Shown: positions 1 to 64,000 of the stretch, piece by piece
Layout of the letters: every line of letters begins with the position of its first letter
Position numbering within the stretch: position 1 is the stretch's first letter
From: Sphingomonas sinipercae
GTDB lineage: Bacteria; Pseudomonadota; Alphaproteobacteria; Sphingomonadales; Sphingomonadaceae
Reading direction: 5' to 3'
DNA: 64,000 nt
Assembly: GCF_011302055.1 (NCBI RefSeq)
Contig: NZ_CP049871.1
Location: 1,880,501-1,944,500, forward strand
Translations under genes and position numbers: made by a program
Notes under the pieces: model-generated
Database searches by the model: none
What the model was told of the DNA's origin: nothing
The model's input: only the letters and a program-made list of their open reading frames with translations

Positions 1-268
1 CGGCCTGGCTGATGCGGTTGGCGTTGAACGTATTGGTCGCCAGCACATCGGCGCCGGCATCGGCGAAACTGCGGCAGATCGACGTCACGACGTCGGGCCG
101 GGACAGGTTCAAAAGGTCGTTGTTGCCGCGTTGGTCCTTGAGCAGGTCGAGCCCGCCGCAATAATCCTCGCCCTTCAACTTTCGATCCTGGACCGACGTC
201 CCATAGGCGCCGTCCTTGACCAGGATCCGCTTGGCCGCTTCGGCGCGAAGCTGCGCTGCGGCGCTCAT
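1..268 (-). CDS. metH: Methionine synthase (MetH), N-terminal homocysteine methyltransferase domain, partial
   Basis: Only the first 89 codons are in the window; the gene continues past base 1. The start ATG at 268 overlaps the metF stop in an ATGA junction, so the genes are translationally coupled. The translated start contains LVKDGAYGTSVQ, an NLSRPDVV segment and DAGADVLATNTFNAN, which are hallmarks of the barrel domain that uses homocysteine in cobalamin-dependent methionine synthase. The enzyme transfers the methyl group of 5-methyltetrahydrofolate, made by the adjacent MetF, to homocysteine in the cytoplasm. From this fragment I cannot tell whether MetH is one polypeptide or split into two genes, as happens in some alphaproteobacteria. 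Confidence 0.9.
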   Translation of the reverse strand, partial: MSAAAQLRAEAAKRILVKDGAYGTSVQDRKLKGEDYCGGLDLLKDQRGNNDLLNLSRPDVVTSICRSFADAGADVLATNTFNANRISQA

Positions 269-1173
269 GCTTTGGCCCTCACGCCGAGCAAGTGGCAAAT
301 CGCATAGCTAAGCTCCGCGCGGTTGAGGGTGTAGAAATGGAAGTGGCGGACGCCGCCGGCGTAAAGCTGGCCGCACAGCTCCGCGGCGACGGTGCCGGCA
401 ATCAGCTGCCGGGCAGCGGGAAGCTCGTCCAGGCCTTCGAACGATTGATTGAGCCAGTCGGGGATCGCGGCCCCGCATTGGCCGGCAAAGCGGCGCGTCG
501 TCGCGACGTTGGTCACCGGCAGGATTCCGGGCACGATTTCGATATCGATCCCGGCGGCGGCGACATCGTCCTGGAAGCGGAAAAAGGAATCGGCCGAGAA
601 AAAGAATTGGGTGATCGCCCGGTCCGCCCCGGCGTCGACCTTGCGCTTGAGATTGTCGAGGTCCGCGGCGCGGCTGCCGCTGTCCGGGTGCATTTCGGGA
701 TAAGCGGCAACCGAAACATCGAACGGCGCGACCTGCTTGAGCCCGGCAACGAGCTCCGCGGCGTTAGCGTAGCCTTCGGGGTGCGGCTCGAACCTGGCGC
801 CGGCTTCCGGCGGATCGCCACGTAGCGCGACCAGGTGCCGGACGCCGAGGTCCCAATATTCGCGGGCAACGGCGTCGACTTCCTCCCGCGACGCGGCAAC
901 GCAGGTCAGGTGCGCGGCCGGGGTCAGCTCGGTCTCGGTCAGGATGCGCTCGACCGTCGCGTGCGTGCGCTCACGGGTCGAACCGCCCGCGCCGTAGGTG
1001 ACCGAGACGAAGCGCGGCCGCAGCGGCGCCAGCGTCTGGATCGACTGCCACAAGGTTTCGCCCATGGCGTCGCTCTTGGGCGGGAAGAATTCGAAGCTCA
1101 GCTCGATATCGCCGCGCGCCTCGGCGAACAAAGGGATGCAACTTCGCGCCGGAAGTTGTTCAGGCAGGTTCAT
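265..1173 (-). CDS. metF: 5,10-methylenetetrahydrofolate reductase
   Basis: Flavoenzyme that reduces 5,10-methylene-THF to 5-methyl-THF, the methyl donor for MetH. The 302-residue product has the family signatures SFEFFPPK at residues 26-33, SVTYGAGGSTRERT at 57-70 and ALRGDPP near 116-122, and its length is normal. I chose the ATG at 1173 because it overlaps the stop of the upstream regulator gene (ATGA). An upstream in-frame extension to 1215 would lie inside that gene and adds no conserved residues. The gene lies between an ArsR-type regulator and metH with 4-base overlaps on both sides, so the three form one coupled methionine-cycle operon. Confidence 0.97.
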   Translation of the reverse strand: MNLPEQLPARSCIPLFAEARGDIELSFEFFPPKSDAMGETLWQSIQTLAPLRPRFVSVTYGAGGSTRERTHATVERILTETELTPAAHLTCVAASREEVDAVAREYWDLGVRHLVALRGDPPEAGARFEPHPEGYANAAELVAGLKQVAPFDVSVAAYPEMHPDSGSRAADLDNLKRKVDAGADRAITQFFFSADSFFRFQDDVAAAGIDIEIVPGILPVTNVATTRRFAGQCGAAIPDWLNQSFEGLDELPAARQLIAGTVAAELCGQLYAGGVRHFHFYTLNRAELSYAICHLLGVRAKA

Positions 1174-2126
1174 GCTGCTGCTTTCTTGCGCAGCGCGGCC
1201 TTCGAGCCGAGCCACAGGGTCACGGTCAGCTCGCCGCCTTCCAAATGCTGGACTTGGTCCAGCGTCAGGCCGGCGGCGTCGAACCAGCCGGCCATCACAT
1301 CGTCGGCAAAGCCGAGCCGGAGATGAGCGTCGCGGAGGCGAAGCTCCTCCTGCTGGTGGGCTGCAAAATCCACGATCAGCAAGGTCCCGCCGGGCGCGAG
1401 CACCCGCGCTGCCTCCTCGATCGCGACCGCCGGGGCGTGCGCATAATGAAGAACCTGGTGGATGATGATGCTGTCGGCGCTCCCATCAACGAGCGGCAAG
1501 GCGTACATGTCGCCCTGGCGAAGGCTGGAGGCGACGCCCGCGCTATCCAGCTTGGCGCGGGCCAGCCGGAGCATTTCCGAAGAGCGGTCGATGCCGATTG
1601 CCTGCTCGGCCCGCGGCCCGAACAATTCGATCATCCGGCCGGTGCCGGTGCCGATGTCGACCAGTCGGCCGAGACGGCGATCGGCCAGCGCGCCGTCGAT
1701 CGCCCGCTCGACCTCTGTCTCCGCAACATGCAGTGAGCGGATCGAATCCCACACTTCGGCATGGGCGGCGAAATAGCGCTCGGCGGCTTCGGCGCGTTCG
1801 GCGCGGATGGCGTCGAGGTGCAACGAGTCAGCATCGAACACCCGCCTGGTCGCCGGGTCGTTCCAGGCGTCGATAAGCGCCAGCAGTGGGTCGGTGCGCT
1901 TCGGATCGGCGATCGCCAGGAACACCCAGCTGCCTTCCTTGCGCCGGTCGACGACGCCGGCATCGGCAAGAATCCGCACATGGCGGGACACCCGGGGCTG
2001 GCTCTGTTCAAGCAATTGCGCGAGCTCGCCAACCGACAATTCCATGCGCGAAAGCAACGCGAGGATCCGCAGCCGCGTTGGGTCGGCAAGTGCTTGAAAC
2101 ATTTCGGCAAGAGGAAGGGCGTTCAT
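1170..2126 (-). CDS. ArsR-type regulator fused to a SAM-dependent methyltransferase domain
   Basis: The 318-residue protein has an N-terminal winged helix of the ArsR family (about residues 5-75, with LSVGELAQLLEQSQPRVSRH as the recognition region). It is followed by a class I methyltransferase fold with motif I VDIGTGTG at 156-163 and an acidic post-I residue in GIDRSSEM. The metal-binding cysteines of arsenic or zinc sensors are absent from the helix-turn-helix region. Its position at the head of the metF-metH operon, directly behind a perfect palindrome, suggests a methionine-cycle regulator that senses S-adenosyl ligands through the methyltransferase fold. That resembles the SahR regulators known from proteobacteria. 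Whether it still methylates anything cannot be told from sequence. Confidence 0.85.
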   Translation of the reverse strand: MNALPLAEMFQALADPTRLRILALLSRMELSVGELAQLLEQSQPRVSRHVRILADAGVVDRRKEGSWVFLAIADPKRTDPLLALIDAWNDPATRRVFDADSLHLDAIRAERAEAAERYFAAHAEVWDSIRSLHVAETEVERAIDGALADRRLGRLVDIGTGTGRMIELFGPRAEQAIGIDRSSEMLRLARAKLDSAGVASSLRQGDMYALPLVDGSADSIIIHQVLHYAHAPAVAIEEAARVLAPGGTLLIVDFAAHQQEELRLRDAHLRLGFADDVMAGWFDAAGLTLDQVQHLEGGELTVTLWLGSKAALRKKAAA

Positions 2127-2139
2127 GAGTGCCGAAGGA

Positions 2140-2161
2140 CATATAAAGAAAACTTTATATG
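2140..2161 (-). promoter_or_regulatory. Palindromic operator/promoter of the methionine operon
   Basis: Perfect inverted repeat with half-sites CATATAAAG (2140-2148) and CTTTATATG (2153-2161) around a 4-base A spacer, in otherwise GC-rich DNA. It lies 14 bases upstream of the regulator's ATG. On the minus strand a TTGACC at 2166-2161 precedes a TATATG at 2145-2140, a possible -35/-10 pair with a short 15-base spacer. The palindrome therefore probably covers the promoter, and the transcript leader must be very short. AT-rich palindromes are typical ArsR-family operators, so autoregulation is the likely reading. Confidence 0.75.
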
Positions 2162-2310
2162 GTCAAACGGCGACTCGTCCGATTCAGCCCGTGCTCAAGC
2201 CGATTGCACGGCGGTGACCGTCACTATATTGGCCCGCGCTGGCCTGCGCGATTCGCGCGCCAGGCCGAGCCCACAGCCCAAGGGGGCTAGTTTTAGGGAG
2301 TGGAACGATC

Positions 2311-2574
2311 ATGAAGAAATTTGCACTGACCGTTGCGGTCCTTTCGCTCGGCCTTGCCGCTTGCGACAAGAACGACGCGACCGACAACGCCGCCGCCAAC
2401 GACACCGCTGTCGAGAATGCTGCGGAAAATGACATCAACGCGGCTGGCAACACCACCGAAAACGCTGCTGGCAACGCGCTCGACGCCGCCAGCAACGCCA
2501 TCGACAACGCGAGCAACGCGGTCGAGAACGCCGGTGAAGCCGTCGAGAACGCTTCTGATAACGCCGCCAACTAA
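2311..2574 (+). CDS. Small Asn/Ala-rich lipoprotein
   Basis: An 87-residue protein with a lipoprotein signal peptide (MKKFALTVAVLSLG, lipobox LAAC, cysteine at about residue 18). The mature part consists almost entirely of short degenerate repeats such as ENAAEN, DAASNAIDNASN and VENASDNAAN. The start ATG follows a GGGAGTGGAA ribosome site. A TTGCAC (2204-2209) and a TATATT (2225-2230) could form its promoter with a 15-base spacer. A strong intrinsic terminator follows at 2595-2632. No catalytic residue is visible. The repeats may form an elongated helix in the periplasm, but the function is unknown. Confidence 0.75.
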   Translation: MKKFALTVAVLSLGLAACDKNDATDNAAANDTAVENAAENDINAAGNTTENAAGNALDAASNAIDNASNAVENAGEAVENASDNAAN

Positions 2575-2586
2575 GGCGTTCGACGA

Positions 2587-2793
2587 ATGAACAAGGGCCG
2601 CATGCCTGTATTGGCGCGCGGCCCTTTTTTTTGCCTGCTGCTCGCATCCTGCCAGCCGCAAACGACGCCAGGCGCCGAGGAAAACCGGCAATTGGACGAC
2701 GCCGCGACGATGCTGGATTCCGCCCCCGCGACGCTCAATGCAATCGATCGCAATGACGTCGCAGAGCCCGAAAATCCTGACGCCGCGCCCTAA
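2587..2793 (+). CDS. Small putative lipoprotein overlapping a terminator
   Basis: A 68-residue frame with a plausible type II signal sequence (ARGPFFCLLLASC, lipobox LASC) and a short acidic mature part rich in Asp, Glu and Ala. The coding region for residues 3-16 is also the stem, loop and T-run of the terminator of the preceding lipoprotein gene. Expression would therefore need read-through or an internal start. A second ATG at 2602 lies in the loop of that hairpin. The lipobox in the right place argues for a real gene, but the overlap and small size keep the call tentative. No homologous family is recognised. Confidence 0.5.
   Translation: MNKGRMPVLARGPFFCLLLASCQPQTTPGAEENRQLDDAATMLDSAPATLNAIDRNDVAEPENPDAAP
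2595..2632 (+). terminator. Rho-independent terminator after the 2311 lipoprotein gene
   Basis: Stem GGGCCGC (2595-2601) pairs with GCGGCCC (2618-2624) across a 16-base loop and is followed by eight T residues (2625-2632). It lies 20 bases after the stop of the Asn/Ala-rich lipoprotein gene and inside the start of the next small frame. Confidence 0.85.
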
Positions 2794-2824
2794 CAAAAGA
2801 GGCCGCCCCTTTCAGAGCGGCCCC
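2794..2824 (-). terminator. Intrinsic terminator of the 2845-3330 gene
   Basis: GGCCGC (2801-2806) and GCGGCC (2817-2822) form a hairpin. On the minus strand it is followed by TCTTTTG, which suits the gene ending at 2845. On the plus strand it is followed by CCCCTTCC, so it is at best a weak terminator for the 2587 frame. Confidence 0.7.
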
Positions 2825-2844
2825 TTCCGTAGATTACTAGTAGG

Positions 2845-3330
2845 CTAAAGGATCGCGTCGATGATCCGGGTAATCAGGCTCGTCCGCGGATCCACCTGAT
2901 AGATGACGTTGTTGCGGTAGATGTACCGATAGTCATCATCCAGCGCGTAGCGGTCGATCAGCGTGTCGGGGATATTCCCGTACGGCGTATAGTAGCGATA
3001 GTTGGTCGGCACGCGCTGGCCATCGCGGAACATGCGCTTGGCCTGTCCCGGCGGGACGCAGGACGGGCTCTTCTTGGCCAAGCCGGGCGGGCACAACATG
3101 CTGCCGTAGCGGCGGGCAAGCGCTTCGTCCCGATCGTCGATGCCGTTGCGGTTGCGATCGCGTAGCGACGCGTAGCGGGCCTTGTGCACATGTTTCGAGT
3201 GCGCCTTGCCGCCGTGCTTCATCGCGGCCTGGGAATTGCCGTGGCCACCGCCGTGGTTGCCGGGCTTGGCGACGGCCGGGCCGGCAATCGCCAGCGTCGC
3301 CGCACCGATCATTAGGGCAAGTGTCTTCAT
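2845..3330 (-). CDS. Secreted RcnB-like protein of unknown function
   Basis: A 161-residue protein with a cleavable signal peptide (MKTLALMIGAATLAIAGPAVA). It has a His/Gly/Lys-rich stretch (residues 23-52), an Asp-rich segment DRNRNGIDDRDEA that resembles a calcium-binding loop, a PPGLAKK/PPGQAKR double motif, and a C-terminal Tyr-rich part ending YQVDPRTSLITRIIDAIL. This layout recurs in periplasmic proteins annotated RcnB-like or hypothetical in sphingomonads. Metal binding is suggested by the His and Asp clusters but is not shown. A GCAAC-N17-CGTT on the minus strand (-10 at 3370-3367) is one mismatch from the EcfG stress promoter and may drive it. Confidence 0.7.
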   Translation of the reverse strand: MKTLALMIGAATLAIAGPAVAKPGNHGGGHGNSQAAMKHGGKAHSKHVHKARYASLRDRNRNGIDDRDEALARRYGSMLCPPGLAKKSPSCVPPGQAKRMFRDGQRVPTNYRYYTPYGNIPDTLIDRYALDDDYRYIYRNNVIYQVDPRTSLITRIIDAIL

Positions 3331-3441
3331 CTAAATCGTCCTCAAATCGGGAAGTGTCGGTGCTGGAACGATTGAGGCAGCGGCAGAGTTGCCTCGTTCA
3401 ACTGCGGGAAAGGATCGGGCGGTTGCCCCTTTACCGCCTGA

Positions 3442-4482
<1,041 letters not shown>

Positions 4483-4484
4483 AA

Positions 4485-5084
4485 ATGACGTTGACCGGCG
4501 TTCTGTCAGTTTTCTTGGCGACGATTTCCGTCCCTCAAGGAACTGGCCCGAATGTATCGGGCCTGCCGGCGCCGGTCATCTTTGAAAAAGCATGTCTCGA
4601 GGGGAGCATTGCCTTGCCGCGAGACCAGACGAGCCTGACAACTTATCGCCGCTTACCGATGGCTGCCCGGCAGACGATTGGCAAGACGGAGACGGCACAC
4701 TCGGGTCCAAACGACTATTTCGCGCCCGCGGCAGAGAAGGTGCCCAACTCCATCTATCAAATCGGGAGCAAACGAACCCTCTTCTTCATAGCTCCGAAGT
4801 CAGATGGCCCTGTTATCGCAGTGCCGTCTGGCGAGCGGCTCTACGCGACGTCGTGTGCGGTCCTGTGGCGTGGCAAAGACTTCGCTGCCGCCGCCGCCGC
4901 AATCTTGCCTGGTGGCGGACCCTTTCTGGATTTCGGTAACAGCATGCTTCCTTCAGGCAACCCTTCAAGGTCCGGTTACGTCACTCGGACGACTGGCGGT
5001 TTTAAGCTCACGGCAGCGGCATATGAAGGTTGGATCGTCATGCGGGCCTTCCCATTGCCTCAAAACACCTCAGGAAAAGATTGA
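4485..5084 (+). CDS. Hypothetical secreted protein between mdh and sucD
   Basis: I do not recognise this roughly 199-residue protein. The ATG at 4485, two bases after the mdh stop, gives a signal-peptide-like start ([17 protein letters not shown]). A GTG at 4455 inside mdh is the alternative and would weaken the signal peptide. The body has no known motif. There are two widely spaced cysteines, and a stretch [14 protein letters not shown]. Base composition is visibly more AT-rich than that of mdh and sucD, so the gene probably arrived later. It sits where transcription from mdh must pass to reach sucD, so it is probably co-transcribed. Confidence 0.6.
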
Positions 5085-5089
5085 ACTCC

Positions 5090-5974
5090 ATGTCGATTCT
5101 CGTGAACCGCAACACCAAGGTCATCACCCAAGGGATGACCGGTGAAACAGGCACTTTTCACACCCAGCAGGCGCTCGCTTACGGCACGCAGATGGTCGCG
5201 GGCGTCACGCCGGGCAAAGGCGGGACCACCCACCTCGACCTGCCGGTGTTCGACACCGTCGCGGAGGCCGTAGACGCGACCGGCGCCGACGCGTCTGTCG
5301 TCTATGTGCCGCCGCCCTTCGCCGCGGACTCCATCCTTGAAGCCATCGACGCGCAAGTGCCGCTGATTGTCTGCATCACCGAAGGCATTCCCGTGCTCGA
5401 CATGGTCAAGGTCAAGCGCGCGCTGTCCGGCTCCAAGTCGCGGCTGATCGGCCCCAATTGCCCCGGCGTGCTCACGCCGGAGGAATGCAAGATCGGAATC
5501 ATGCCTGGCAACATCTTCAAGAAGGGCAGCGTCGGCGTCGTCAGCCGTTCCGGCACACTGACCTATGAAGCGGTGTTCCAGACCAGCAACGAAGGCCTTG
5601 GCCAGACCACCGCGGTCGGCATCGGCGGCGACCCGGTCAACGGCACCAACTTCATCGACGTGCTAGAGCTGTTCCTGGCCGACGACGCAACCAAGTCGAT
5701 CATCATGATTGGCGAAATCGGCGGCAGCGCGGAAGAAGACGCGGCGCAATTCCTGGCGGACGAGGCGAAGCGCGGCCGCAAGAAGCCGACCGTCGGCTTC
5801 ATCGCCGGACGGACCGCCCCTCCCGGGCGTCGCATGGGTCACGCCGGGGCGATCGTCGCCGGCGGCAAGGGCGGCGCCGAAGACAAGATCGCGGCGATGC
5901 AGGCGGCTGGAATAACGGTCTCCCCAAGCCCATCTGAGCTTGGCCGCACGCTTGCGGAGCTGTTGAAAGGTTAG
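5090..5974 (+). CDS. sucD: Succinyl-CoA synthetase alpha subunit
   Basis: The alpha subunit binds CoA and carries the phosphohistidine intermediate that links succinyl-CoA cleavage to nucleoside triphosphate formation. The 294-residue product has the CoA-binding [11 protein letters not shown] near 15-25, IGPNCPG at 120-126, GDPVNGTNF near 180-188 and the active-site His251 in [10 protein letters not shown] chose the ATG at 5090 ([10 protein letters not shown]) because it has an AGGAAAAG site upstream; the open frame extends further but overlaps the preceding gene. The beta subunit gene sucC, usually just upstream, is absent from the window. sucA follows after 5 bases. Confidence 0.96.
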
Positions 5975-5979
5975 TTCGC

Positions 5980-8775
<2,796 letters not shown>

Positions 8776-8807
8776 GCGCTTCGGCGCACAGGAGAGACAG
8801 GAGTATC

Positions 8808-10168
<1,361 letters not shown>

Positions 10169-10172
<4 letters not shown>

Positions 10173-11674
10173 CGCCTTTTCCGCTGCGAATTTTCTGCCG
10201 GAACAAGGTCCAGGATAAACTCGGCAACCGGAAAGCAAGCGCGTTGACCGGAATTTGAGAGAACCACAAAAGTGTAAGGCGCCTCAGCGTCTTCGATCTG
10301 CCGCCATTCGGTGCAGACCCCGGCCGTATTACCCCCGTGACCAAGGATTTTACGGCCTACCCCAACTACCCAGTCGTCACTGCCAACGTTGAAACCAAGG
10401 CCGCGCATTGGTGCACCCAACTCCGGGTGTGCACTCGCCATGGTCCTCAAAGTCGAAGGCCGAATGAGCCGACCTGAACGGAGGGCTTCGCTGAACCGGA
10501 AGATGTCGGGCGCTGAAGAGTAGGCGCCGCCAAACGGAACGGCTCGGGGAGCCACGTAGAGCCTGCCGTCGACAAAGCTGGGTCGATCCCAAGCTGGTAG
10601 CGGCTCATACGCGTAAGCAAGCGAGGTGACGAAATCGTAGCGATCGGTTCCCACGGTCGCCATGCCGGCGGGCTTGAAGACGTGATCGCGGACGAAATCG
10701 TAATAGCTTTGCCCCGACACGACCTCAATGACTCGGCCGAGCAGGAGGAAACCGAGATTGTTATACTCGTATCGCGTCCCCGGCTTCCATTGGAGGTCAT
10801 TCCTTGGCGCCTCAGATATCAATTCGGCGACCGAAAGCGCACGCGTGGGGCTCCGGGGCCCCGGGGGATAGGGCGTATTCGTAAGGCCGGATGTGTGCGT
10901 CAGGAGGTGCTTCAGGGTGATTTGGGAAGCTGCGGCGTCGTTTGGAAAACCCGGCACATATTTGTTGAGCGTGTCATCCCAGGAAACGCGTCCCCTTTCG
11001 ACTAACTGTGCGAGCGCGACCGCGGTAAAGATTTTGGTGATCGATCCGAGGTTGAAACGGGTGTTGACCGCGTTTGGCACGCCGAATCTTCGCTCCGCGA
11101 GACCGTAAGCTTTGGCATGCAGGACATGGCCTTCACGGGCGAGCAGTACCGTGCCCGAAAAATAGCCGGTCTTGGCTAATCGGCTGACAAAGTTGTCGAG
11201 CATCGTGACACGCTGCGCATCGCTAAGATCTTTGCTGATCTGACCTGATAAGGTTCGGGGGGTGCCGATGTCCGCGATCTTTGCCGGCGCGCTTCGATCG
11301 ACCTCGACCGCAATTGCGCGCAGTCGCCCGGTTAGGCCGCTCCGAACGACCGCAACCGCCTCTGTCGGAGACACACGGTCGATCCGGTCAATCGTAATGG
11401 TGCCGAGTTCGTGGCGAAGAATCTCCATGTCCTCCAGCCGGTCGTCCTTCCCGACCCGTTCCAGTGCGGCCGCGGAGAAGCTTTCCGAGATGTAACGCCG
11501 CGCATTCATTTCGCTTGAGCCGCCCACGATTTCGATGACTTCGCGGGCGCGTTGTTCGACTGTGATCGGTTTCAGTCCAACTGTGTGAGACCCGGTCTCA
11601 TCGACGTTCATCTGCGCCGCAGCGACTGGCGATGCTGAGCACAATAGTGCAGCAGCAATACGATGAGCGATCAT
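10169..11674 (-). CDS. Secreted serine hydrolase of the beta-lactamase/PBP4* (AmpC-like) family
   Basis: A 501-residue protein with a signal peptide (residues 1-20), a domain of about 140 residues with no assigned family, and a C-terminal serine beta-lactamase-like domain. The catalytic motifs are SITK at 211-214, Y-N-N at 303-305 and HGGN at 445-448, the third in place of KTG. Family members are esterases, DD-peptidases or D-amino-acid hydrolases; the substrate cannot be read here. The ATG at 11674 is preceded by GGAAGGG eight bases upstream. Base composition is lower in GC than the flanking TCA genes. Together with the divergent PadR gene this suggests a small acquired module inserted between sucB and lpdA. 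Confidence 0.85.
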
Positions 11675-11693
11675 ATCGAAAACCCTTCCGTAG

Positions 11694-11712
11694 ATATTGC
11701 GAATCGCAATAT
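11694..11712. promoter_or_regulatory. Palindrome between divergent serine hydrolase and PadR genes
   Basis: Perfect 19-base inverted repeat with half-sites ATATTGCGA and TCGCAATAT around a central A. It lies about 20 bases upstream of the hydrolase start and its right edge enters the preferred PadR start codon, so a bound protein would block both divergent promoters. PadR regulators typically bind such sites next to their own gene, so this is the likely PadR operator. Confidence 0.65.
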
Positions 11713-12295
11713 GCGAGAAACGGCTGCAGCTGCAAGTTTGACCGAGCTGGAAGGGGTCATCCTGGGCATCGTTTGGAGCCGGCAGCCGTGCTCCGCTTAC
11801 GTGGTCGTCAAACGCTTCCAGAGGTCTACGACTTGGGGCTGGTCGTCGAGCACGGGAGCGATTTACCCGGCGATCCGGCGGCTAATTACTCGTGGATTGC
11901 TTGATGGCGAGCCAGAGGCGCGCACCGGACGCAAGGCGATCGAACTATCCCTGACTGCCGAGGGGCTTCATAGCCTCCGTGATTGGATCGACGGCCTTGC
12001 GGACGAAATGGCGAGCGCGGGGATCGACCCGATCCGCTCCCGCGCCAACTATTTGGCTGCACTTGAACCGGACGCCCGCGAGGCGTTCATCTGTCGCGCG
12101 GAGAGGATCACGCGGGCGCGGCTGCGTGTCGTCGAGCAGAACCCGCCAGACCTCAATGCGAGAGACAATTGGACGCTCGAGGCGGCGAACGTCGGGGTCG
12201 CGCTTGCGCTCAAAGCGCGGCTACAATGGCTCAAAGAACTCCGCCGGTTGATGCGGCAAGCTGGCCGTTCCGGGGTAAAGCAGGACCCACGATAG
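11711..12295 (+). CDS. PadR-family transcriptional regulator
   Basis: Winged-helix repressor of about 194 residues. The N-terminal PadR domain reads LTELEGVILGIVWSRQPCSAYVV with a wing region GAIYPAIRRLITRGLLDGE. A helical C-terminal domain for dimerisation follows. Two starts are possible. ATG 11663 would overlap the divergent hydrolase gene by 12 bases and put the palindrome inside the coding region. ATG 11711 leaves a 36-base divergent spacer and places the operator at the start codon, so I prefer 11711. Neither start has a clear ribosome site, so a leaderless message is possible. It probably regulates the adjacent hydrolase. Confidence 0.8.
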   Translation: MRETAAAASLTELEGVILGIVWSRQPCSAYVVVKRFQRSTTWGWSSSTGAIYPAIRRLITRGLLDGEPEARTGRKAIELSLTAEGLHSLRDWIDGLADEMASAGIDPIRSRANYLAALEPDAREAFICRAERITRARLRVVEQNPPDLNARDNWTLEAANVGVALALKARLQWLKELRRLMRQAGRSGVKQDPR

Positions 12296-12302
12296 TCACT
12301 GT

Positions 12303-12980
12303 CTAGAAGTTCTTATGCTCCGCTAACCAGATCGTGTGTTGCGCGCCTTTACCGTTGCTGCGGGCGCGGACCTGAGTTGAAGTCGCGGCGAAACCGTTGG
12401 CGTTAAGCCTTTTCGTGAAGGCGGGGTCGTCGGCTGCCGACCAGATGGCGAGGATGCCGCCGCGCACCAGCGCTGCCTTTCCTGCTGCGAGCCCTGCGGC
12501 TGAGTAGAGGCCGTCATTCGCTGCCCGCGTCAGGCCGTCGGGGCCGTTGTCGACATCGAGAAGGATCGCGTCGTAGCTGCCGCGCCTCTCCGCGATCACC
12601 GCCGCGACATCGCCTTCGATCACGGTCACGCGCGGGTCGTCGAGGCAGCCGGCGGTCAGCTCGGCCATCGGCCCGCGCGCCCAGGCGATGATTTCCGGCA
12701 CCAGCTCCGCCACCACCACCGAAGCTCCGGCCGGAAGCACTTTCAGCGCCGCTCGGAGCGTGAAGCCCATGCCGTAGCCGCCGATCAGCAGCCGCGGGTT
12801 CGTCCGGTTCCTCAACCGCGCGACGGTCAGCGTCGCAAGCTGCTCTTCCGACCCGCTCATCCGGCTGTTCATCAGCTCGTTGCGGTCGAGGACAATCATA
12901 TAGTCGCGGTCGCGGCGGAACAGGCGCAGCTCCTCGCCGCCCGGCACCTGCGCGGTCGCCAGCAGCTCGCGGACTTTCAT
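12303..12980 (-). CDS. Spermidine synthase-like SAM-dependent methyltransferase
   Basis: About 225 residues. The N-terminus is spermidine-synthase-like (LRLFRRDRDYMIVLDRNELMNSR). A Rossmann methyltransferase core follows, with motif I LLIGGYGMGFTLRAAL, the acidic post-I residue in VAELVPEIIAWARG, and ILLDVDNGPDGLT. The polyamine-binding residues of true spermidine synthases are not obvious, so the substrate is unknown. I chose the ATG at 12980 (MKVREL); the longer frame to 13025 runs into the upstream DUF6481-like gene. A 10-base gap to that gene implies co-transcription. Confidence 0.75.
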   Translation of the reverse strand: MKVRELLATAQVPGGEELRLFRRDRDYMIVLDRNELMNSRMSGSEEQLATLTVARLRNRTNPRLLIGGYGMGFTLRAALKVLPAGASVVVAELVPEIIAWARGPMAELTAGCLDDPRVTVIEGDVAAVIAERRGSYDAILLDVDNGPDGLTRAANDGLYSAAGLAAGKAALVRGGILAIWSAADDPAFTKRLNANGFAATSTQVRARSNGKGAQHTIWLAEHKNF

Positions 12981-12990
12981 TGCCTGGAGG

Positions 12991-13302
12991 CTATTTGCGG
13001 GCCTTCCGCGCGGCGTAGCGGGCATCGCGCGCCGCCTTGCGTTCGGCCTCGGTCTCCAGTTTGGGCATGACCGGCTTCGCCGCCTCGGCCGCTGCTTCGC
13101 GCGCGGCAGCTTCCGCTTCCTGTGCGGCGCGCTTCGCCTCCCGCTTTTCCGCTTCCTTGGCTTCGCGCCGCTGTTGCCGTTCCAGGCGCTCGGCGACGAC
13201 CTTTTCGTCGAGCGGCGGCTTGGCCTTCAACTTGGCCAGCGCCTTTTCGCGCGCTGCCGCGGCATTGCCGATACGGTCCTGGAAACTGTCCTTATACGTC
13301 AC
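12991..13302 (-). CDS. DUF6481-like charged coiled-coil protein
   Basis: A 103-residue, highly charged protein, nearly all Ala, Glu, Lys and Arg after the opening VTYKDSFQDRIGNAAAAREKAL. This matches the small cytoplasmic family annotated DUF6481 in sphingomonads. The sequence predicts one long helix or coiled coil ending in ARDARYAARKARK. The start is GTG at 13302, with GGAGAG eight to nine bases upstream; an ATG-like extension to 13356 lacks a ribosome site. No function is known. It shares a transcription unit with the downstream methyltransferase. Confidence 0.7.
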   Translation of the reverse strand: MTYKDSFQDRIGNAAAAREKALAKLKAKPPLDEKVVAERLERQQRREAKEAEKREAKRAAQEAEAAAREAAAEAAKPVMPKLETEAERKAARDARYAARKARK

Positions 13303-13436
13303 GCTATAGCTCTCCGATTTCCTGGCGCCCCTCGCAGACCCAGGCCTCGGACGCAACCGCGCGAGGGTAGATTCCGGCGCTTCGGCCCCTTATGTCGCAC
13401 CCGCACTCGCATCCGCGGCACTGACGAAAGACAATC

Positions 13437-14831
13437 ATGGCTGAATACGATTTCGACGTCCTGGTAATCGGCGCCGGCCCCGGCGGCTACGTTGCCGCGA
13501 TCCGCGCCGCGCAGCTCGGGCTGAAGACCGCCTGCGCCGAAAGCCGCGAGACGCTTGGCGGCACTTGCCTCAACGTCGGCTGCATCCCGTCGAAGGCGCT
13601 GCTGCACGCGTCCGAGCTGTTTGAGGAAGCTGCCCACGGCACGCTCGCCAAGTGGGGCGTGAAGACGGGCAACGTCGAACTCGACCTCGGCACGATGCAC
13701 GCCAGCCGGCTCGAATCGATCAAGGGCCTGACCGGCGGCATCGAATTCCTGTTCAAGAAGAACAAGGTGGAGTGGCTCAAGGGCCGCGCCGCGTTCGAGA
13801 GCGCCGACACGGTCAAGGTCGGCGACCGCACGGTGCGCGCCAAGAACATCGTCATCGCCACCGGTTCATCGGTTACCCCCCTGCCCGGCGTCGAAGTCGA
13901 CCAGCAGCGGATCGTCGATTCGACCGGCGCGCTGGAGTTTGCCGAGGTGCCCCAGCATTTGGTCGTCATCGGCGGCGGGGTCATCGGCCTGGAACTGGGT
14001 TCCGTTTGGCGGCGGCTTGGCGCGAAGGTCACGGTCGTCGAGTTCCTCGACCAGATCCTGCCAGGCATGGACGCCGAAGTGCGCAAGGAATCCAACAAGA
14101 TCTTCAAGAAGCAGGGCTTCGAGCTGAAGCTTGGCACCAAGGTCACCGGGGCGAAGGCCGGCGGCGACGGTGTCATGCTGACCGTCGAGCCAGCCGCGGG
14201 CGGCGCTGCCGAGACCATCGAGGCGAGCCATGTCCTCGTCTCCATCGGCCGCCGTCCGAACACCGACGGCCTCGGCCTCGACAAGATCGGGCTGGAGCTC
14301 AACAAGCGCGGCCAGATCGATGTCGATCACAGCTTCAAGACCAAGGTTGCCGGCGTCTGGGCGATCGGCGACGTCACGCCCGGCCCGATGCTCGCCCACA
14401 AGGCGGAGGACGAAGGTTTGGCGGTTGCCGACAACATCGCCGGCCACACCGGCATCGTGAACGAGGATGTGATCCCCAGCGTCGTCTACACGATGCCCGA
14501 AATCGCCGGCGTCGGCCTGACCGAGGAGCAGGCGCGCGAACATGGCGAAGTGAAGGTCGGCAAGTTCCCGATGCTCGCCAACAGCCGCGCCAAGACGAAC
14601 AAGGAGCCGGATGGCTTCGTCAAGATCATCGCCGACGCCAAGACCGACCGGGTGCTTGGCGTCTGGATCATCTCCACGCTTGCAGGGACGATGATCGCGC
14701 AGGCCGCGCAGGCGATGGAGTTCGGCGCGACGTCGGAAGACATCGCCCTGACCTGCCACGCGCACCCGACCCATTCGGAAGCGCTGAAGGAAGCGGCGAT
14801 GGCCGTGACCGGCAAGCCGATTCACATCTAG
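13437..14831 (+). CDS. lpdA: Dihydrolipoyl dehydrogenase (E3)
   Basis: FAD enzyme that reoxidises the dihydrolipoyl groups of 2-oxo acid dehydrogenase complexes and reduces NAD. The 464-residue protein shows GAGPGGYVAA at 12-21, the redox disulfide GGTCLNVGCIPSK with Cys44 and Cys49, the NAD-binding VVIGGGVIGLELG, the FAD motif WAIGDVTPGPMLAHKA and the C-terminal catalytic HAHPTHSE at 441-448. It lies downstream of sucA-sucB, separated by an insert of four genes, so it serves at least the 2-oxoglutarate dehydrogenase complex. Confidence 0.97.
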   Translation: MAEYDFDVLVIGAGPGGYVAAIRAAQLGLKTACAESRETLGGTCLNVGCIPSKALLHASELFEEAAHGTLAKWGVKTGNVELDLGTMHASRLESIKGLTGGIEFLFKKNKVEWLKGRAAFESADTVKVGDRTVRAKNIVIATGSSVTPLPGVEVDQQRIVDSTGALEFAEVPQHLVVIGGGVIGLELGSVWRRLGAKVTVVEFLDQILPGMDAEVRKESNKIFKKQGFELKLGTKVTGAKAGGDGVMLTVEPAAGGAAETIEASHVLVSIGRRPNTDGLGLDKIGLELNKRGQIDVDHSFKTKVAGVWAIGDVTPGPMLAHKAEDEGLAVADNIAGHTGIVNEDVIPSVVYTMPEIAGVGLTEEQAREHGEVKVGKFPMLANSRAKTNKEPDGFVKIIADAKTDRVLGVWIISTLAGTMIAQAAQAMEFGATSEDIALTCHAHPTHSEALKEAAMAVTGKPIHI

Positions 14832-14834
14832 GCG

Positions 14835-16694
14835 TCAGCCCAGCAGCAACGCCTTCAGGGTCGCGAGGAAACCAAGGTTCTCGCGCGTCGCCTTGGCCGG
14901 TGCGAGCGGCCCGCATTCAAGGCACCGCACCTGGATCCGTGGGCCGCTGAGCACCGAGCGCAGTTCCGAGGCGGCATCCAGCAGCGCGGTCTCCGGCGCA
15001 AGCGCCGCGAACCCGTCCTGGGTCGGGGCGCTTTCGGCGTCCCGCTCGTCGGCGATCATCTCCGCGAGCCGCTCTTCGAACGACGTCGGCCGCTCGAGAT
15101 AGCGGACCTGGTCGAGGGCATTGTCGACCTTCGCCAATTGCCCCGCCTTCACGATCGCGTCCTTCAATCCGCCGAACCCGTCGACCAGGCCGAGCTGGCG
15201 CGCGGTGCCGCCGTCCCAGACCCGGCCCTGTGCGATCCGGTCGATCTCCGTCGGCGATTTCTTGCGGGACTGGGCGACGATCTGAAGGAATTGCTGGTAG
15301 GTCGAATTGACCCCCGCCTGGAGGAGTTGGCTGACCTCCGGGGACGGGCCTCGCAACAGGTCCGGCTCGCCGGACAGCGGCGTCGTCTTGATGCCGTCCG
15401 CGCCGATGCCGAGCTTTTCCAGCGAACCCTGGAAACTGGGCAAGATGCCGAAGACGCCGATCGACCCGGTGATGGTCGACGGCTCGGCGAAGATGAAGTC
15501 GGCCGGGGTCGACACCCAATAGCCGCCCGACGCCGCGACATTGCCCATCGACACGACGACCGGCATCCCCGCGCGCTTGGCGTTGAGGATCGCCTGCCGG
15601 ATCCGCTCCGAAGCGAGGACCGACCCGCCGGGGCTGTCGACCCGCACGACCAGGGCTTTCAGCACGTCCTTGTCGACGGCATCGTTGATCAGCTTGGCGA
15701 TGGTGTCGCCGCCGGCGGTTCCCGACGATGCCTTGCCGTCGACGATCATGCCGGCGACGGTGACGACGCCGATGCTCCCGTGACCGTCGCGGTCGACGCG
15801 GTCCTTCACATAAGCTTCCAGCTTGATCGGCTTGTAATCGGTCGGGTCCTCGCCCAGCCCGCCAAGCTTTGCCAGCCGCTGCTCGAACTGCTCGCGGTCG
15901 CCGATCTTGTCGACCAGGCCGAAGCCGATCGCGGCCTTGCCGAAATCGCCGCCGGCGGCCTGCAGGGCACCGACCGGGTTCATCATGAAATCGTTGACCC
16001 GCGCCTTCGGACGATTGGCCGCAACGCCCTGCTTCCAGGTTTCAAGCAGCGCATCGCCAAGCGCCTGCGCATTTTCCTTCGCTTCGGGCGAGGCGTCGCT
16101 GCGAATGTAAGGCTCGACCGCGGCCTTGTAGGTGCCGACCTTGTAGACGTTGGCGGTGACGCCAAGCTTGTCGAGCAGGCCCTTAAAATACAGGTTGGCG
16201 CCGCCCGGCCCCGCAAGCGCGACCGCGCCGAGCGGGTTCAGCCAGACTTCGGAGGCCGCCGACGCGACGAGATAGCTGTCGTCGCTATAGCCGACCGCAT
16301 AGGCCAGCACCGGCTTGCCCGACGCGCGGACGCCGCGGATTGCTTCGGCCAGGTCCTGCATTGCGCTCTGGCCGCCGCCGGTGAAGCGTTCGAGGTCGAG
16401 TGCCACGGCCTTGACCCGGTCATCGCCCTTCGCCTCGTTCAGCGCCGCGACCACGTCGCGAAGCCGATATTCCTTCATCCCGCTGCCGCCGGTCGCAACG
16501 TCGCCGAAGCTCGCCCGCGAAGGCTGCTCAACCACCGAACCGTCCAGCGCGAGGGCGAGCACGCCGTCGCCAAGGGGGGCCGGCCGCGACGACAGGCCGG
16601 CGTAAAGCAGGCCGAAGAACAGCAGCATGAAGATGAGGACGAGCGCGTCCTTGATCCCGACCAGCAGTTTCCAGACAGCGCGTGCGAACTTCAT
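14835..16694 (-). CDS. sppA: Signal peptide peptidase SppA (67 kDa type)
   Basis: Inner-membrane serine protease (S49 family) that degrades cleaved signal peptides. The protein is about 619 residues, the long two-domain form. It has an N-terminal anchor (WKLLVGIKDALVLIFMLLFF), a catalytic lysine in VYKVGTYKAAVEP and the serine in GNVAASGGYW. The start is ATG 16694 or 16703, three codons apart; the open frame continues far upstream but there is no protein homology there. The tail after about residue 560 carries CLECGPLAP, an unusual Cys pair. It is divergent from the MATE gene with a 96-base spacer. Confidence 0.93.
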   Translation of the reverse strand: MKFARAVWKLLVGIKDALVLIFMLLFFGLLYAGLSSRPAPLGDGVLALALDGSVVEQPSRASFGDVATGGSGMKEYRLRDVVAALNEAKGDDRVKAVALDLERFTGGGQSAMQDLAEAIRGVRASGKPVLAYAVGYSDDSYLVASAASEVWLNPLGAVALAGPGGANLYFKGLLDKLGVTANVYKVGTYKAAVEPYIRSDASPEAKENAQALGDALLETWKQGVAANRPKARVNDFMMNPVGALQAAGGDFGKAAIGFGLVDKIGDREQFEQRLAKLGGLGEDPTDYKPIKLEAYVKDRVDRDGHGSIGVVTVAGMIVDGKASSGTAGGDTIAKLINDAVDKDVLKALVVRVDSPGGSVLASERIRQAILNAKRAGMPVVVSMGNVAASGGYWVSTPADFIFAEPSTITGSIGVFGILPSFQGSLEKLGIGADGIKTTPLSGEPDLLRGPSPEVSQLLQAGVNSTYQQFLQIVAQSRKKSPTEIDRIAQGRVWDGGTARQLGLVDGFGGLKDAIVKAGQLAKVDNALDQVRYLERPTSFEERLAEMIADERDAESAPTQDGFAALAPETALLDAASELRSVLSGPRIQVRCLECGPLAPAKATRENLGFLATLKALLLG

Positions 16695-16790
16695 TGAAAA
16701 CATCCCGCAAGAGTATGGGCCTTCGCTAGCCCAGCCCGAACCGGTCCACCACGGCTTTTCGACAGGGGGGTGGGCAGCTAGGCGGTCAAT

Positions 16791-18185
16791 ATGGATGCGA
16801 CACGCAGAATTGCGACACCGGCGGGCGGCTGGCGGGAGGAAGCGGTTGCGACCGCCAGCCTCGCCGCGCCGCTGGTCTTGGCGCAGCTGACGCAGATCGC
16901 CATCTATTCGACCGACGTCGTGATGCTCGGCTGGCTTGGGCCCGAGGCGCTCGCCGCCTCGGCCCTGGGCGTGAACCTGTTTTTCATGTTCAACTTCACC
17001 GCTTTGGGTCTCGTCACTGCCGCCGCCCCGCTGATTGCCGCGGCGCTGGGCGCGAAAAAGCACGCGGTCCGCGATGTCCGGCGAAGCGTCCGCTCTGCGA
17101 TCCACGCAGCGCTCCTGTTCTGCGCCTTTGCCTGGCTGGTCATGTGGAATGCGCACGCGATCCTGCTCGCCCTGGGACAAGACCCAACGCTTTCGGCGGA
17201 GGCCGCGAAGTTCCTCCGGATCCTGCAGTGGACGCTTCTGCCCAACCTGCTGATCATCGTCCTGCGCACGTTCCTGACGGCCATCGGCCGGCCGGCACCG
17301 ACGCTGGTCGTCACTATCCTCGGGCTATTCGTCAACGCCGCGCTCAACTGGATGCTGGTATTCGGCCATTGGGGCGCCCCCGCGCTGGGCCTGGTCGGAT
17401 CGGCTTGCGCCAGCTTGATCAGCACGTCGCTGATGGCACTGGTCCTTGCCCTCTACGTGGCGCTCCACCGTCGCAGCCGCCGCTACTACCTCTTTGGCCG
17501 GTTGCACCGGTTCGATTCCGCCCGGCTCCGCGCGATTTTCCGCATCGGCACGCCGATCGCGCTCACTTTAGCGTTCGAAGTGTCGGTGTTTGGTTTTGCC
17601 GTCTATCTGATGGGGTGGATCGACACGTCCAGCGTCGCCGCCCACGCGATCGCGCTGCAAATTGCATCCATCACCTTCATGGTCCCGCTTGGCCTCAGCC
17701 AGGCGACGGTGATCCGCGTCGGATTGGCCTATGGCGCCCGCGACCGTCAGTGGGTCGCGCGCGCCGGCTGGACATCGCTGGCGATGGCGATGCTGTTCAT
17801 GGGCGCCGCGGCGCTGGTCATCTGGACCTTCCCGGCGGAGCTTGCCGGGCTGTTCCTCGATGAAAGCGATCCGGGCAGCGCCGAGGTGCTTCGCCTGTGC
17901 GTCTCCTTCCTTGGCATCGCGGCACTGTTCCAGCTGTTCGACGGCGCGCAGGTGATCGGCGCATCGATGCTCCGCGGCCTTCAGGACACGCGGGTGCCGA
18001 TGCTCTACGCCGCCTTCGGCTATTGGGTCGCCGGGCTTGGCAGCGGTTATTTGCTCGCCTTCCACGCGGGCTGGCGCGGCATCGGCATCTGGACCGGGCT
18101 TGCGCTCGGCCTGGCGGTGGTCTCGGTGTTGATGGTCTGGCGCTGGTCGCGGCGGGAGCGGCTGGGGCTCGTCCGCCTGGCCTGA
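16791..18185 (+). CDS. MATE-family multidrug/cation antiporter (NorM-like)
   Basis: Integral membrane exporter of 464 residues with twelve predicted hydrophobic segments, arranged as two six-helix halves. The halves start at WREEAVATASLAAPLVLAQL and around LRAIFRIGTPIALTLAFE, each beginning with the MATE-like P-L/I-x-L pattern. The loop sequence VMLGWLGPEALAASALG and the motif FLTAIGRPAPT also fit NorM-type transporters, which exchange cationic compounds for sodium ions or protons. The substrate is not predictable. It starts with ATG at 16791. Confidence 0.9.
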   Translation: MDATRRIATPAGGWREEAVATASLAAPLVLAQLTQIAIYSTDVVMLGWLGPEALAASALGVNLFFMFNFTALGLVTAAAPLIAAALGAKKHAVRDVRRSVRSAIHAALLFCAFAWLVMWNAHAILLALGQDPTLSAEAAKFLRILQWTLLPNLLIIVLRTFLTAIGRPAPTLVVTILGLFVNAALNWMLVFGHWGAPALGLVGSACASLISTSLMALVLALYVALHRRSRRYYLFGRLHRFDSARLRAIFRIGTPIALTLAFEVSVFGFAVYLMGWIDTSSVAAHAIALQIASITFMVPLGLSQATVIRVGLAYGARDRQWVARAGWTSLAMAMLFMGAAALVIWTFPAELAGLFLDESDPGSAEVLRLCVSFLGIAALFQLFDGAQVIGASMLRGLQDTRVPMLYAAFGYWVAGLGSGYLLAFHAGWRGIGIWTGLALGLAVVSVLMVWRWSRRERLGLVRLA

Positions 18186-18213
18186 ACCGCCGAAAAAGCC
18201 GATCGCGCACCCG

Positions 18214-18242
18214 TTGACGGATCGACGGGGCGCAACCATATG
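18214..18242 (+). promoter_or_regulatory. Putative housekeeping promoter of groESL
   Basis: TTGACG (18214-18219) and CATATG (18237-18242) are separated by 17 bases. The predicted start near 18249 puts the CIRCE operator a few bases into the transcribed region, the usual geometry for HrcA repression. The -10 match is modest. Confidence 0.55.
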
Positions 18243-18252
18243 CCCCTCATCG

Positions 18253-18279
18253 CTGGCACTCCCTGTGGGAGAGTGCCAA
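18253..18279 (+). promoter_or_regulatory. CIRCE element (HrcA operator) of groESL
   Basis: Inverted repeat CTGGCACTC-N9-GAGTGCCAA, 39 bases before the groES start. The canonical CIRCE is TTAGCACTC-N9-GAGTGCTAA; the innermost seven bases of each half-site are kept and the outer changes are symmetric, so pairing is preserved. It implies HrcA-type heat-shock repression of the chaperonin operon. Confidence 0.93.
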
Positions 18280-18317
18280 CGGCTATGTTTCAACAGAGCA
18301 ACTTAAGAGGGGCTATT

Positions 18318-18605
18318 ATGGCTTTCAGGCCGCTTCATGACCGTGTCCTCGTCCGCCGCGTCGAGGCCGATGAGAAGACTGCGGGCGGGATCATCATCCC
18401 CGACTCCGCCAAGGAAAAGCCGCAGGAAGGCGAAGTCGTGTCGGTCGGCACCGGCGCCCGCGCGGAAGACGGTTCCATCACGCCGATGGACGTCAAGGCC
18501 GGCGACAAGATCCTGTTCGGCAAGTGGTCGGGCACCGAAGTGAAAATCGACGGTGAAGACCTGATCATCATGAAGGAAAGCGACATCCTCGGGATCGTCG
18601 GCTGA
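18318..18605 (+). CDS. groES: Co-chaperonin GroES
   Basis: The 95-residue lid of the GroEL chamber; seven copies form the cap. The sequence opens [16 protein letters not shown], has the mobile loop [20 protein letters not shown] and ends [10 protein letters not shown], all typical. I chose ATG 18318, preceded by AAGAGGGG; the longer open frame would translate the CIRCE operator. groEL follows after 71 bases, and both are expected to be repressed by HrcA via the CIRCE element. Confidence 0.98.
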
Positions 18606-18613
18606 CCTCTTAA

Positions 18614-20320
<1,707 letters not shown>

Positions 20321-20350
20321 GGTCCGACGCTCACCGTTTCAGCCAAATCG

Positions 20351-20388
20351 AAGGGCCGGGGGAGCAATCCTCCGGCCCTTTCTTGTTG
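20351..20388 (+). terminator. Rho-independent terminator of groESL
   Basis: AAGGGCCGG (20351-20359) pairs with CCGGCCCTT (20372-20380), followed by TTTCTTGTT. It lies 30 bases after the groEL stop, and its tail reaches the stop of the convergent peptidase gene. Confidence 0.88.
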
Positions 20389-21843
20389 TTAGCCGGCAAG
20401 GTCCCGGATCATCGATTCCCAGTGCATGACGTTGTCCCACAGCGACTGCACCGGGATTCGCTCGTCCTTGCCGTGCGCGCGCTCATCGTCGGGCGACACG
20501 CCCCACTGGCCATCGACCCCGTAGACCGGGATCCCGCGCGCCCGGAACTCCAGGCCGTCGGTGGCGCCCGTGCTCATCTGCGGAATGATCGGCTGGTTGG
20601 GAAAGCGGGCGTGAACCGCTTTGGTGTAGGCGCCCACGACGTCATCGCGCAGCGGCGATACCGGGGTCGGCCGGCCGGCGTCTTCGAACGGCACGACCTC
20701 CACCCCGGGGCCAACCATCTGCCGAAGTTCGGCCTCGACCGTCTTGGGCTCGAGGCCCGGCATGATCCGACAATTGACCGTCGCCTCGGCGAGTTGCGGA
20801 AGCGCGTTTTCGGCATGACCGCCCTTGAGCATCGTCGCCACGCAGCGCGTGCGGGTCAGTCCAACCTCCAGCGGGTCCGCTTCGATCGCGTCGGCGGCGG
20901 CCCCGTCCTTGGGGTTGGCGACCCAGGCGCGCATCGCCCGGCCGAGCGCGTTGTCGCCTTCCTGCTTGGCCCGCGCCGTGAAGTAGGCCCGAGTCGTCTC
21001 ATTGAGCATCGGCGTGAAGCGGTGCGCCTGAAGTTTCTTCAACGCATCGGCGAGATCGTAAATCGCATTGTCGGGACGCGGACGTGAGCTGTGCCCGCCC
21101 GGGTTGCGCGTGCGGAAGATGTAGGTCTGGAAGATTTTCTCCGACGTTTGCATGCCAAAACCGAGCGGCTTGCCATCGCGCGTAAACGCGCCGCCGCCGG
21201 CATCGGCGTTGAGCGCGAATTCGGCGTCGGTCCACCTGCGCCAGTCGGTCGCGCCCAGCGTCGCGCCCTCGCCGCCGGTTTCCTCGTCGCCGGTGTACAG
21301 GATGACGATGTCGCGATTGGGCTTCAACCCGCTGGCGCGCAATTTCATCAGCGCGATCATCGACGGCACCGCGCCGCCTTTGTCGTCGCCCGTCCCGCGG
21401 CCGTAGAAATAGCCGTCCTTTTCGACCAGCTTGAACGGGTCGGTGGTCCAATCGCCGGGAAGCGCTTCCACCACGTCGAGGTGCGCGAGGATGAGCAGCG
21501 GCTTGGCCCGCGCTGCGCCGCTGGCCGGCCAGCGCGCGATCAATGCCGCCGTCTTGTTGCCGGCGGTGGTCGTGTACGGCGCGACATGGATGTCTTCGGG
21601 CGCCCAGCCCCCGGCCTTCAGCTGCGCGGCGAGATAGTCGACCAAGCCCGGCACCTGTCCCCGCTCGGCTACGGTCGGAGTTTCGATCGCGGTCTTGTAG
21701 ACGGCGCGGGCCTTTGCTTCCCACTCCGGCGGCAGCTTGGGCGCATTCGCCAGGGTTTGCGGCGGCGGCGCATTAAGCGCGCCTTGCGGCTGCGCCAGGG
21801 CGCTGGTGCTTGCAAAGGCCAATAGGATCGCGAGTCGGCGCAT
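20389..21843 (-). CDS. Secreted M20-family metallopeptidase
   Basis: A 484-residue zinc peptidase with a signal peptide (MRRLAILLAFASTSALA). M20 landmarks are ILAHLDVVEALPGDW (metal His and Asp), YGRGTGDDKGG (bridging Asp), TGDEETGGEGA (catalytic Glu pair), a dimerisation domain starting with RNPGGHSSRP, and the C-terminal metal His in DDERAHGKDERIPV. Family members are di- or carboxypeptidases; the M20 type with a signal peptide acts in the periplasm. I chose ATG 21843, with GGGGGA just upstream; the in-frame TTG at 21861 is poorer. Confidence 0.92.
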   Translation of the reverse strand: MRRLAILLAFASTSALAQPQGALNAPPPQTLANAPKLPPEWEAKARAVYKTAIETPTVAERGQVPGLVDYLAAQLKAGGWAPEDIHVAPYTTTAGNKTAALIARWPASGAARAKPLLILAHLDVVEALPGDWTTDPFKLVEKDGYFYGRGTGDDKGGAVPSMIALMKLRASGLKPNRDIVILYTGDEETGGEGATLGATDWRRWTDAEFALNADAGGGAFTRDGKPLGFGMQTSEKIFQTYIFRTRNPGGHSSRPRPDNAIYDLADALKKLQAHRFTPMLNETTRAYFTARAKQEGDNALGRAMRAWVANPKDGAAADAIEADPLEVGLTRTRCVATMLKGGHAENALPQLAEATVNCRIMPGLEPKTVEAELRQMVGPGVEVVPFEDAGRPTPVSPLRDDVVGAYTKAVHARFPNQPIIPQMSTGATDGLEFRARGIPVYGVDGQWGVSPDDERAHGKDERIPVQSLWDNVMHWESMIRDLAG

Positions 21844-21892
21844 GATCTGTCCCCCGTTCAAGAAGAGGAGGCTAGGCGCATCGCCCTCCCGG

Positions 21893-22996
21893 TCAAGCGG
21901 TCAGTCCGTGTCCTTCGGCGAGGTAGTTGGCGCTGCGCATTTCCTCGATCCGGCTCGCCGTGCGCTGAAATTCGAAACTGCCGTCGCCCGCGCGGTAAAG
22001 CGCTTCGGGTTCGGCATCGGCGGCGGCGAGCAGCTTGACCCGGTGGTCGTAAAGCACGTCGATTAGCGCGGTGAAGCGCGCCGCCTCGTTGCGCATCTCG
22101 CGGCTCATCACCGGGATACCGACCACGATCACGGTGTGGAAACGCTGGGCGATCGCGAGATAATCCGCGGCGCTTCGCGGCTCGACGCACAGCCGCTTGA
22201 ACGAGAAGACGGCGACGCCCTTCAGGCTCTTAGGCACGTGCAGGACGCGGTTGCCGCCGAGTTGCAGGTCCTCGCTGGGCACATGGGCGCGATCCTCAAC
22301 CGGATAATCGGTCAGCTTGAAAAACGCCTCGCTCAGCGCCGCGGTCGCCGCCGGGCCGTTGGGGACATGCCACACCTTCACCCCGGACAGCCGTTGCAGC
22401 CGGTAATCCGTTTCCCCGTTGACCTCGACAACGTCGAACCGGCTTTGCAGCAGGTCGATGAACGGCACGAACAGCTCCCGGTTAAGGCCGTCCTTGTACA
22501 GGTCGACCGGGGGCCGGTTGGACGTGGCGATGATCCGGACATCGCGCTCCACCAGCGCCGCGAACAGGCGTGACAGGATCATCGCATCGGCCGGATTGGT
22601 GACCATCATCTCGTCGAAAGCGAGCAGCTTCGCCGCGTCGGCAATCTGCCCGGCGACGGTTTCGATGGGGTCGCCGTCCTCGCTCTTGCGGGCGACCTTG
22701 AGGCGTTGGTGAGTCTCCAGCATGAACGCGTGAAAGTGTACGCGCCGCTTGGGGGCGATTGCGACATGCTCGAAGGCGAGGTCCATCAGCATGGACTTGC
22801 CGCGGCCAACCCCGCCCCACAGGTACACGCCGCTTTGCTCCGGGCCGGCCTTGCGAAACATGCCGAGGATCCCGCGCGAGGGCGAAGCGGCATTCAACCG
22901 ATCGAGCGCTGCGACGGCGCGCTGCTGCGCGGGATCGGGCCGCAATTCGCCGGTGCTGACGAGCCGCGCATAGGCGCGCTCGACCGGACCGGTCAT
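21893..22996 (-). CDS. zapE: Cell division ATPase ZapE (AFG1-like)
   Basis: The 367-residue P-loop ATPase has Walker A GGVGRGKS, Walker B LLAFDEMMVTN and the sensor region IIATSNRPPVDLYKDGLNRE, all characteristic of the AFG1/ZapE family. In E. coli ZapE acts on Z-rings late in division under stress; mitochondrial AFG1 handles respiratory complex subunits. The ATG at 22996 overlaps the stop of the thioesterase gene (ATGA). The order sdhB-thioesterase-zapE ties it to the respiratory gene, consistent with either role. Confidence 0.92.
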   Translation of the reverse strand: MTGPVERAYARLVSTGELRPDPAQQRAVAALDRLNAASPSRGILGMFRKAGPEQSGVYLWGGVGRGKSMLMDLAFEHVAIAPKRRVHFHAFMLETHQRLKVARKSEDGDPIETVAGQIADAAKLLAFDEMMVTNPADAMILSRLFAALVERDVRIIATSNRPPVDLYKDGLNRELFVPFIDLLQSRFDVVEVNGETDYRLQRLSGVKVWHVPNGPAATAALSEAFFKLTDYPVEDRAHVPSEDLQLGGNRVLHVPKSLKGVAVFSFKRLCVEPRSAADYLAIAQRFHTVIVVGIPVMSREMRNEAARFTALIDVLYDHRVKLLAAADAEPEALYRAGDGSFEFQRTASRIEEMRSANYLAEGHGLTA

Positions 22997-23463
22997 GCCG
23001 GCCGGGTGGGCGTCTTCACCCGCTTGAGCGTGCCCGTGAACGTATGCGTCGGCTCGCCGTCCTGTTCGCAGGTGCCGATGAAGAAGACGTGCCCGCCGCG
23101 CGTCTGCCGGACCAGCCGAACCTCGGCATCGAGCGGAATGCCCGCCCGCCCGCGACCGACGAAATGGACCGAGCAGTCGAGCGTGACGTAATGCCCAGCC
23201 TCCATGCCGGCGCAGCGGCCGCCGGAAAAAAGGCTCATATCGATAAAGCTCATCACCGCGCCGCCGTGAATCGACCCGCCCAGGTTGAGCATGGTTTCGT
23301 CCGGGAAGATGCGGGTGCGCGCTCGGCCAGGGCCTTCCGGGCGGAACAGCATCCGGCCCGTTGCAGCCGCGAAGCTTCCGCGCGGGAAGTCGCCCCACGT
23401 GTACCAGCCGGGGTTGTCGGTATCTTCAACCGCCCCGCTGGGGAGGCGGGCTTCGTCCGTCAA
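22993..23463 (-). CDS. PaaI-family hotdog thioesterase
   Basis: A 156-residue single hotdog-fold protein. The core motif is [20 protein letters not shown], equivalent to the HGG..a..D active-site helix of PaaI/YbgC-type acyl-CoA thioesterases, followed by the strands [16 protein letters not shown] and [12 protein letters not shown]. It most likely hydrolyses an acyl-CoA; the substrate is unknown. The start is TTG at 23463, overlapping the sdhB stop in the arrangement TTGA, so it is translationally coupled to sdhB and in turn to zapE. Confidence 0.85.
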
Positions 23464-24239
23464 GCGGCCCGCTCCGCGATCAGCTTCTTGGTTTCGGCGA
23501 TCGCCTTGGCCGGGTTCAGTCCCTTCGGGCAGACGTTGGCGCAGTTCATGATCGTGTGGCAGCGATAAAGGCGGAACGGATCCTCAAGCTCGTCCAGCCG
23601 CTCGCCGGTCGCTTCGTCGCGGCTGTCGGCAAGCCAGCGATAGGCCTGCAGCAGCACGGCCGGGCCGAGGAACTTGTCGGAGTTCCACCAATAGCTCGGG
23701 CAGCCGGTCGAGCAGCAGAAGCACAGTATGCACTCGTAAAGTCCGTCCAGCTTCGCCCGGTCCTCGGGCGACTGCAGCCGCTCCTTGCCCGACGGCGCGG
23801 TCGTCGCGCTCTTCAGCCAGGGCTGGATCGACGCATATTGCGCATACATATGGGTAAGGTCCGGGACGAGGTCCTTGACCACCTCCATGTGCGGCAGCGG
23901 GGTGATTTGGACATCCCCTTTCGCCTCGGCGATCGGCGTCGTGCAGGCCAGCCCGTTGCGGCCGTTCATATTCATCGAGCACGACCCGCAAATGCCTTCG
24001 CGGCAGGAACGGCGGAAGGTCAGCGTCGGGTCGACTTCATTCTTGATCTTGATCAGCGCGTCGAGGACCATCGGCCCGGTCTTGTCGAGGTCGACCGTGT
24101 AGGTGTCGAACCGCGGATTGGCACTGGTTTCCGGGTCGTAGCGGTAGATCTTGAACGTCTTCAGACGCTTGCCGACCTGTGCCTCATAACGGCGGCCCTT
24201 GTTGATCTTGCTGTTCCTGGGAAGCGTGAACTCGGCCAA
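23460..24239 (-). CDS. sdhB: Succinate dehydrogenase iron-sulfur subunit
   Basis: Electron-transfer subunit of complex II, 259 residues. The [2Fe-2S] ligands are in CREGICGSC with a further C downstream (ACTTP). The [4Fe-4S] and [3Fe-4S] ligands are in [16 protein letters not shown] and [17 protein letters not shown]. The start is TTG at 24239 with a GGAG about 11 bases upstream. The usual upstream partners sdhC, sdhD and sdhA are not here; bcp and glnE occupy that position, so sdhB is separated from the rest of the complex in this window. The thioesterase and zapE genes follow with overlaps. Confidence 0.96.
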
Positions 24240-24307
24240 GGCCCTATGCTCCTATCTCGACTTGCGGGCGCGCTAACACGCCGCCCGCCCGCTTTCAAAC
24301 GCTGCGA

Positions 24308-24766
24308 CTAGGCGGAACGCACCGCCTCCAGCACTTCCTTCGCGTGGCCGGGCACCTTCACCTTGCGCCAGGCGCGAAGGACCTTGCCGTCGCTTCCGAT
24401 CAGGAAGGTGGCACGCTCCATGCCCATATATTTGCGGCCGTACATGGATTTTTGAACCCAGGTCCCGAACGCGTTCGAAATCGCCCCGTCTTCGTCGGAC
24501 GCCAGCGGCACGGCGAGTTCATATTTGGCGATGAACTTTTCATGCTTCTTCATTGGGTCGCGCGAGACGCCCACGACCTTGGCGCCGGCCTTTTCGAACT
24601 CGCCCGCAAGCTCGGTGAAATCCTGCGCTTCGCGCGTGCAACCGGACGTGTCGTCCTTGGGATAGAAATAGAGCACCAGAGGCTGGCCCGGCCGATCCAG
24701 CGACAGCGTTTCCCCGCTGCTGGTCTGCACTGCAAGCTTTGGCGCCTTGTCGCCTTGATCGATCAT
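24308..24766 (-). CDS. bcp: Thioredoxin-dependent peroxiredoxin Bcp/PrxQ
   Basis: A 152-residue thiol peroxidase that reduces hydroperoxides with electrons from thioredoxin. The active-site stretch is VLYFYPKDDTSGCTREAQDF with the peroxidatic cysteine. The usual resolving cysteine five residues later is a non-cysteine here (CTREAQDF), so it is a one-cysteine variant or uses a distant partner. The ATG at 24766 overlaps the glnE stop (ATGA). The longer open frame upstream lies inside glnE and is rejected. Confidence 0.94.
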   Translation of the reverse strand: MIDQGDKAPKLAVQTSSGETLSLDRPGQPLVLYFYPKDDTSGCTREAQDFTELAGEFEKAGAKVVGVSRDPMKKHEKFIAKYELAVPLASDEDGAISNAFGTWVQKSMYGRKYMGMERATFLIGSDGKVLRAWRKVKVPGHAKEVLEAVRSA

Positions 24767-27450
24767 TGGCTGTTCCTCACGTTCGCCCAAACCTGCGCGA
24801 CGCATTGCCGCGCCGCTTCGTGACGGCCAAGCAGTTCGTCCCAGCTCTCGCAACCGCAAAGCTCGGCCATCAGCGCCCGGCTCTCCGGAAACGGGTTGGC
24901 GGTCTGCGGCGCGAGCAACCGACTAACCACCAGCATTTTGGTCAGCAAGCTTTGTGCTTCGACAATATTTGCATCGATGATCTGGAGCTGCGCCAGCTCG
25001 GCGACCGCACCTTCGAGGCCCGGCTGTAGCCCGACATGGCGAGTCAGCTGCAGGACGTGCACCGCAAATTCCAGGTCGATGAGGCCGCCGGGTCCGAGCT
25101 TCACGTCCAGCGGCCCGGCCGGGGCCTTATGGACCGCCATCTCGTCCCGCATCTTGGCCGCTTCCGCGGCGACTCGCGACGCAGCGCGGGGAAGCTGGAG
25201 GATGGCGCGGATCGACTGGGCGACGCTGGCCCGGGCCGACGGCGAACCCACCACCGGCCGGGCACGGCAGAGGGCCATATGCTCCCACGTCCACGCCTCG
25301 CTGCGCTGATAGTCGGCAAACGCGGACGCCGGCACCGCGAGCATCCCTTGCGTGCCCTGTGGGCGAAGCCGGGTGTCGACGTCGTAGAGCGGCCCGGCGG
25401 CGGTCGCCACGCTTAGCGCTGCGGTGACGCGATTGGCGAGCCGGTTGAAATAGTCGGCCGGCCCAAGCGGCTTGGCGCCGTCGGAAGCGTCGCCGGCGGG
25501 GTCGGTGTAGATGTAGATGAGGTCGAGGTCGGATGCGTGGGTGAGCAGCCCGCCGCCGAGCCGGCCGAGGCCGAGGATGACAAGCTCCGCCCCTGGAAAC
25601 TTGCCGTGCGCCTTCTCGAACTCGCCGATCGCGGCTTCGGCCAAGGCCGCCACCGCGCCTTCTGCAACCCGAGCATAGCCGCGGCCGACCTCCAGCGGGT
25701 CGGAGCGGCGGTCGATCAGCTGAACGCCCAAAGCGAACCGGCGCTCGTTGACCAGTCGGCGAACGCGGTCGATCGCAAGGTCGTACGGTTTCCCCCCCAT
25801 TTCGCTGGCCAGGAACAAGGCGAAGTCGGCGGCTTGCGGAAGCGGATCGAAACAGGACGCGTCGAGCAGGCTGTCGATCAGCGTCGGCCGCCGCGCCAAT
25901 TGCGTTGCAAGCGTTGGTGCGTGAGCGAGGATCCGCGCCAGTAGCTCGGAAAGTGCGGGACGGGCCTGCAGCAGCCGGTAAAGATTGACGCCGCTTGGCA
26001 CCCCCTCGACGATGTCGGCGAGCCGGTTCAGCGCCTCCGCCGGATCCGGGCTCTGCGCGATCGCTGCAAGCAGCGCCGGAAGCATCGCTTCGAAGGCTGT
26101 GAGCGCAGCGGACGAACGCAGCGAACGCGGCCGTCCGGACCGCCACTCGGCAATCCTGCGGAGCGCCGTCTCGGGTTCAGCGAAGCCCATCGCTCGAAGC
26201 TGGCTTTCAAGCTCGCCGGGATCGCGCGGCAGCTCCTGCGCATCGCGTCCGCCGAGCGCGTCGAAGGCCGAGCCGACCAGCTCTACCGACGGGCGTAGCC
26301 ATTCCAGGAAATCCTCCGCGCCCGGCAGTCCGTGAAGCCGCGCCACGCCCTCAAGCGCAGCGGCCTGCGCGGGCAACAGGTGGGTTTGCTGGTCGTCGAC
26401 CATCTGCACCCGATGCTCGGCCGTTCGCAGCTTCCGATATGCCTCCGCCATCGCGGCCGCCAGGTCGGCATTGAGATGGTCCGCTTGCCGGAGCGCGGCC
26501 AGCGCCGGCAGGGTTGCCGCCGCGCGGAGGTCGGGATTGCGCCCGCCGTGCACCAATTGCCGCGCCTGGGCGAAGAATTCGACCTCGCGGATGCCTCCGC
26601 GGCCCCGCTTGACGTCGTAGCCGGGCCCGAACCGCTGCCTGCTCGCATAATGGTCGCGGATCGCCTGGCCCATCTGCTGGGTTTCCTCGATCGCGCCGAA
26701 ATCGAGCGCCCGCCGCCAGACGAACGGGTCGATCGCAGCGAGAAAGTCGCGGCCAAGGGCGCGATCTCCGGCGCACGCCCGGGCGCGGATGAATGCTGCC
26801 CGTTCCCAACCCAGAGCCGACGATTCATAATAGGAAATTGCGGCGTTGACCGGCAGGACGATCGGCGTCGCTTCCGGCGATGGACGAAGCCGAAGATCGA
26901 CCCGTGCGACATAGCCCTCGGGCGTCCGGGTCTGCAGCAGGTCGACGATGCGCCTGCCGATGCGGACCGCCGCCTCGCCGGGGTCGTGGCGCTGCCGCCG
27001 GGGCATCGTTTGAGGGTCGAACAGCAGCAGCAGGTCGACGTCCGACGAAAAGTTGAGCTCGCGGCTGCCGAGTTTGCCGAGCGCGATGACGGCGAAGCCG
27101 CGCGGCGCCTCTCCCGGGACCAGCTCGTCAAAGGCGACTTCGATCGCCCGGTCGATCGCGCCGTCGGCGAAATCCGACAAATAAGCGGTAACCTGTTCAA
27201 GGCTGAGCTCTCCGGCCAGGTCGCCGAGGCTGACGGCAAGGGCAAGGCCAAGCCGCCGCCGCCGCAGCTCGGCATCGGCCGTCTCCGCCCCCGCTTCAAG
27301 CGCGACCGCGACGGCGGCGCCCGGCCCGGACTTGGCGAATGCGTCGGCAATCTCCGGCCGCACGGAAATGGCCTCGCGCAGGAACGGCGCATAGGCCTGC
27401 GCGCGCTCCAATGCGCCTTCCCTCGCTGCCTTTGAACCTGGAGAATCCAC
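24763..27450 (-). CDS. glnE: Glutamine synthetase adenylyltransferase/adenylyl-removing enzyme
   Basis: Controls glutamine synthetase by adding or removing AMP. The protein is about 895 residues with two nucleotidyltransferase domains: LGKLGSRELNFSSDVDLLLLFD in the N-terminal (removing) half and LGRLGGGLLTHASDLDLIYIY in the C-terminal (adding) half, each with the paired metal-binding aspartates. The start is most likely GTG at 27450 behind AAGGGACAGC. A TTG at 27489 is the outer limit of the frame, but it would overlap a stress-promoter-like sequence at 27481. It is coupled to bcp by a 4-base overlap. Confidence 0.95.
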   Translation of the reverse strand: MDSPGSKAAREGALERAQAYAPFLREAISVRPEIADAFAKSGPGAAVAVALEAGAETADAELRRRRLGLALAVSLGDLAGELSLEQVTAYLSDFADGAIDRAIEVAFDELVPGEAPRGFAVIALGKLGSRELNFSSDVDLLLLFDPQTMPRRQRHDPGEAAVRIGRRIVDLLQTRTPEGYVARVDLRLRPSPEATPIVLPVNAAISYYESSALGWERAAFIRARACAGDRALGRDFLAAIDPFVWRRALDFGAIEETQQMGQAIRDHYASRQRFGPGYDVKRGRGGIREVEFFAQARQLVHGGRNPDLRAAATLPALAALRQADHLNADLAAAMAEAYRKLRTAEHRVQMVDDQQTHLLPAQAAALEGVARLHGLPGAEDFLEWLRPSVELVGSAFDALGGRDAQELPRDPGELESQLRAMGFAEPETALRRIAEWRSGRPRSLRSSAALTAFEAMLPALLAAIAQSPDPAEALNRLADIVEGVPSGVNLYRLLQARPALSELLARILAHAPTLATQLARRPTLIDSLLDASCFDPLPQAADFALFLASEMGGKPYDLAIDRVRRLVNERRFALGVQLIDRRSDPLEVGRGYARVAEGAVAALAEAAIGEFEKAHGKFPGAELVILGLGRLGGGLLTHASDLDLIYIYTDPAGDASDGAKPLGPADYFNRLANRVTAALSVATAAGPLYDVDTRLRPQGTQGMLAVPASAFADYQRSEAWTWEHMALCRARPVVGSPSARASVAQSIRAILQLPRAASRVAAEAAKMRDEMAVHKAPAGPLDVKLGPGGLIDLEFAVHVLQLTRHVGLQPGLEGAVAELAQLQIIDANIVEAQSLLTKMLVVSRLLAPQTANPFPESRALMAELCGCESWDELLGRHEAARQCVAQVWANVRNSQ

Positions 27451-27480
27451 CGCTGTCCCTTGCCTCAATGGACTCAAACA

Positions 27481-27507
27481 GGAAACCAACCTGTGTTGTG
27501 AGGCGTT
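27481..27507 (+). promoter_or_regulatory. EcfG-like stress promoter upstream of the 27519-27701 gene
   Basis: GGAAAC (27481-27486), 17 bases, CGTT (27504-27507). The alphaproteobacterial GSR consensus is GGAAC-N16/17-CGTT; the -10 is exact and the -35 has one change. The predicted start is near 27514, just upstream of the two candidate ATGs. Confidence 0.5.
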
Positions 27508-27518
27508 CGACGCTGGCT

Positions 27519-27701
27519 ATGAAGTTTGAAGAGCATTCGATGAAGACGGAGGCCACGGTCGATGCCGACCGGCAGGTCATCCGCGTCGACATGCCGCCCG
27601 AGCATGCGGGGGTGATGGCGGCGCTTCGTCGTGCCTTCGAGGATGCTGCGCGTGAGCCGACCGATCACGACTTCGCGGACCTGCTTCGCCGCCTGAACTG
27701 A
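27519..27701 (+). CDS. Small hypothetical protein next to ecfG, probably stress-regulated
   Basis: A 60-residue protein from ATG 27519, or 53 residues from ATG 27540, which has GAAGAG upstream. It reads MKTEATVDADRQVIRVDMPP and then an amphipathic helical part with Arg/Glu/Asp clusters ending DLLRRLN. There is no signal peptide or membrane segment. It is convergent with ecfG, and its stop lies 16 bases before the ecfG stop. I do not recognise the family. An EcfG-like promoter sits just upstream. The DFADLLRRL ending vaguely recalls the DDFKDLLGKL of NepR, but the conserved NepR helix is missing, so I do not call it NepR. Confidence 0.55.
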   Translation: MKFEEHSMKTEATVDADRQVIRVDMPPEHAGVMAALRRAFEDAAREPTDHDFADLLRRLN

Positions 27702-27717
27702 CGACGACGCCGCGCCG

Positions 27718-28353
27718 CTAGTGATCGCGGCTAAGTTCGTCCACTTCGCCCATAATTGCCTGAAGCGCCGACTTGTCTGGGTCGGTCTTGTGCTGCCGGC
27801 GTGAGGGCAGCTTTCCGCTGGTCATCAGCGCTTCCAGCGCCACCCGCCCACGGGCGACGCGGCTCTTGATCGTGCCGACCGCGCAGCCGCAGATTTCCGC
27901 GGCTTCTTCATAAGCAAAGCCGCCGGCACCGACCAAGATCAGTGCTTCGCGCTGCGGCTGCGGCAAGTGCATCAGCGCCCGCTGCATGTCGCCAAGCTCG
28001 ATATGTCGGTCTTGGCTCGCCGGAGCGGCAAGGATTTTGGCGGCGGTGACATCGTCCCATTCGCCCTTGAAGCGCGCGCGGCGCATCTGGCTGAGGAACA
28101 GGTTGCGAAGGATGATGAAGGTCCAGGCGCGCATGTTGGTGCCGGCCTGGAAGCGCTTGCGCGCGGCCCAGGCCTTGAGCAGCGTTTCCTGGACGAGGTC
28201 GTCGGCGAGGTCGCGGCTGCCCGAGAGCGAGCGGCCGAACGCGCGCAAATGCGGAATCACGGTCGCCAGCTGATCCTTGAACTCCGGATCGGACAGGGAG
28301 ACGTGTTCCTGCGGCGCGTCGAACGGCGCTTCATTCTCTTCGTCTTCCGCCAT
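27718..28353 (-). CDS. ecfG: General stress response sigma factor EcfG
   Basis: ECF sigma factor of the alphaproteobacterial GSR, about 211 residues. Region 2 reads LRAFGRSLSGSRDLADDLVQETLLKAW and RAWTFIILRNLFLSQMRRARF. Region 4 reads LPQPQREALILVGAGGFAYEEAAEICGCAVGTIKSRVARGR. The small linker between them is typical of EcfG. Free NepR holds EcfG inactive; phosphorylated PhyR relieves this. The ATG at 28353 has GGGGA five bases upstream; ATG 28368 (MSGEL) is an alternative. It is probably co-transcribed with the small membrane protein upstream from an EcfG-type promoter, giving positive feedback. Confidence 0.93.
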   Translation of the reverse strand: MAEDEENEAPFDAPQEHVSLSDPEFKDQLATVIPHLRAFGRSLSGSRDLADDLVQETLLKAWAARKRFQAGTNMRAWTFIILRNLFLSQMRRARFKGEWDDVTAAKILAAPASQDRHIELGDMQRALMHLPQPQREALILVGAGGFAYEEAAEICGCAVGTIKSRVARGRVALEALMTSGKLPSRRQHKTDPDKSALQAIMGEVDELSRDH

Positions 28354-28447
28354 CAATTCCCCACTCATCTCGTCCGCCCGAATGGGCGCAAGCCGGCTTC
28401 CGGCGGCATCCTGTCTACCATCCGGAATGTGAAACTATCCAGACAGC

Positions 28448-28594
28448 TCACCCCGCAAGCAGGAATAGAAGTAGGAATAGAATGATGATCCCGCCAGTGC
28501 CGAATATCAGCACGTGGCGAGCGACGTGCGGGGTTTGACCCGAGCGCGCCTCGGTCGTCGTCAAATGTTCTTCGCGTTCATCTACCATCGTCAT
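28448..28594 (-). CDS. Small single-pass membrane protein upstream of ecfG
   Basis: About 48 residues: a charged N-terminal half (MTMVDEREEHLTTTEARSG) and one C-terminal transmembrane segment (VLIFGTGGIIILFLLLFLLAG), i.e. tail-anchored topology. Two ATGs two codons apart (28594 and 28588) are possible; AGAGAG lies just upstream. An exact GGAAC-N17-CGTT promoter ends 16 bases upstream, so the gene is almost certainly in the stress regulon and likely shares a message with ecfG. I know of no function. Confidence 0.65.
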   Translation of the reverse strand: MTMVDEREEHLTTTEARSGQTPHVARHVLIFGTGGIIILFLLLFLLAG

Positions 28595-28610
28595 GCTCTC
28601 TTTTCGGGGC

Positions 28611-28636
28611 AACGTCCCTTCGAGAGACAAGGTTCC
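28611..28636 (-). promoter_or_regulatory. EcfG (GSR) promoter upstream of the small membrane protein and ecfG
   Basis: On the minus strand GGAAC (28636-28632), 17 bases, CGTT (28614-28611). This is an exact match to the alphaproteobacterial EcfG consensus. Transcription would begin near 28604 and read the small membrane protein gene and then ecfG. Confidence 0.85.
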
Positions 28637-28645
28637 GCGTGCCGA

Positions 28646-29443
28646 TCAGGCCGGCACCGTCGCGGCGTCGAAGAACAATGCCTGCGCGATCGCGGCCTTC
28701 ACCGTCGAACGCTGGAACGGCTTGGTGATGAGGAACGTCGGCTCCGGCCGGGTTCCTGTCAGCAAGCGTTCGGGGAAGGCGGTGATGAAGATCACCGGCA
28801 CCGAAAATTCGGCGAGGATGTCCTTTACCGCGTCGATGCCGCTCGAATCGTCGGCCAGCTGGATGTCGGCAAGGACCAGCCCCGGCGGGTGCTGCCGCGC
28901 CTGGCTGACCGCTTCGTCGCGGGTGACGGCAACGCCGGTGACGTTGTGGCCGAGGTCGCGCACGATGGTTTCGATGTCCATCGCGATGATCGGTTCATCC
29001 TCGATGATCAGAACGTCAGTCAGCGTCTGACGCTCGATTTCGCCCAGCGCTTCGGCAACCAGCGAATCCACGTCGGCCGGCGAAGCGTTGATCAGGTAGC
29101 CGGCGTCTTCGGAAGAAAAGCCTTCGAGCGACGTCAGCAGCAATGCCTGGCGCGACAACGGCGTAATCTTCGACAGGCGGGCATGGGCGATGCTTTCGGC
29201 GCCGGCGATGTCGCTGGTCGGCTCCTCTCCCTCCTCGACATTTGCGGTCGACCAGATGGCATGGAAGGTGCGGTACAGGCCCAGGCGCGGATCAACGTCG
29301 CGAGGGAACTCGTCGGGCTGCGCGACGATGGCTTCGAGCGTTGCCCGGACGAAAGCGTCGCCGTGAGTCTGGCTTCCGGTCAGCGCGCGCGCATAGCGGC
29401 GCAAGAATGGCAAATGAGGTGCGAGTTCCTGTCCAAGCGACAT
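28646..29443 (-). CDS. phyR: General stress response regulator PhyR
   Basis: Response regulator of 265 residues with the characteristic inverted order: an N-terminal sigma-like domain (about residues 8-135, LAPHLPFLRRYARALTG and TPLSRQALLLTSLEGFSSEDAGYLI) and a C-terminal receiver domain with acidic pocket IIEDE (147-150), phospho-acceptor Asp193 in VLADIQLAD and a conserved Lys in FLITKPF. When phosphorylated, the sigma-like domain binds NepR and frees EcfG. The start is ATG 29443 with AGGAGAA about 11 bases upstream; the open frame to 29506 adds unlikely residues. It is divergent from nepR. Confidence 0.96.
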   Translation of the reverse strand: MSLGQELAPHLPFLRRYARALTGSQTHGDAFVRATLEAIVAQPDEFPRDVDPRLGLYRTFHAIWSTANVEEGEEPTSDIAGAESIAHARLSKITPLSRQALLLTSLEGFSSEDAGYLINASPADVDSLVAEALGEIERQTLTDVLIIEDEPIIAMDIETIVRDLGHNVTGVAVTRDEAVSQARQHPPGLVLADIQLADDSSGIDAVKDILAEFSVPVIFITAFPERLLTGTRPEPTFLITKPFQRSTVKAAIAQALFFDAATVPA

Positions 29444-29756
29444 CTCGACTAATTCTCCTAAAGGCAAAACGCCGGCCCTCTTTGAGCATGCGTCCGCTTG
29501 TTGCAACCCTGGAAGGACCGGCGCGATGAACGTCCGGGTTCAATCCCCCACAGATGAAAGTCCCAAGGTGGAACAAAGGACTGGCGATTTGGTTTCCCCA
29601 CCGCGTGGCGGGGTCTTCCATATCGTTGACGAGAGGGAAGCAGCATCGTTAGGGGCAAATTTTTGGCGCTCTTCTGCGGAGGTCTCGGCTGTTGTGCCAG
29701 GGATTTGGTCTTGAGAGAAAAATGCGTGCCTGACCCGGCGCAAGGGGGACGAGAGG
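29444..29756. other. Divergent phyR/nepR intergenic region
   Basis: 313 bases between the two start codons. It holds the candidate overlapping stress promoters at 29568-29595, a GC-rich inverted repeat CCCCACCGCGTGGCGGGG around 29594-29611, and ribosome sites at each end. A 62-codon open frame at 29526-29714 has no homology I recognise and covers the promoter; I do not treat it as a gene. Confidence 0.6.
29568..29595. promoter_or_regulatory. Candidate overlapping divergent EcfG promoters (nepR and phyR)
   Basis: Plus strand: GGAAC (29568-29572), 16 bases, GGTT (29589-29592), pointing to nepR. Minus strand: GGAAAC (29595-29590), 16 bases, TGTT (29573-29570), pointing to phyR. The -35 of each overlaps the -10 of the other, making a near-palindrome GGAAC...GTTTCC. 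Each direction has one change in the -10 from CGTT, so the match is imperfect. Confidence 0.45.
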
Positions 29757-29951
29757 TTGAGTGACAAGCAGAAGGGCGATTCAATCAACGCTTCAGACGA
29801 TCAAAGCAAACTTCCGCCGAAGTCGGGCGAGAAGAAACCGGGTAAGCAGCGCGCCAACGATGTCGGCCGTGCGTTACGCTCTGTCTATGACGAAACGCTG
29901 CGTGAGGACGTTCCCGACGATTTCAAGGACCTGCTCGGCAAGCTTAGCTGA
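29757..29951 (+). CDS. nepR: Anti-sigma factor NepR
   Basis: A 64-residue anti-sigma factor that binds EcfG and, under stress, phospho-PhyR. After a polar, disordered N-terminus the conserved core VGRALRSVYDETLREDVPDD followed by FKDLLGKLS matches the two-helix NepR signature. The start is TTG at 29757 (TTG AGT GAC AAG) behind an AGGGGGAC/GAGAGG stretch; there is no in-frame ATG upstream of the core. The sensor gene follows after 27 bases, suggesting an operon of nepR, the sensor gene and possibly the small RNA behind it. Confidence 0.93.
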   Translation: MSDKQKGDSINASDDQSKLPPKSGEKKPGKQRANDVGRALRSVYDETLREDVPDDFKDLLGKLS

Positions 29952-29978
29952 GTTGGACCGAACGCGCGGGTACCGCTG

Positions 29979-31517
29979 ATGGCGAGCACTGCCGAACGTT
30001 TCGCACGGCTGTCCACGCCTGCGAAGCTGCTCCTGATCCTGACCGCCGTCCTACTGCCAATCAGCCTGTGGCTGGGCTGGGTCGCGTATAGCGGCTTTCG
30101 CAACGCCAATGATGCGCTGCGCGAACAATCGCTGGAGCGCGCGCGGGTCACGGCCCGTTCAATCGAAAGCCTAATTGCCCGCAACGCGCTGGCGCTTCGA
30201 ATCGCCGCCAACGGCCAGGTCGCGAACCAGCCGGACCCGTGCCTCCGGATTCGGCAATCGCTTTCGATTACCCCGGCCATTGCCCAGCAATTCCGGATCA
30301 ACACCGATACCGGCCTGCCGCTGTGCGGCGTCGGCGACCTCGGTCAGACCGGGCCGCTGCCGCTGATCGCGCCGGGCGACATCCGGCTGTCCGTGGCGCC
30401 CAGACAGGATGCCCTGGTCATCCATGATGGCGTCATAGGCGGCATTGCAACCACGATCCTGACGCCGGACGAGATCCGCTCCGCAACCGACGAATCGGCT
30501 CGCGAGCTCGGCGCCCTGACCATCCGCGACGGCGTTCGGCAACTCAGCATTGTCCGCCCCGCCGAGCCCAGCGGCGAACAGCAGGATTGGGCGACGAGCA
30601 GTTGGCCGGTCGATGGCGGGCCGCTGGTCATCGAGATCCAGTCCCGAGTGCCGCGCGTCACCGTGCTCGACCGGGTGCTGATCCTGTTGCCCTTGCTAAT
30701 GTGGATCATTGCCGCGCTGGCGACCTGGTGGCTGGTCACGCACCTTCTGATCCGGCCGCTGCGTCGCCTGCAGCGCGCGGTCAGCAGCTACAATCCGGGC
30801 GACCCTGGATTGCAGCTGCCGAGCAAGGTTGGGCCGGCCACCGAAATCCAGGACCTGCGCGAAGCCTTCGCCAAGGCGGTGAGCCGGATCGAGGAATCGG
30901 AACACGAAATGTCGGCGGCGCTCGACGGGCAGCGACGACTGGTTCGCGAAGTGCACCACCGCGTGAAGAACAACCTGCAGGTCGTCGCCTCGCTCCTCAA
31001 CATCCATGGCCGCAACGCCAAGGACCTGGAAGTGCGCGCCGCTTACGCCGCGATCGGACGCCGTGTCGGCGCGCTCGCGATCGTCCATCGCAACCATTAT
31101 GCGGAGATGGAGGAGAACCGGGGCATCGCGCTTCGGCCGCTGCTGTCCGAGCTTGCCGCGGAGCTTCGGGCAGGCGCTCCGGAGCAGGCGCGCAAGCTGT
31201 CGATCGACCTAACCGTCGACACGCTCCACTGCACCCAGGATGCGGCCGTTTCCGTCGCGTTCCTGGTCACCGAAGTGGTCGAGTATGCAATGCTCAACCG
31301 GCCGGACCAACCGGTCGTTGTGACCCTCCACCGCACCTCCGATACCACGGCGCGGATGACGTTGAGCAGCCCGGTGCTGGTGCCCGGGGCCGATGGCGAC
31401 CGGGAGAACGTGCAGTTCGAACGGATCATCGGTGGAATGGCCAAGCAGCTCCGCTCGAACCTGGAGCGGGAGCCCGGACGCTACAGCGTCGACATGCCTG
31501 TGTTTCCTCCGCGCTGA
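29979..31517 (+). CDS. PhyP-like membrane sensor with HisKA_2 domain and degenerate ATPase domain
   Basis: A 512-residue membrane protein: TM1 at about 17-36, a periplasmic sensor region to about 230, TM2 at about 233-257, a HAMP-like linker, then a HisKA_2 helix with the phospho-acceptor motif HRVKN (His327) in EVHHRVKNNLQVV. In the C-terminal HATPase region the N box is TEVVEYA (431-437). The conserved Mg-coordinating Asn is Tyr436, and no clear G1 (DxGxG) box follows. Such a protein probably cannot use ATP well. Its place beside nepR/phyR matches PhyP, which acts as a PhyR phosphatase in Sphingomonas, so it may keep the GSR off. That role is inference. Confidence 0.82.
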   Translation: MASTAERFARLSTPAKLLLILTAVLLPISLWLGWVAYSGFRNANDALREQSLERARVTARSIESLIARNALALRIAANGQVANQPDPCLRIRQSLSITPAIAQQFRINTDTGLPLCGVGDLGQTGPLPLIAPGDIRLSVAPRQDALVIHDGVIGGIATTILTPDEIRSATDESARELGALTIRDGVRQLSIVRPAEPSGEQQDWATSSWPVDGGPLVIEIQSRVPRVTVLDRVLILLPLLMWIIAALATWWLVTHLLIRPLRRLQRAVSSYNPGDPGLQLPSKVGPATEIQDLREAFAKAVSRIEESEHEMSAALDGQRRLVREVHHRVKNNLQVVASLLNIHGRNAKDLEVRAAYAAIGRRVGALAIVHRNHYAEMEENRGIALRPLLSELAAELRAGAPEQARKLSIDLTVDTLHCTQDAAVSVAFLVTEVVEYAMLNRPDQPVVVTLHRTSDTTARMTLSSPVLVPGADGDRENVQFERIIGGMAKQLRSNLEREPGRYSVDMPVFPPR

Positions 31518-31578
31518 GCGATCGTTTCGGCGGCGACAAAAAAAATGCATTCTTGCCCGAAAAAAGTTCCCTTGGCCC

Positions 31579-31604
31579 GGAACCGCTTTTGAAGACTGCA
31601 CGTT
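31579..31604 (+). promoter_or_regulatory. EcfG (GSR) promoter of a candidate small RNA
   Basis: GGAAC (31579-31583), exactly 17 bases, CGTT (31601-31604), on the plus strand. It is an exact consensus match in the 134-base gap between the sensor gene stop and the convergent tatC stop. No protein-coding gene lies downstream on this strand; the first ATG gives only four codons before a stop. Confidence 0.85.
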
Positions 31605-31610
31605 ATGCTG

Positions 31611-31716
31611 TTCGGATAGTGAACTTTTGCCCCCCCGCTCTCGCTATCCGCTTAAATGGGCCCGGAACCGCCAACCCTCCCCCCCCCCGGTGGCGCTTCC
31701 GGGCCCTCTCTTTTTT
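31611..31716 (+). ncRNA. Candidate GsrN-like stress-induced small RNA with C-rich loops
   Basis: Predicted transcript of about 105 nt between an exact EcfG promoter and a strong terminator. The 5' hairpin pairs CGGATAG (31613-31619) with CTATCCG (31644-31650) and exposes a 24-base loop containing seven C residues (31630-31636). A short A/T linker leads to the terminator hairpin, whose loop contains ten C residues (31679-31688). Caulobacter GsrN, a sigma-T-dependent small RNA, has the same plan: a stress promoter, a 5' hairpin with a C-rich target-binding loop and a terminator hairpin. G-rich ribosome-binding sites would be natural targets. The RNA itself is inferred, not observed. Confidence 0.72.
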
Positions 31717-32485
31717 CTTCTGCTGAGATCGGGCCCGCCGCGGCCTTTCGTGCCGCGCGCCAGTGGGTCAGGCGGATCGCCAGGATGGCGAATTCGTAAA
31801 GCAGATATAGCGGCACCAGCATCATCAGCATCGACACTGCGTCCGGCGGCGTGAGCACCGCTGCGACCGCGGCGGAGGCAACTGCTGCGTAGCGCCGGTG
31901 CTTGGTCAAATGATCGAGCGTGATGATGCCGGTGCGCTCAAGGATCATCAGGAGGACTGGGGTCAGGAAGGCGACCCCAAAGCCGAACAGGAAGCGGGTG
32001 CAGAAGCTCAGGTAATTGCCGACCGCCGGAAGCGCTTCCTGCTGGATCCCGCCGATCTCCCCCTGAAAGCCGAGCAGGAAGCTAAGCGCCCACGGCATGG
32101 CCACGAAGTAAGCGAAGGCCGCGCCGCCGCCGAAGAAGACCGGGGTCAGCAACAAGAAGGGCAACAGCGCCTTCTTCTCCTTCATGTACAGGCCGGGCGC
32201 GACGAACCGCCACATCTGCGTCGCGAAGAAGGGGAAGCCGAGCATGAGCGCCGCGAACAGCGCCACTTTCACTTCGACAAAGAAGGCTTCGAAGATGTCG
32301 GTGTAGATGATCTTCCCTTGGCCGGCGGCGATCAGCGGCTGCACCAGCACCGCGAAGATCGGGCGCGCGAAGTAGAGGCAGGCGAAGAACAGGGCCGCAA
32401 GCACGCCGACCGACCACAGCAGCCGGCGCCTCAGCTCGATCAAATGATCGAGCAGCGGCGCCTTGGTCTCGTCGATTTCGCTCAC
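31652..32485 (-). CDS. tatC: Sec-independent translocase subunit TatC
   Basis: Six-helix membrane protein, 277 residues, that recognises twin-arginine signal peptides with TatB. The conserved cytoplasmic N-terminus reads LLDHLIELRRRLLWSV, with FEAFFVEVKVALFAAL and FLTPVLLMILERTGII further on. The C-terminal tail after about residue 250 (ISAEEKREGPEAPPGGGRVGG) is hydrophilic and is encoded opposite the terminator hairpin of the small RNA, so its Gly/Pro content may reflect that constraint. The start overlaps the tatB stop by 4 bases (ATGA). Confidence 0.96.
   Translation of the reverse strand: MSEIDETKAPLLDHLIELRRRLLWSVGVLAALFFACLYFARPIFAVLVQPLIAAGQGKIIYTDIFEAFFVEVKVALFAALMLGFPFFATQMWRFVAPGLYMKEKKALLPFLLLTPVFFGGGAAFAYFVAMPWALSFLLGFQGEIGGIQQEALPAVGNYLSFCTRFLFGFGVAFLTPVLLMILERTGIITLDHLTKHRRYAAVASAAVAAVLTPPDAVSMLMMLVPLYLLYEFAILAIRLTHWRAARKAAAGPISAEEKREGPEAPPGGGRVGGSGPI
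31658..31721 (+). terminator. Strong intrinsic terminator of the candidate small RNA (and of nepR-sensor)
   Basis: GGGCCCGGAA (31658-31667) pairs perfectly with TTCCGGGCCC (31697-31706). After one mismatch, CGCCA/TGGCG extends the stem. The tail is TCTCTTTTTTCTTCT. The hairpin is antisense to the last codons of tatC, whose stop is at 31652. Confidence 0.88.
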
Positions 32486-32817
32486 GGCAATTCGCGCTGC
32501 GGATGCTCGAGCGGAAGCGGCGGCTGGTCGTCGCTGACCGGCTCCACCTCAGGCTCGACGATGGCCGTCGGATCGGTCAGCGCCGGATATTCGCGCATGA
32601 TCCGCTCATTCTCCTCGCGCCATTTCTTCTCCATTTCCTCCAGCTCTGCTTCGCGGACCATCGCTTCGAAGCCGCTGGTGAAATGCCGCGCCATGCCGCG
32701 CATCTTGCCGACCCAGCGCCCGACGGTGCGCATCGTCGTCGGCAATTCCTTGGGGCCAATGAACAGCAGCGCCAGGACGGCGACAATCAGCAGTTCTGTG
32801 GAATCGACGCCGAACAT
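32482..32817 (-). CDS. tatB: Sec-independent translocase subunit TatB
   Basis: A 111-residue protein with the TatB pattern: a short N-terminal membrane helix (STELLIVAVLALLFIGPKELP), then an amphipathic helix MRTVGRWVGKMRGMARHFTSG and a charged acidic tail. It pairs with TatC in signal-peptide recognition. It sits between tatA (15-base gap) and tatC (4-base overlap). Confidence 0.95.
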   Translation of the reverse strand: MFGVDSTELLIVAVLALLFIGPKELPTTMRTVGRWVGKMRGMARHFTSGFEAMVREAELEEMEKKWREENERIMREYPALTDPTAIVEPEVEPVSDDQPPLPLEHPQRELP

Positions 32818-32832
32818 GGGCCGGCGGCGCGC

Positions 32833-33108
32833 TTAGCGGCGCGGCTCGTCGTCTCGCAGCGGCGGTTGCTCTGCGGTCGGGCGCGGTTCGGGGGTGACTT
32901 CGATGGGACGCTCGGGCGGGCGGCTTTGCAGGCGGCCTTCAGCTTCGACGCGCTTGCGCCGCTCTTCTTCCTCGTCGCCAATGCCTTCCTTGAAGCTGCG
33001 CAGGCCCTTGCCGACGTCCTTCATCGCCGCCGAGAAGCGGTTGCCGCCGAACAGCAGCAGCAGGAACAGGCCGAGGATGATCCAGTGAATGAGGCTGAAG
33101 CCGCCCAT
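32833..33108 (-). CDS. tatA: Sec-independent translocase subunit TatA
   Basis: The 91-residue pore-forming subunit. The membrane helix LIHWIILGLFLLLLFG is followed by the amphipathic FSAAMKDVGKGLRSFKEGI, where the canonical F-G hinge is replaced by FGGNRFSA, and a charged tail rich in Glu, Arg and Pro. ATG 33108 has GGAGTGAGTTC upstream. It is the first tat gene after scpB, with a 24-base gap. Confidence 0.95.
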   Translation of the reverse strand: MGGFSLIHWIILGLFLLLLFGGNRFSAAMKDVGKGLRSFKEGIGDEEEERRKRVEAEGRLQSRPPERPIEVTPEPRPTAEQPPLRDDEPRR

Positions 33109-33132
33109 GAACTCACTCCTTTGAACCTGTAT

Positions 33133-33711
33133 CTAGTCGTCCTCGTCGCCGCTTTCCAGTTGCAGTTCGCCCATGGCCGCAAACGCCGCCTCGTCGAGCG
33201 GATCGAGCAGGCCGGCGGCTTTCAGGTCGTCGATCCCGGGTAGGTCGCGACGCGACGCGAGGCCGAAGTGGGTAAGGAATTCGGCCGTGGTCGCGTAGAG
33301 CAGTGGGCGGCCCGGCCCTTCGCGGCGGCCCGCCGTCCGCACCCAGCCTGCCTCCATCAGCACGTCGAGCGTGCCTTTCGAAATCTGCACGCCGCGGATC
33401 GCCTCGATCTCGGCGCGGCTGACCGGCTCATGATAGGCAATGATCGCCAGCGTCTCGGTGGCCGCGCGCGACAGTCGGCGCGGCTCTTCGCGGGTCCGGC
33501 GCAGCAAGTGGGCAAGATCCGGCGCGGTCTGGAAATGCCAGCGACCGCCGCGCTCGACCAGTTCGACTCCGTGCCCCTGATACACCTCGGCAAGCTGCGC
33601 CAGCGCCGCGTCGAGGTCGCCCTCGCCGACGTGCTGGGCAAGCTCGGCCACCGTCAACGGCGTCTCCGATGCGAACAGGGTCGCTTCGACCGCCCGGGCC
33701 AGCTCGTCCAT
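33133..33711 (-). CDS. scpB: Segregation and condensation protein B
   Basis: Winged-helix partner of the bacterial SMC-kleisin complex, 192 residues, with two tandem winged-helix domains (MDELARAVEATLFASETPLT..., ATETLAIIAYHEPVSRAEIEAIRG). GVQISKGTLDVLMEAGWV and RPLLYATTAEFLTHFGL are typical. The ATG at 33711 shares one base with the scpA stop (TGATG), so it is coupled to scpA. The frame extends upstream to 33873 inside scpA and is rejected there. Confidence 0.95.
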   Translation of the reverse strand: MDELARAVEATLFASETPLTVAELAQHVGEGDLDAALAQLAEVYQGHGVELVERGGRWHFQTAPDLAHLLRRTREEPRRLSRAATETLAIIAYHEPVSRAEIEAIRGVQISKGTLDVLMEAGWVRTAGRREGPGRPLLYATTAEFLTHFGLASRRDLPGIDDLKAAGLLDPLDEAAFAAMGELQLESGDEDD

Positions 33712-34463
33712 CAGGCGACCCTGACCCGCAACGGCGCGAAGGCGCTTTCCTGGGCGAGGTCGAGCCGGCCGCGCCGGGCCAGTTCCAGGGTTGCGACAAA
33801 GCTCGAGGCAAGCGCCGACTTGGCGTATTGCGGATCGGCCGTGTCGGGCAGGAACGCGCGAATCTCGGTCCACTCGATGGCCATGCCGATCAGCTTGCCG
33901 ACCCGTTCGATCGCTTCTTCCAGGGTCATGACCGAACGCGCGTGGACGACGTGGAAGGCCGGTTGGGTGCGCGCCTTAACCGTGCCGTAAGCGGCGAACA
34001 GGTCGAAGGCGGTGGCATGCCACGCCGACTTGCGCACCAGCCGAAGACCCTCCGGCGCCGCCCGGACGAAAACATCGCGGCCGACGCGGTCGCGGCCCAT
34101 CAGGCGAGCGCCGGCTTCGCGCATGGCATCCAGCCGCTGCAGCCGCATCTGCAGGCGCAGCGCGATTTCTTCCGGGCTGGGATCCTGCTCCGGATCCTTG
34201 GGAAGCAGCAGGCAGGATTTAAGGTAGGCCAGCCACGCCGCCATGACGAGATAGTCGGCGGCGATCTCAAGCTTCAGCGCTCGCGCCTGGTTCAAGTAAG
34301 CGAGATATTGTTCGACCAGCGCGAGGATGGAAATCTGCGCCAGATCGACCTTTTGCCCGCGCGCGAGCTCGAGCAACAGGTCGAGCGGACCTTCCCAGCC
34401 ATCGAGCGTAAGGTTGAGCTCATCCGGCTCGCTGTGCACCAATCTGAGCTGCTGCTCGGCCAT
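33711..34463 (-). CDS. scpA: Segregation and condensation protein A (kleisin)
   Basis: A 250-residue kleisin bridging SMC heads. The N-terminal helical region has LTLDGWEGPLDLLLELARGQKVDLAQISILALVEQY with the conserved F/WEGPLDLLL signature. A C-terminal winged helix begins near MTLEEAIERVGKLIG. Together with scpB it is part of the chromosome organisation complex. It sits 21 bases after nagZ. Confidence 0.95.
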   Translation of the reverse strand: MAEQQLRLVHSEPDELNLTLDGWEGPLDLLLELARGQKVDLAQISILALVEQYLAYLNQARALKLEIAADYLVMAAWLAYLKSCLLLPKDPEQDPSPEEIALRLQMRLQRLDAMREAGARLMGRDRVGRDVFVRAAPEGLRLVRKSAWHATAFDLFAAYGTVKARTQPAFHVVHARSVMTLEEAIERVGKLIGMAIEWTEIRAFLPDTADPQYAKSALASSFVATLELARRGRLDLAQESAFAPLRVRVA

Positions 34464-34484
34464 CAGGCGAGGCTATCGCGCCGT

Positions 34485-35492
34485 TCAGGCAAGCGCCAGA
34501 AGCTGGTCGCGCTTGTCCACACATTCCGCAAAGCTGGGGCCGTCCTGCGCTTCGGCGATGGTGGCCATGGCCCGCGCCAGCCGCTCCTCCCCAACCGCGC
34601 TCATTGCCGGCACTGCGGCAGCGATCGCGACCATCTCCTCCATGATTCCCGAACAATGCAGCGCGACATCGCAACCGGCGGCCACGGCGCCGGCAGCGCG
34701 CTCCCCGAAATCGCCTTGGAGCGCGTTCATGCCAAGATCGTCGCTCATCAGCCAGCCGTCGAACCCGATGCGCTCGCGAATGATTTGGCTGATGACGGTT
34801 GGCGAAAGGCTGCCCGGACGCGCCTTGTCCCAGGCAGTGTAGACGACATGGGCGGTCATCCCCATCGGCGCCCAGTTCAACCGCTCGAAGGGTTCGAGAT
34901 CGACCTGCAATTCTTCTTCGCTGGCGGTGACCACCGGCAGTTCGAGGTGGCTGTCGACCAGGGCCCGGCCGTGGCCCGGCATATGCTTGATCACCCCGAC
35001 CACGCCCGCGGACCGAAGCCCCGTTAGGACCGCGCGGCCGAGCGCCGCAACCTGCATCGGATCGGCGCCGAGCGCGCGATCGCCGACAATGTCGCTGGCG
35101 CCCGGCTGTCGGACGTCGAGCATCGGCAGGCAGTCGACGTTGATTCCCGCCTCGGCGAGCATCAGCCCGAGGGCGCGCGCGTTGGAGCGGACCGCCTCGA
35201 TCGCCGATGAGGGCGCCGTTTCGTAGAGACGCGCGAAGGCTTCCGCCGCCGGGAAGGCGGGCCATTCCGGCGCCTTCATCCGCGCCACCCGGCCGCCTTC
35301 CTGATCGATCAGGATCGGCACGTCGGCGCGGCCCGACAGGTCCCGCAACGCGTCCGTCAGCGTCAGCAGTTGCTGCTGGCTCTCGCAATTGCGCTTGAAG
35401 AGGATGAACCCCGCTGGGTCGGCATCGCGAAAGAAGCCGCGTTCCTCGTCCGAAAGCTGGGGCCCGGCGAGTCCGTAAATTGCAGCCTGCAC
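34485..35492 (-). CDS. nagZ: Beta-N-acetylhexosaminidase (GH3)
   Basis: Cytoplasmic glycosidase that removes GlcNAc from anhydromuropeptides in cell-wall recycling. The 335-residue single-domain GH3 has VPILIDQEGGRVARMK, the catalytic-loop KHMPGHGRALVDSH with the His/Asp dyad, and the nucleophile Asp in GWLMSDDLGM. The start is GTG at 35492, five bases after the SPOR gene stop. Its position between the SPOR protein and scpA is the usual alphaproteobacterial arrangement. Confidence 0.95.
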   Translation of the reverse strand: MQAAIYGLAGPQLSDEERGFFRDADPAGFILFKRNCESQQQLLTLTDALRDLSGRADVPILIDQEGGRVARMKAPEWPAFPAAEAFARLYETAPSSAIEAVRSNARALGLMLAEAGINVDCLPMLDVRQPGASDIVGDRALGADPMQVAALGRAVLTGLRSAGVVGVIKHMPGHGRALVDSHLELPVVTASEEELQVDLEPFERLNWAPMGMTAHVVYTAWDKARPGSLSPTVISQIIRERIGFDGWLMSDDLGMNALQGDFGERAAGAVAAGCDVALHCSGIMEEMVAIAAAVPAMSAVGEERLARAMATIAEAQDGPSFAECVDKRDQLLALA

Positions 35493-35496
35493 CGTC

Positions 35497-36195
35497 CTAC
35501 CTCGCGATGAAACAGCTTTCGCCGGCGGCCTGGAGCGCCTTGCACATCTCCTGCGCCCGCGCCGGGCTGGAAGCGCCGGCCCGCAAGCGATAGCCGCTGC
35601 TGCCGCCCGCCGAATATGGCACGACGATCTTGCTGAGGCTGCCCAGGTCCGGGAAACGCGCGGTCAGGGCGCTCCACGCCCGCTGTGCCTGCGCCGTATT
35701 CTTGTAAGCACCGAGCTGGATGACCGAGCCGCCGCCCGAAACCGCCGGCTGTTCAGGCTTTGCTTCCGATTTTGGCGTGGGCGGTACGGGCTTTTCGGCC
35801 TCGGCCGCGGGCGTCGCCTCCGATTGGGGCGCGGGGACGGATCCGGGCTGCCGCGGCAGCCGGCTGGTGTCGAGCTGGGAATCGAAGTCCTGCCCGGCGC
35901 TGGTTTGATAGGCCGTCTCGCTGTCCCCGGCGACGTCCAGCCCGCCAGGATCGGTCGGCTTGACCTTGTAGGGGCCTGAAGGCGCTTCGATCAGTTCCGG
36001 AGCGCTGCCGGCTTCGCCAGCATCCTTGCGGCCAATCCAAAAAAAGGTCGCGGCGACGATTGCTGCGGCGGCAAGCACGACCACGAGCGCGGCGAGCATC
36101 CGCCCCGCCGAAACGCCGCTCGGCGCGTCTTCATCCTCGACTTCCTGCAGCCAGGGCAGGCGGTCCTCGTCGTAGACCGCGCGGCTGTCGGACAT
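35497..36195 (-). CDS. SPOR-domain membrane protein
   Basis: A 232-residue protein with a short cytoplasmic part, one membrane helix (MLAALVVVLAAAAIVAATFFWIG, about residues 29-51), a Pro/Ala/Glu-rich periplasmic linker and a C-terminal SPOR domain (VIQLGAYKNTAQAQRAWSAL to MCKALQAAGESC). SPOR domains bind denuded glycan strands at the division septum, so it is probably a division-site protein. Its ATG shares a base with the argS stop (TGATG). Confidence 0.9.
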   Translation of the reverse strand: MSDSRAVYDEDRLPWLQEVEDEDAPSGVSAGRMLAALVVVLAAAAIVAATFFWIGRKDAGEAGSAPELIEAPSGPYKVKPTDPGGLDVAGDSETAYQTSAGQDFDSQLDTSRLPRQPGSVPAPQSEATPAAEAEKPVPPTPKSEAKPEQPAVSGGGSVIQLGAYKNTAQAQRAWSALTARFPDLGSLSKIVVPYSAGGSSGYRLRAGASSPARAQEMCKALQAAGESCFIAR

Positions 36196-37925
36196 CAGCG
36201 CATCTCCTCGGCGGCCTCGACCCCCATCAGCTTCAGGCCGCTGCGAATGATTTGCCCGATGCCCCGCGCCAGTTCCAGACGGGCCCGAGAAAGCTGTGGA
36301 TTGTCCTCCACCAGGAAGCGCCGGCCCGGATCGTCGTTGCCGCGGTTCCAGAGGGCGTGGAACGCCGCCGCCAAATCGTAGAGATAAAAAGCAATGCGAT
36401 GCGGTTCGTGAGCCATTGCCGCGGCCTCGATCGTCCGCGGGAACTGGGCCGCGAACTTGACCAGCCCCAGTTCCTCTTCGTCCAGCAGCGACAGGTCGGC
36501 GCCAGCGTCGAGGCTGACCCCCGCATCCGCCGCCTTGCGGTGCAGTGAGGAAATCCGCGCATGGGCATATTGCACGTAGAAGACCGGATTATCCTTCGAC
36601 GCCTCGACGACCTTGGCGAAGTCGAAGTCGAGCATCGTATCGGCGCGCTTGGTCAGCATCATGAAGCGAACGACGTCCTTGCCGACCTCGCCGACAACAT
36701 CGGCCAGCGTGACGAAGTCGCCCGCCCGCTTCGACATCTTTACCGGCTCACCCGCGCGGAACAGGCGCACCATCTGGACCAGCTTCACATCGAGGTCGAC
36801 GCGGCCGTCGGTCAGCGCCTTGACCGCCGATTGGACGCGCTTGACCGTGCCGGCGTGGTCGGCACCCCAGATGTTGACCAGATGGTCGGCATCCTGCGCC
36901 TTTTTCAGGTGATAGGCAGCATCGGCCCCGAAATAGGTCCAGCTGCCGTCCGACTTCTTCATCGGCCGGTCCTGGTCGTCGCCGAACTCGGTCGATCGGA
37001 ACAAGGTCAGCTCGACCGGCTCCCAGTCGTCCGGAGTTTCGCCCTTTGGCGCCTCGAGCGTGCCTTGGTAGATCAGCCCGCGCTGCTTGAGCTGCTCCAG
37101 GCCGGCATCGACCGCGCCCGACTGCTGCAGCTTCGCTTCCGATGCGAAAATGTCGTGGTGGATATTGAGCAGCGCGAGGTCGTGGCGGATTAGGTCGAGC
37201 ATCGCGGCGACCGCGCGCTCCATGAACAATGCCAGCCATTCGCTTTCGGGTGCCTGCGCGAACCGGTCGCCATATTCGGCCGCGAGCGCGGTACCGATCG
37301 GCACCAGGTAATCCCCTGGGTACATGCCCTCGGGGATCGGGCCGATGTCCTCGCCGAGCGCTTCGCGGTACCGCAAGTGCACCGAACGGGCGAGCGTTTC
37401 GACCTGGCTGCCCGCGTCGTTGACGTAATATTCCTTGGTGACCCGGAATCCCGCCGCTTCGAGCAGGCGCGCCAGCGCATCGCCGACGACCGCGCCGCGG
37501 CAATGACCCATGTGCAGCGGCCCGGTCGGGTTGGCGGAGACATATTCGACGTTGACCCGCTCATTCTTGCCCGCGGTCGACTGGCCGTACGCGTCGCCTT
37601 CGCGAAGGATCGTCGCCAGTTCATTACGCCAGCTTTCGGGCGCCAGGCGGATGTTGAGGAAGCCCGGCCCGGCGACTTCGACCGAAGCGACGGTCGGGAT
37701 CGCCTCCAGCTTGGGCGCGATTGCCGCAGCCAGCGACCGCGGGTTGGTCGAAGCCGCTTTCGCAAGCACCATCGCCGCATTGGTCGCCAGGTCGCCGTGC
37801 GCCGGGTCGCGCGGCGGCTCGACCGCGACCGCGCGCCGATTGATGTCCGCCGGCAGCGTGCCGTCAGCCTGAAGTTCGTCCAACACTCCGTCGAGGAGCG
37901 CTGCGTAATGAGAGTATACGCTCAA
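36195..37925 (-). CDS. argS: Arginyl-tRNA synthetase
   Basis: Charges tRNA-Arg with arginine; class I synthetase of 576 residues. It has the N-terminal Add-1 domain, the HIGH-like motif HMGH in [19 protein letters not shown] (the KMSKS-like loop) in [16 protein letters not shown] and the C-terminal DALR anticodon-binding domain. The frame begins with TTG (TTG AGC GTA TAC); there is no in-frame ATG near it, and GGTGA lies about 10 bases upstream. Next to dgt in most sphingomonads, it is here separated by the DUF922-like gene. Confidence 0.96.
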
Positions 37926-38046
37926 CTTATGTTCACCATGGGATCGGCAGAGCGCGCCCTCTAACGCACCACCATCGCCGCGTCACGGGTGCTTGCCGCG
38001 CGGCCGTCCGTCGCTAGAAGCGGTCCGACCGCTACGGAGATTCACA

Positions 38047-38721
38047 ATGATCAATGTTTTCATCGCTCTACTCGCCACCGGCGCTGCCCAGGCTGTGATG
38101 CCGACGGTTTCGCCCGCGCCGGCCCGTCCGCTGAGCAGCATTCCCGGCGTGACGGTCAAATATTACGATGTCCCCGGCAATACGCCCGAAGCGGTCAACA
38201 AGGCGATCATCGCCATGCGCACGGCTCCCGGAACGTCTGGCCCGAAGACGGTCAGCACCGCTTGGAGCACCGACGCGGAAATCGGCAAGACGACGACCGC
38301 GGGCGTTTGCAAGGTTGCTTCCGCGAAGGTCAATTTCACTGGCACGGTCGAGCTGCCCCGGCTGGCGACGCAGTCCGCCAAGCCGGAATTCCTCAAGAAC
38401 TGGAATGGGTTTGTCAGCGGGCTGGAGGCTGAGGCCGCCGCCGATCTCGGTTATGTCTATGACAATCGGGGGATGATCGAAAAAGCGATCATGGCGGCCC
38501 CCTGCGATGGCACTGCAGAAGCGATGAAGGCCGCCAGCGAGCAGCTGAAGGCGCAGGTCCGCACCGCCAGTGCGCAGCGCGCCGCGGCCCGCTCCGCGGC
38601 CGCACGAGCGGCGACGGCACAAAGCGCGCAACCCGCCGCGCCGACGGCCGAGCCCAAGCGCTCGCGCGAAAAGAGCATCAGCGGTCTCGACAAGCAGACC
38701 ACACGGCCGACCGACGACTAG
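38047..38721 (+). CDS. Secreted DUF922-like protein without the HExxH zinc motif
   Basis: A 224-residue protein with a signal peptide (MINVFIALLATGAAQA). The core YYDVPGNTPEAVNKAIIAMRT, the TAWSTDAEIGK segment, the strand C-K-V-A-S-A-K-V-N-F-T-G-T-V-E-L-P-R and a later Cys resemble DUF922, annotated as predicted secreted zinc proteases. Where the family has a His-Glu-x-x-His helix this protein reads GLEAEAAADL, so a zinc protease is unlikely. The C-terminal 60 residues are an Ala/Arg/Gln-rich, low-complexity tail. It lies on the plus strand between argS and dgt, which are both on the minus strand. Confidence 0.65.
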   Translation: MINVFIALLATGAAQAVMPTVSPAPARPLSSIPGVTVKYYDVPGNTPEAVNKAIIAMRTAPGTSGPKTVSTAWSTDAEIGKTTTAGVCKVASAKVNFTGTVELPRLATQSAKPEFLKNWNGFVSGLEAEAAADLGYVYDNRGMIEKAIMAAPCDGTAEAMKAASEQLKAQVRTASAQRAAARSAAARAATAQSAQPAAPTAEPKRSREKSISGLDKQTTRPTDD

Positions 38722-38728
38722 GAAACGG

Positions 38729-39889
38729 TTAGAAGCGTTCCGGAAGATCGACCGGCCCGACCAACGCTCGATAGCGGGCGATTGCGAACGGGTCGGTCAT
38801 CCCGGCAATGAAGTCGCCAACGCGGCGGCTGTGGTCCACCGCGTCGCCTGACCCGCGCCAGTCTTCGGGAAGCAGGCTGGGGTCATCGAGATAGGCCTTG
38901 GCGAGGCCCGCGATGACCTGCTGCGCCTGCTGTCGTACCGGATGCAGCGCCGGCGCGTTGTAGACCTGGTCGTAGAGAAACCGCTTCAACGCCCGCTCCT
39001 CGGCGGCGAGCCCGGCTGAAAATCCGACCAGGGGACCATTGGCGGCACGCACGTCGTCCACGGTTTCGACACCGCTTGCGTCGATCCTCCGGCGCGTCTC
39101 CTCCAGCACATCCGCAACCATGGTGCCGATCTGGTCGCGCACGAGCGCCCGCTGCATCTTGTCGGGTGCCAACGTCCCGCAGCGCTCCTCGATCATGCCC
39201 CAGTGGCGCGCCACAAGCGGTACTTCCCTCAGGCTTTCGGTATCGAGCAGCCCCGCCCGCAGCCCATCGTCGATATCGTGATTGTCATAGGCGATGTCGT
39301 CCGCGATCGCCGCCACCTGCGCTTCCAGGCTCGGCCAGGAACCCAGTCTCAGGTCGAAGTCGGCATCTGCCTCGGCCAGCGCCCAGCTGGGACTAGCGAC
39401 CGGCCCGTTATGCTTGGCCAGGCCCTCAAGAGCTTCCCAGCTGAGGTTGAGGCCGTCAAAACCGACGTATGGCGTCTCCAGCCTCGTGACGAGGCGGATC
39501 GAGTGGGCGTTGTGGTCGAAGCCGCCGGCCTCTGCCAGCGCATCCTGCAACGCATCCTCGCCAGCGTGACCGAACGGCGGGTGGCCGAGATCGTGGGCCA
39601 GGCACAATGTCTCGGTCAGGTCTTCGTTCAGGCCGAGCGCGCGGGCGATGGTCCGGCCGATTTGCGCCACTTCCAGGCTGTGGGTCAGACGAACGCGATA
39701 ATGGTCGCCGTCGGGTGCGACGAAGACCTGGGTCTTGTGGCGCAGCCTGCGGAAGGCGATCGAGTGGATAATCCGGTCGCGGTCGCGCTGGAACACGTCG
39801 CGTGGGCCGCGCGGGCCGGAATCGCTTTCCTGGTGCCGGCGCCCGCGCGACAGGCTTGGCTGGACCGCCAGCGCAGGGTTGAGCTTCAC
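38729..39889 (-). CDS. dgt: Deoxyguanosinetriphosphate triphosphohydrolase-like protein (HD domain)
   Basis: A 386-residue HD-superfamily phosphohydrolase of the dNTPase type. Metal-binding residues are in VRLTHSLEVAQIGR, AHDLGHPPFGHAGEDAL and a later Asp in AAIADDIAYDNHDIDDG. Such proteins cleave dNTPs to nucleoside and tripolyphosphate and help control dNTP pools. The start is GTG at 39889, overlapping the TPR/SPOR gene stop in a GTGA junction. The dgt-argS order is common in alphaproteobacteria. Confidence 0.92.
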   Translation of the reverse strand: MKLNPALAVQPSLSRGRRHQESDSGPRGPRDVFQRDRDRIIHSIAFRRLRHKTQVFVAPDGDHYRVRLTHSLEVAQIGRTIARALGLNEDLTETLCLAHDLGHPPFGHAGEDALQDALAEAGGFDHNAHSIRLVTRLETPYVGFDGLNLSWEALEGLAKHNGPVASPSWALAEADADFDLRLGSWPSLEAQVAAIADDIAYDNHDIDDGLRAGLLDTESLREVPLVARHWGMIEERCGTLAPDKMQRALVRDQIGTMVADVLEETRRRIDASGVETVDDVRAANGPLVGFSAGLAAEERALKRFLYDQVYNAPALHPVRQQAQQVIAGLAKAYLDDPSLLPEDWRGSGDAVDHSRRVGDFIAGMTDPFAIARYRALVGPVDLPERF

Positions 39890-41112
39890 CGAACCTCGAG
39901 CTTACGGACCGGCTGGCCAGGAGCGCTGGTCCAGCTGAATGCCTTGATACGCTCGTTCGACAACGCCTCTTCGAAAATCTCGGCGTCTTCGCGGCTTTTA
40001 AATGGTCCGATCACCAGCCGCGCCTTAGCGCCATCGGCGGCAACATAGCCATCGATGTCTTCGAACAATTCGGGGCTTCGCGAGCGGATCCTGCGGAATT
40101 CGTCCGGCAGCGCCGATTCGTTCGCGCCGCTGGCAAGCTGAAGCCAGATCTTGCGGCTGCCGGCGCTCGCCTGCACCCGCTTGGCAGGCGCCAGCGGGCG
40201 AGTCAGCGCCGCCGTGGCGATGCTTGGCGCGGGAACCGACGCCGCAGGGAAGCTTGCGACGGCATTCGTCGAAGCCGGGGCCGGTTGGCGAAGCAGTTCC
40301 TCAATTCCGGCAAGCCCGTCCCCCGGCGAGTCCGCGCCGGCGTAGCTAGACCCGGCGGCTCCGGGGAAGACGCCAAGGTGGACCGCCGCGGCTTTCTCCG
40401 ACGCGCTGAGCTGCGGGAGTTTCCGGAAGAACGGGTCCATCCGCAGCGAAGCGCCGGGCATCATCGAATCGAGCGCGGCCTTGGCGCCGACGACATCGCC
40501 GGCCAAGGCCAGGACCAGCGACTTGACCCGTGTCGCGCCGGGATCGCGACGCAGCAGCAATGGCTGGAGCGTCGTCAGCGCTGCAGGAACGTTGCCGCCG
40601 ATCGCCTGACTCAAGGCAAGGCGGCGCGTCGCCTCATCCCGGTCCGTCCCCAGCATCGCCACGCGATAATCGGTCTGCGCGAGCGCCTGTTGCCCAAGCA
40701 GGTCGAAGGCGAGCCCGCGATCGCAACCGAAGGACGTGACGCTGGCGCCAAGCTGTTGGGCGCGGGCAAAATAGGTCAAGGCCGCCTGCGGGTCGCCCGA
40801 ACCGACCAGGGCCGCGCCGATGCCGGCCTGCGCAACCGGGTTGTTGCCGTTCACTTCCGCCGCGCGCGCATAAAATCCGGCCGCCGACTGAGCATCGCCA
40901 AGGGCCAGTGACGCCCGACCCGCAGCGACCAGGGCGTTGAAGTCCTTGGGGCTCGTCGCAAGCACGCGAATGCTTCTCGCAAGCGCGTCCGAGGGGCTTT
41001 CGACATAGGCCGGCATTTGCGCCGACGCCCTCGGCGTAACGGCAAGTATGCTGCCCACGCCTGCTAGAATTGCCGCTGCTAAACGGACACGTTTCATCGA
41101 TTTCCCCGCCAT
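39886..41112 (-). CDS. TPR and SPOR-domain protein
   Basis: A 408-residue exported protein: signal peptide (about residues 6-32, ending ASA), a TPR region (LVAAGRASLALGDAQSAAGFYARAAEVNG and further helices), a Pro/Ala-rich linker and a C-terminal SPOR domain (KIWLQLASGANESALPDEFRRI to RIKAFSWTSAPG). SPOR binds septal peptidoglycan, and the TPR part probably binds a protein. The start ATG 41112 has AGGGGAG five bases upstream; ATG 41097 is an alternative. It lies between ftsZ and dgt, supporting a cell-envelope or division role. Confidence 0.85.
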   Translation of the reverse strand: MAGKSMKRVRLAAAILAGVGSILAVTPRASAQMPAYVESPSDALARSIRVLATSPKDFNALVAAGRASLALGDAQSAAGFYARAAEVNGNNPVAQAGIGAALVGSGDPQAALTYFARAQQLGASVTSFGCDRGLAFDLLGQQALAQTDYRVAMLGTDRDEATRRLALSQAIGGNVPAALTTLQPLLLRRDPGATRVKSLVLALAGDVVGAKAALDSMMPGASLRMDPFFRKLPQLSASEKAAAVHLGVFPGAAGSSYAGADSPGDGLAGIEELLRQPAPASTNAVASFPAASVPAPSIATAALTRPLAPAKRVQASAGSRKIWLQLASGANESALPDEFRRIRSRSPELFEDIDGYVAADGAKARLVIGPFKSREDAEIFEEALSNERIKAFSWTSAPGQPVRKLEVR

Positions 41113-41216
41113 CCCGGCTCCCCTGCGCAAGAGGAGCTTGCGAGAACCTTTCTGACTAGTCGCGGCGCGATGAACCGTGCGGCAGCCTCGGTGAGCGGGC
41201 CGCCGAAGGCGCAATC

Positions 41217-42605
<1,389 letters not shown>

Positions 42606-42650
42606 GACGTGCCCCCTTCATGCGCGGCTAGCGCATTGAACCACCGGGAC

Positions 42651-42673
42651 GAATCTTTGAATCATCGCGAGTC
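42651..42673. promoter_or_regulatory. Cluster of three GANTC (CcrM) sites upstream of ftsZ
   Basis: GAATC (42651-42655), GAATC (42659-42663) and GAGTC (42669-42673) occur within 23 bases, 46-68 bases before the ftsZ start codon. GANTC is the target of the cell-cycle methyltransferase CcrM of alphaproteobacteria, and in Caulobacter the ftsZ promoter depends on GANTC methylation. In DNA of about 65 percent GC one site is expected roughly every 300 bases. Confidence 0.7.
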
Positions 42674-42820
42674 GCAAGCCAAGCGAAAAAGTTAATTCGG
42701 ACCAAAAAAAACGGGAAAACGCGGCTGCAGGCGGGATGAGCCGATTTTCGCTTGCCCTCGACGCCCGGGACCAGACCTGCCACTGGGCCGTTCGCGCTGG
42801 GGTGCTGAGGCAATTGCAAC

Positions 42821-43606
42821 ATGATCGCTGGTGATGACTGGTCGCTGATCCTGGCAGGCAGCGCCGCCGGATTGGCGACCGGGGTTGCGACGTTGGTCGG
42901 TGCCTTGCCCGTGCTCGCCTTTCGCGGGTCCGAAAGGCTGCACGACATGATGCTGGCCTTTGCCGCCGGCGTCATGCTGTCGGCATCCTACCTTTCGCTG
43001 ATTGTCCCGGCGGCCGACTTCGCGATGGCCAATGGGTCGACGCCCTTCGCGGCGGCCGGGCTGATCGCGCTCGGCGTCGGCGCGGGCGCGCTTTCAATCG
43101 GCTGGATCCGCGCCCGGGTGACTCCACCGGAGGCATTCACCAGCAACGGCGCGGCGCCGGAAGTCTCGCAACGGGTCTGGCTGCTGCTGCTAGCAATGAC
43201 GGCGCACAATTTCCCCGAAGGCGCGGCCGTGGGCGTCGGATTCGGCTCCGGCGAGATCAAGATCGGAATCACGACGGCGATCGGCATCGGTGTCCAGAAC
43301 CTTCCGGAAGGGCTCGCGGTGGCCGCGGCGCTCCTGACCATCGGCGTTTCGCGCCGCCGCGCGGTGCTGATCAGCGGCGCTACCGGCATGGTCGAACCGC
43401 TCGGCGCCTTCCTTGCCGCGGCGATCGTCACCCTCGCCAACCAATTGCTTGCGCCGGCAATGGGCTGGGCTGCGGGGGCGATGCTCTACATCGTCGCCGC
43501 CGAGCTGATCCCTGCGGTGCAAAAGGATTCGAGCGACAGCCGGCCGATCGCGGCGTTCGTCGTCGGCCTGGCGCTGATGCTGCTACTCGACATCGCGCTC
43601 GGCTGA
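42821..43606 (+). CDS. ZIP-family metal transporter
   Basis: A 261-residue membrane protein with eight predicted helices. TM4 carries MTAHNFPEGAAVGVG and TM5 carries IGVQNLPEGLAVA, the paired metal-binding motifs of the ZIP family (ZupT-like). It imports divalent metal, most likely zinc or iron. The gene is on the plus strand inside an otherwise minus-strand dcw cluster, convergent with ftsA (7-base gap) and divergent from ftsZ (215 bases). No Zur-like operator is evident to me. Confidence 0.9.
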   Translation: MIAGDDWSLILAGSAAGLATGVATLVGALPVLAFRGSERLHDMMLAFAAGVMLSASYLSLIVPAADFAMANGSTPFAAAGLIALGVGAGALSIGWIRARVTPPEAFTSNGAAPEVSQRVWLLLLAMTAHNFPEGAAVGVGFGSGEIKIGITTAIGIGVQNLPEGLAVAAALLTIGVSRRRAVLISGATGMVEPLGAFLAAAIVTLANQLLAPAMGWAAGAMLYIVAAELIPAVQKDSSDSRPIAAFVVGLALMLLLDIALG

Positions 43607-43613
43607 GCGCGGT

Positions 43614-44870
43614 TCAGTAGCTCTGCTTGAGGGCGCTGATCAGCCGCCCGACCAGGCCCTTCGTCGGCTTGCGCTCGCCGCCGCCCGCCATCGCGATATC
43701 GCGAATATCGCCGCTTCGCGAGCCCGCCAGGCAAGCCAGCCCGACCAGCGTCGAGAAGGCAGGGCCGCTGTGCGCGTCGGGAAGCCCGGCGAGCGTTTTG
43801 GGCCGCCCGATCCGAACCGTTCGCCCGAGCACGCCCTGCATGTAATCGGCGATGTTCTTCAGCTCGGCCCCGCCCCCGGTCAGCACGACCGGGCGGCCAA
43901 CCGGGCCAGAGAAACCGAGCGCCTTGAGCGCTGCATCGACCGCGCCGGTCAATTCCTCGACCCGGTGGCGAATGACCATCATCAACTGCGCCCGGGTCAG
44001 TCGGATCGGGTCCGCCCCCTGCTCGCTGCCGCTGTGCGCCGCCTCGATCATCTCATGATTGTCGCGCGGGGAGGTCATCGCCGATCCGTAGAAGCACTTC
44101 AGGCGCTCGGCATCGCGGCGGCGGACGCCGAACGCGGCGGCGATGTCGTCGGTGATATCGCGCGCGCCCAGCGGGATCGAACGAAGGCCGAGAAGCATCC
44201 CGCCGGCGTGCAGCGACACGTTCGTGACGCCGGCGCCAAGCTCGACCAGCGCAACGCCAAGCTCTCGCTCCTCATCGGTCAGGCAGGCCAGCGCGGCTGC
44301 AATCGGCGAGGCGACAATCGCCTTCACTCCCAGGTGGGCGGTGCGGATCACATAATCGACGTTGCGCAGCGGCGCCGGATCGGCGGAAATGACGTGAATA
44401 TCGACGCCCAGGCGATTGGCGTGAAGGCCGATCGGCTGCTGCACCCCGTCCGCGCCGTCGATCGAATAGAGCGCCGGATGCGCGTGCAGGATGACCTTTT
44501 CATCCTTGCCGATCTCCTGCCGGCCGCCGCGCATCAGTTCGTCGATATCGGCCTGTTCGATCTGGTGCCCGCCAAGCTCGACCTCGACGTTCGCGACCCG
44601 GCTGATCAGCCCGCCGGCGCCATAGCTTGCCCACACATCCTCGATCGTGACGCCGGACATGCGCTCGGCCAGTTCGACCGCTTCGCGGACCGCGAACTCG
44701 CTGGCCTCGACGTCGGTGATGTAGCCGCGCTTGACGCCGCGGCTCTCCCGCTGCCCGGTGCCGAGGACGCGCAGGTTGCGCTCTGAATCGCGGGTGGCGA
44801 TGAGCGCGCTGACCTTGGACGAGCCAATGTCGAGCGCGGCAATCAGCGGCTGGTCGCCAGTGTCGGCCAA
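43614..44870 (-). CDS. ftsA: Cell division protein FtsA
   Basis: Actin-like ATPase that tethers FtsZ filaments to the membrane; 418 residues. The phosphate-1 region IAALDIGSSKVSALIA, AAAFGVRRRDAERLKCFYGSA, and VVLTGGGAELKNIADYM near 330 fit FtsA. The C-terminus GLVGRLISALKQSY is the amphipathic membrane-targeting helix. The start is TTG at 44870, seven bases after ftsQ. Unusually, ftsZ does not follow directly. Confidence 0.96.
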   Translation of the reverse strand: MADTGDQPLIAALDIGSSKVSALIATRDSERNLRVLGTGQRESRGVKRGYITDVEASEFAVREAVELAERMSGVTIEDVWASYGAGGLISRVANVEVELGGHQIEQADIDELMRGGRQEIGKDEKVILHAHPALYSIDGADGVQQPIGLHANRLGVDIHVISADPAPLRNVDYVIRTAHLGVKAIVASPIAAALACLTDEERELGVALVELGAGVTNVSLHAGGMLLGLRSIPLGARDITDDIAAAFGVRRRDAERLKCFYGSAMTSPRDNHEMIEAAHSGSEQGADPIRLTRAQLMMVIRHRVEELTGAVDAALKALGFSGPVGRPVVLTGGGAELKNIADYMQGVLGRTVRIGRPKTLAGLPDAHSGPAFSTLVGLACLAGSRSGDIRDIAMAGGGERKPTKGLVGRLISALKQSY

Positions 44871-44877
44871 CTGCGCG

Positions 44878-45747
44878 TCAGCCCTCGTTGACCGGTTTGG
44901 CGTCCGACGCCGGCACCGGTTTTGGCAAGCGCACGATCATCTTGTCGCCGAGCCGCAGGTCGAAGCGGAGCATCCCCCGCCCGAGCAGACCGGTGCTCTT
45001 GTCCATCTCGGCGAACTTGGTGAGCGCGGCGGCCCCCGCCTTCCCTTCGGGCAGAAGCACCGTTTCCCCCGACTGGAACTGCAGGTCCCAGCGCCGGCCG
45101 CCGACCCAATTGGCCGAAACCAGCTGCGGCTTGAGCGTTGGCACACTGGCCATCAACCGGGAAAGGTCGCGCTCGCGCAGGTTCGCGCCCGGCCCGATCA
45201 ACAGCGGCAGGTCGGGCATCTGGTCGACCGGCACGCGTTCCAGCACGACCCCGTCGGCATCGATCAGCGCCAGCCGGTTGCGATCCTGCCACAAGGCAGC
45301 GGGCGTGCGCTCGACGATGTCGACGACCAACGTGTCGGGGAAGCGCCGCGACACGCGCGCATCCTTGACCCAGCCGTAGCGCAGCAATTGTTCGCGGATT
45401 GCCGACACGTCGACCAGCGGCAGGGCGCGAGTCTTCTGGTCGAGCGCGACGGCGTAGACGGGCGCGCTGTCCATATGCTGGGTGCCGCGGATATCGACGC
45501 TGCTAACGCGGAAGCCGGCGTTTCCAACCGCTTCGCCGGCCGCGGTCATCGCCTTCGACGGAACCTCAAGCGCGACCAGCACGACTGCTACGATCAGCGC
45601 CACGAACAGTCCGAAGACGATGCCGGCCCAGCGATTCACCTTCGCTTCGGCCATCGGCAGTTTCTTGGCCAGTTTCTTCGGCACCACGCGCGGCGCCGCT
45701 TTCTTCGGCCGCGCCGCGCCGCCTCGCCGCACCCGCGCCGCGGTCAC
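44878..45747 (-). CDS. ftsQ: Cell division protein FtsQ
   Basis: Bitopic divisome protein of 289 residues: a basic cytoplasmic N-terminus (RRGGAARPKKAAPR...), one membrane helix (WAGIVFGLFVALIVAVVLVALEV), a POTRA domain starting FRVSSVDIRGTQHMDSAPV and a beta domain (LALIDADGVVLERVP). The start is GTG at 45747, overlapping the ddl stop (GTGA), with GAGGAGG six bases upstream. The longer frame to 45882 lies within ddl. Confidence 0.95.
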   Translation of the reverse strand: MTAARVRRGGAARPKKAAPRVVPKKLAKKLPMAEAKVNRWAGIVFGLFVALIVAVVLVALEVPSKAMTAAGEAVGNAGFRVSSVDIRGTQHMDSAPVYAVALDQKTRALPLVDVSAIREQLLRYGWVKDARVSRRFPDTLVVDIVERTPAALWQDRNRLALIDADGVVLERVPVDQMPDLPLLIGPGANLRERDLSRLMASVPTLKPQLVSANWVGGRRWDLQFQSGETVLLPEGKAGAAALTKFAEMDKSTGLLGRGMLRFDLRLGDKMIVRLPKPVPASDAKPVNEG

Positions 45748-46667
45748 AATGCCTCCTCGATGATCCGCTCGACCAGTTGGGCATAGCTGATCCCGCGATA
45801 CTTGGCCTGTTCCGGCACCAGGCTGAGTGGCGTCATTCCGGGCTGGGTGTTGACCTCCAGCAGATAAAGCCCCGCTTCCCACTGCTCATCGTCCCAGCGG
45901 AAGTCGGAGCGCGACGCGCCCTTGCAGCCGAGGATCCGGTGGGCGTCGAGCGCCATCTTCATCATCGCCTGGGCGATGTCAGCCGGAACTTCGGCAGGAC
46001 AGACATGGGTCGTCAGGCCGTCGGTATATTTGGCCTCATAATCATAGAAGCCGGCGGTCGGCTTGAGTTCGGTCACCGCGAGCGCTTCATCGCCGAGGAC
46101 CGCCACAGTCAGCTCGCGACCCTTGATGAAGGGCTCGGCGAGCAATGTTTCGAAATGATTCCAGGGGCCTTCGACATCGCGGCCGATCGGGTTGCCGTAA
46201 TTGCCCTCGGCGGTGACGATAGCCACGCCGACCGACGATCCCTCGTTGACCGGCTTGAGCACGAACGGCCGAGCGATCGGGTCCTCGCTGAACAGGCTCT
46301 CGCTGTCGACGACCTTGCCCGCCGGCATCCGGATGCCATGCGGCACCAGAACCATCTTGGTCAGTTCCTTGTCGATGGCGATGACCGAAGTCTCCAGCCC
46401 GCTGTGGGTATATTTGATCCCCATCAGGTTGAGCATGCCCTGGACCGTGCCATCTTCGCCCGGAGTGCCGTGAAGCGCGTTGAACACGACGTCGGGCTTC
46501 AGTTCCGCGAGCCGGTGGGCAACGTCGCGATCCATGTCGAGCGGCGTGACGCGGCTCCAGCCGGCGCCCTGCAGCGCCTCGACAATGCCCTTGCCGCTCA
46601 TCCGCGAGACTTCGCGTTCGGCCGACCAGCCGCCCATCAGCACGACGACATGCATGTCCTTGTTCAT
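45744..46667 (-). CDS. ddl: D-alanine--D-alanine ligase
   Basis: ATP-grasp enzyme that makes the D-Ala-D-Ala dipeptide used by MurF. The 307-residue protein opens [21 protein letters not shown], has the ATP-grasp elements FVLKPVNEGSSVGVAIV and GRELTVAVLGDEALAV, and ends with YLLEVNTQPGMTPLSLVPEQA, the D-Ala/Mg site. The ATG at 46667 overlaps the murB stop by 4 bases. Confidence 0.97.
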   Translation of the reverse strand: MNKDMHVVVLMGGWSAEREVSRMSGKGIVEALQGAGWSRVTPLDMDRDVAHRLAELKPDVVFNALHGTPGEDGTVQGMLNLMGIKYTHSGLETSVIAIDKELTKMVLVPHGIRMPAGKVVDSESLFSEDPIARPFVLKPVNEGSSVGVAIVTAEGNYGNPIGRDVEGPWNHFETLLAEPFIKGRELTVAVLGDEALAVTELKPTAGFYDYEAKYTDGLTTHVCPAEVPADIAQAMMKMALDAHRILGCKGASRSDFRWDDEQWEAGLYLLEVNTQPGMTPLSLVPEQAKYRGISYAQLVERIIEEAL

Positions 46668-47560
46668 GGCGTGCCGACCCGCTGAATTTCCCACTGAAGC
46701 TCAATCCCGCAATCCGCCTTCACGCGGCGCCGGACTTCCTCGCCGAGCGCTTCGATATCGGCGCTCGTCGCGCTACCGAGGTTGAGCAGGAAGTTGCAAT
46801 GTTTTTCCGAGACTTGGGCATCGCCGATCGTCAGGCCCCGGCAGCCGGCTGCATCGATCACCTGCCAGGCCTTGTGCGGCAGCGGGTTTTTGAACGTCGA
46901 TCCGCCGGTGCGGCTGCGCAGCGGCTGCGATTCCTCGCGGCTTGCGGCGATGCGATCCATTTCCGCCTGGATTGCTTCCGACTCCTTCGACTCGCCGCGA
47001 AACGTGGCGGACACGACCACCGCCTGCTCCGGCAATTCGCTGTGACGATAGCTGTAGCCAAGCGCGTCCACGTTCATCGTCCGGCGCTCGCCCGAACGGA
47101 GCACGACATCGCATTCGACCAGGATTTCGCAGGTCTCGCGCCCGTAGGCGCCGCCATTCATGCGTACGAAGCCGCCGACGGTGCCGGGAATCGAGCGCAG
47201 GAACTCCAGCCCGCCGATCCCGGCGTCACGCGCGGTCGAGCTGACCAGGATGCCGCTGGCCCCGCCGCCGCAGCGAAGCGTCGTCGGGTCGAGTTGCTCG
47301 ACCTTGGCGAGTGGCTTGCCGAGCCGCACGACCACGCCCGGGACTCCGCCGTCGCGAACGATCAGGTTCGACCCGAGCCCGAGCGCCATCACCGGCACGT
47401 CCGGCTCGAGCTGCTTGAGGAACGCCACCAGGTCGTCGACGTCGGCGGGCTCGAACAGCCGCTCGGCCGAACCACCGCTTTTGAACCACACCAACGGCGC
47501 CAGTGGGGCGTCAGGCGTCAGCCGCCCGCGAACCTTCGGCATGACGTTGCTGCCGCTCAT
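46664..47560 (-). CDS. murB: UDP-N-acetylenolpyruvoylglucosamine reductase
   Basis: FAD enzyme that reduces the enolpyruvyl group to lactyl, completing UDP-MurNAc. The 298-residue product has [48 protein letters not shown] (FAD and substrate sites), the catalytic Ser in [10 protein letters not shown] and a C-terminal [17 protein letters not shown]. It is the short type lacking the Tyr loop. ATG 47560 overlaps the murC stop. Confidence 0.97.
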
Positions 47561-48978
47561 TTCTTCGCCCGCGCCTGGCACAGGCCGTCGGCCAGCGCCC
47601 CGGCCCATTTGGTGATGTCGCCGGCGCCAAGGCAGATGACGATGTCGCCCGCCGCCGCCAGATCGCGAAGCGCGGTGCATAGTTCGGCCAGGCTGCCGAC
47701 GGACTTCACCATGCGGTGGCCGTGGGCGCGCAAGCCATCGACCAGCGCATTGGAATCGACACCTTCGATCGGCTCTTCGCCGGCCGCATAAACCGGCGTG
47801 ACGAAGACCACGTCGGCGTCGTTGAAGGCGCTCTGGAATTCGTCCATCAGCGATTCCAGGCGAGTGAAGCGGTGCGGCTGCATGACCGCGATCACTCGGC
47901 CGCCGCTCGCCGAAGCTGCTTCGCGCGCCGCCGACAACACCGCGCGGATTTCGACCGGGTGGTGCGCATAATCGTCGATGATGGTCGTGCCGTCGACTTC
48001 GCCGACCTTGGTGAAGCGGCGCTTGACGCCCTCGAAGCGCTCGAAGCCGGTAACGATCTTGTCGTCCGCGATGCCAAGCTCGATTGCGGCGGCGATCGCT
48101 GCCAGCGCATTTTGCACGTTGTGCCGTCCAGGCATCGGCACGTGAATGCCCGCAATGGTCCGCCGCGATCCGTCGCGCTCCAGCACGACTGCGTCGAACA
48201 TGCTGCCAGCGCCGTCGGGCGCGACATTTTCCGCCCGTACGTCGGCAAGCGCGGAAAAGCCGTAAGTGACGATCCGCCGGTCACGAATTCGGCCGATGAT
48301 GCTCTGCACCTCCGGATGGTCGATGCACAGCACGGCCAACCCGTAGAAGGGCACGTTCTCAATGAACTCGCAGTAGGCCTTCTTGACCTCGTCGAATCCG
48401 CCGTAATGCTCCAGGTGCTCGGGGTCGATGTTGGTGACGACCGCAATCGTACCGTCGAGCCGGAGGAAGCTGCCGTCGCTCTCGTCGGCCTCGACCACCA
48501 TCCAGTCGCTCTTGCCGAGCCGCGCGTTGGACCCGTAGCGGTTGATGATCCCGCCGTTGATTACGGTCGGGTCGATGCCGCCGGCGTCGAGCATTGCCGC
48601 GATCATCGATGTCGTCGTCGTCTTGCCGTGCGTGCCGGCGACCGCGATGGTCTTTTGCATCCGCATCAGCTCGGCAAGCATCTCGGCGCGCCGGACGATC
48701 GGCAATCGCCGCTCGATGGCGGCTTCCACTTCCGGATTGCCCCGCGACACCGCGGTCGAACAAACGACCACCGCCGCGTCGCCCAGATTGTCCGCGGCAT
48801 GGCCAATGTTTACCGGGATGCCCGCCTTGCGCAGCCCTTCGACGACATAGCCTTCGGCCATGTCCGAGCCTTGGACGCGATAACCGAGCTGGTGCATCAC
48901 CTCGGCAATTCCGGACATGCCGATGCCGCCGATACCGACGAAGTGGATCGTCCCGAAATCGGTGCCCATCGCCTTCAT
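47557..48978 (-). CDS. murC: UDP-N-acetylmuramate--L-alanine ligase
   Basis: First ligase of the peptide stem, adding L-Ala to UDP-MurNAc. The 473-residue Mur ligase opens [20 protein letters not shown]. It has the P-loop [15 protein letters not shown], a central domain through [20 protein letters not shown] and the C-terminal domain with [17 protein letters not shown] 48978 overlaps murG (ATGA); ATG 48969 three codons later is also possible. Confidence 0.97.
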
Positions 48979-50132
48979 GCGGGCATCGCCTGGACGGAGG
49001 AAGAGGCCGGCGCGCGCATCGTTGCCGGACCGACTTCCAGCGGGGACAATCCGCCGGCGACCCGCTCAGCGAGGTCGGCAAGGTCGCTTGCCGCATGCGG
49101 GCGCCCGACCGACAGCGAGCGAGCGGCGGCGTTCGCCAACGCCTGCGGGTCGTCGGCCAGCGCTTCGATTTGCAGTGCCAGGGCTTCGGGCGTGAATTCG
49201 CCCTGCTTGATGACCCGGGCGCCGCCGGCCTTGGCCATTTCGCGCGCATTGGCCGTCTGGTGATCGTCGGTCGCCGCGCCGAAGGGGATAAGGATCGCCG
49301 GGCGCCCGGCCGCCGTCAGCTCGGCGATGGTCGAAGCGCCGGCCCGGCCGATCATCAAGTGCGCGTCGCGCAGCTTGGCTTCCATGTCGCCGATAAACGT
49401 CATCAGCTCGGCCGGAATGCCAAGGTCGCTATACCGTGCGCGGATGGCGTCGATATCGTCGGGCCGGCATTGCTGCACGACCTGCAAGCGATGCCGCAGC
49501 GAAGCCTGGAGCAAGGCCAGCCCGCTCGGCACCACTTCGCCAAGGATGCTCGCGCCCTGGCTTCCACCGGTGACCAGCAGCTTCAGCGGGCTCGTCGAAT
49601 CGAACGGCGGGAACGGCATCTCGCCCAGCTTGGCGATTTCCGCCCGCACCGGATTGCCGACCAGGAACGCCTTATCGGCGTAGCGCGGTTTCAGCCGATC
49701 AACCTTGTCGTATGCGGTTGCAAGGGCGGTGGCTTCACCCGCAAGCAGGCGGTTGACGCGCCCGAGCACCGCATTCTGTTCATGCAGCAAGGTCGGGATC
49801 TTGCGCGCGCTCGCCGCCAGCAGCGCCGGGAAGGCCGGATAGCCGCCAAAACCGATCACGGCGTCGGGCTGGTGCTGCCTGTACAGCGCCTTCGCTTGGC
49901 GCCGTCCGGCGAGCACCGATAGGCCCGCGCGGAGATATCCGAGCGCACCGCCGCCCAGCCGGCCAGCGGGAAGGATGTGCACCGGCACCTTGTCGAACAG
50001 GCCGGGAATCTTAGCGCCGCGAGCGTCGGTGATCAGCATCACCCCATGACCGCGCGCGCCCAGCTCAGCCGCGAGCGCATGGGCCGGCACCATGTGCCCC
50101 CCGGTCCCTCCCGCAGCCAGGACGAAATTCAT
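48975..50132 (-). CDS. murG: Lipid II synthase MurG
   Basis: Glycosyltransferase of the inner leaflet that adds GlcNAc to lipid I. The protein has 385 residues with GT-B fold: [21 protein letters not shown] (the GGTGGH site), the second G-loop [18 protein letters not shown] and the donor site [27 protein letters not shown] 50132 overlaps the ftsW stop. The C-terminal 25 residues are a variable tail. Confidence 0.97.
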
Positions 50133-51349
50133 TGCGTCAGCGACTCCCCGCTCCATTTCACGACGTAGGGCGAGCGCGTCAGATACGGATTGCGGCGGGT
50201 GAAGGCGAGCAGCAATCCCATGCCGATCGACAGCGCCAGCATCGAACTTCCGCCGTAGCTGATGAACGGCAGGGTCATGCCCTTCGACGGGGCGATCTGC
50301 ACGTTCACGGCCATATTGATCAGCGCCTGCAGGCCGAATTCAACCGCGAGCCCCGCCGCCGCGAGGATCGCGAACGACGATTCCTCTTCCAGCAGCTTGA
50401 CCAGCACCCGCGCGACGATGGTCAGATAAAGGAAGGCGATGGCCAGGCAGGCGATCAGCCCGAACTCTTCCCCGATGACCGAAAAGATATAGTCGGTGTG
50501 CGGCTCCGGCAGGTGAAACTTGCGGGTGCCGGCGCCCGGCCCCATCCCGAAGAGCCCGCCGGCGGTCAGCGTCCGCATCGCATTCTGCACCTGGAAATTG
50601 TCGCCTTCGCCGAACAGGAAGCCGTCGATGCGGGTCGTCGCCACCGGGTACAGGAAGTAAGCGAGGATGACGCCGACGACGCCGGCGACGGCAAGCCCGC
50701 CGAGGATCCGGAACGACACGCCGGCCAGCGCCAGCATCGCCAGCCAGACGCAGGCGAAGATGATGGTCGATCCGAAGTCCGGCTGCTTCATCAGCAGGAA
50801 GGCGATGGCGCCGGTGACGAGGGCGGATATGGCGAAGACGGGCAGCGACTTGTCGGTCTCGCGAAGGCTCAGCAACCAGGCCATGGCGACGACGAAGAAC
50901 GGCTTGAGGAACTCGGACGGCTGCACCTGGCCGACTCCGAAACTGATCCATCGCCGAGCGCCGTTCACTTCGGGGCCAAGCACCGGCACGAAGATCAGCA
51001 GCACCAGGAAGAAGGCCGCGCCGAACAGCGAGAGCCGCCGCGCCCGTTCCCGGGTCAGCATCGAAATGCCGATCATCACCGGCATGCTGAGCGCGATCCA
51101 GGCAATCTGCCGATAGAAATAGTTGAGCTCCGAAACGCGCACCGACCCGCCCGAGTAGCGGTCGGCGGCTGCCGGCGACGCGGCGGCGACGGCGATCAGC
51201 CCGATCCCGATCAGCACTGCGACCAGCAGCAGCAGGACTCGGTCGATTTCCCAGAACCAGCGGCCCACCGCCGATCGGTCGGACCGGCCGTAGCGGTTCG
51301 CGTCGACCTGGATCGTCGCCTTGAGCTTGTCCGAAATCAGGCTGGTCAT
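50129..51349 (-). CDS. ftsW: Septal peptidoglycan glycosyltransferase FtsW
   Basis: SEDS-family polymerase of 406 residues with about ten membrane helices, working with the transpeptidase FtsI. Signature segments are GARRWISFGVGQVQPSEFLKPF, MKQPDFGSTIIF, GLFGMGPGAGTRKFHLPEPHTDYIF and the C-terminal PFISYGGSSMLAL. The ATG at 51349 overlaps the murD stop. The frame extends upstream to 51598 within murD and is rejected there. Confidence 0.97.
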   Translation of the reverse strand: MTSLISDKLKATIQVDANRYGRSDRSAVGRWFWEIDRVLLLLVAVLIGIGLIAVAAASPAAADRYSGGSVRVSELNYFYRQIAWIALSMPVMIGISMLTRERARRLSLFGAAFFLVLLIFVPVLGPEVNGARRWISFGVGQVQPSEFLKPFFVVAMAWLLSLRETDKSLPVFAISALVTGAIAFLLMKQPDFGSTIIFACVWLAMLALAGVSFRILGGLAVAGVVGVILAYFLYPVATTRIDGFLFGEGDNFQVQNAMRTLTAGGLFGMGPGAGTRKFHLPEPHTDYIFSVIGEEFGLIACLAIAFLYLTIVARVLVKLLEEESSFAILAAAGLAVEFGLQALINMAVNVQIAPSKGMTLPFISYGGSSMLALSIGMGLLLAFTRRNPYLTRSPYVVKWSGESLTQ

Positions 51350-52641
51350 AGCGCCCCCACGTATGCCCGGAACTGGTCTCCCCGGTCCTCGAAGTCCCTG
51401 AACTGGTCGAAGCTCGCGCAGGCCGGGGACAACAGCACCGTATCGCCCTCTTGCGCATCTTGCGCGGCCAGACGCACCGCTTCGTCCAGTTTTCCACAAT
51501 TTTTCACTGGCATATGCGGTGACAGCAGCCGCTCGAACAGCTCCGCCGCGTCGCCGATCGTGTAGGCGGAACGGACGTTGCAGAAATGCGGCGCGCATTC
51601 GTCGAGATTGTCGGTCTTCGCCTGCCCGCCAAGGATCCAGCGAATGCTGGGGAAGGCAGCCAGCGCCGGCGCCGTCGCGGTCGCGTTGGTCGCCTTGCTG
51701 TCGTTGACGAAGAGGACGCCGTGGTGGTCGCGCACCGGCTCCATCCGATGGGACAACCCAGTGAAGCTCTTCAGGCCTTCACGAACGTCGATTTCGTCGA
51801 CGCCGAGCGCGTGGCAAACGGAAATCGCGGCCGAGGCGTTCACCGCGTTGTGCCAGCCTGCCAGTGCGCGTGAGAGGACGTACGTGTCCGCTCCCGCGCC
51901 GTGAAAAGTTTCACGTCGCGCAGGCAACGACGGCAGCCGATGATTCAGTTCGTCGATTACGTCATCGGATCCGGCGTTACCCTCGTTGAATAGGCCGACC
52001 TGATTGGAGGTCTGCATTTCGAACAAACGGGCCTTCGACGCCGTGTACGCTCCGAAGCTCTCGTAGCGGTCGAGATGGTCCGGCGTGATGTTGAGCAATA
52101 CGGCAACGTCGCAATCGAGGCTCTGCGTCAGGTCGATCTGGTAGCTCGATAGCTCCAGCACGTAGACCCCGCCTTCGGGCAGCGGGTCTTGGGCGAGGAT
52201 CGGCAGCCCGATGTTGCCGCCCATCGTCGTCGGCACGCCGGCGGTCTTGAGGATGTGGTGGACGAGCGCGGTGGTTGTCGACTTGCCGTTGGTGCCGGTG
52301 ATGCCGACGACCTTGTGCGGCGGCAGCTCGGGCCGGGCGCGGGCGAACAGTTCGATATCGCCGATGATCTCGACGCCGGCTTCGCGGGCGCGCTGCGCGA
52401 TGGGATGGCGGTTGAGCGGCAGGCCGGGCGTGACGACCAAGCTGTCGAACTGGCCGAGATCAACTTCGTCCAAGTTCGCGATCTCGACCCCGGCAGGCGC
52501 GTTCGCCTGCGCCTCCTCCTTGCCGTCCCACGCAGTTACCTTCGCACCGCTGGCAAGCAGCGCCTCGACCGTCGCGAGCCCCGACCGCGCAAGCCCGTAC
52601 ACGGCGTAATGCTTGCCCGCGAAGGCGCGCGCCGTGATCAC
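51346..52641 (-). CDS. murD: UDP-N-acetylmuramoylalanine--D-glutamate ligase
   Basis: Adds D-Glu to UDP-MurNAc-L-Ala. The 431-residue protein shows [19 protein letters not shown], the P-loop [32 protein letters not shown] and the C-terminal [20 protein letters not shown] and [20 protein letters not shown]. The start is GTG at 52641 in a GTGA overlap with mraY. Confidence 0.97.
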
Positions 52642-53707
52642 CGCAGCTTGAGGGTGCTGAGCCCGGCCAGCGCCAGCACGAAGGCGACGATCCAGAAGCG
52701 GATCACCACCGTCGGTTCCGACCACCCCTTATGCTCGAAATGATGATGGATTGGCGCCATAAGGAACACGCGCTTGCCGGTGCGCTTGTAGACCGCGACC
52801 TGGATCACGACCGACATCGCTTCGACCACGAACAGGCCACCGATGATCGCCAGTACGAACTCGTGATGGGTCGCGACGGCTACGGCACCGAGTGCCCCGC
52901 CAAGCGCGAGGCTGCCCGTGTCGCCCATGAAGACCGCTGCCGGCGGCGCGTTGAACCACAGGAAGGCAAGGCACGCCCCGACGATGGCCAGCAGCAGCAC
53001 CGTCAGGTCGCCGACGCCGCGCAGGTGCGGGATTCCGAGATATTCGGCGAAGCGGAAATTGCCGACGAGGTAAGCGATCAGCAGGAAGGCGAGGCAGGCG
53101 ATCACCACCGGCATCGTCGCCAGCCCGTCGAGCCCATCGGTGAGGTTCACCGCATTGCCGAACGCGACGATCACGAACGCACCGAACAGAATGTAGAAAT
53201 AGCCGAGGTCCGCCACCGGGTCCTTGATGAACGGCAGGTGCAGCTGGCTGTGCCCGACACTGATCATGATCCAGGTCGCGACCCCGGCAATGACGAACTC
53301 CAGCGCCAGCCGCACCTTGCCGGACAGGCCGGCATGGTGCCGCTTTCGCACCTTGTCGTAGTCGTCGAGGAAACCGATGAGGCCAAAGCCGCCGGTGACC
53401 AGCAGGCACGCCCAGACGTACGGATTCTTCAGGTCCATCCACAACAGGGTGGAGACGGACACCGAAATCAGGATCAGCAGGCCCCCATCGTCGGCGTTCC
53501 GCGCTTGGCGAGGTGGGTTTGCGGCCCGTCGGCGCGGATCGGCTGGCCCCGGCCCTGCCGGCGACGCAGGTAGGCGATGAACCACGGCCCAAGCAAAAGC
53601 CCGATGGCGAGCGCGGTCGCGGTCGCCGCGCCGGCCCGGAAGCTGATGTAGCGGATGAGATTGAGGACCCCGGGGAAGCCGAGCTGCTCGGCCAGCCAAA
53701 ACAGCAT
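52638..53707 (-). CDS. mraY: Phospho-MurNAc-pentapeptide transferase MraY, with an apparent one-base frameshift
   Basis: Membrane enzyme that makes lipid I. The N-terminal 74 residues ([20 protein letters not shown] to [10 protein letters not shown]) are in one frame. The rest ([52 protein letters not shown]) is in the next. The break falls in a run of five G (53482-53486, plus-strand C) where six would restore MGG-LLILIS. Both halves are otherwise intact, with the catalytic aspartates and His motif. MraY is essential and single-copy, so a missing base in the assembly is the likeliest cause; an automated pipeline would mark a frameshifted pseudogene. Confidence 0.85.
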
Positions 53708-55083
53708 CAGTCGAGCCCTTTCGTCAGCCGATCGACCACGCGCGAAAGCCCGATCGAGTTGGAGGCCTTGACCAGCACCGCGTCGCGCGGGCGGAGCATC
53801 GCCCGGACGCGCTCGGCGGCATCGTCGGCGCTTGAAGCACGCGTTACGTGCGAAGCGGAATTCAAGGCCCGCTCGAGCGGCATGGTTTCTTCGCCCACCA
53901 GCACGACCTCGCCGACCCCCGCCTCGACCAGGATCGGGGCCAGGTCGGCATGGAGCTGGTCGCTGGTCGGGCCGAGCTCGCGCATCGGGCCGAGGACTGC
54001 GATCCGGCGATCCACTTCCCGCTCGGCGCCAAGGCTCTTGATCGTCGCCGCCATCGACGCCGGGTTGGCGTTATAGCTTTCGTCGATCACCAGGGCTTCG
54101 CCGCCATCGACCTTGACGATATGCCGCTCGCCGCGGCCCTTGAGGCCGCCGAGGTCGGCAAGGCCGAGCGCGCCGACCGCCGGATCGGCGCCCAGCGCTT
54201 CGATGCAGGCCAGTACCAGCAGCGCGTTCGACACCCAATGTTCGCCCCGCTGCGATATGGTGAACGTGATTTCGCTGTTTAGCAGCGCCGCGGTGACCAG
54301 GCTCCCGCCCTGCTCGGCCCGACCCGCATGGACGGCATGGACGTCAGCGTCGCCGGTGCCGAAACTGACGATCTGCGCCGCAAAGCGCCGGGCGGCGCGC
54401 ACCAGCCGGTCGCGGTGCGGCGTGTCGTTGGGGATGATCGCAATGCCGTCGGGCTCCAGACCTTCGAAGATTTCCGCCTTGGCGTCGGCGATGCCTTCCA
54501 TCGAGCCGAGGTTTTCGATGTGCGCTGGGGCAATCGCCGTAATCGCGGCGAGGTGCGGCCGGACCATCGCCGTCAGCGCGCGAATCTCGCCAGCGTTGTT
54601 CATCCCCATTTCGAGGACCGCGAACCGAGAGTCACGCGGCATCCGCGCGAGGCTGAGCGGGACGCCGGTGTGGTTGTTATAACTTTTGACGGAGCGGTGG
54701 ACCTGCTCAGGAGCGTTGCGGTCGAGCGCCGCGAACAACGCTTCTTTGGTGCTGGTCTTGCCCACCGACCCGGTGACCCCGATGATCGTTGCCGAGGTGC
54801 GCGCCCGCGCCGCGCGGCCTAAATCTTCCAGCGCTCGCGCCGTATCCTCGACCAGCACGTGCGGCCGATCCACCGGCTGGGAGACGATCGCGCCCGACGC
54901 GCCCGCGTCAAAGGCACCGTCGACGAAGCGGTGGCCGTCATATGCCGTTCCTGGCATAGCGACGAACAGGTCGCCGGGTTCGACTTCGCGGCTGTCGAAA
55001 GTGACCCCGGTCACCTCGAAGCTCGCGCTTGCGGTTCCGCCGGTCGCTTCGGCGATTTCATCGCTGGTCCAAAGCACGGTCAT
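53707..55083 (-). CDS. murF: UDP-MurNAc-tripeptide--D-alanyl-D-alanine ligase
   Basis: Adds D-Ala-D-Ala to complete the pentapeptide. The 458-residue protein has the N-terminal [23 protein letters not shown]-loop [17 protein letters not shown], the [16 protein letters not shown] segment and the C-terminal [17 protein letters not shown] with [12 protein letters not shown] 55083 overlaps the murE stop (ATGA). The stop shares one base with the mraY start (TGATG). Confidence 0.97.
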
Positions 55084-56507
55084 GCCGCGCACTCGCGCGC
55101 GACGAGCGCGTCGTCAAACGGAAGTATGCGCTGGTCCTTGCCGGCGCCGATGATTTGGCCCGTCTCGTGCCCCTTGCCGGCAAGCAGGATGATGTCGCCA
55201 TTCTGAGCCATGGCGATGGCCCGCGCGATGGCTTCGCGCCGTCCGGCAACCTCGATCCCGCCCGGCGCTCCGGCCAGTATCGCCTTGCGGATGGCGGCGG
55301 CATCTTCGCCGCGCGGGTTGTCGTCGGTGACGACGACGACGTCCGACAGCCGCGAGGCCGCTTCGCCCATCGGCGCGCGCTTGCCCTGGTCGCGGTCGCC
55401 GCCGGCCCCGAACACGGTGATCAGCTTGCCCTCAACATGCGGACGCAGCGCCGCAATCGCCGCCTCGATCGCGTCTGGGGTGTGGGCATAATCGACATAG
55501 ACCGGCGCGCCGTCGCGGCTGATCACCGCTCGTTCCAGCCGGCCGCGCACCGGGGCCAGCCGCGCCATGGCGGAGAAGACGGAATCCCATTCGGCCCCGG
55601 TGGCCAGCGCGAGCCCCGCCGCGACCAGCACGTTCGACGCCTGGTAAGCGCCGATTAGCGGCAGCGCGAGCCGGTGAGCCTTCCCGCCATGTTCGATCGC
55701 CAGCGCCTGGCCGAGCGGTGTCGGCGTCTGGTCAAGCAGGCGGATCGCGTCCCCGCCGCGCCCGACCGTCATCACCTTGAGCCCGCGTTTCGCGGCCCGC
55801 CTCGCCACCTCTGAAGACTTTGGGTCGTCGGCCCAGATCACTGCGGGCGTACCGGGCTGCGCGACGTCTCCGAACAGCCGCATCTTGGCCTCGAAATAGG
55901 CTTCCATCGTCCCGTGATAGTCGAGGTGGTCGCGACTGAAGTTGGTGAAGGCGACGGCGCTGAGCGGCACGCCTTCGGCGCGATACTGGTCGAGCCCGTG
56001 CGAGGACGCTTCGTAAGCCACATGGCTGATGCCCATGCGCCGCAGTCCGGCAACGTTGGACAGGAAGGTGACGATGTCGGGGGTCGTCAGCCCGGTTTTC
56101 ACCTGGTCGTCCGACGTGGTTACGCCCAATGTCCCGATCGACGCCGACCGATGCCCGGCCATGCGCCATAGCTGGCGCGTCATTTCGACTGTCGACGTCT
56201 TGCCGTTGGTGCCGGTCACGGCGACCACCGTTTCGGGATAGGGCCCGAAGAATTTAGCCGCCATCCGCGCGAACAGGCGCCGCGGCTCGGGATCGGGGAG
56301 CAGCGCGGCTCCGGAAACTGTTGCGCCGGGGCTGGCGACTACCGCGACCGCGCCGTGCCGGACCGCCTCATCGATGAAGTCCTCGCCGTTGAACAGCGCG
56401 CCCTTGAAAGCGCCGAACACGTTGCCGCGAACGACCTTGCGGTGGTCGAGGGCAAAGCCCGTGACTTCGGAATCGCTGTCGATGTCCGCCAGGTCACGCA
56501 ACCGCAC
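55080..56507 (-). CDS. murE: UDP-MurNAc-L-Ala-D-Glu--meso-diaminopimelate ligase
   Basis: Adds the third stem residue. The 475-residue protein has P-loop VAVTGTNGKTSTVEMTRQL, AYEASSHGLDQYR, NFSRDHLDYHG and the substrate motif DNPR in VVTDDNPRGED, which indicates meso-diaminopimelate rather than lysine, as expected for a Gram-negative. The start is GTG at 56507, seven bases after ftsI. This and ftsQ-ftsA are the only non-overlapping junctions besides the ZIP interruption in the cluster. Confidence 0.96.
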   Translation of the reverse strand: MRLRDLADIDSDSEVTGFALDHRKVVRGNVFGAFKGALFNGEDFIDEAVRHGAVAVVASPGATVSGAALLPDPEPRRLFARMAAKFFGPYPETVVAVTGTNGKTSTVEMTRQLWRMAGHRSASIGTLGVTTSDDQVKTGLTTPDIVTFLSNVAGLRRMGISHVAYEASSHGLDQYRAEGVPLSAVAFTNFSRDHLDYHGTMEAYFEAKMRLFGDVAQPGTPAVIWADDPKSSEVARRAAKRGLKVMTVGRGGDAIRLLDQTPTPLGQALAIEHGGKAHRLALPLIGAYQASNVLVAAGLALATGAEWDSVFSAMARLAPVRGRLERAVISRDGAPVYVDYAHTPDAIEAAIAALRPHVEGKLITVFGAGGDRDQGKRAPMGEAASRLSDVVVVTDDNPRGEDAAAIRKAILAGAPGGIEVAGRREAIARAIAMAQNGDIILLAGKGHETGQIIGAGKDQRILPFDDALVARECAA

Positions 56508-56514
56508 GGCCGGA

Positions 56515-58224
56515 TCAGTCCTTCTTGTGGACGAAGGGCAGAACCTCGCTCATGTCCGGTTCGCGCGTCTTGTCCGGGGTGACCCCAAGCATCGGCGCGA
56601 TCCGGCTGACGGTGCGGCTGATGACCGGCGCAACGTTCCAGCCGGCGGTGTGGAAACCGAAGGTTGCGGCGGTGGCCTTGGGGTCGTCGAGCATGGCGAC
56701 GATCACATAACGGGGATCATCCATCGGGAAAACGCCCGCGAAGGTCGTGACCACGGCGCTCGACGTGTAGCGGCCACCGGCCAGCTTTTCGGCGGTGCCG
56801 GTCTTGCCGCCGACCCGATAGCCCGGCGCATCGGCTTTCTTGCCGGTGCCTTGCGTGACGACCAGCCGAAGCAGCGCGCGCATCTTATAGCTGGTGTCGG
56901 CGCTAAAGACCCGATGCCCCTTCGCCAACGGATGGCGCGGATCGACCTTCAGCAGCGTCGCCGGGCGATAGATGCCGCCGTTGAACAGCGTCGCATAGCC
57001 GGTCGCCAGGTGGAGCGGGGTCACCGCAATGCCATGCCCGAAGCCGACCGTCATGGTCGCGACATCGCCCCAGTTCGATCCCGGGGTGAGCGTCCGGCCG
57101 CGCTCTTTCAGCTCGACCGCGACGGGGGCGAGGAAGCCCATTTTCTGAAGGAATGCCCGTTGCCGCGCGGCCCCGACCTCAGCCGCGATCTGCGCGGTGC
57201 CGATGTTGGAGCTCTCGCGCATGATGTCGGCGACGGTGCACGGACCGTTGAAGGGGTGCGTGTCGGTGATGGTGAACCGCCCGGCGCTCCAGCCCTTGGG
57301 GCAGTTGTAGGTCTTGCCCATGCTTTCGATGATGCCGCTGTCCATCGCCATGGCGACGGTGAACGGCTTGAACGTCGAACCCAGCTCGTAAACGCCGGAA
57401 GTCGCACGGTTAAACCGCGCCTCGTCCGAGCCTTGCCCGGCCGCGTTGGGGTTGAGCTGCGGCAGCGAGGTCATCGCCAGGATTTCGCTGGTGTTGACGT
57501 CCATGATGATGCCCGCCGCGCCGGCCGCGGAATAGGTCGTCATGGCGTCGAGCAATTCGTGCTCCAGCGCTTGCTGGATCCTGCTTGAGATCGACAGCTG
57601 GACCGGTTCGGCTCGAGTGACTGCATTCGACAATTTGTCATCGAACGCGCGCTCGATGCCGGCGACTCCATGCCCGTCGATGTCGGTATAGCCGATGACG
57701 TGCGCGCCAAGGCTGGTCTGCGGGTACAGCCGGTCGGGCTCGCGATCGAGCGAGAAGCCGGGCTCGCCAAGCGCGTTGACCGCTTCCACCAGCGCGGGCG
57801 CGGCCCGCCGCTTGAGGTAGATGAAGCTCTTCTTCGACCGCAGCAGTTGCAGCCACTGCACTTCGTCGCGCTCCGGCATCAGCAGCGCCAGCCGCCGTGC
57901 CAGCTCCAGCTTATCACCGATGATCTTGGCCGGATGGACGCCGATGGTCCACGCATCGATGGTTCGGGCGAGCGGCTGGCCGTCGCGATCGACGATGTCC
58001 CCGCGCTCGGGCGTCAGCGCGCTGACGCCCTGCTGCCGCCCGGCATGATCGCCAAACGCGGCGAGGTAGAGGATGCGCAACGCGATCAGTAGGACGACGC
58101 CGCCGTAAAGCAGCATCCCAAGCATCAGGCGCTGATGCATCATCGACAGGATCTGCCGACGTTGACCGACGAGCCGAAGCCTCTCGGGACGCGGTGCGAC
58201 GAGGGCTGCGGTGGGCGCGTTCAT
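56515..58224 (-). CDS. ftsI: Septal transpeptidase FtsI (PBP3)
   Basis: Class B penicillin-binding protein that crosslinks septal peptidoglycan with FtsW; 569 residues. A single membrane anchor (LMLGMLLYGGVVLLIALRILYLAAF), a pedestal domain starting RGDIVDRDGQPLA and a transpeptidase domain with STFK (GSTFKPF), SSN (RESSNIGT) and KTGT (VGGKTGTAEKL). The ATG overlaps the ftsL stop. Confidence 0.97.
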   Translation of the reverse strand: MNAPTAALVAPRPERLRLVGQRRQILSMMHQRLMLGMLLYGGVVLLIALRILYLAAFGDHAGRQQGVSALTPERGDIVDRDGQPLARTIDAWTIGVHPAKIIGDKLELARRLALLMPERDEVQWLQLLRSKKSFIYLKRRAAPALVEAVNALGEPGFSLDREPDRLYPQTSLGAHVIGYTDIDGHGVAGIERAFDDKLSNAVTRAEPVQLSISSRIQQALEHELLDAMTTYSAAGAAGIIMDVNTSEILAMTSLPQLNPNAAGQGSDEARFNRATSGVYELGSTFKPFTVAMAMDSGIIESMGKTYNCPKGWSAGRFTITDTHPFNGPCTVADIMRESSNIGTAQIAAEVGAARQRAFLQKMGFLAPVAVELKERGRTLTPGSNWGDVATMTVGFGHGIAVTPLHLATGYATLFNGGIYRPATLLKVDPRHPLAKGHRVFSADTSYKMRALLRLVVTQGTGKKADAPGYRVGGKTGTAEKLAGGRYTSSAVVTTFAGVFPMDDPRYVIVAMLDDPKATAATFGFHTAGWNVAPVISRTVSRIAPMLGVTPDKTREPDMSEVLPFVHKKD

Positions 58225-58973
58225 CGAGCCTTGCCGCTGTCCTTGCCGGTTGCGGAGTTCGCGGGCTTCTTCTTCGGCGAAGGCGACTTGCCACTGGCGA
58301 GCGGCGCCAGCGGATCGGCCGCGGCGACCTTCACCGCCGCGGGCTTGGGCTTGGCCGCAACAGCCTTCGCTTTCGCGGCGACCGCTGTGGGCTTGTTCGT
58401 TTCGGGCTTCGCCTTTGCCGCCGCCTCGGCCTTCTTTTCAGCCTTCGGCGACGCCGGCTTCGGTGCGGCTTTCAGCGCCGCGATGATCTCGGCCGGCTTG
58501 ACGACCGTCGTCTTTTCACGCTCGCGCCGGGGCCGCGACGGCCCGGTCTTCAGGCTCGCTTCGTGCATCAGCTGCGTGCGTTCCACAGCGGGCCGGTCTT
58601 CAGGCGTCGCCAGTGCGCCAGGAGCCGCTTCGGCCGGAGCGGAGGCGTAGACGACCGGCGCTTCCATCTCGACCTTGTGTTCCGGCGTGGTCAGCTTGGC
58701 GAGTGTGAAGCCGTCGGCGACGAACTGCTCCGCTGCCGGCGCCGACAGCGCCAGCACCTTCACGTTCCACCGCTCGAGCTGGGCCAGCCGGCCGCGAGTC
58801 CCGATTTCGGTTTGCAGCAGGCGAATGTCGCGCTGGGCGATCGCGATTTGCGTCTCGACATCTTCGACTGCCGCGCGCTCGGAAGCGACCCGCAGCGAAA
58901 CGAGGTAGCAACTCAGCGCCGCGCTGGCGACGCCGCCAACCATGAACACTGAACGGAAGCTGCGAACGCTCAT
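58221..58973 (-). CDS. ftsL: FtsL-like divisome protein with Lys/Ala/Pro-rich tail
   Basis: A 250-residue bitopic protein in the ftsL position between rsmH and ftsI. It has a membrane helix ([21 protein letters not shown]) followed directly by a coiled coil ([25 protein letters not shown]) and [16 protein letters not shown], the FtsL pattern. E. coli FtsL is about 120 residues; here the extra C-terminal half is a low-complexity Lys/Ala/Pro region such as [20 protein letters not shown], as in some alphaproteobacterial FtsL proteins. Starts overlap both neighbours (ATGA). Confidence 0.85.
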
Positions 58974-59929
58974 CGCGCCTCTCCCCAAAATGGTGCGGCC
59001 GTACGCATTGCACTTCGCAACCTGGCTGACCGCGCGCGCGGGTTGCGTGACATTTCGGACTCGGAAGGGCTGACCGGCTTGGCGACGCGTTCGAACGTCG
59101 GAGCACGATCGGACTTCACCTCGGGGAGGTGGCGCGAACCGCCCGGCGTGCTGCCGCTGCGCTCGCGGAAGAAACGCTTCACGATCCGGTCCTCAAGGCT
59201 GTGGAAGGTCACCACCGCCAGCCGGCCGCCGGGCCTCAGCGACCGCTCGGCGGCGGCAAGGCCGTCTTCCAGCTCGTCCAGCTCGCCGTTCACATGGATC
59301 CGAATCGCCTGGAACGTGCGCGTCGCCGGGTCGCTCTTCTGGCCCGGCCGAAAGCCAGCCGCCTTACGGACGACCGTGGCCAGCTGGCCGGTGCGTTCGA
59401 TCGGCCGCGCGGCGACGATAGCGCGCGCGATCGATCGCGCCCGCGGCTCCTCACCATAATCCTTGAGCACCCGGGCGATCTCGGCTTCGTCGGCTTCGTT
59501 GACGAAGTCGGCCGCGGTCATGCCCGATTGCGCCATACGCATGTCGAGCGGCCCATCGTTCTGGAAGGAAAAGCCGCGCTCGGCCTGGTCGATCTGCATC
59601 GAACTGATGCCGATATCGAGCGCGATGGCATCGACCGGGGCGAGGCCCCGCTCCTCGAGCGCGCGGTCCATCTGGCTGAAGCGTTCCTCGACCAGGATCA
59701 GTCGCCCGTCTTCAATGGCGTCCGGGACGAGTGCCGGCCCGTTCGCGATCGCATCCGGATCGCGATCGAAACCGATCACTCGTCCCGCCCCCGCCGAGAG
59801 CATGGCGCGCGTGTAGCCGCCTGCCCCGAAAGTCCCGTCGACCACGGTCTCGCCCTGGGCAATGGCAAGAGCGTGGACGACGGCATCGACCAGCACCGGA
59901 ACGTGGGAGGGAGCGGGGAAAGCGCTCAT
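58970..59929 (-). CDS. rsmH: 16S rRNA (cytosine-1402-N4)-methyltransferase
   Basis: Methylates C1402 of 16S rRNA at the ribosomal P site. The 319-residue protein opens [14 protein letters not shown] and has the SAM motif [47 protein letters not shown] and the C-terminal [15 protein letters not shown]. All are RsmH hallmarks. It is second in the dcw cluster, between mraZ and ftsL, and overlaps both. Confidence 0.97.
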
Positions 59930-60417
59930 GCGCCAAGCCCCCTTTCCTCGAGCCGGAAGCGGGCGATATCCTTCATGTCTTCAGGAATGTCGGCGGCGGC
60001 CAGGAACAGGTGCGGGTTCCAGACCTGGAAGGTTTCGCCGGCGCCAAGGAATAAAGCGAGGTCTTCGATCCGCCCCTTGCTGCGCATCATAGGCGGCAGC
60101 AGGACGCGGCCGGAACTGTCGTACGGCACTTCTTCGGTAGCGGCGAAGGCCATCAGGTTGCGCTGCTGATATTCCAGCTGCGCCTGGGCGTTGGTTTCTT
60201 CCTTTTCCAGCAGCCGTTCGAGCTTAGCGTGCTTAAGCGCCGCGTAAGCGGGGTCGTAGGCGCTCAGCGCGGGAAAGGATTCGTGCTTGGCCAGCACGAT
60301 GGTGCGCGCGTCGCCGCGGCGCTCGATCACGGAACGGAGGAATGCGGGAACGGACACGCGGCCCTTAGCGTCGACCGCGTTCAGTGCGCTGCCCTGAAAC
60401 AGATGCTCTAGCGCCAC
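59926..60417 (-). CDS. mraZ: Transcriptional regulator MraZ
   Basis: First gene of the dcw cluster, 163 residues, DNA-binding repressor of its own operon. Two AbrB-like repeats are visible: [16 protein letters not shown] and [14 protein letters not shown]. The start GTG at 60417 has GGGGAG five bases upstream; GTG 60423 is two codons earlier. Typical MraZ target repeats (TGGGN at 10-base spacing) are not clear in the upstream region on the coding strand. Confidence 0.95.
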
Positions 60418-60664
60418 GTCCACTCCCCGTTCGCAGCGCGCGGCTCTCCCGGTCACGGATGTGCGGCCGTCGCCGCCGACCCGCTTCAGTCGACCAAGGA
60501 AAGGGTGTTGCCCCGCGCTACAGCCGCTGTTGGTAACTCAACCGCGGGCGGGAAACAATGGGATTTGATGCCACACTGGGGGATTTTGTGCATAGTGGCG
60601 GGAATCTGCGGCTTTTCATTTGGGCAGCAGCGGGATGTTCTACTCCTGTTCTTGATGGCACCCC

Positions 60665-60673
60665 TGTGGATAA
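60665..60673 (-). promoter_or_regulatory. DnaA box upstream of the dcw cluster
   Basis: TGTGGATAA on the plus strand, i.e. TTATCCACA on the minus strand, a perfect match to the high-affinity DnaA box. It lies 248 bases upstream of the mraZ start. DnaA control of cell-division genes is known in Caulobacter and E. coli; a single box gives only weak evidence. Confidence 0.5.
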
Positions 60674-60738
60674 GGTTGTTGTTCATTACCCTTGCCCGAC
60701 TCGTGGTGATCGGATTCGCTATTCTGTCTTGGCAGGCG

Positions 60739-60766
60739 TTGACAGTGTCGGCCCCACCGATACTCT
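60739..60766 (+). promoter_or_regulatory. Putative promoter of the 60805 gene
   Basis: TTGACA (60739-60744), 16 bases, TACTCT (60761-60766). The -35 is consensus. The predicted start near 60773 gives a leader of about 30 bases containing AGGGG. Confidence 0.55.
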
Positions 60767-60804
60767 CCGCGGTGCTCGGCCGAGTTTCTAGGGGTTTCAT
60801 TCCA

Positions 60805-62082
60805 ATGTCGTTTATTCGTACTGCCGCGATCCTCGCGGCCGGTGCCTGCGTGTGCGCGCGACCCGTTGCAGCTCAAACCACCGTCGCTTACGCTCCGGTT
60901 GGCGGAGGCACGTCGAAACCCGTCGGGCAGCACCCTGTCGATCCCGGCTACACGCCAGAAGACATTGCCAAGGATGCGAAGTTCGACCTTCGCGAGGGCC
61001 GCTTTTACAACAAGCCAGGTGCAACGCGAGCACAGTATAACACGGATTGGCAGGAGTGCCGACTGATCGCGCGAGGTTCTCGCACGCCAGCGGGCATGGT
61101 TCCTTACGTGTACAATCCAGCTGTCATCTCGCCGCTGGCGGCCGGCGCCGGCGGGTTTCTGGGCGGGATGATCGCATCGGCGATCATCGAGGGACAACAG
61201 CGGAGTGCCAACCGAAAGTCATGCCTGCTCATCAGGGGCTGGCGCATGGTCAAGGCTTCCAGGGGGCTCTCACAAGCCGCCATCGGAATGACCGACGCTC
61301 AAGCTGATGCCTATTTCAATAGCGTGCTTGGCGCGCAGCATGTTGACGGAGAAATCACCGAACGCACCACCTTTTCCATCGACCCGTCGCTGCTTGGCGA
61401 CACCGCCGGGCCGCTATCCGGGCCGGAGGCTCTTTTCGCCGGCAAGAAGGTCGATCCGGCAACTCCAATCGACCTTTTGCCAGGCGAGGGCACGATCGTG
61501 TTAGCGACGCGCCGATCCCATCCTACTGGCGCTGGCAGGTCCGTCCGGCTTACGCTCGCGCGTTACGACCGCTCGGTCGGCGACCTCGTCTATCAACCGC
61601 GCGATTGGAAGAAAAAGGGCGATCGGACAACCTATACGCAAGAAATGGTGAGCGGCGATCGGCGCGCGGGCCTTGAGGTCCAGATGCTCAAGCTGACCGC
61701 GGGCGACTATGTATTGAACGGCTCCGAAATTGGCGGCGCCCAAGTCGTGTCAAGCAATTGCTTCGGGGCTCCGGTCTTCCACCTCGATCCGGGCGAAGTG
61801 CTTTACATTGGCGACTTCGTGCCGGTTGCGGCTGCTCGAGGCCCGGACGGAAAGAAGGTTACCGGCCTCGGCTACGTCTCTCGCTTGGAGGACAGCCGCC
61901 GAATTTTGGCGCGCGCGCAGCCGACGCTGGCGGCGGCGCTCAAGCCTGCGAAGCTTGAAAACCGCGCCACCTATGCGTGCTCGGCCGTGAACATGGATCG
62001 GTGGGACATTCCGGGTGCGGAAACGGCTTCGGCTCCAGTTCCCGCGGCCGGCGCTGTTGTGTCTGCAACCCCGTCAAGCTGA
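60805..62082 (+). CDS. Hypothetical secreted protein with glycine-zipper segment
   Basis: A 425-residue protein I do not recognise. ATG 60805 gives a signal peptide (MSFIRTAAILAAGACVCARPVAA). A TPEDIAKDAKFDLREGRF motif and a Gly-rich hydrophobic stretch PLAAGAGGFLGGMIASAII (about residues 110-130) follow, the latter like glycine zippers of envelope proteins. The C-terminal half is probably beta-rich, with LPGEGTIVLATRRS and PVFHLDPGEVLYIGDF. The frame is open back to 60505, but that part covers promoter DNA and has no homology. The 3' end overlaps the convergent gene by 9 bases. Confidence 0.7.
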   Translation: MSFIRTAAILAAGACVCARPVAAQTTVAYAPVGGGTSKPVGQHPVDPGYTPEDIAKDAKFDLREGRFYNKPGATRAQYNTDWQECRLIARGSRTPAGMVPYVYNPAVISPLAAGAGGFLGGMIASAIIEGQQRSANRKSCLLIRGWRMVKASRGLSQAAIGMTDAQADAYFNSVLGAQHVDGEITERTTFSIDPSLLGDTAGPLSGPEALFAGKKVDPATPIDLLPGEGTIVLATRRSHPTGAGRSVRLTLARYDRSVGDLVYQPRDWKKKGDRTTYTQEMVSGDRRAGLEVQMLKLTAGDYVLNGSEIGGAQVVSSNCFGAPVFHLDPGEVLYIGDFVPVAAARGPDGKKVTGLGYVSRLEDSRRILARAQPTLAAALKPAKLENRATYACSAVNMDRWDIPGAETASAPVPAAGAVVSATPSS

Positions 62083-62835
62083 AGAGACCTGGAGGTTAGC
62101 CGGGCGCTCAAGTTCGGCTAACCATTCCAGAAGGAGTTTTCGAAGTCCGGCTCCATCCCCGGCGTCTCTGCCCCGCAACAGGTCCGCATCGGCGATGACG
62201 GTCGCCCGCCCCTTGCCGATGCTGCATCGGGCAATCAGGCCGCCATCGCTGATGCGGCAGCGACGATCGGCGGCAATCAAAGCTCCAGCTGATCGCACGT
62301 CCACCGGCGTCCCGCGGATCTTCACTTGCGGCTGGCTGGACGGATCGGCCCCTAACAACCGCAATCCCCAGTGCTGCAGCAGTCCCGTGTCAGCGAAGGT
62401 GGTCGGCGGCCTCAGCATATCGCCAAGCGGCCGCTCGCTTGGCCAGGCCAAGGCCGGATCGGCGAGCAGCAGCACGCTGCCGCCCTGGCGGACCCAGCGG
62501 TCGAGATCGACCAGCGCGCCCGCCGGCTGCGCCTGCGGCTGCGCCATCAGCAGCAGACGCGCCCCGCGCAAGTCGGCTGCGTCCGCGGTGCTGATCGGCT
62601 CCACGCGATAGCGCCGTTCCAGCGCGGCGAGGACCGGCGAGGCCGGAGCGTCCAAAGTCAATTGCTCCGGAAAGACGATTGGCAAGGTCGTCAGAAGCAA
62701 CAGCTGCGGCCGCGCATTCCCAGCGCGCGGCGGCAACGTCGATCCACCCGACCTTGCCAGCACGAAAACGATTCCGGCGATCAGCAGCGCGAGTACCGCA
62801 AGGGCGAGCGCGCGTGGCGCCCGCTGGAACATCAT
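62074..62835 (-). CDS. Membrane-anchored protein with GldG-like domain
   Basis: A 253-residue protein with an N-terminal membrane helix (ALALAVLALLIAGIVFVLARSGG) and a periplasmic Rossmann-like domain. The domain has QLLLLTTLPIVF at its start and, later, ALVDLDRWVRQGGSVLLLADPALAWP, GLLQHWGLRLLG and GKGRATVIADADLLRG. This resembles the soluble domain of GldG/ABC-transporter auxiliary proteins, which have a loose glutamine-amidotransferase-like fold without the catalytic residues. It is coupled to the 62832 gene by an ATGA overlap. Function unknown. Confidence 0.65.
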   Translation of the reverse strand: MMFQRAPRALALAVLALLIAGIVFVLARSGGSTLPPRAGNARPQLLLLTTLPIVFPEQLTLDAPASPVLAALERRYRVEPISTADAADLRGARLLLMAQPQAQPAGALVDLDRWVRQGGSVLLLADPALAWPSERPLGDMLRPPTTFADTGLLQHWGLRLLGADPSSQPQVKIRGTPVDVRSAGALIAADRRCRISDGGLIARCSIGKGRATVIADADLLRGRDAGDGAGLRKLLLEWLAELERPANLQVSSA

Positions 62836-63071
62836 GGCGCGTTGCTGCTCGTGTTGGCAGCGTCCTTGGCGGTCGATCCCGGCGCCACGCCAAGTTCGGC
62901 AAGCGGCTCACTGGGTTCGTTCAGCGCGGCGTTTTGCTGGGCGGTCAGCGGGTCGTCGTTGTGGCCGGAACGGCTGACAACGCTGCCCAGCACGACGCAC
63001 AGGAAGGCGATCGCCAGGCCGGTCACGCCGATCCGAATACGCTGCGATGTGGTGCCATAACGGTGGGTCAT
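62832..63071 (-). CDS. Small membrane protein of unknown function
   Basis: A 79-residue protein with a short N-terminus, one membrane helix (GVTGLAIAFLCVVLGSVV, about residues 15-32) and a periplasmic tail rich in Asn, Ala and Pro. The start ATG 63071 is chosen because the frame upstream runs through the divergent lipoprotein gene at 63157. No strong ribosome site is seen. Its stop overlaps the start of the GldG-like gene, so the two probably form a pair. Confidence 0.55.
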   Translation of the reverse strand: MTHRYGTTSQRIRIGVTGLAIAFLCVVLGSVVSRSGHNDDPLTAQQNAALNEPSEPLAELGVAPGSTAKDAANTSSNAP

Positions 63072-63156
63072 GCAGCGCTGGAAGCTATGGGCCAGTGCGG
63101 GACAATGCAAGCAGCGCCCCTTGACGTCACCTCCACCGCCAGCCAAGCGCCGCGCC

Positions 63157-63492
63157 ATGACTCGCACCCAACTGCTCCCGCTCGTTGCGGCAGCGGCACT
63201 CGCCGGCTGCAACCAAAATGGAAACACGATCGTCGCCGGCCCGCCGGAAGACAATCTGTCGGACCTGAACACCGCTAACGTCGAGCTGCCGCCCTCGATC
63301 GCGGCCAGCAAGAGCTACCGCTGCAAGGACGGCAGCGTCATTTACATCGACTGGCTCAGCAACGGCGCGGCGCGCGTCAAGCAGGACAAGGCTGATGCCC
63401 CGGCGACCGAATTGCCGGCCGGATCGGCCGACATCGCCGGCGACGCCAAGGCCGCATCGATCACTTACAAGGGGCAAAGCTGCAAATCCTAG
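63157..63492 (+). CDS. Small lipoprotein
   Basis: A 111-residue lipoprotein (signal MTRTQLLPLVAAAA, lipobox LAGC, Cys18). The mature part has two cysteines, in SYRCKDG and the final GQSCKS, and a strand-rich middle (GSVIYIDWLSNGAARVKQDK) resembling the MliC-like lysozyme-inhibitor fold, where two cysteines flank a similar beta strand. That match is suggestive only. It is followed by a strong terminator and purL. Confidence 0.65.
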   Translation: MTRTQLLPLVAAAALAGCNQNGNTIVAGPPEDNLSDLNTANVELPPSIAASKSYRCKDGSVIYIDWLSNGAARVKQDKADAPATELPAGSADIAGDAKAASITYKGQSCKS

Positions 63493-63519
63493 CCTGCCCG
63501 GATGATAATCACTCATCGA

Positions 63520-63546
63520 CCCCCGGCTTCGGCCGGGGGTTTTTTT
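63520..63546 (+). terminator. Rho-independent terminator before purL
   Basis: CCCCCGGC (63520-63527) and GCCGGGGG (63532-63539) close on a TTCG tetraloop, followed by seven T residues (63540-63546). Very stable; it ends the lipoprotein transcript. Confidence 0.93.
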
Positions 63547-63574
63547 GTGCCCGCCACGGGGCTATCGGCCCGCC

Positions 63575-64000
<426 letters not shown>

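Follow-up and report, generated by a model that had tools for sequence, protein, structure and literature searches.

In the general stress response of alphaproteobacteria, the RNA arm that has been studied by experiment is GsrN of Caulobacter crescentus. According to the available text of PMC5869019, it is a sigma-T-dependent RNA of approximately 100 nt, with six C residues in its 5′ loop and an intrinsic terminator; it protects from peroxide, is processed to a 5′ isoform and is stabilised by Hfq. Pairing of the C-loop with the katG leader is shown there by compensatory mutation. In the same text, BLASTn matches to GsrN are confined to the Caulobacteraceae, and relatives are proposed in the Caulobacteraceae and several Rhizobiales, typically but not universally near general-stress genes. 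Putative GsrN-like RNAs of the Rhizobiaceae were predicted from three features, namely position in the stress locus, a site for EcfG and a C-rich loop exposed in the 5′ part, and Erythrobacter litoralis is listed in the legend to Figure 9 as lacking an apparent gsrN-like gene (PMC5869019).

For the sphingomonads, the accessible portions of PMC6599016 and PMC7083833, which deal with EcfG control, do not mention an sRNA as part of the response, and the sRNA mentions in those of PMC8103513 concern RpoE. The SuhB RNA of Sphingopyxis granuli, cited by title in PMC7083833 in connection with tetralin catabolite repression, is also a small RNA of a sphingomonad; it is set beside the present RNA by that title alone. 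No paper treating GsrN together with Sphingomonas was found in open-access text. Nor was a description of either of the RNAs reported below found in the open-access literature, which by itself does not prove absence.

The DNA analysed here is a 64,000-nt window of the 2.07-Mb single-contig genome of Sphingomonas sinipercae. It contains a unit, designated RNA-A, which, judging from its sequence, is very likely a conserved, EcfG-driven small RNA gene. A second C-loop RNA, found in relatives, is designated RNA-B.

The RNA-A unit and its locus

RNA-A follows the HWE/HisKA_2 kinase gene (plus strand) and faces tatC (minus strand), within the general-stress locus (Table 1). The original prediction had placed a stress small RNA at the end of the nepR-sensor operon inside this locus, and the Pfam domains of the neighbouring genes bear out that placement. 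The sigma factor gene is taken as ecfG, a name based on its sigma-70 domains and its neighbourhood.

Table 1. Features of the RNA-A locus, in positions of the window. The ends of the small RNA are predicted, the 5′ end from the promoter and the 3′ end from the hairpin and T-tract.
Feature	Position	Strand	Basis
ecfG, putative sigma factor for the RNA promoter	27718..28368	-	Pfam sigma-70 regions 2 and 4
phyR, general stress response regulator	28646..29443	-	Pfam PhyR domains; start picked by eye
nepR, anti-sigma factor, TTG start	29757..29951	+	Pfam NepR, E 3e-11
HWE/HisKA_2 sensor kinase, upstream of RNA	29979..31517	+	Pfam
EcfG-type promoter GGAAC-N17-CGTT	31579..31604	+	Sequence; GGAAC 31579-31583, CGTT 31601-31604
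Predicted small RNA (RNA-A), ~105 nt	31611..31716	+	Fold; covariance models R1 and R2
5′ hairpin (hairpin 1) CGGATAG...CTATCCG, 9-10 bp stem, C7 loop 31630-31636	31613..31650	+	Sequence
tatC, frame crosses terminator hairpin on opposite strand	31652..32485	-	Pfam TatC
Long terminator-like hairpin GGGCCCGG...CCGGGCCC, C10 loop 31679-31688	31658..31706	+	Sequence
T-rich tail after long hairpin	31707-31721	+	Sequence

The exact EcfG promoter and the 5′ hairpin with seven C in its loop, both part of that prediction, can be read directly from the plus strand. The 111 nt from 31611 to 31721 fold with a predicted energy of -46.6 kcal/mol (z -6.5), a value reached by 0 of 200 shuffled sequences. The element described as a strong terminator stood in part: the hairpin and its C10 loop are present and the T-tract is good in this genome, but the T-tract is weak in many relatives, the longest T-run after the hairpin being only 1-3 in 29 of 49 same-genus units. 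The 3′ end of the RNA is therefore uncertain.

The promoter motif was dropped as sole evidence. The exact GGAAC-N17-CGTT sequence occurs at 8 sites in the genome versus 19 for a backward control; the bare motif is thus not above chance, and it is conservation that carries the case. A search of the whole window against Rfam (release 15) gave no family at its gathering score. The best near-match among alphaproteobacterial sRNAs, ar14 (RF02344), reached 15.3 bits (E 0.54), far short of its gathering score of 58.8, and is no match. CcsR1 (RF02791), the CCUCCUCCC motif stress RNA, resembles RNA-A in having a C-rich motif and is stress-induced by the Rfam description, but its 9.7 bits lie far below the gathering score of 65.3.

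Conservation within the genus

Conservation of the hairpins and their C-run loops in relatives had been proposed as a check, and the result was favourable. Besides its source genome, a 181-base DNA query matched 34 of the 36 same-genus genomes searched; the two without a match are 77% and 79% complete, and one match (G030:C10) is partial, at a contig start. None of 24 genomes from other families of the order was matched.

Forty-nine same-genus units from 48 genomes were aligned; these were chosen because they matched, and the alignment speaks of conservation within the unit rather than of prevalence. It is apparent that the promoter, as GGAAC-N16/17-CGTT, is kept in all 49 (spacer of 16 in 17 units and of 17 in 32), as is a step of 9 nt from CGTT to GGATAG. 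Among pairs of equal length, mean pairwise identity was 0.98 for hairpin 1 and 0.93 for the long hairpin. The corresponding values elsewhere in the 49 units were 0.46 for the N17 spacer, 0.34 for the 15 nt upstream and 0.44 for the 20 nt downstream, and the adjoining kinase has approximately 44-65% protein identity among full-length matches.

In 34 of the 46 same-genus loci (of 49) that could be analysed, the C10 hairpin is entered or crossed by the tatC frame on the opposite strand. A loop of exactly ten C was found in 29 of these 34, versus 2 of the 12 in which tatC stops earlier. These counts, which are uncorrected for relatedness, suggest that the tatC frame locks the length of the C-run within the genus. 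Antisense control of tatC was rejected as the main function, since among the loci examined the overlap is confined to part of one genus.

Covariation of the predicted stems

Selection on the RNA itself was assessed with 75 diverse sequences, in an alignment fitted to the model, which favours a covariation result. Standard pairs made up 95.5% of pair cells, and 22 of 27 pairs had changed on both sides. On no covariation measure did any of 500 shuffles reach the observed value, and structures slid along the alignment dropped to 31-41% paired. In the wider family, 7 of the 10 stem pairs of hairpin 1 were altered on both sides, as were all 15 pairs of the two helices of the terminator-like hairpin in the 75 sequences. 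Three divergent loci (L255, L256 and L259) have a rewritten hairpin 1 stem, with the run of six or seven C still in the loop. Within the genus, the length of the second C-run ranges between 7 and 11, so that any reading frame through it is broken.

Distribution in the family, order and class

A pattern scan of the named genomes gave at least 120 matching stretches. Eighty loci among the matches listed come from Sphingomonas, Sphingomicrobium, Sphingosinicella, Stakelama, Hephaestia, Rhizorhabdus, Sphingorhabdus, Parasphingopyxis and unclassified bins. GGAAC-N15-18-[CG]GTT precedes the RNA in 75 of these 80 loci, and GGAAC with an altered -10 element in the remaining five. Neighbours detected in the same loci, which end at 8 kb or at contig ends, were the kinase (72), tatC (69), phyR (61), ecfG (54) and nepR (44).

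Two covariance models, R1 (45 sequences) and R2 (75 sequences), were run against 396 genomes of the order. R1 matched 99 of them (E<=1e-3) and R2 matched 132 at E<=0.1; at E<=2e-6, a hand count gave 112 genomes in 17 genera, all of one family. All of these counts include the sequences that built the models. Across 367 genomes of the class, among which the Caulobacteraceae are possibly not represented, R2 matched two members of the window's own family; the one other match was weak (E 0.0026), and nothing outside that family was convincing. Two R2 matches were discarded, L272 for the absence of both an EcfG promoter and nearby stress genes, and L274 for the absence of nearby stress genes.

These data bear on the description of the RNA as GsrN-like. 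RNA-A shares with GsrN an EcfG-type promoter directly upstream (by sequence), a C-run in the loop of a 5′ hairpin (in the predicted structure), a length of approximately 100 nt (predicted) and a site near general-stress genes. At the 3′ end, the terminator of GsrN is intrinsic, whereas in RNA-A the hairpin is kept and the quality of the T-tract differs between genomes, as described above. Unlike GsrN, RNA-A carries a further and longer run of C in its terminator loop and was found only in the sphingomonad family. The Rhizobiaceae RNAs, in the available text, rest partly on transcript data, whereas RNA-A is a prediction from sequence. The promoter type, C-loop and terminator-like hairpin thus agree with the original prediction at the level of design, and the restriction of R2 to one family does not extend that agreement to family membership. 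It is fair to call RNA-A GsrN-like in design on the strength of this comparison; homology to GsrN is not claimed.

Putative partners of the C-loops

The pattern GGGGGG-N2-12-ATG gave 46 matches in the genome (approximately 39 distinct sites), versus 7 in the backward control. Such G-runs before start codons may simply be G-rich ribosome sites, a reading which the backward control allows. Twenty-six of the 46 matches were translated, and several gave short frames only.

The nepR leader was of particular interest. By eye, the C-loop ACCUUUUGCCCCCC could pair along nepR GGGGGGACGAGAGGU, a single mismatch and two G-U pairs being included. Of 30 same-genus loci, 25 have a G-run of at least five in the nepR leader; among the wider-family leaders that were located, in a loosely defined region, the count is only 20 of 66. 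The energy of the nepR pairing was equalled by 407 of 10,660 stretches of the window with the RNA's own loop, and by 85 of 10,660 with the consensus loop, counts that include the antisense of the RNA itself. As the pairing energy is not exceptional and the G-run is found in fewer than a third of the wider-family leaders, nepR was rejected as an established target. Within the genus, nepR often has a TTG start and, in the 25 bases before the gene, a leader with a G-run of the AGGGGGGACGAGAGG type.

A GGGGGG sequence also lies six bases before the ATG of ctrA (L289; G000:C1:834531-834545, minus strand), whose product is identified as CtrA by an NCBIfam equivalog (415 bits versus a cutoff of 350). 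The nepR and ctrA leaders are candidates for partners of the C-loop RNA. Another such site, GGGGGGCTG-ATG, is situated upstream of a RatA-like protein (L304; G000:C1:1259243-1259254, plus strand), which scored 84 bits, under the NCBIfam cutoff of 258.

Probable function of RNA-A

The reading that we favour, with a probability of roughly three in four, takes 31611 to approximately 31716 as a separate small RNA gene that belongs to the general stress response, is driven by EcfG and acts in trans in the manner of GsrN. PhyR would free EcfG from NepR, and EcfG would then read the promoter. The transcript would span both hairpins, starting at the foot of hairpin 1 and terminating with the second one. 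The exposed C-run in the loop of hairpin 1, perhaps together with the one in the terminator-like hairpin, would pair with G-rich leaders of target mRNAs and so alter their translation or stability, as with Caulobacter GsrN. The occurrence of RNA-B in many relatives without RNA-A speaks for this reading.

The C-loops might instead bind a protein, or mimic an anti-Shine-Dalgarno sequence, without chosen mRNAs. This is unlikely. Conservation of the loops while G-rich sites are widespread would fit such a decoy, and two separate C-loops resemble a repeated binding site; on the other hand, nothing in the present data favours a protein, and the compensatory mutations reported for GsrN and katG in the available text of PMC5869019 point to pairing with an mRNA.

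We consider it distinctly improbable that the unit is a bidirectional gene-end element, in which the long hairpin would both terminate the nepR-kinase operon and shield the tatC mRNA at its end, hairpin 1 being accessory to it and no separate RNA acting. Such an element would suit a position between convergent genes and the overlap with the tatC 3′ end in three-quarters of the analysable genus loci. It is at odds with the promoter kept between the kinase and the hairpins in all 49 units, with hairpin 1 being the most conserved part, and with numerous loci outside the genus, such as L124, L136 and L152, where the RNA stays although tatC is hundreds of bases away or is undetected within the locus.

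There is very little to recommend the view that the unit belongs to the nepR-kinase mRNA as a 3′ UTR acting in cis, reached by read-through and pairing with the nepR leader of the same transcript. The unit is on the same strand and directly downstream, and the nepR leaders of the genus mostly carry the G-run; but the RNA has its own promoter, the nepR pairing is not exceptional, and the kinase match ends approximately 350-1150 bases upstream in L128, L152, L160 and L162. It is highly improbable that the unit is a short protein-coding gene, or an element working at the DNA level such as a G-run structure on the tatC strand, despite the long C-runs and an ATG at 31656 that opens a frame, because the ATG is not kept, the variable C-run breaks frames and the base pairs covary. 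The earlier claim that the promoter has a non-coding RNA gene rather than a protein gene behind it is supported.

If the favoured small RNA reading is correct, RNA-A and the RNA-B described next are concrete loci for deletion in laboratory strains.

RNA-B, a second candidate C-loop RNA, usually beside phyR

Thirty relatives without RNA-A were searched, and PhyR was detected (E<=1e-30) in 24. Of these 24 loci, 17 have a run of six or seven C at a distance of 186-286 bases upstream of phyR, and 5 have one approximately 1000 bases upstream. Nineteen of these C-runs belong to RNA-B, which consists of a hairpin, TGTCACCGCCGAGACCCCCCCTCCCGTCC...GGTGATA, followed by a terminator. Loci with RNA-B are L325-L343 and L347-L376 (for example, L325:1180-1272, minus strand). 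Among the 24 PhyR-bearing genomes, 19 have a clear RNA-B (in one of these, G147, which is outside the 80-genome set below, the assignment is based on its sequence) and one has a divergent RNA-B (G211, E 5e-4); in two more, the phyR position is occupied by a divergent C-loop RNA, weakly recognised by R2, and in two a C-loop RNA was not found. RNA-B was present in none of the six genomes without PhyR.

In 35 distinct sequences (48 loci with repeats), the RNA-B promoter reads GGAAC-N16 followed by CATT in 30, CGTT in 3 and CGTA in 2, so that most differ from the EcfG -10 element by one base. The predicted structure is supported overall, although hairpin 1 of RNA-B hardly varies. In a search of eight RNA-B loci against Rfam, RNA-B itself was unmatched and two weak matches were obtained elsewhere in the loci.

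A covariance model (R3) built from 18 RNA-B sequences was applied to two sets of genomes hand-picked for spread across genera, 80 without an R2 match and 60 with RNA-A. Strong matches (E<=6.4e-14) were obtained in 44 of the 80; 17 of these 44 genomes supplied the model, which leaves 27 independent. The other 36 had no strong RNA-B, and PhyR is missing in some of them. None of the 60 RNA-A genomes had a strong match, the single weak one (G338, E 4e-4) having no C-loop. phyR was within reach in 28 of 30 RNA-B loci examined.

RNA-A and RNA-B exclude each other in the genomes sampled, and the presence of RNA-B in many relatives without RNA-A is the more surprising result of this analysis. Homology between the two was rejected, since the models do not cross-match convincingly. 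A shared role would be consistent with their distribution and design. RNA-A, after the kinase, and RNA-B, at phyR, have in common an EcfG-type promoter, a C-loop in a 5′ hairpin and a terminator, but their sequences differ. It is conceivable, albeit doubtful, that the sphingomonad stress locus carries one of two interchangeable RNAs, with the C-loop as the conserved working part and nepR as a target. If so, a C-loop would be conserved in a group whose one member in the available text of PMC5869019 shows no counterpart. Action on nepR would, speculatively, produce positive feedback that acts on the anti-sigma factor. With two conserved candidates among the sphingomonads, an RNA of this kind would seem to be a nearly constant component of the stress response.

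In 114 genomes of the class, R3 gave weak matches only (best E 2.7e-4). The 12 that were listed, and G338, were rejected, as an EcfG-type promoter is absent from the 60 bases upstream; where these matches have runs of at least five C, the runs sit in the terminator stem. One weak match in another family of the class (L384, from G516) has GGGACCCCTCCCGTCC, which resembles the RNA-B loop, possibly by chance, an EcfG-type promoter being absent upstream.

There is one exception to the separation of RNA-A and RNA-B. R2 weakly matches L344 (E 2.5e-5) and L345 (E 6e-4) at the phyR position, where both loci have an EcfG-type promoter followed by a divergent C-loop RNA (L344:1213-1308, minus strand; L345:2450-2548, plus strand). 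These two RNAs possibly link RNA-A and RNA-B.
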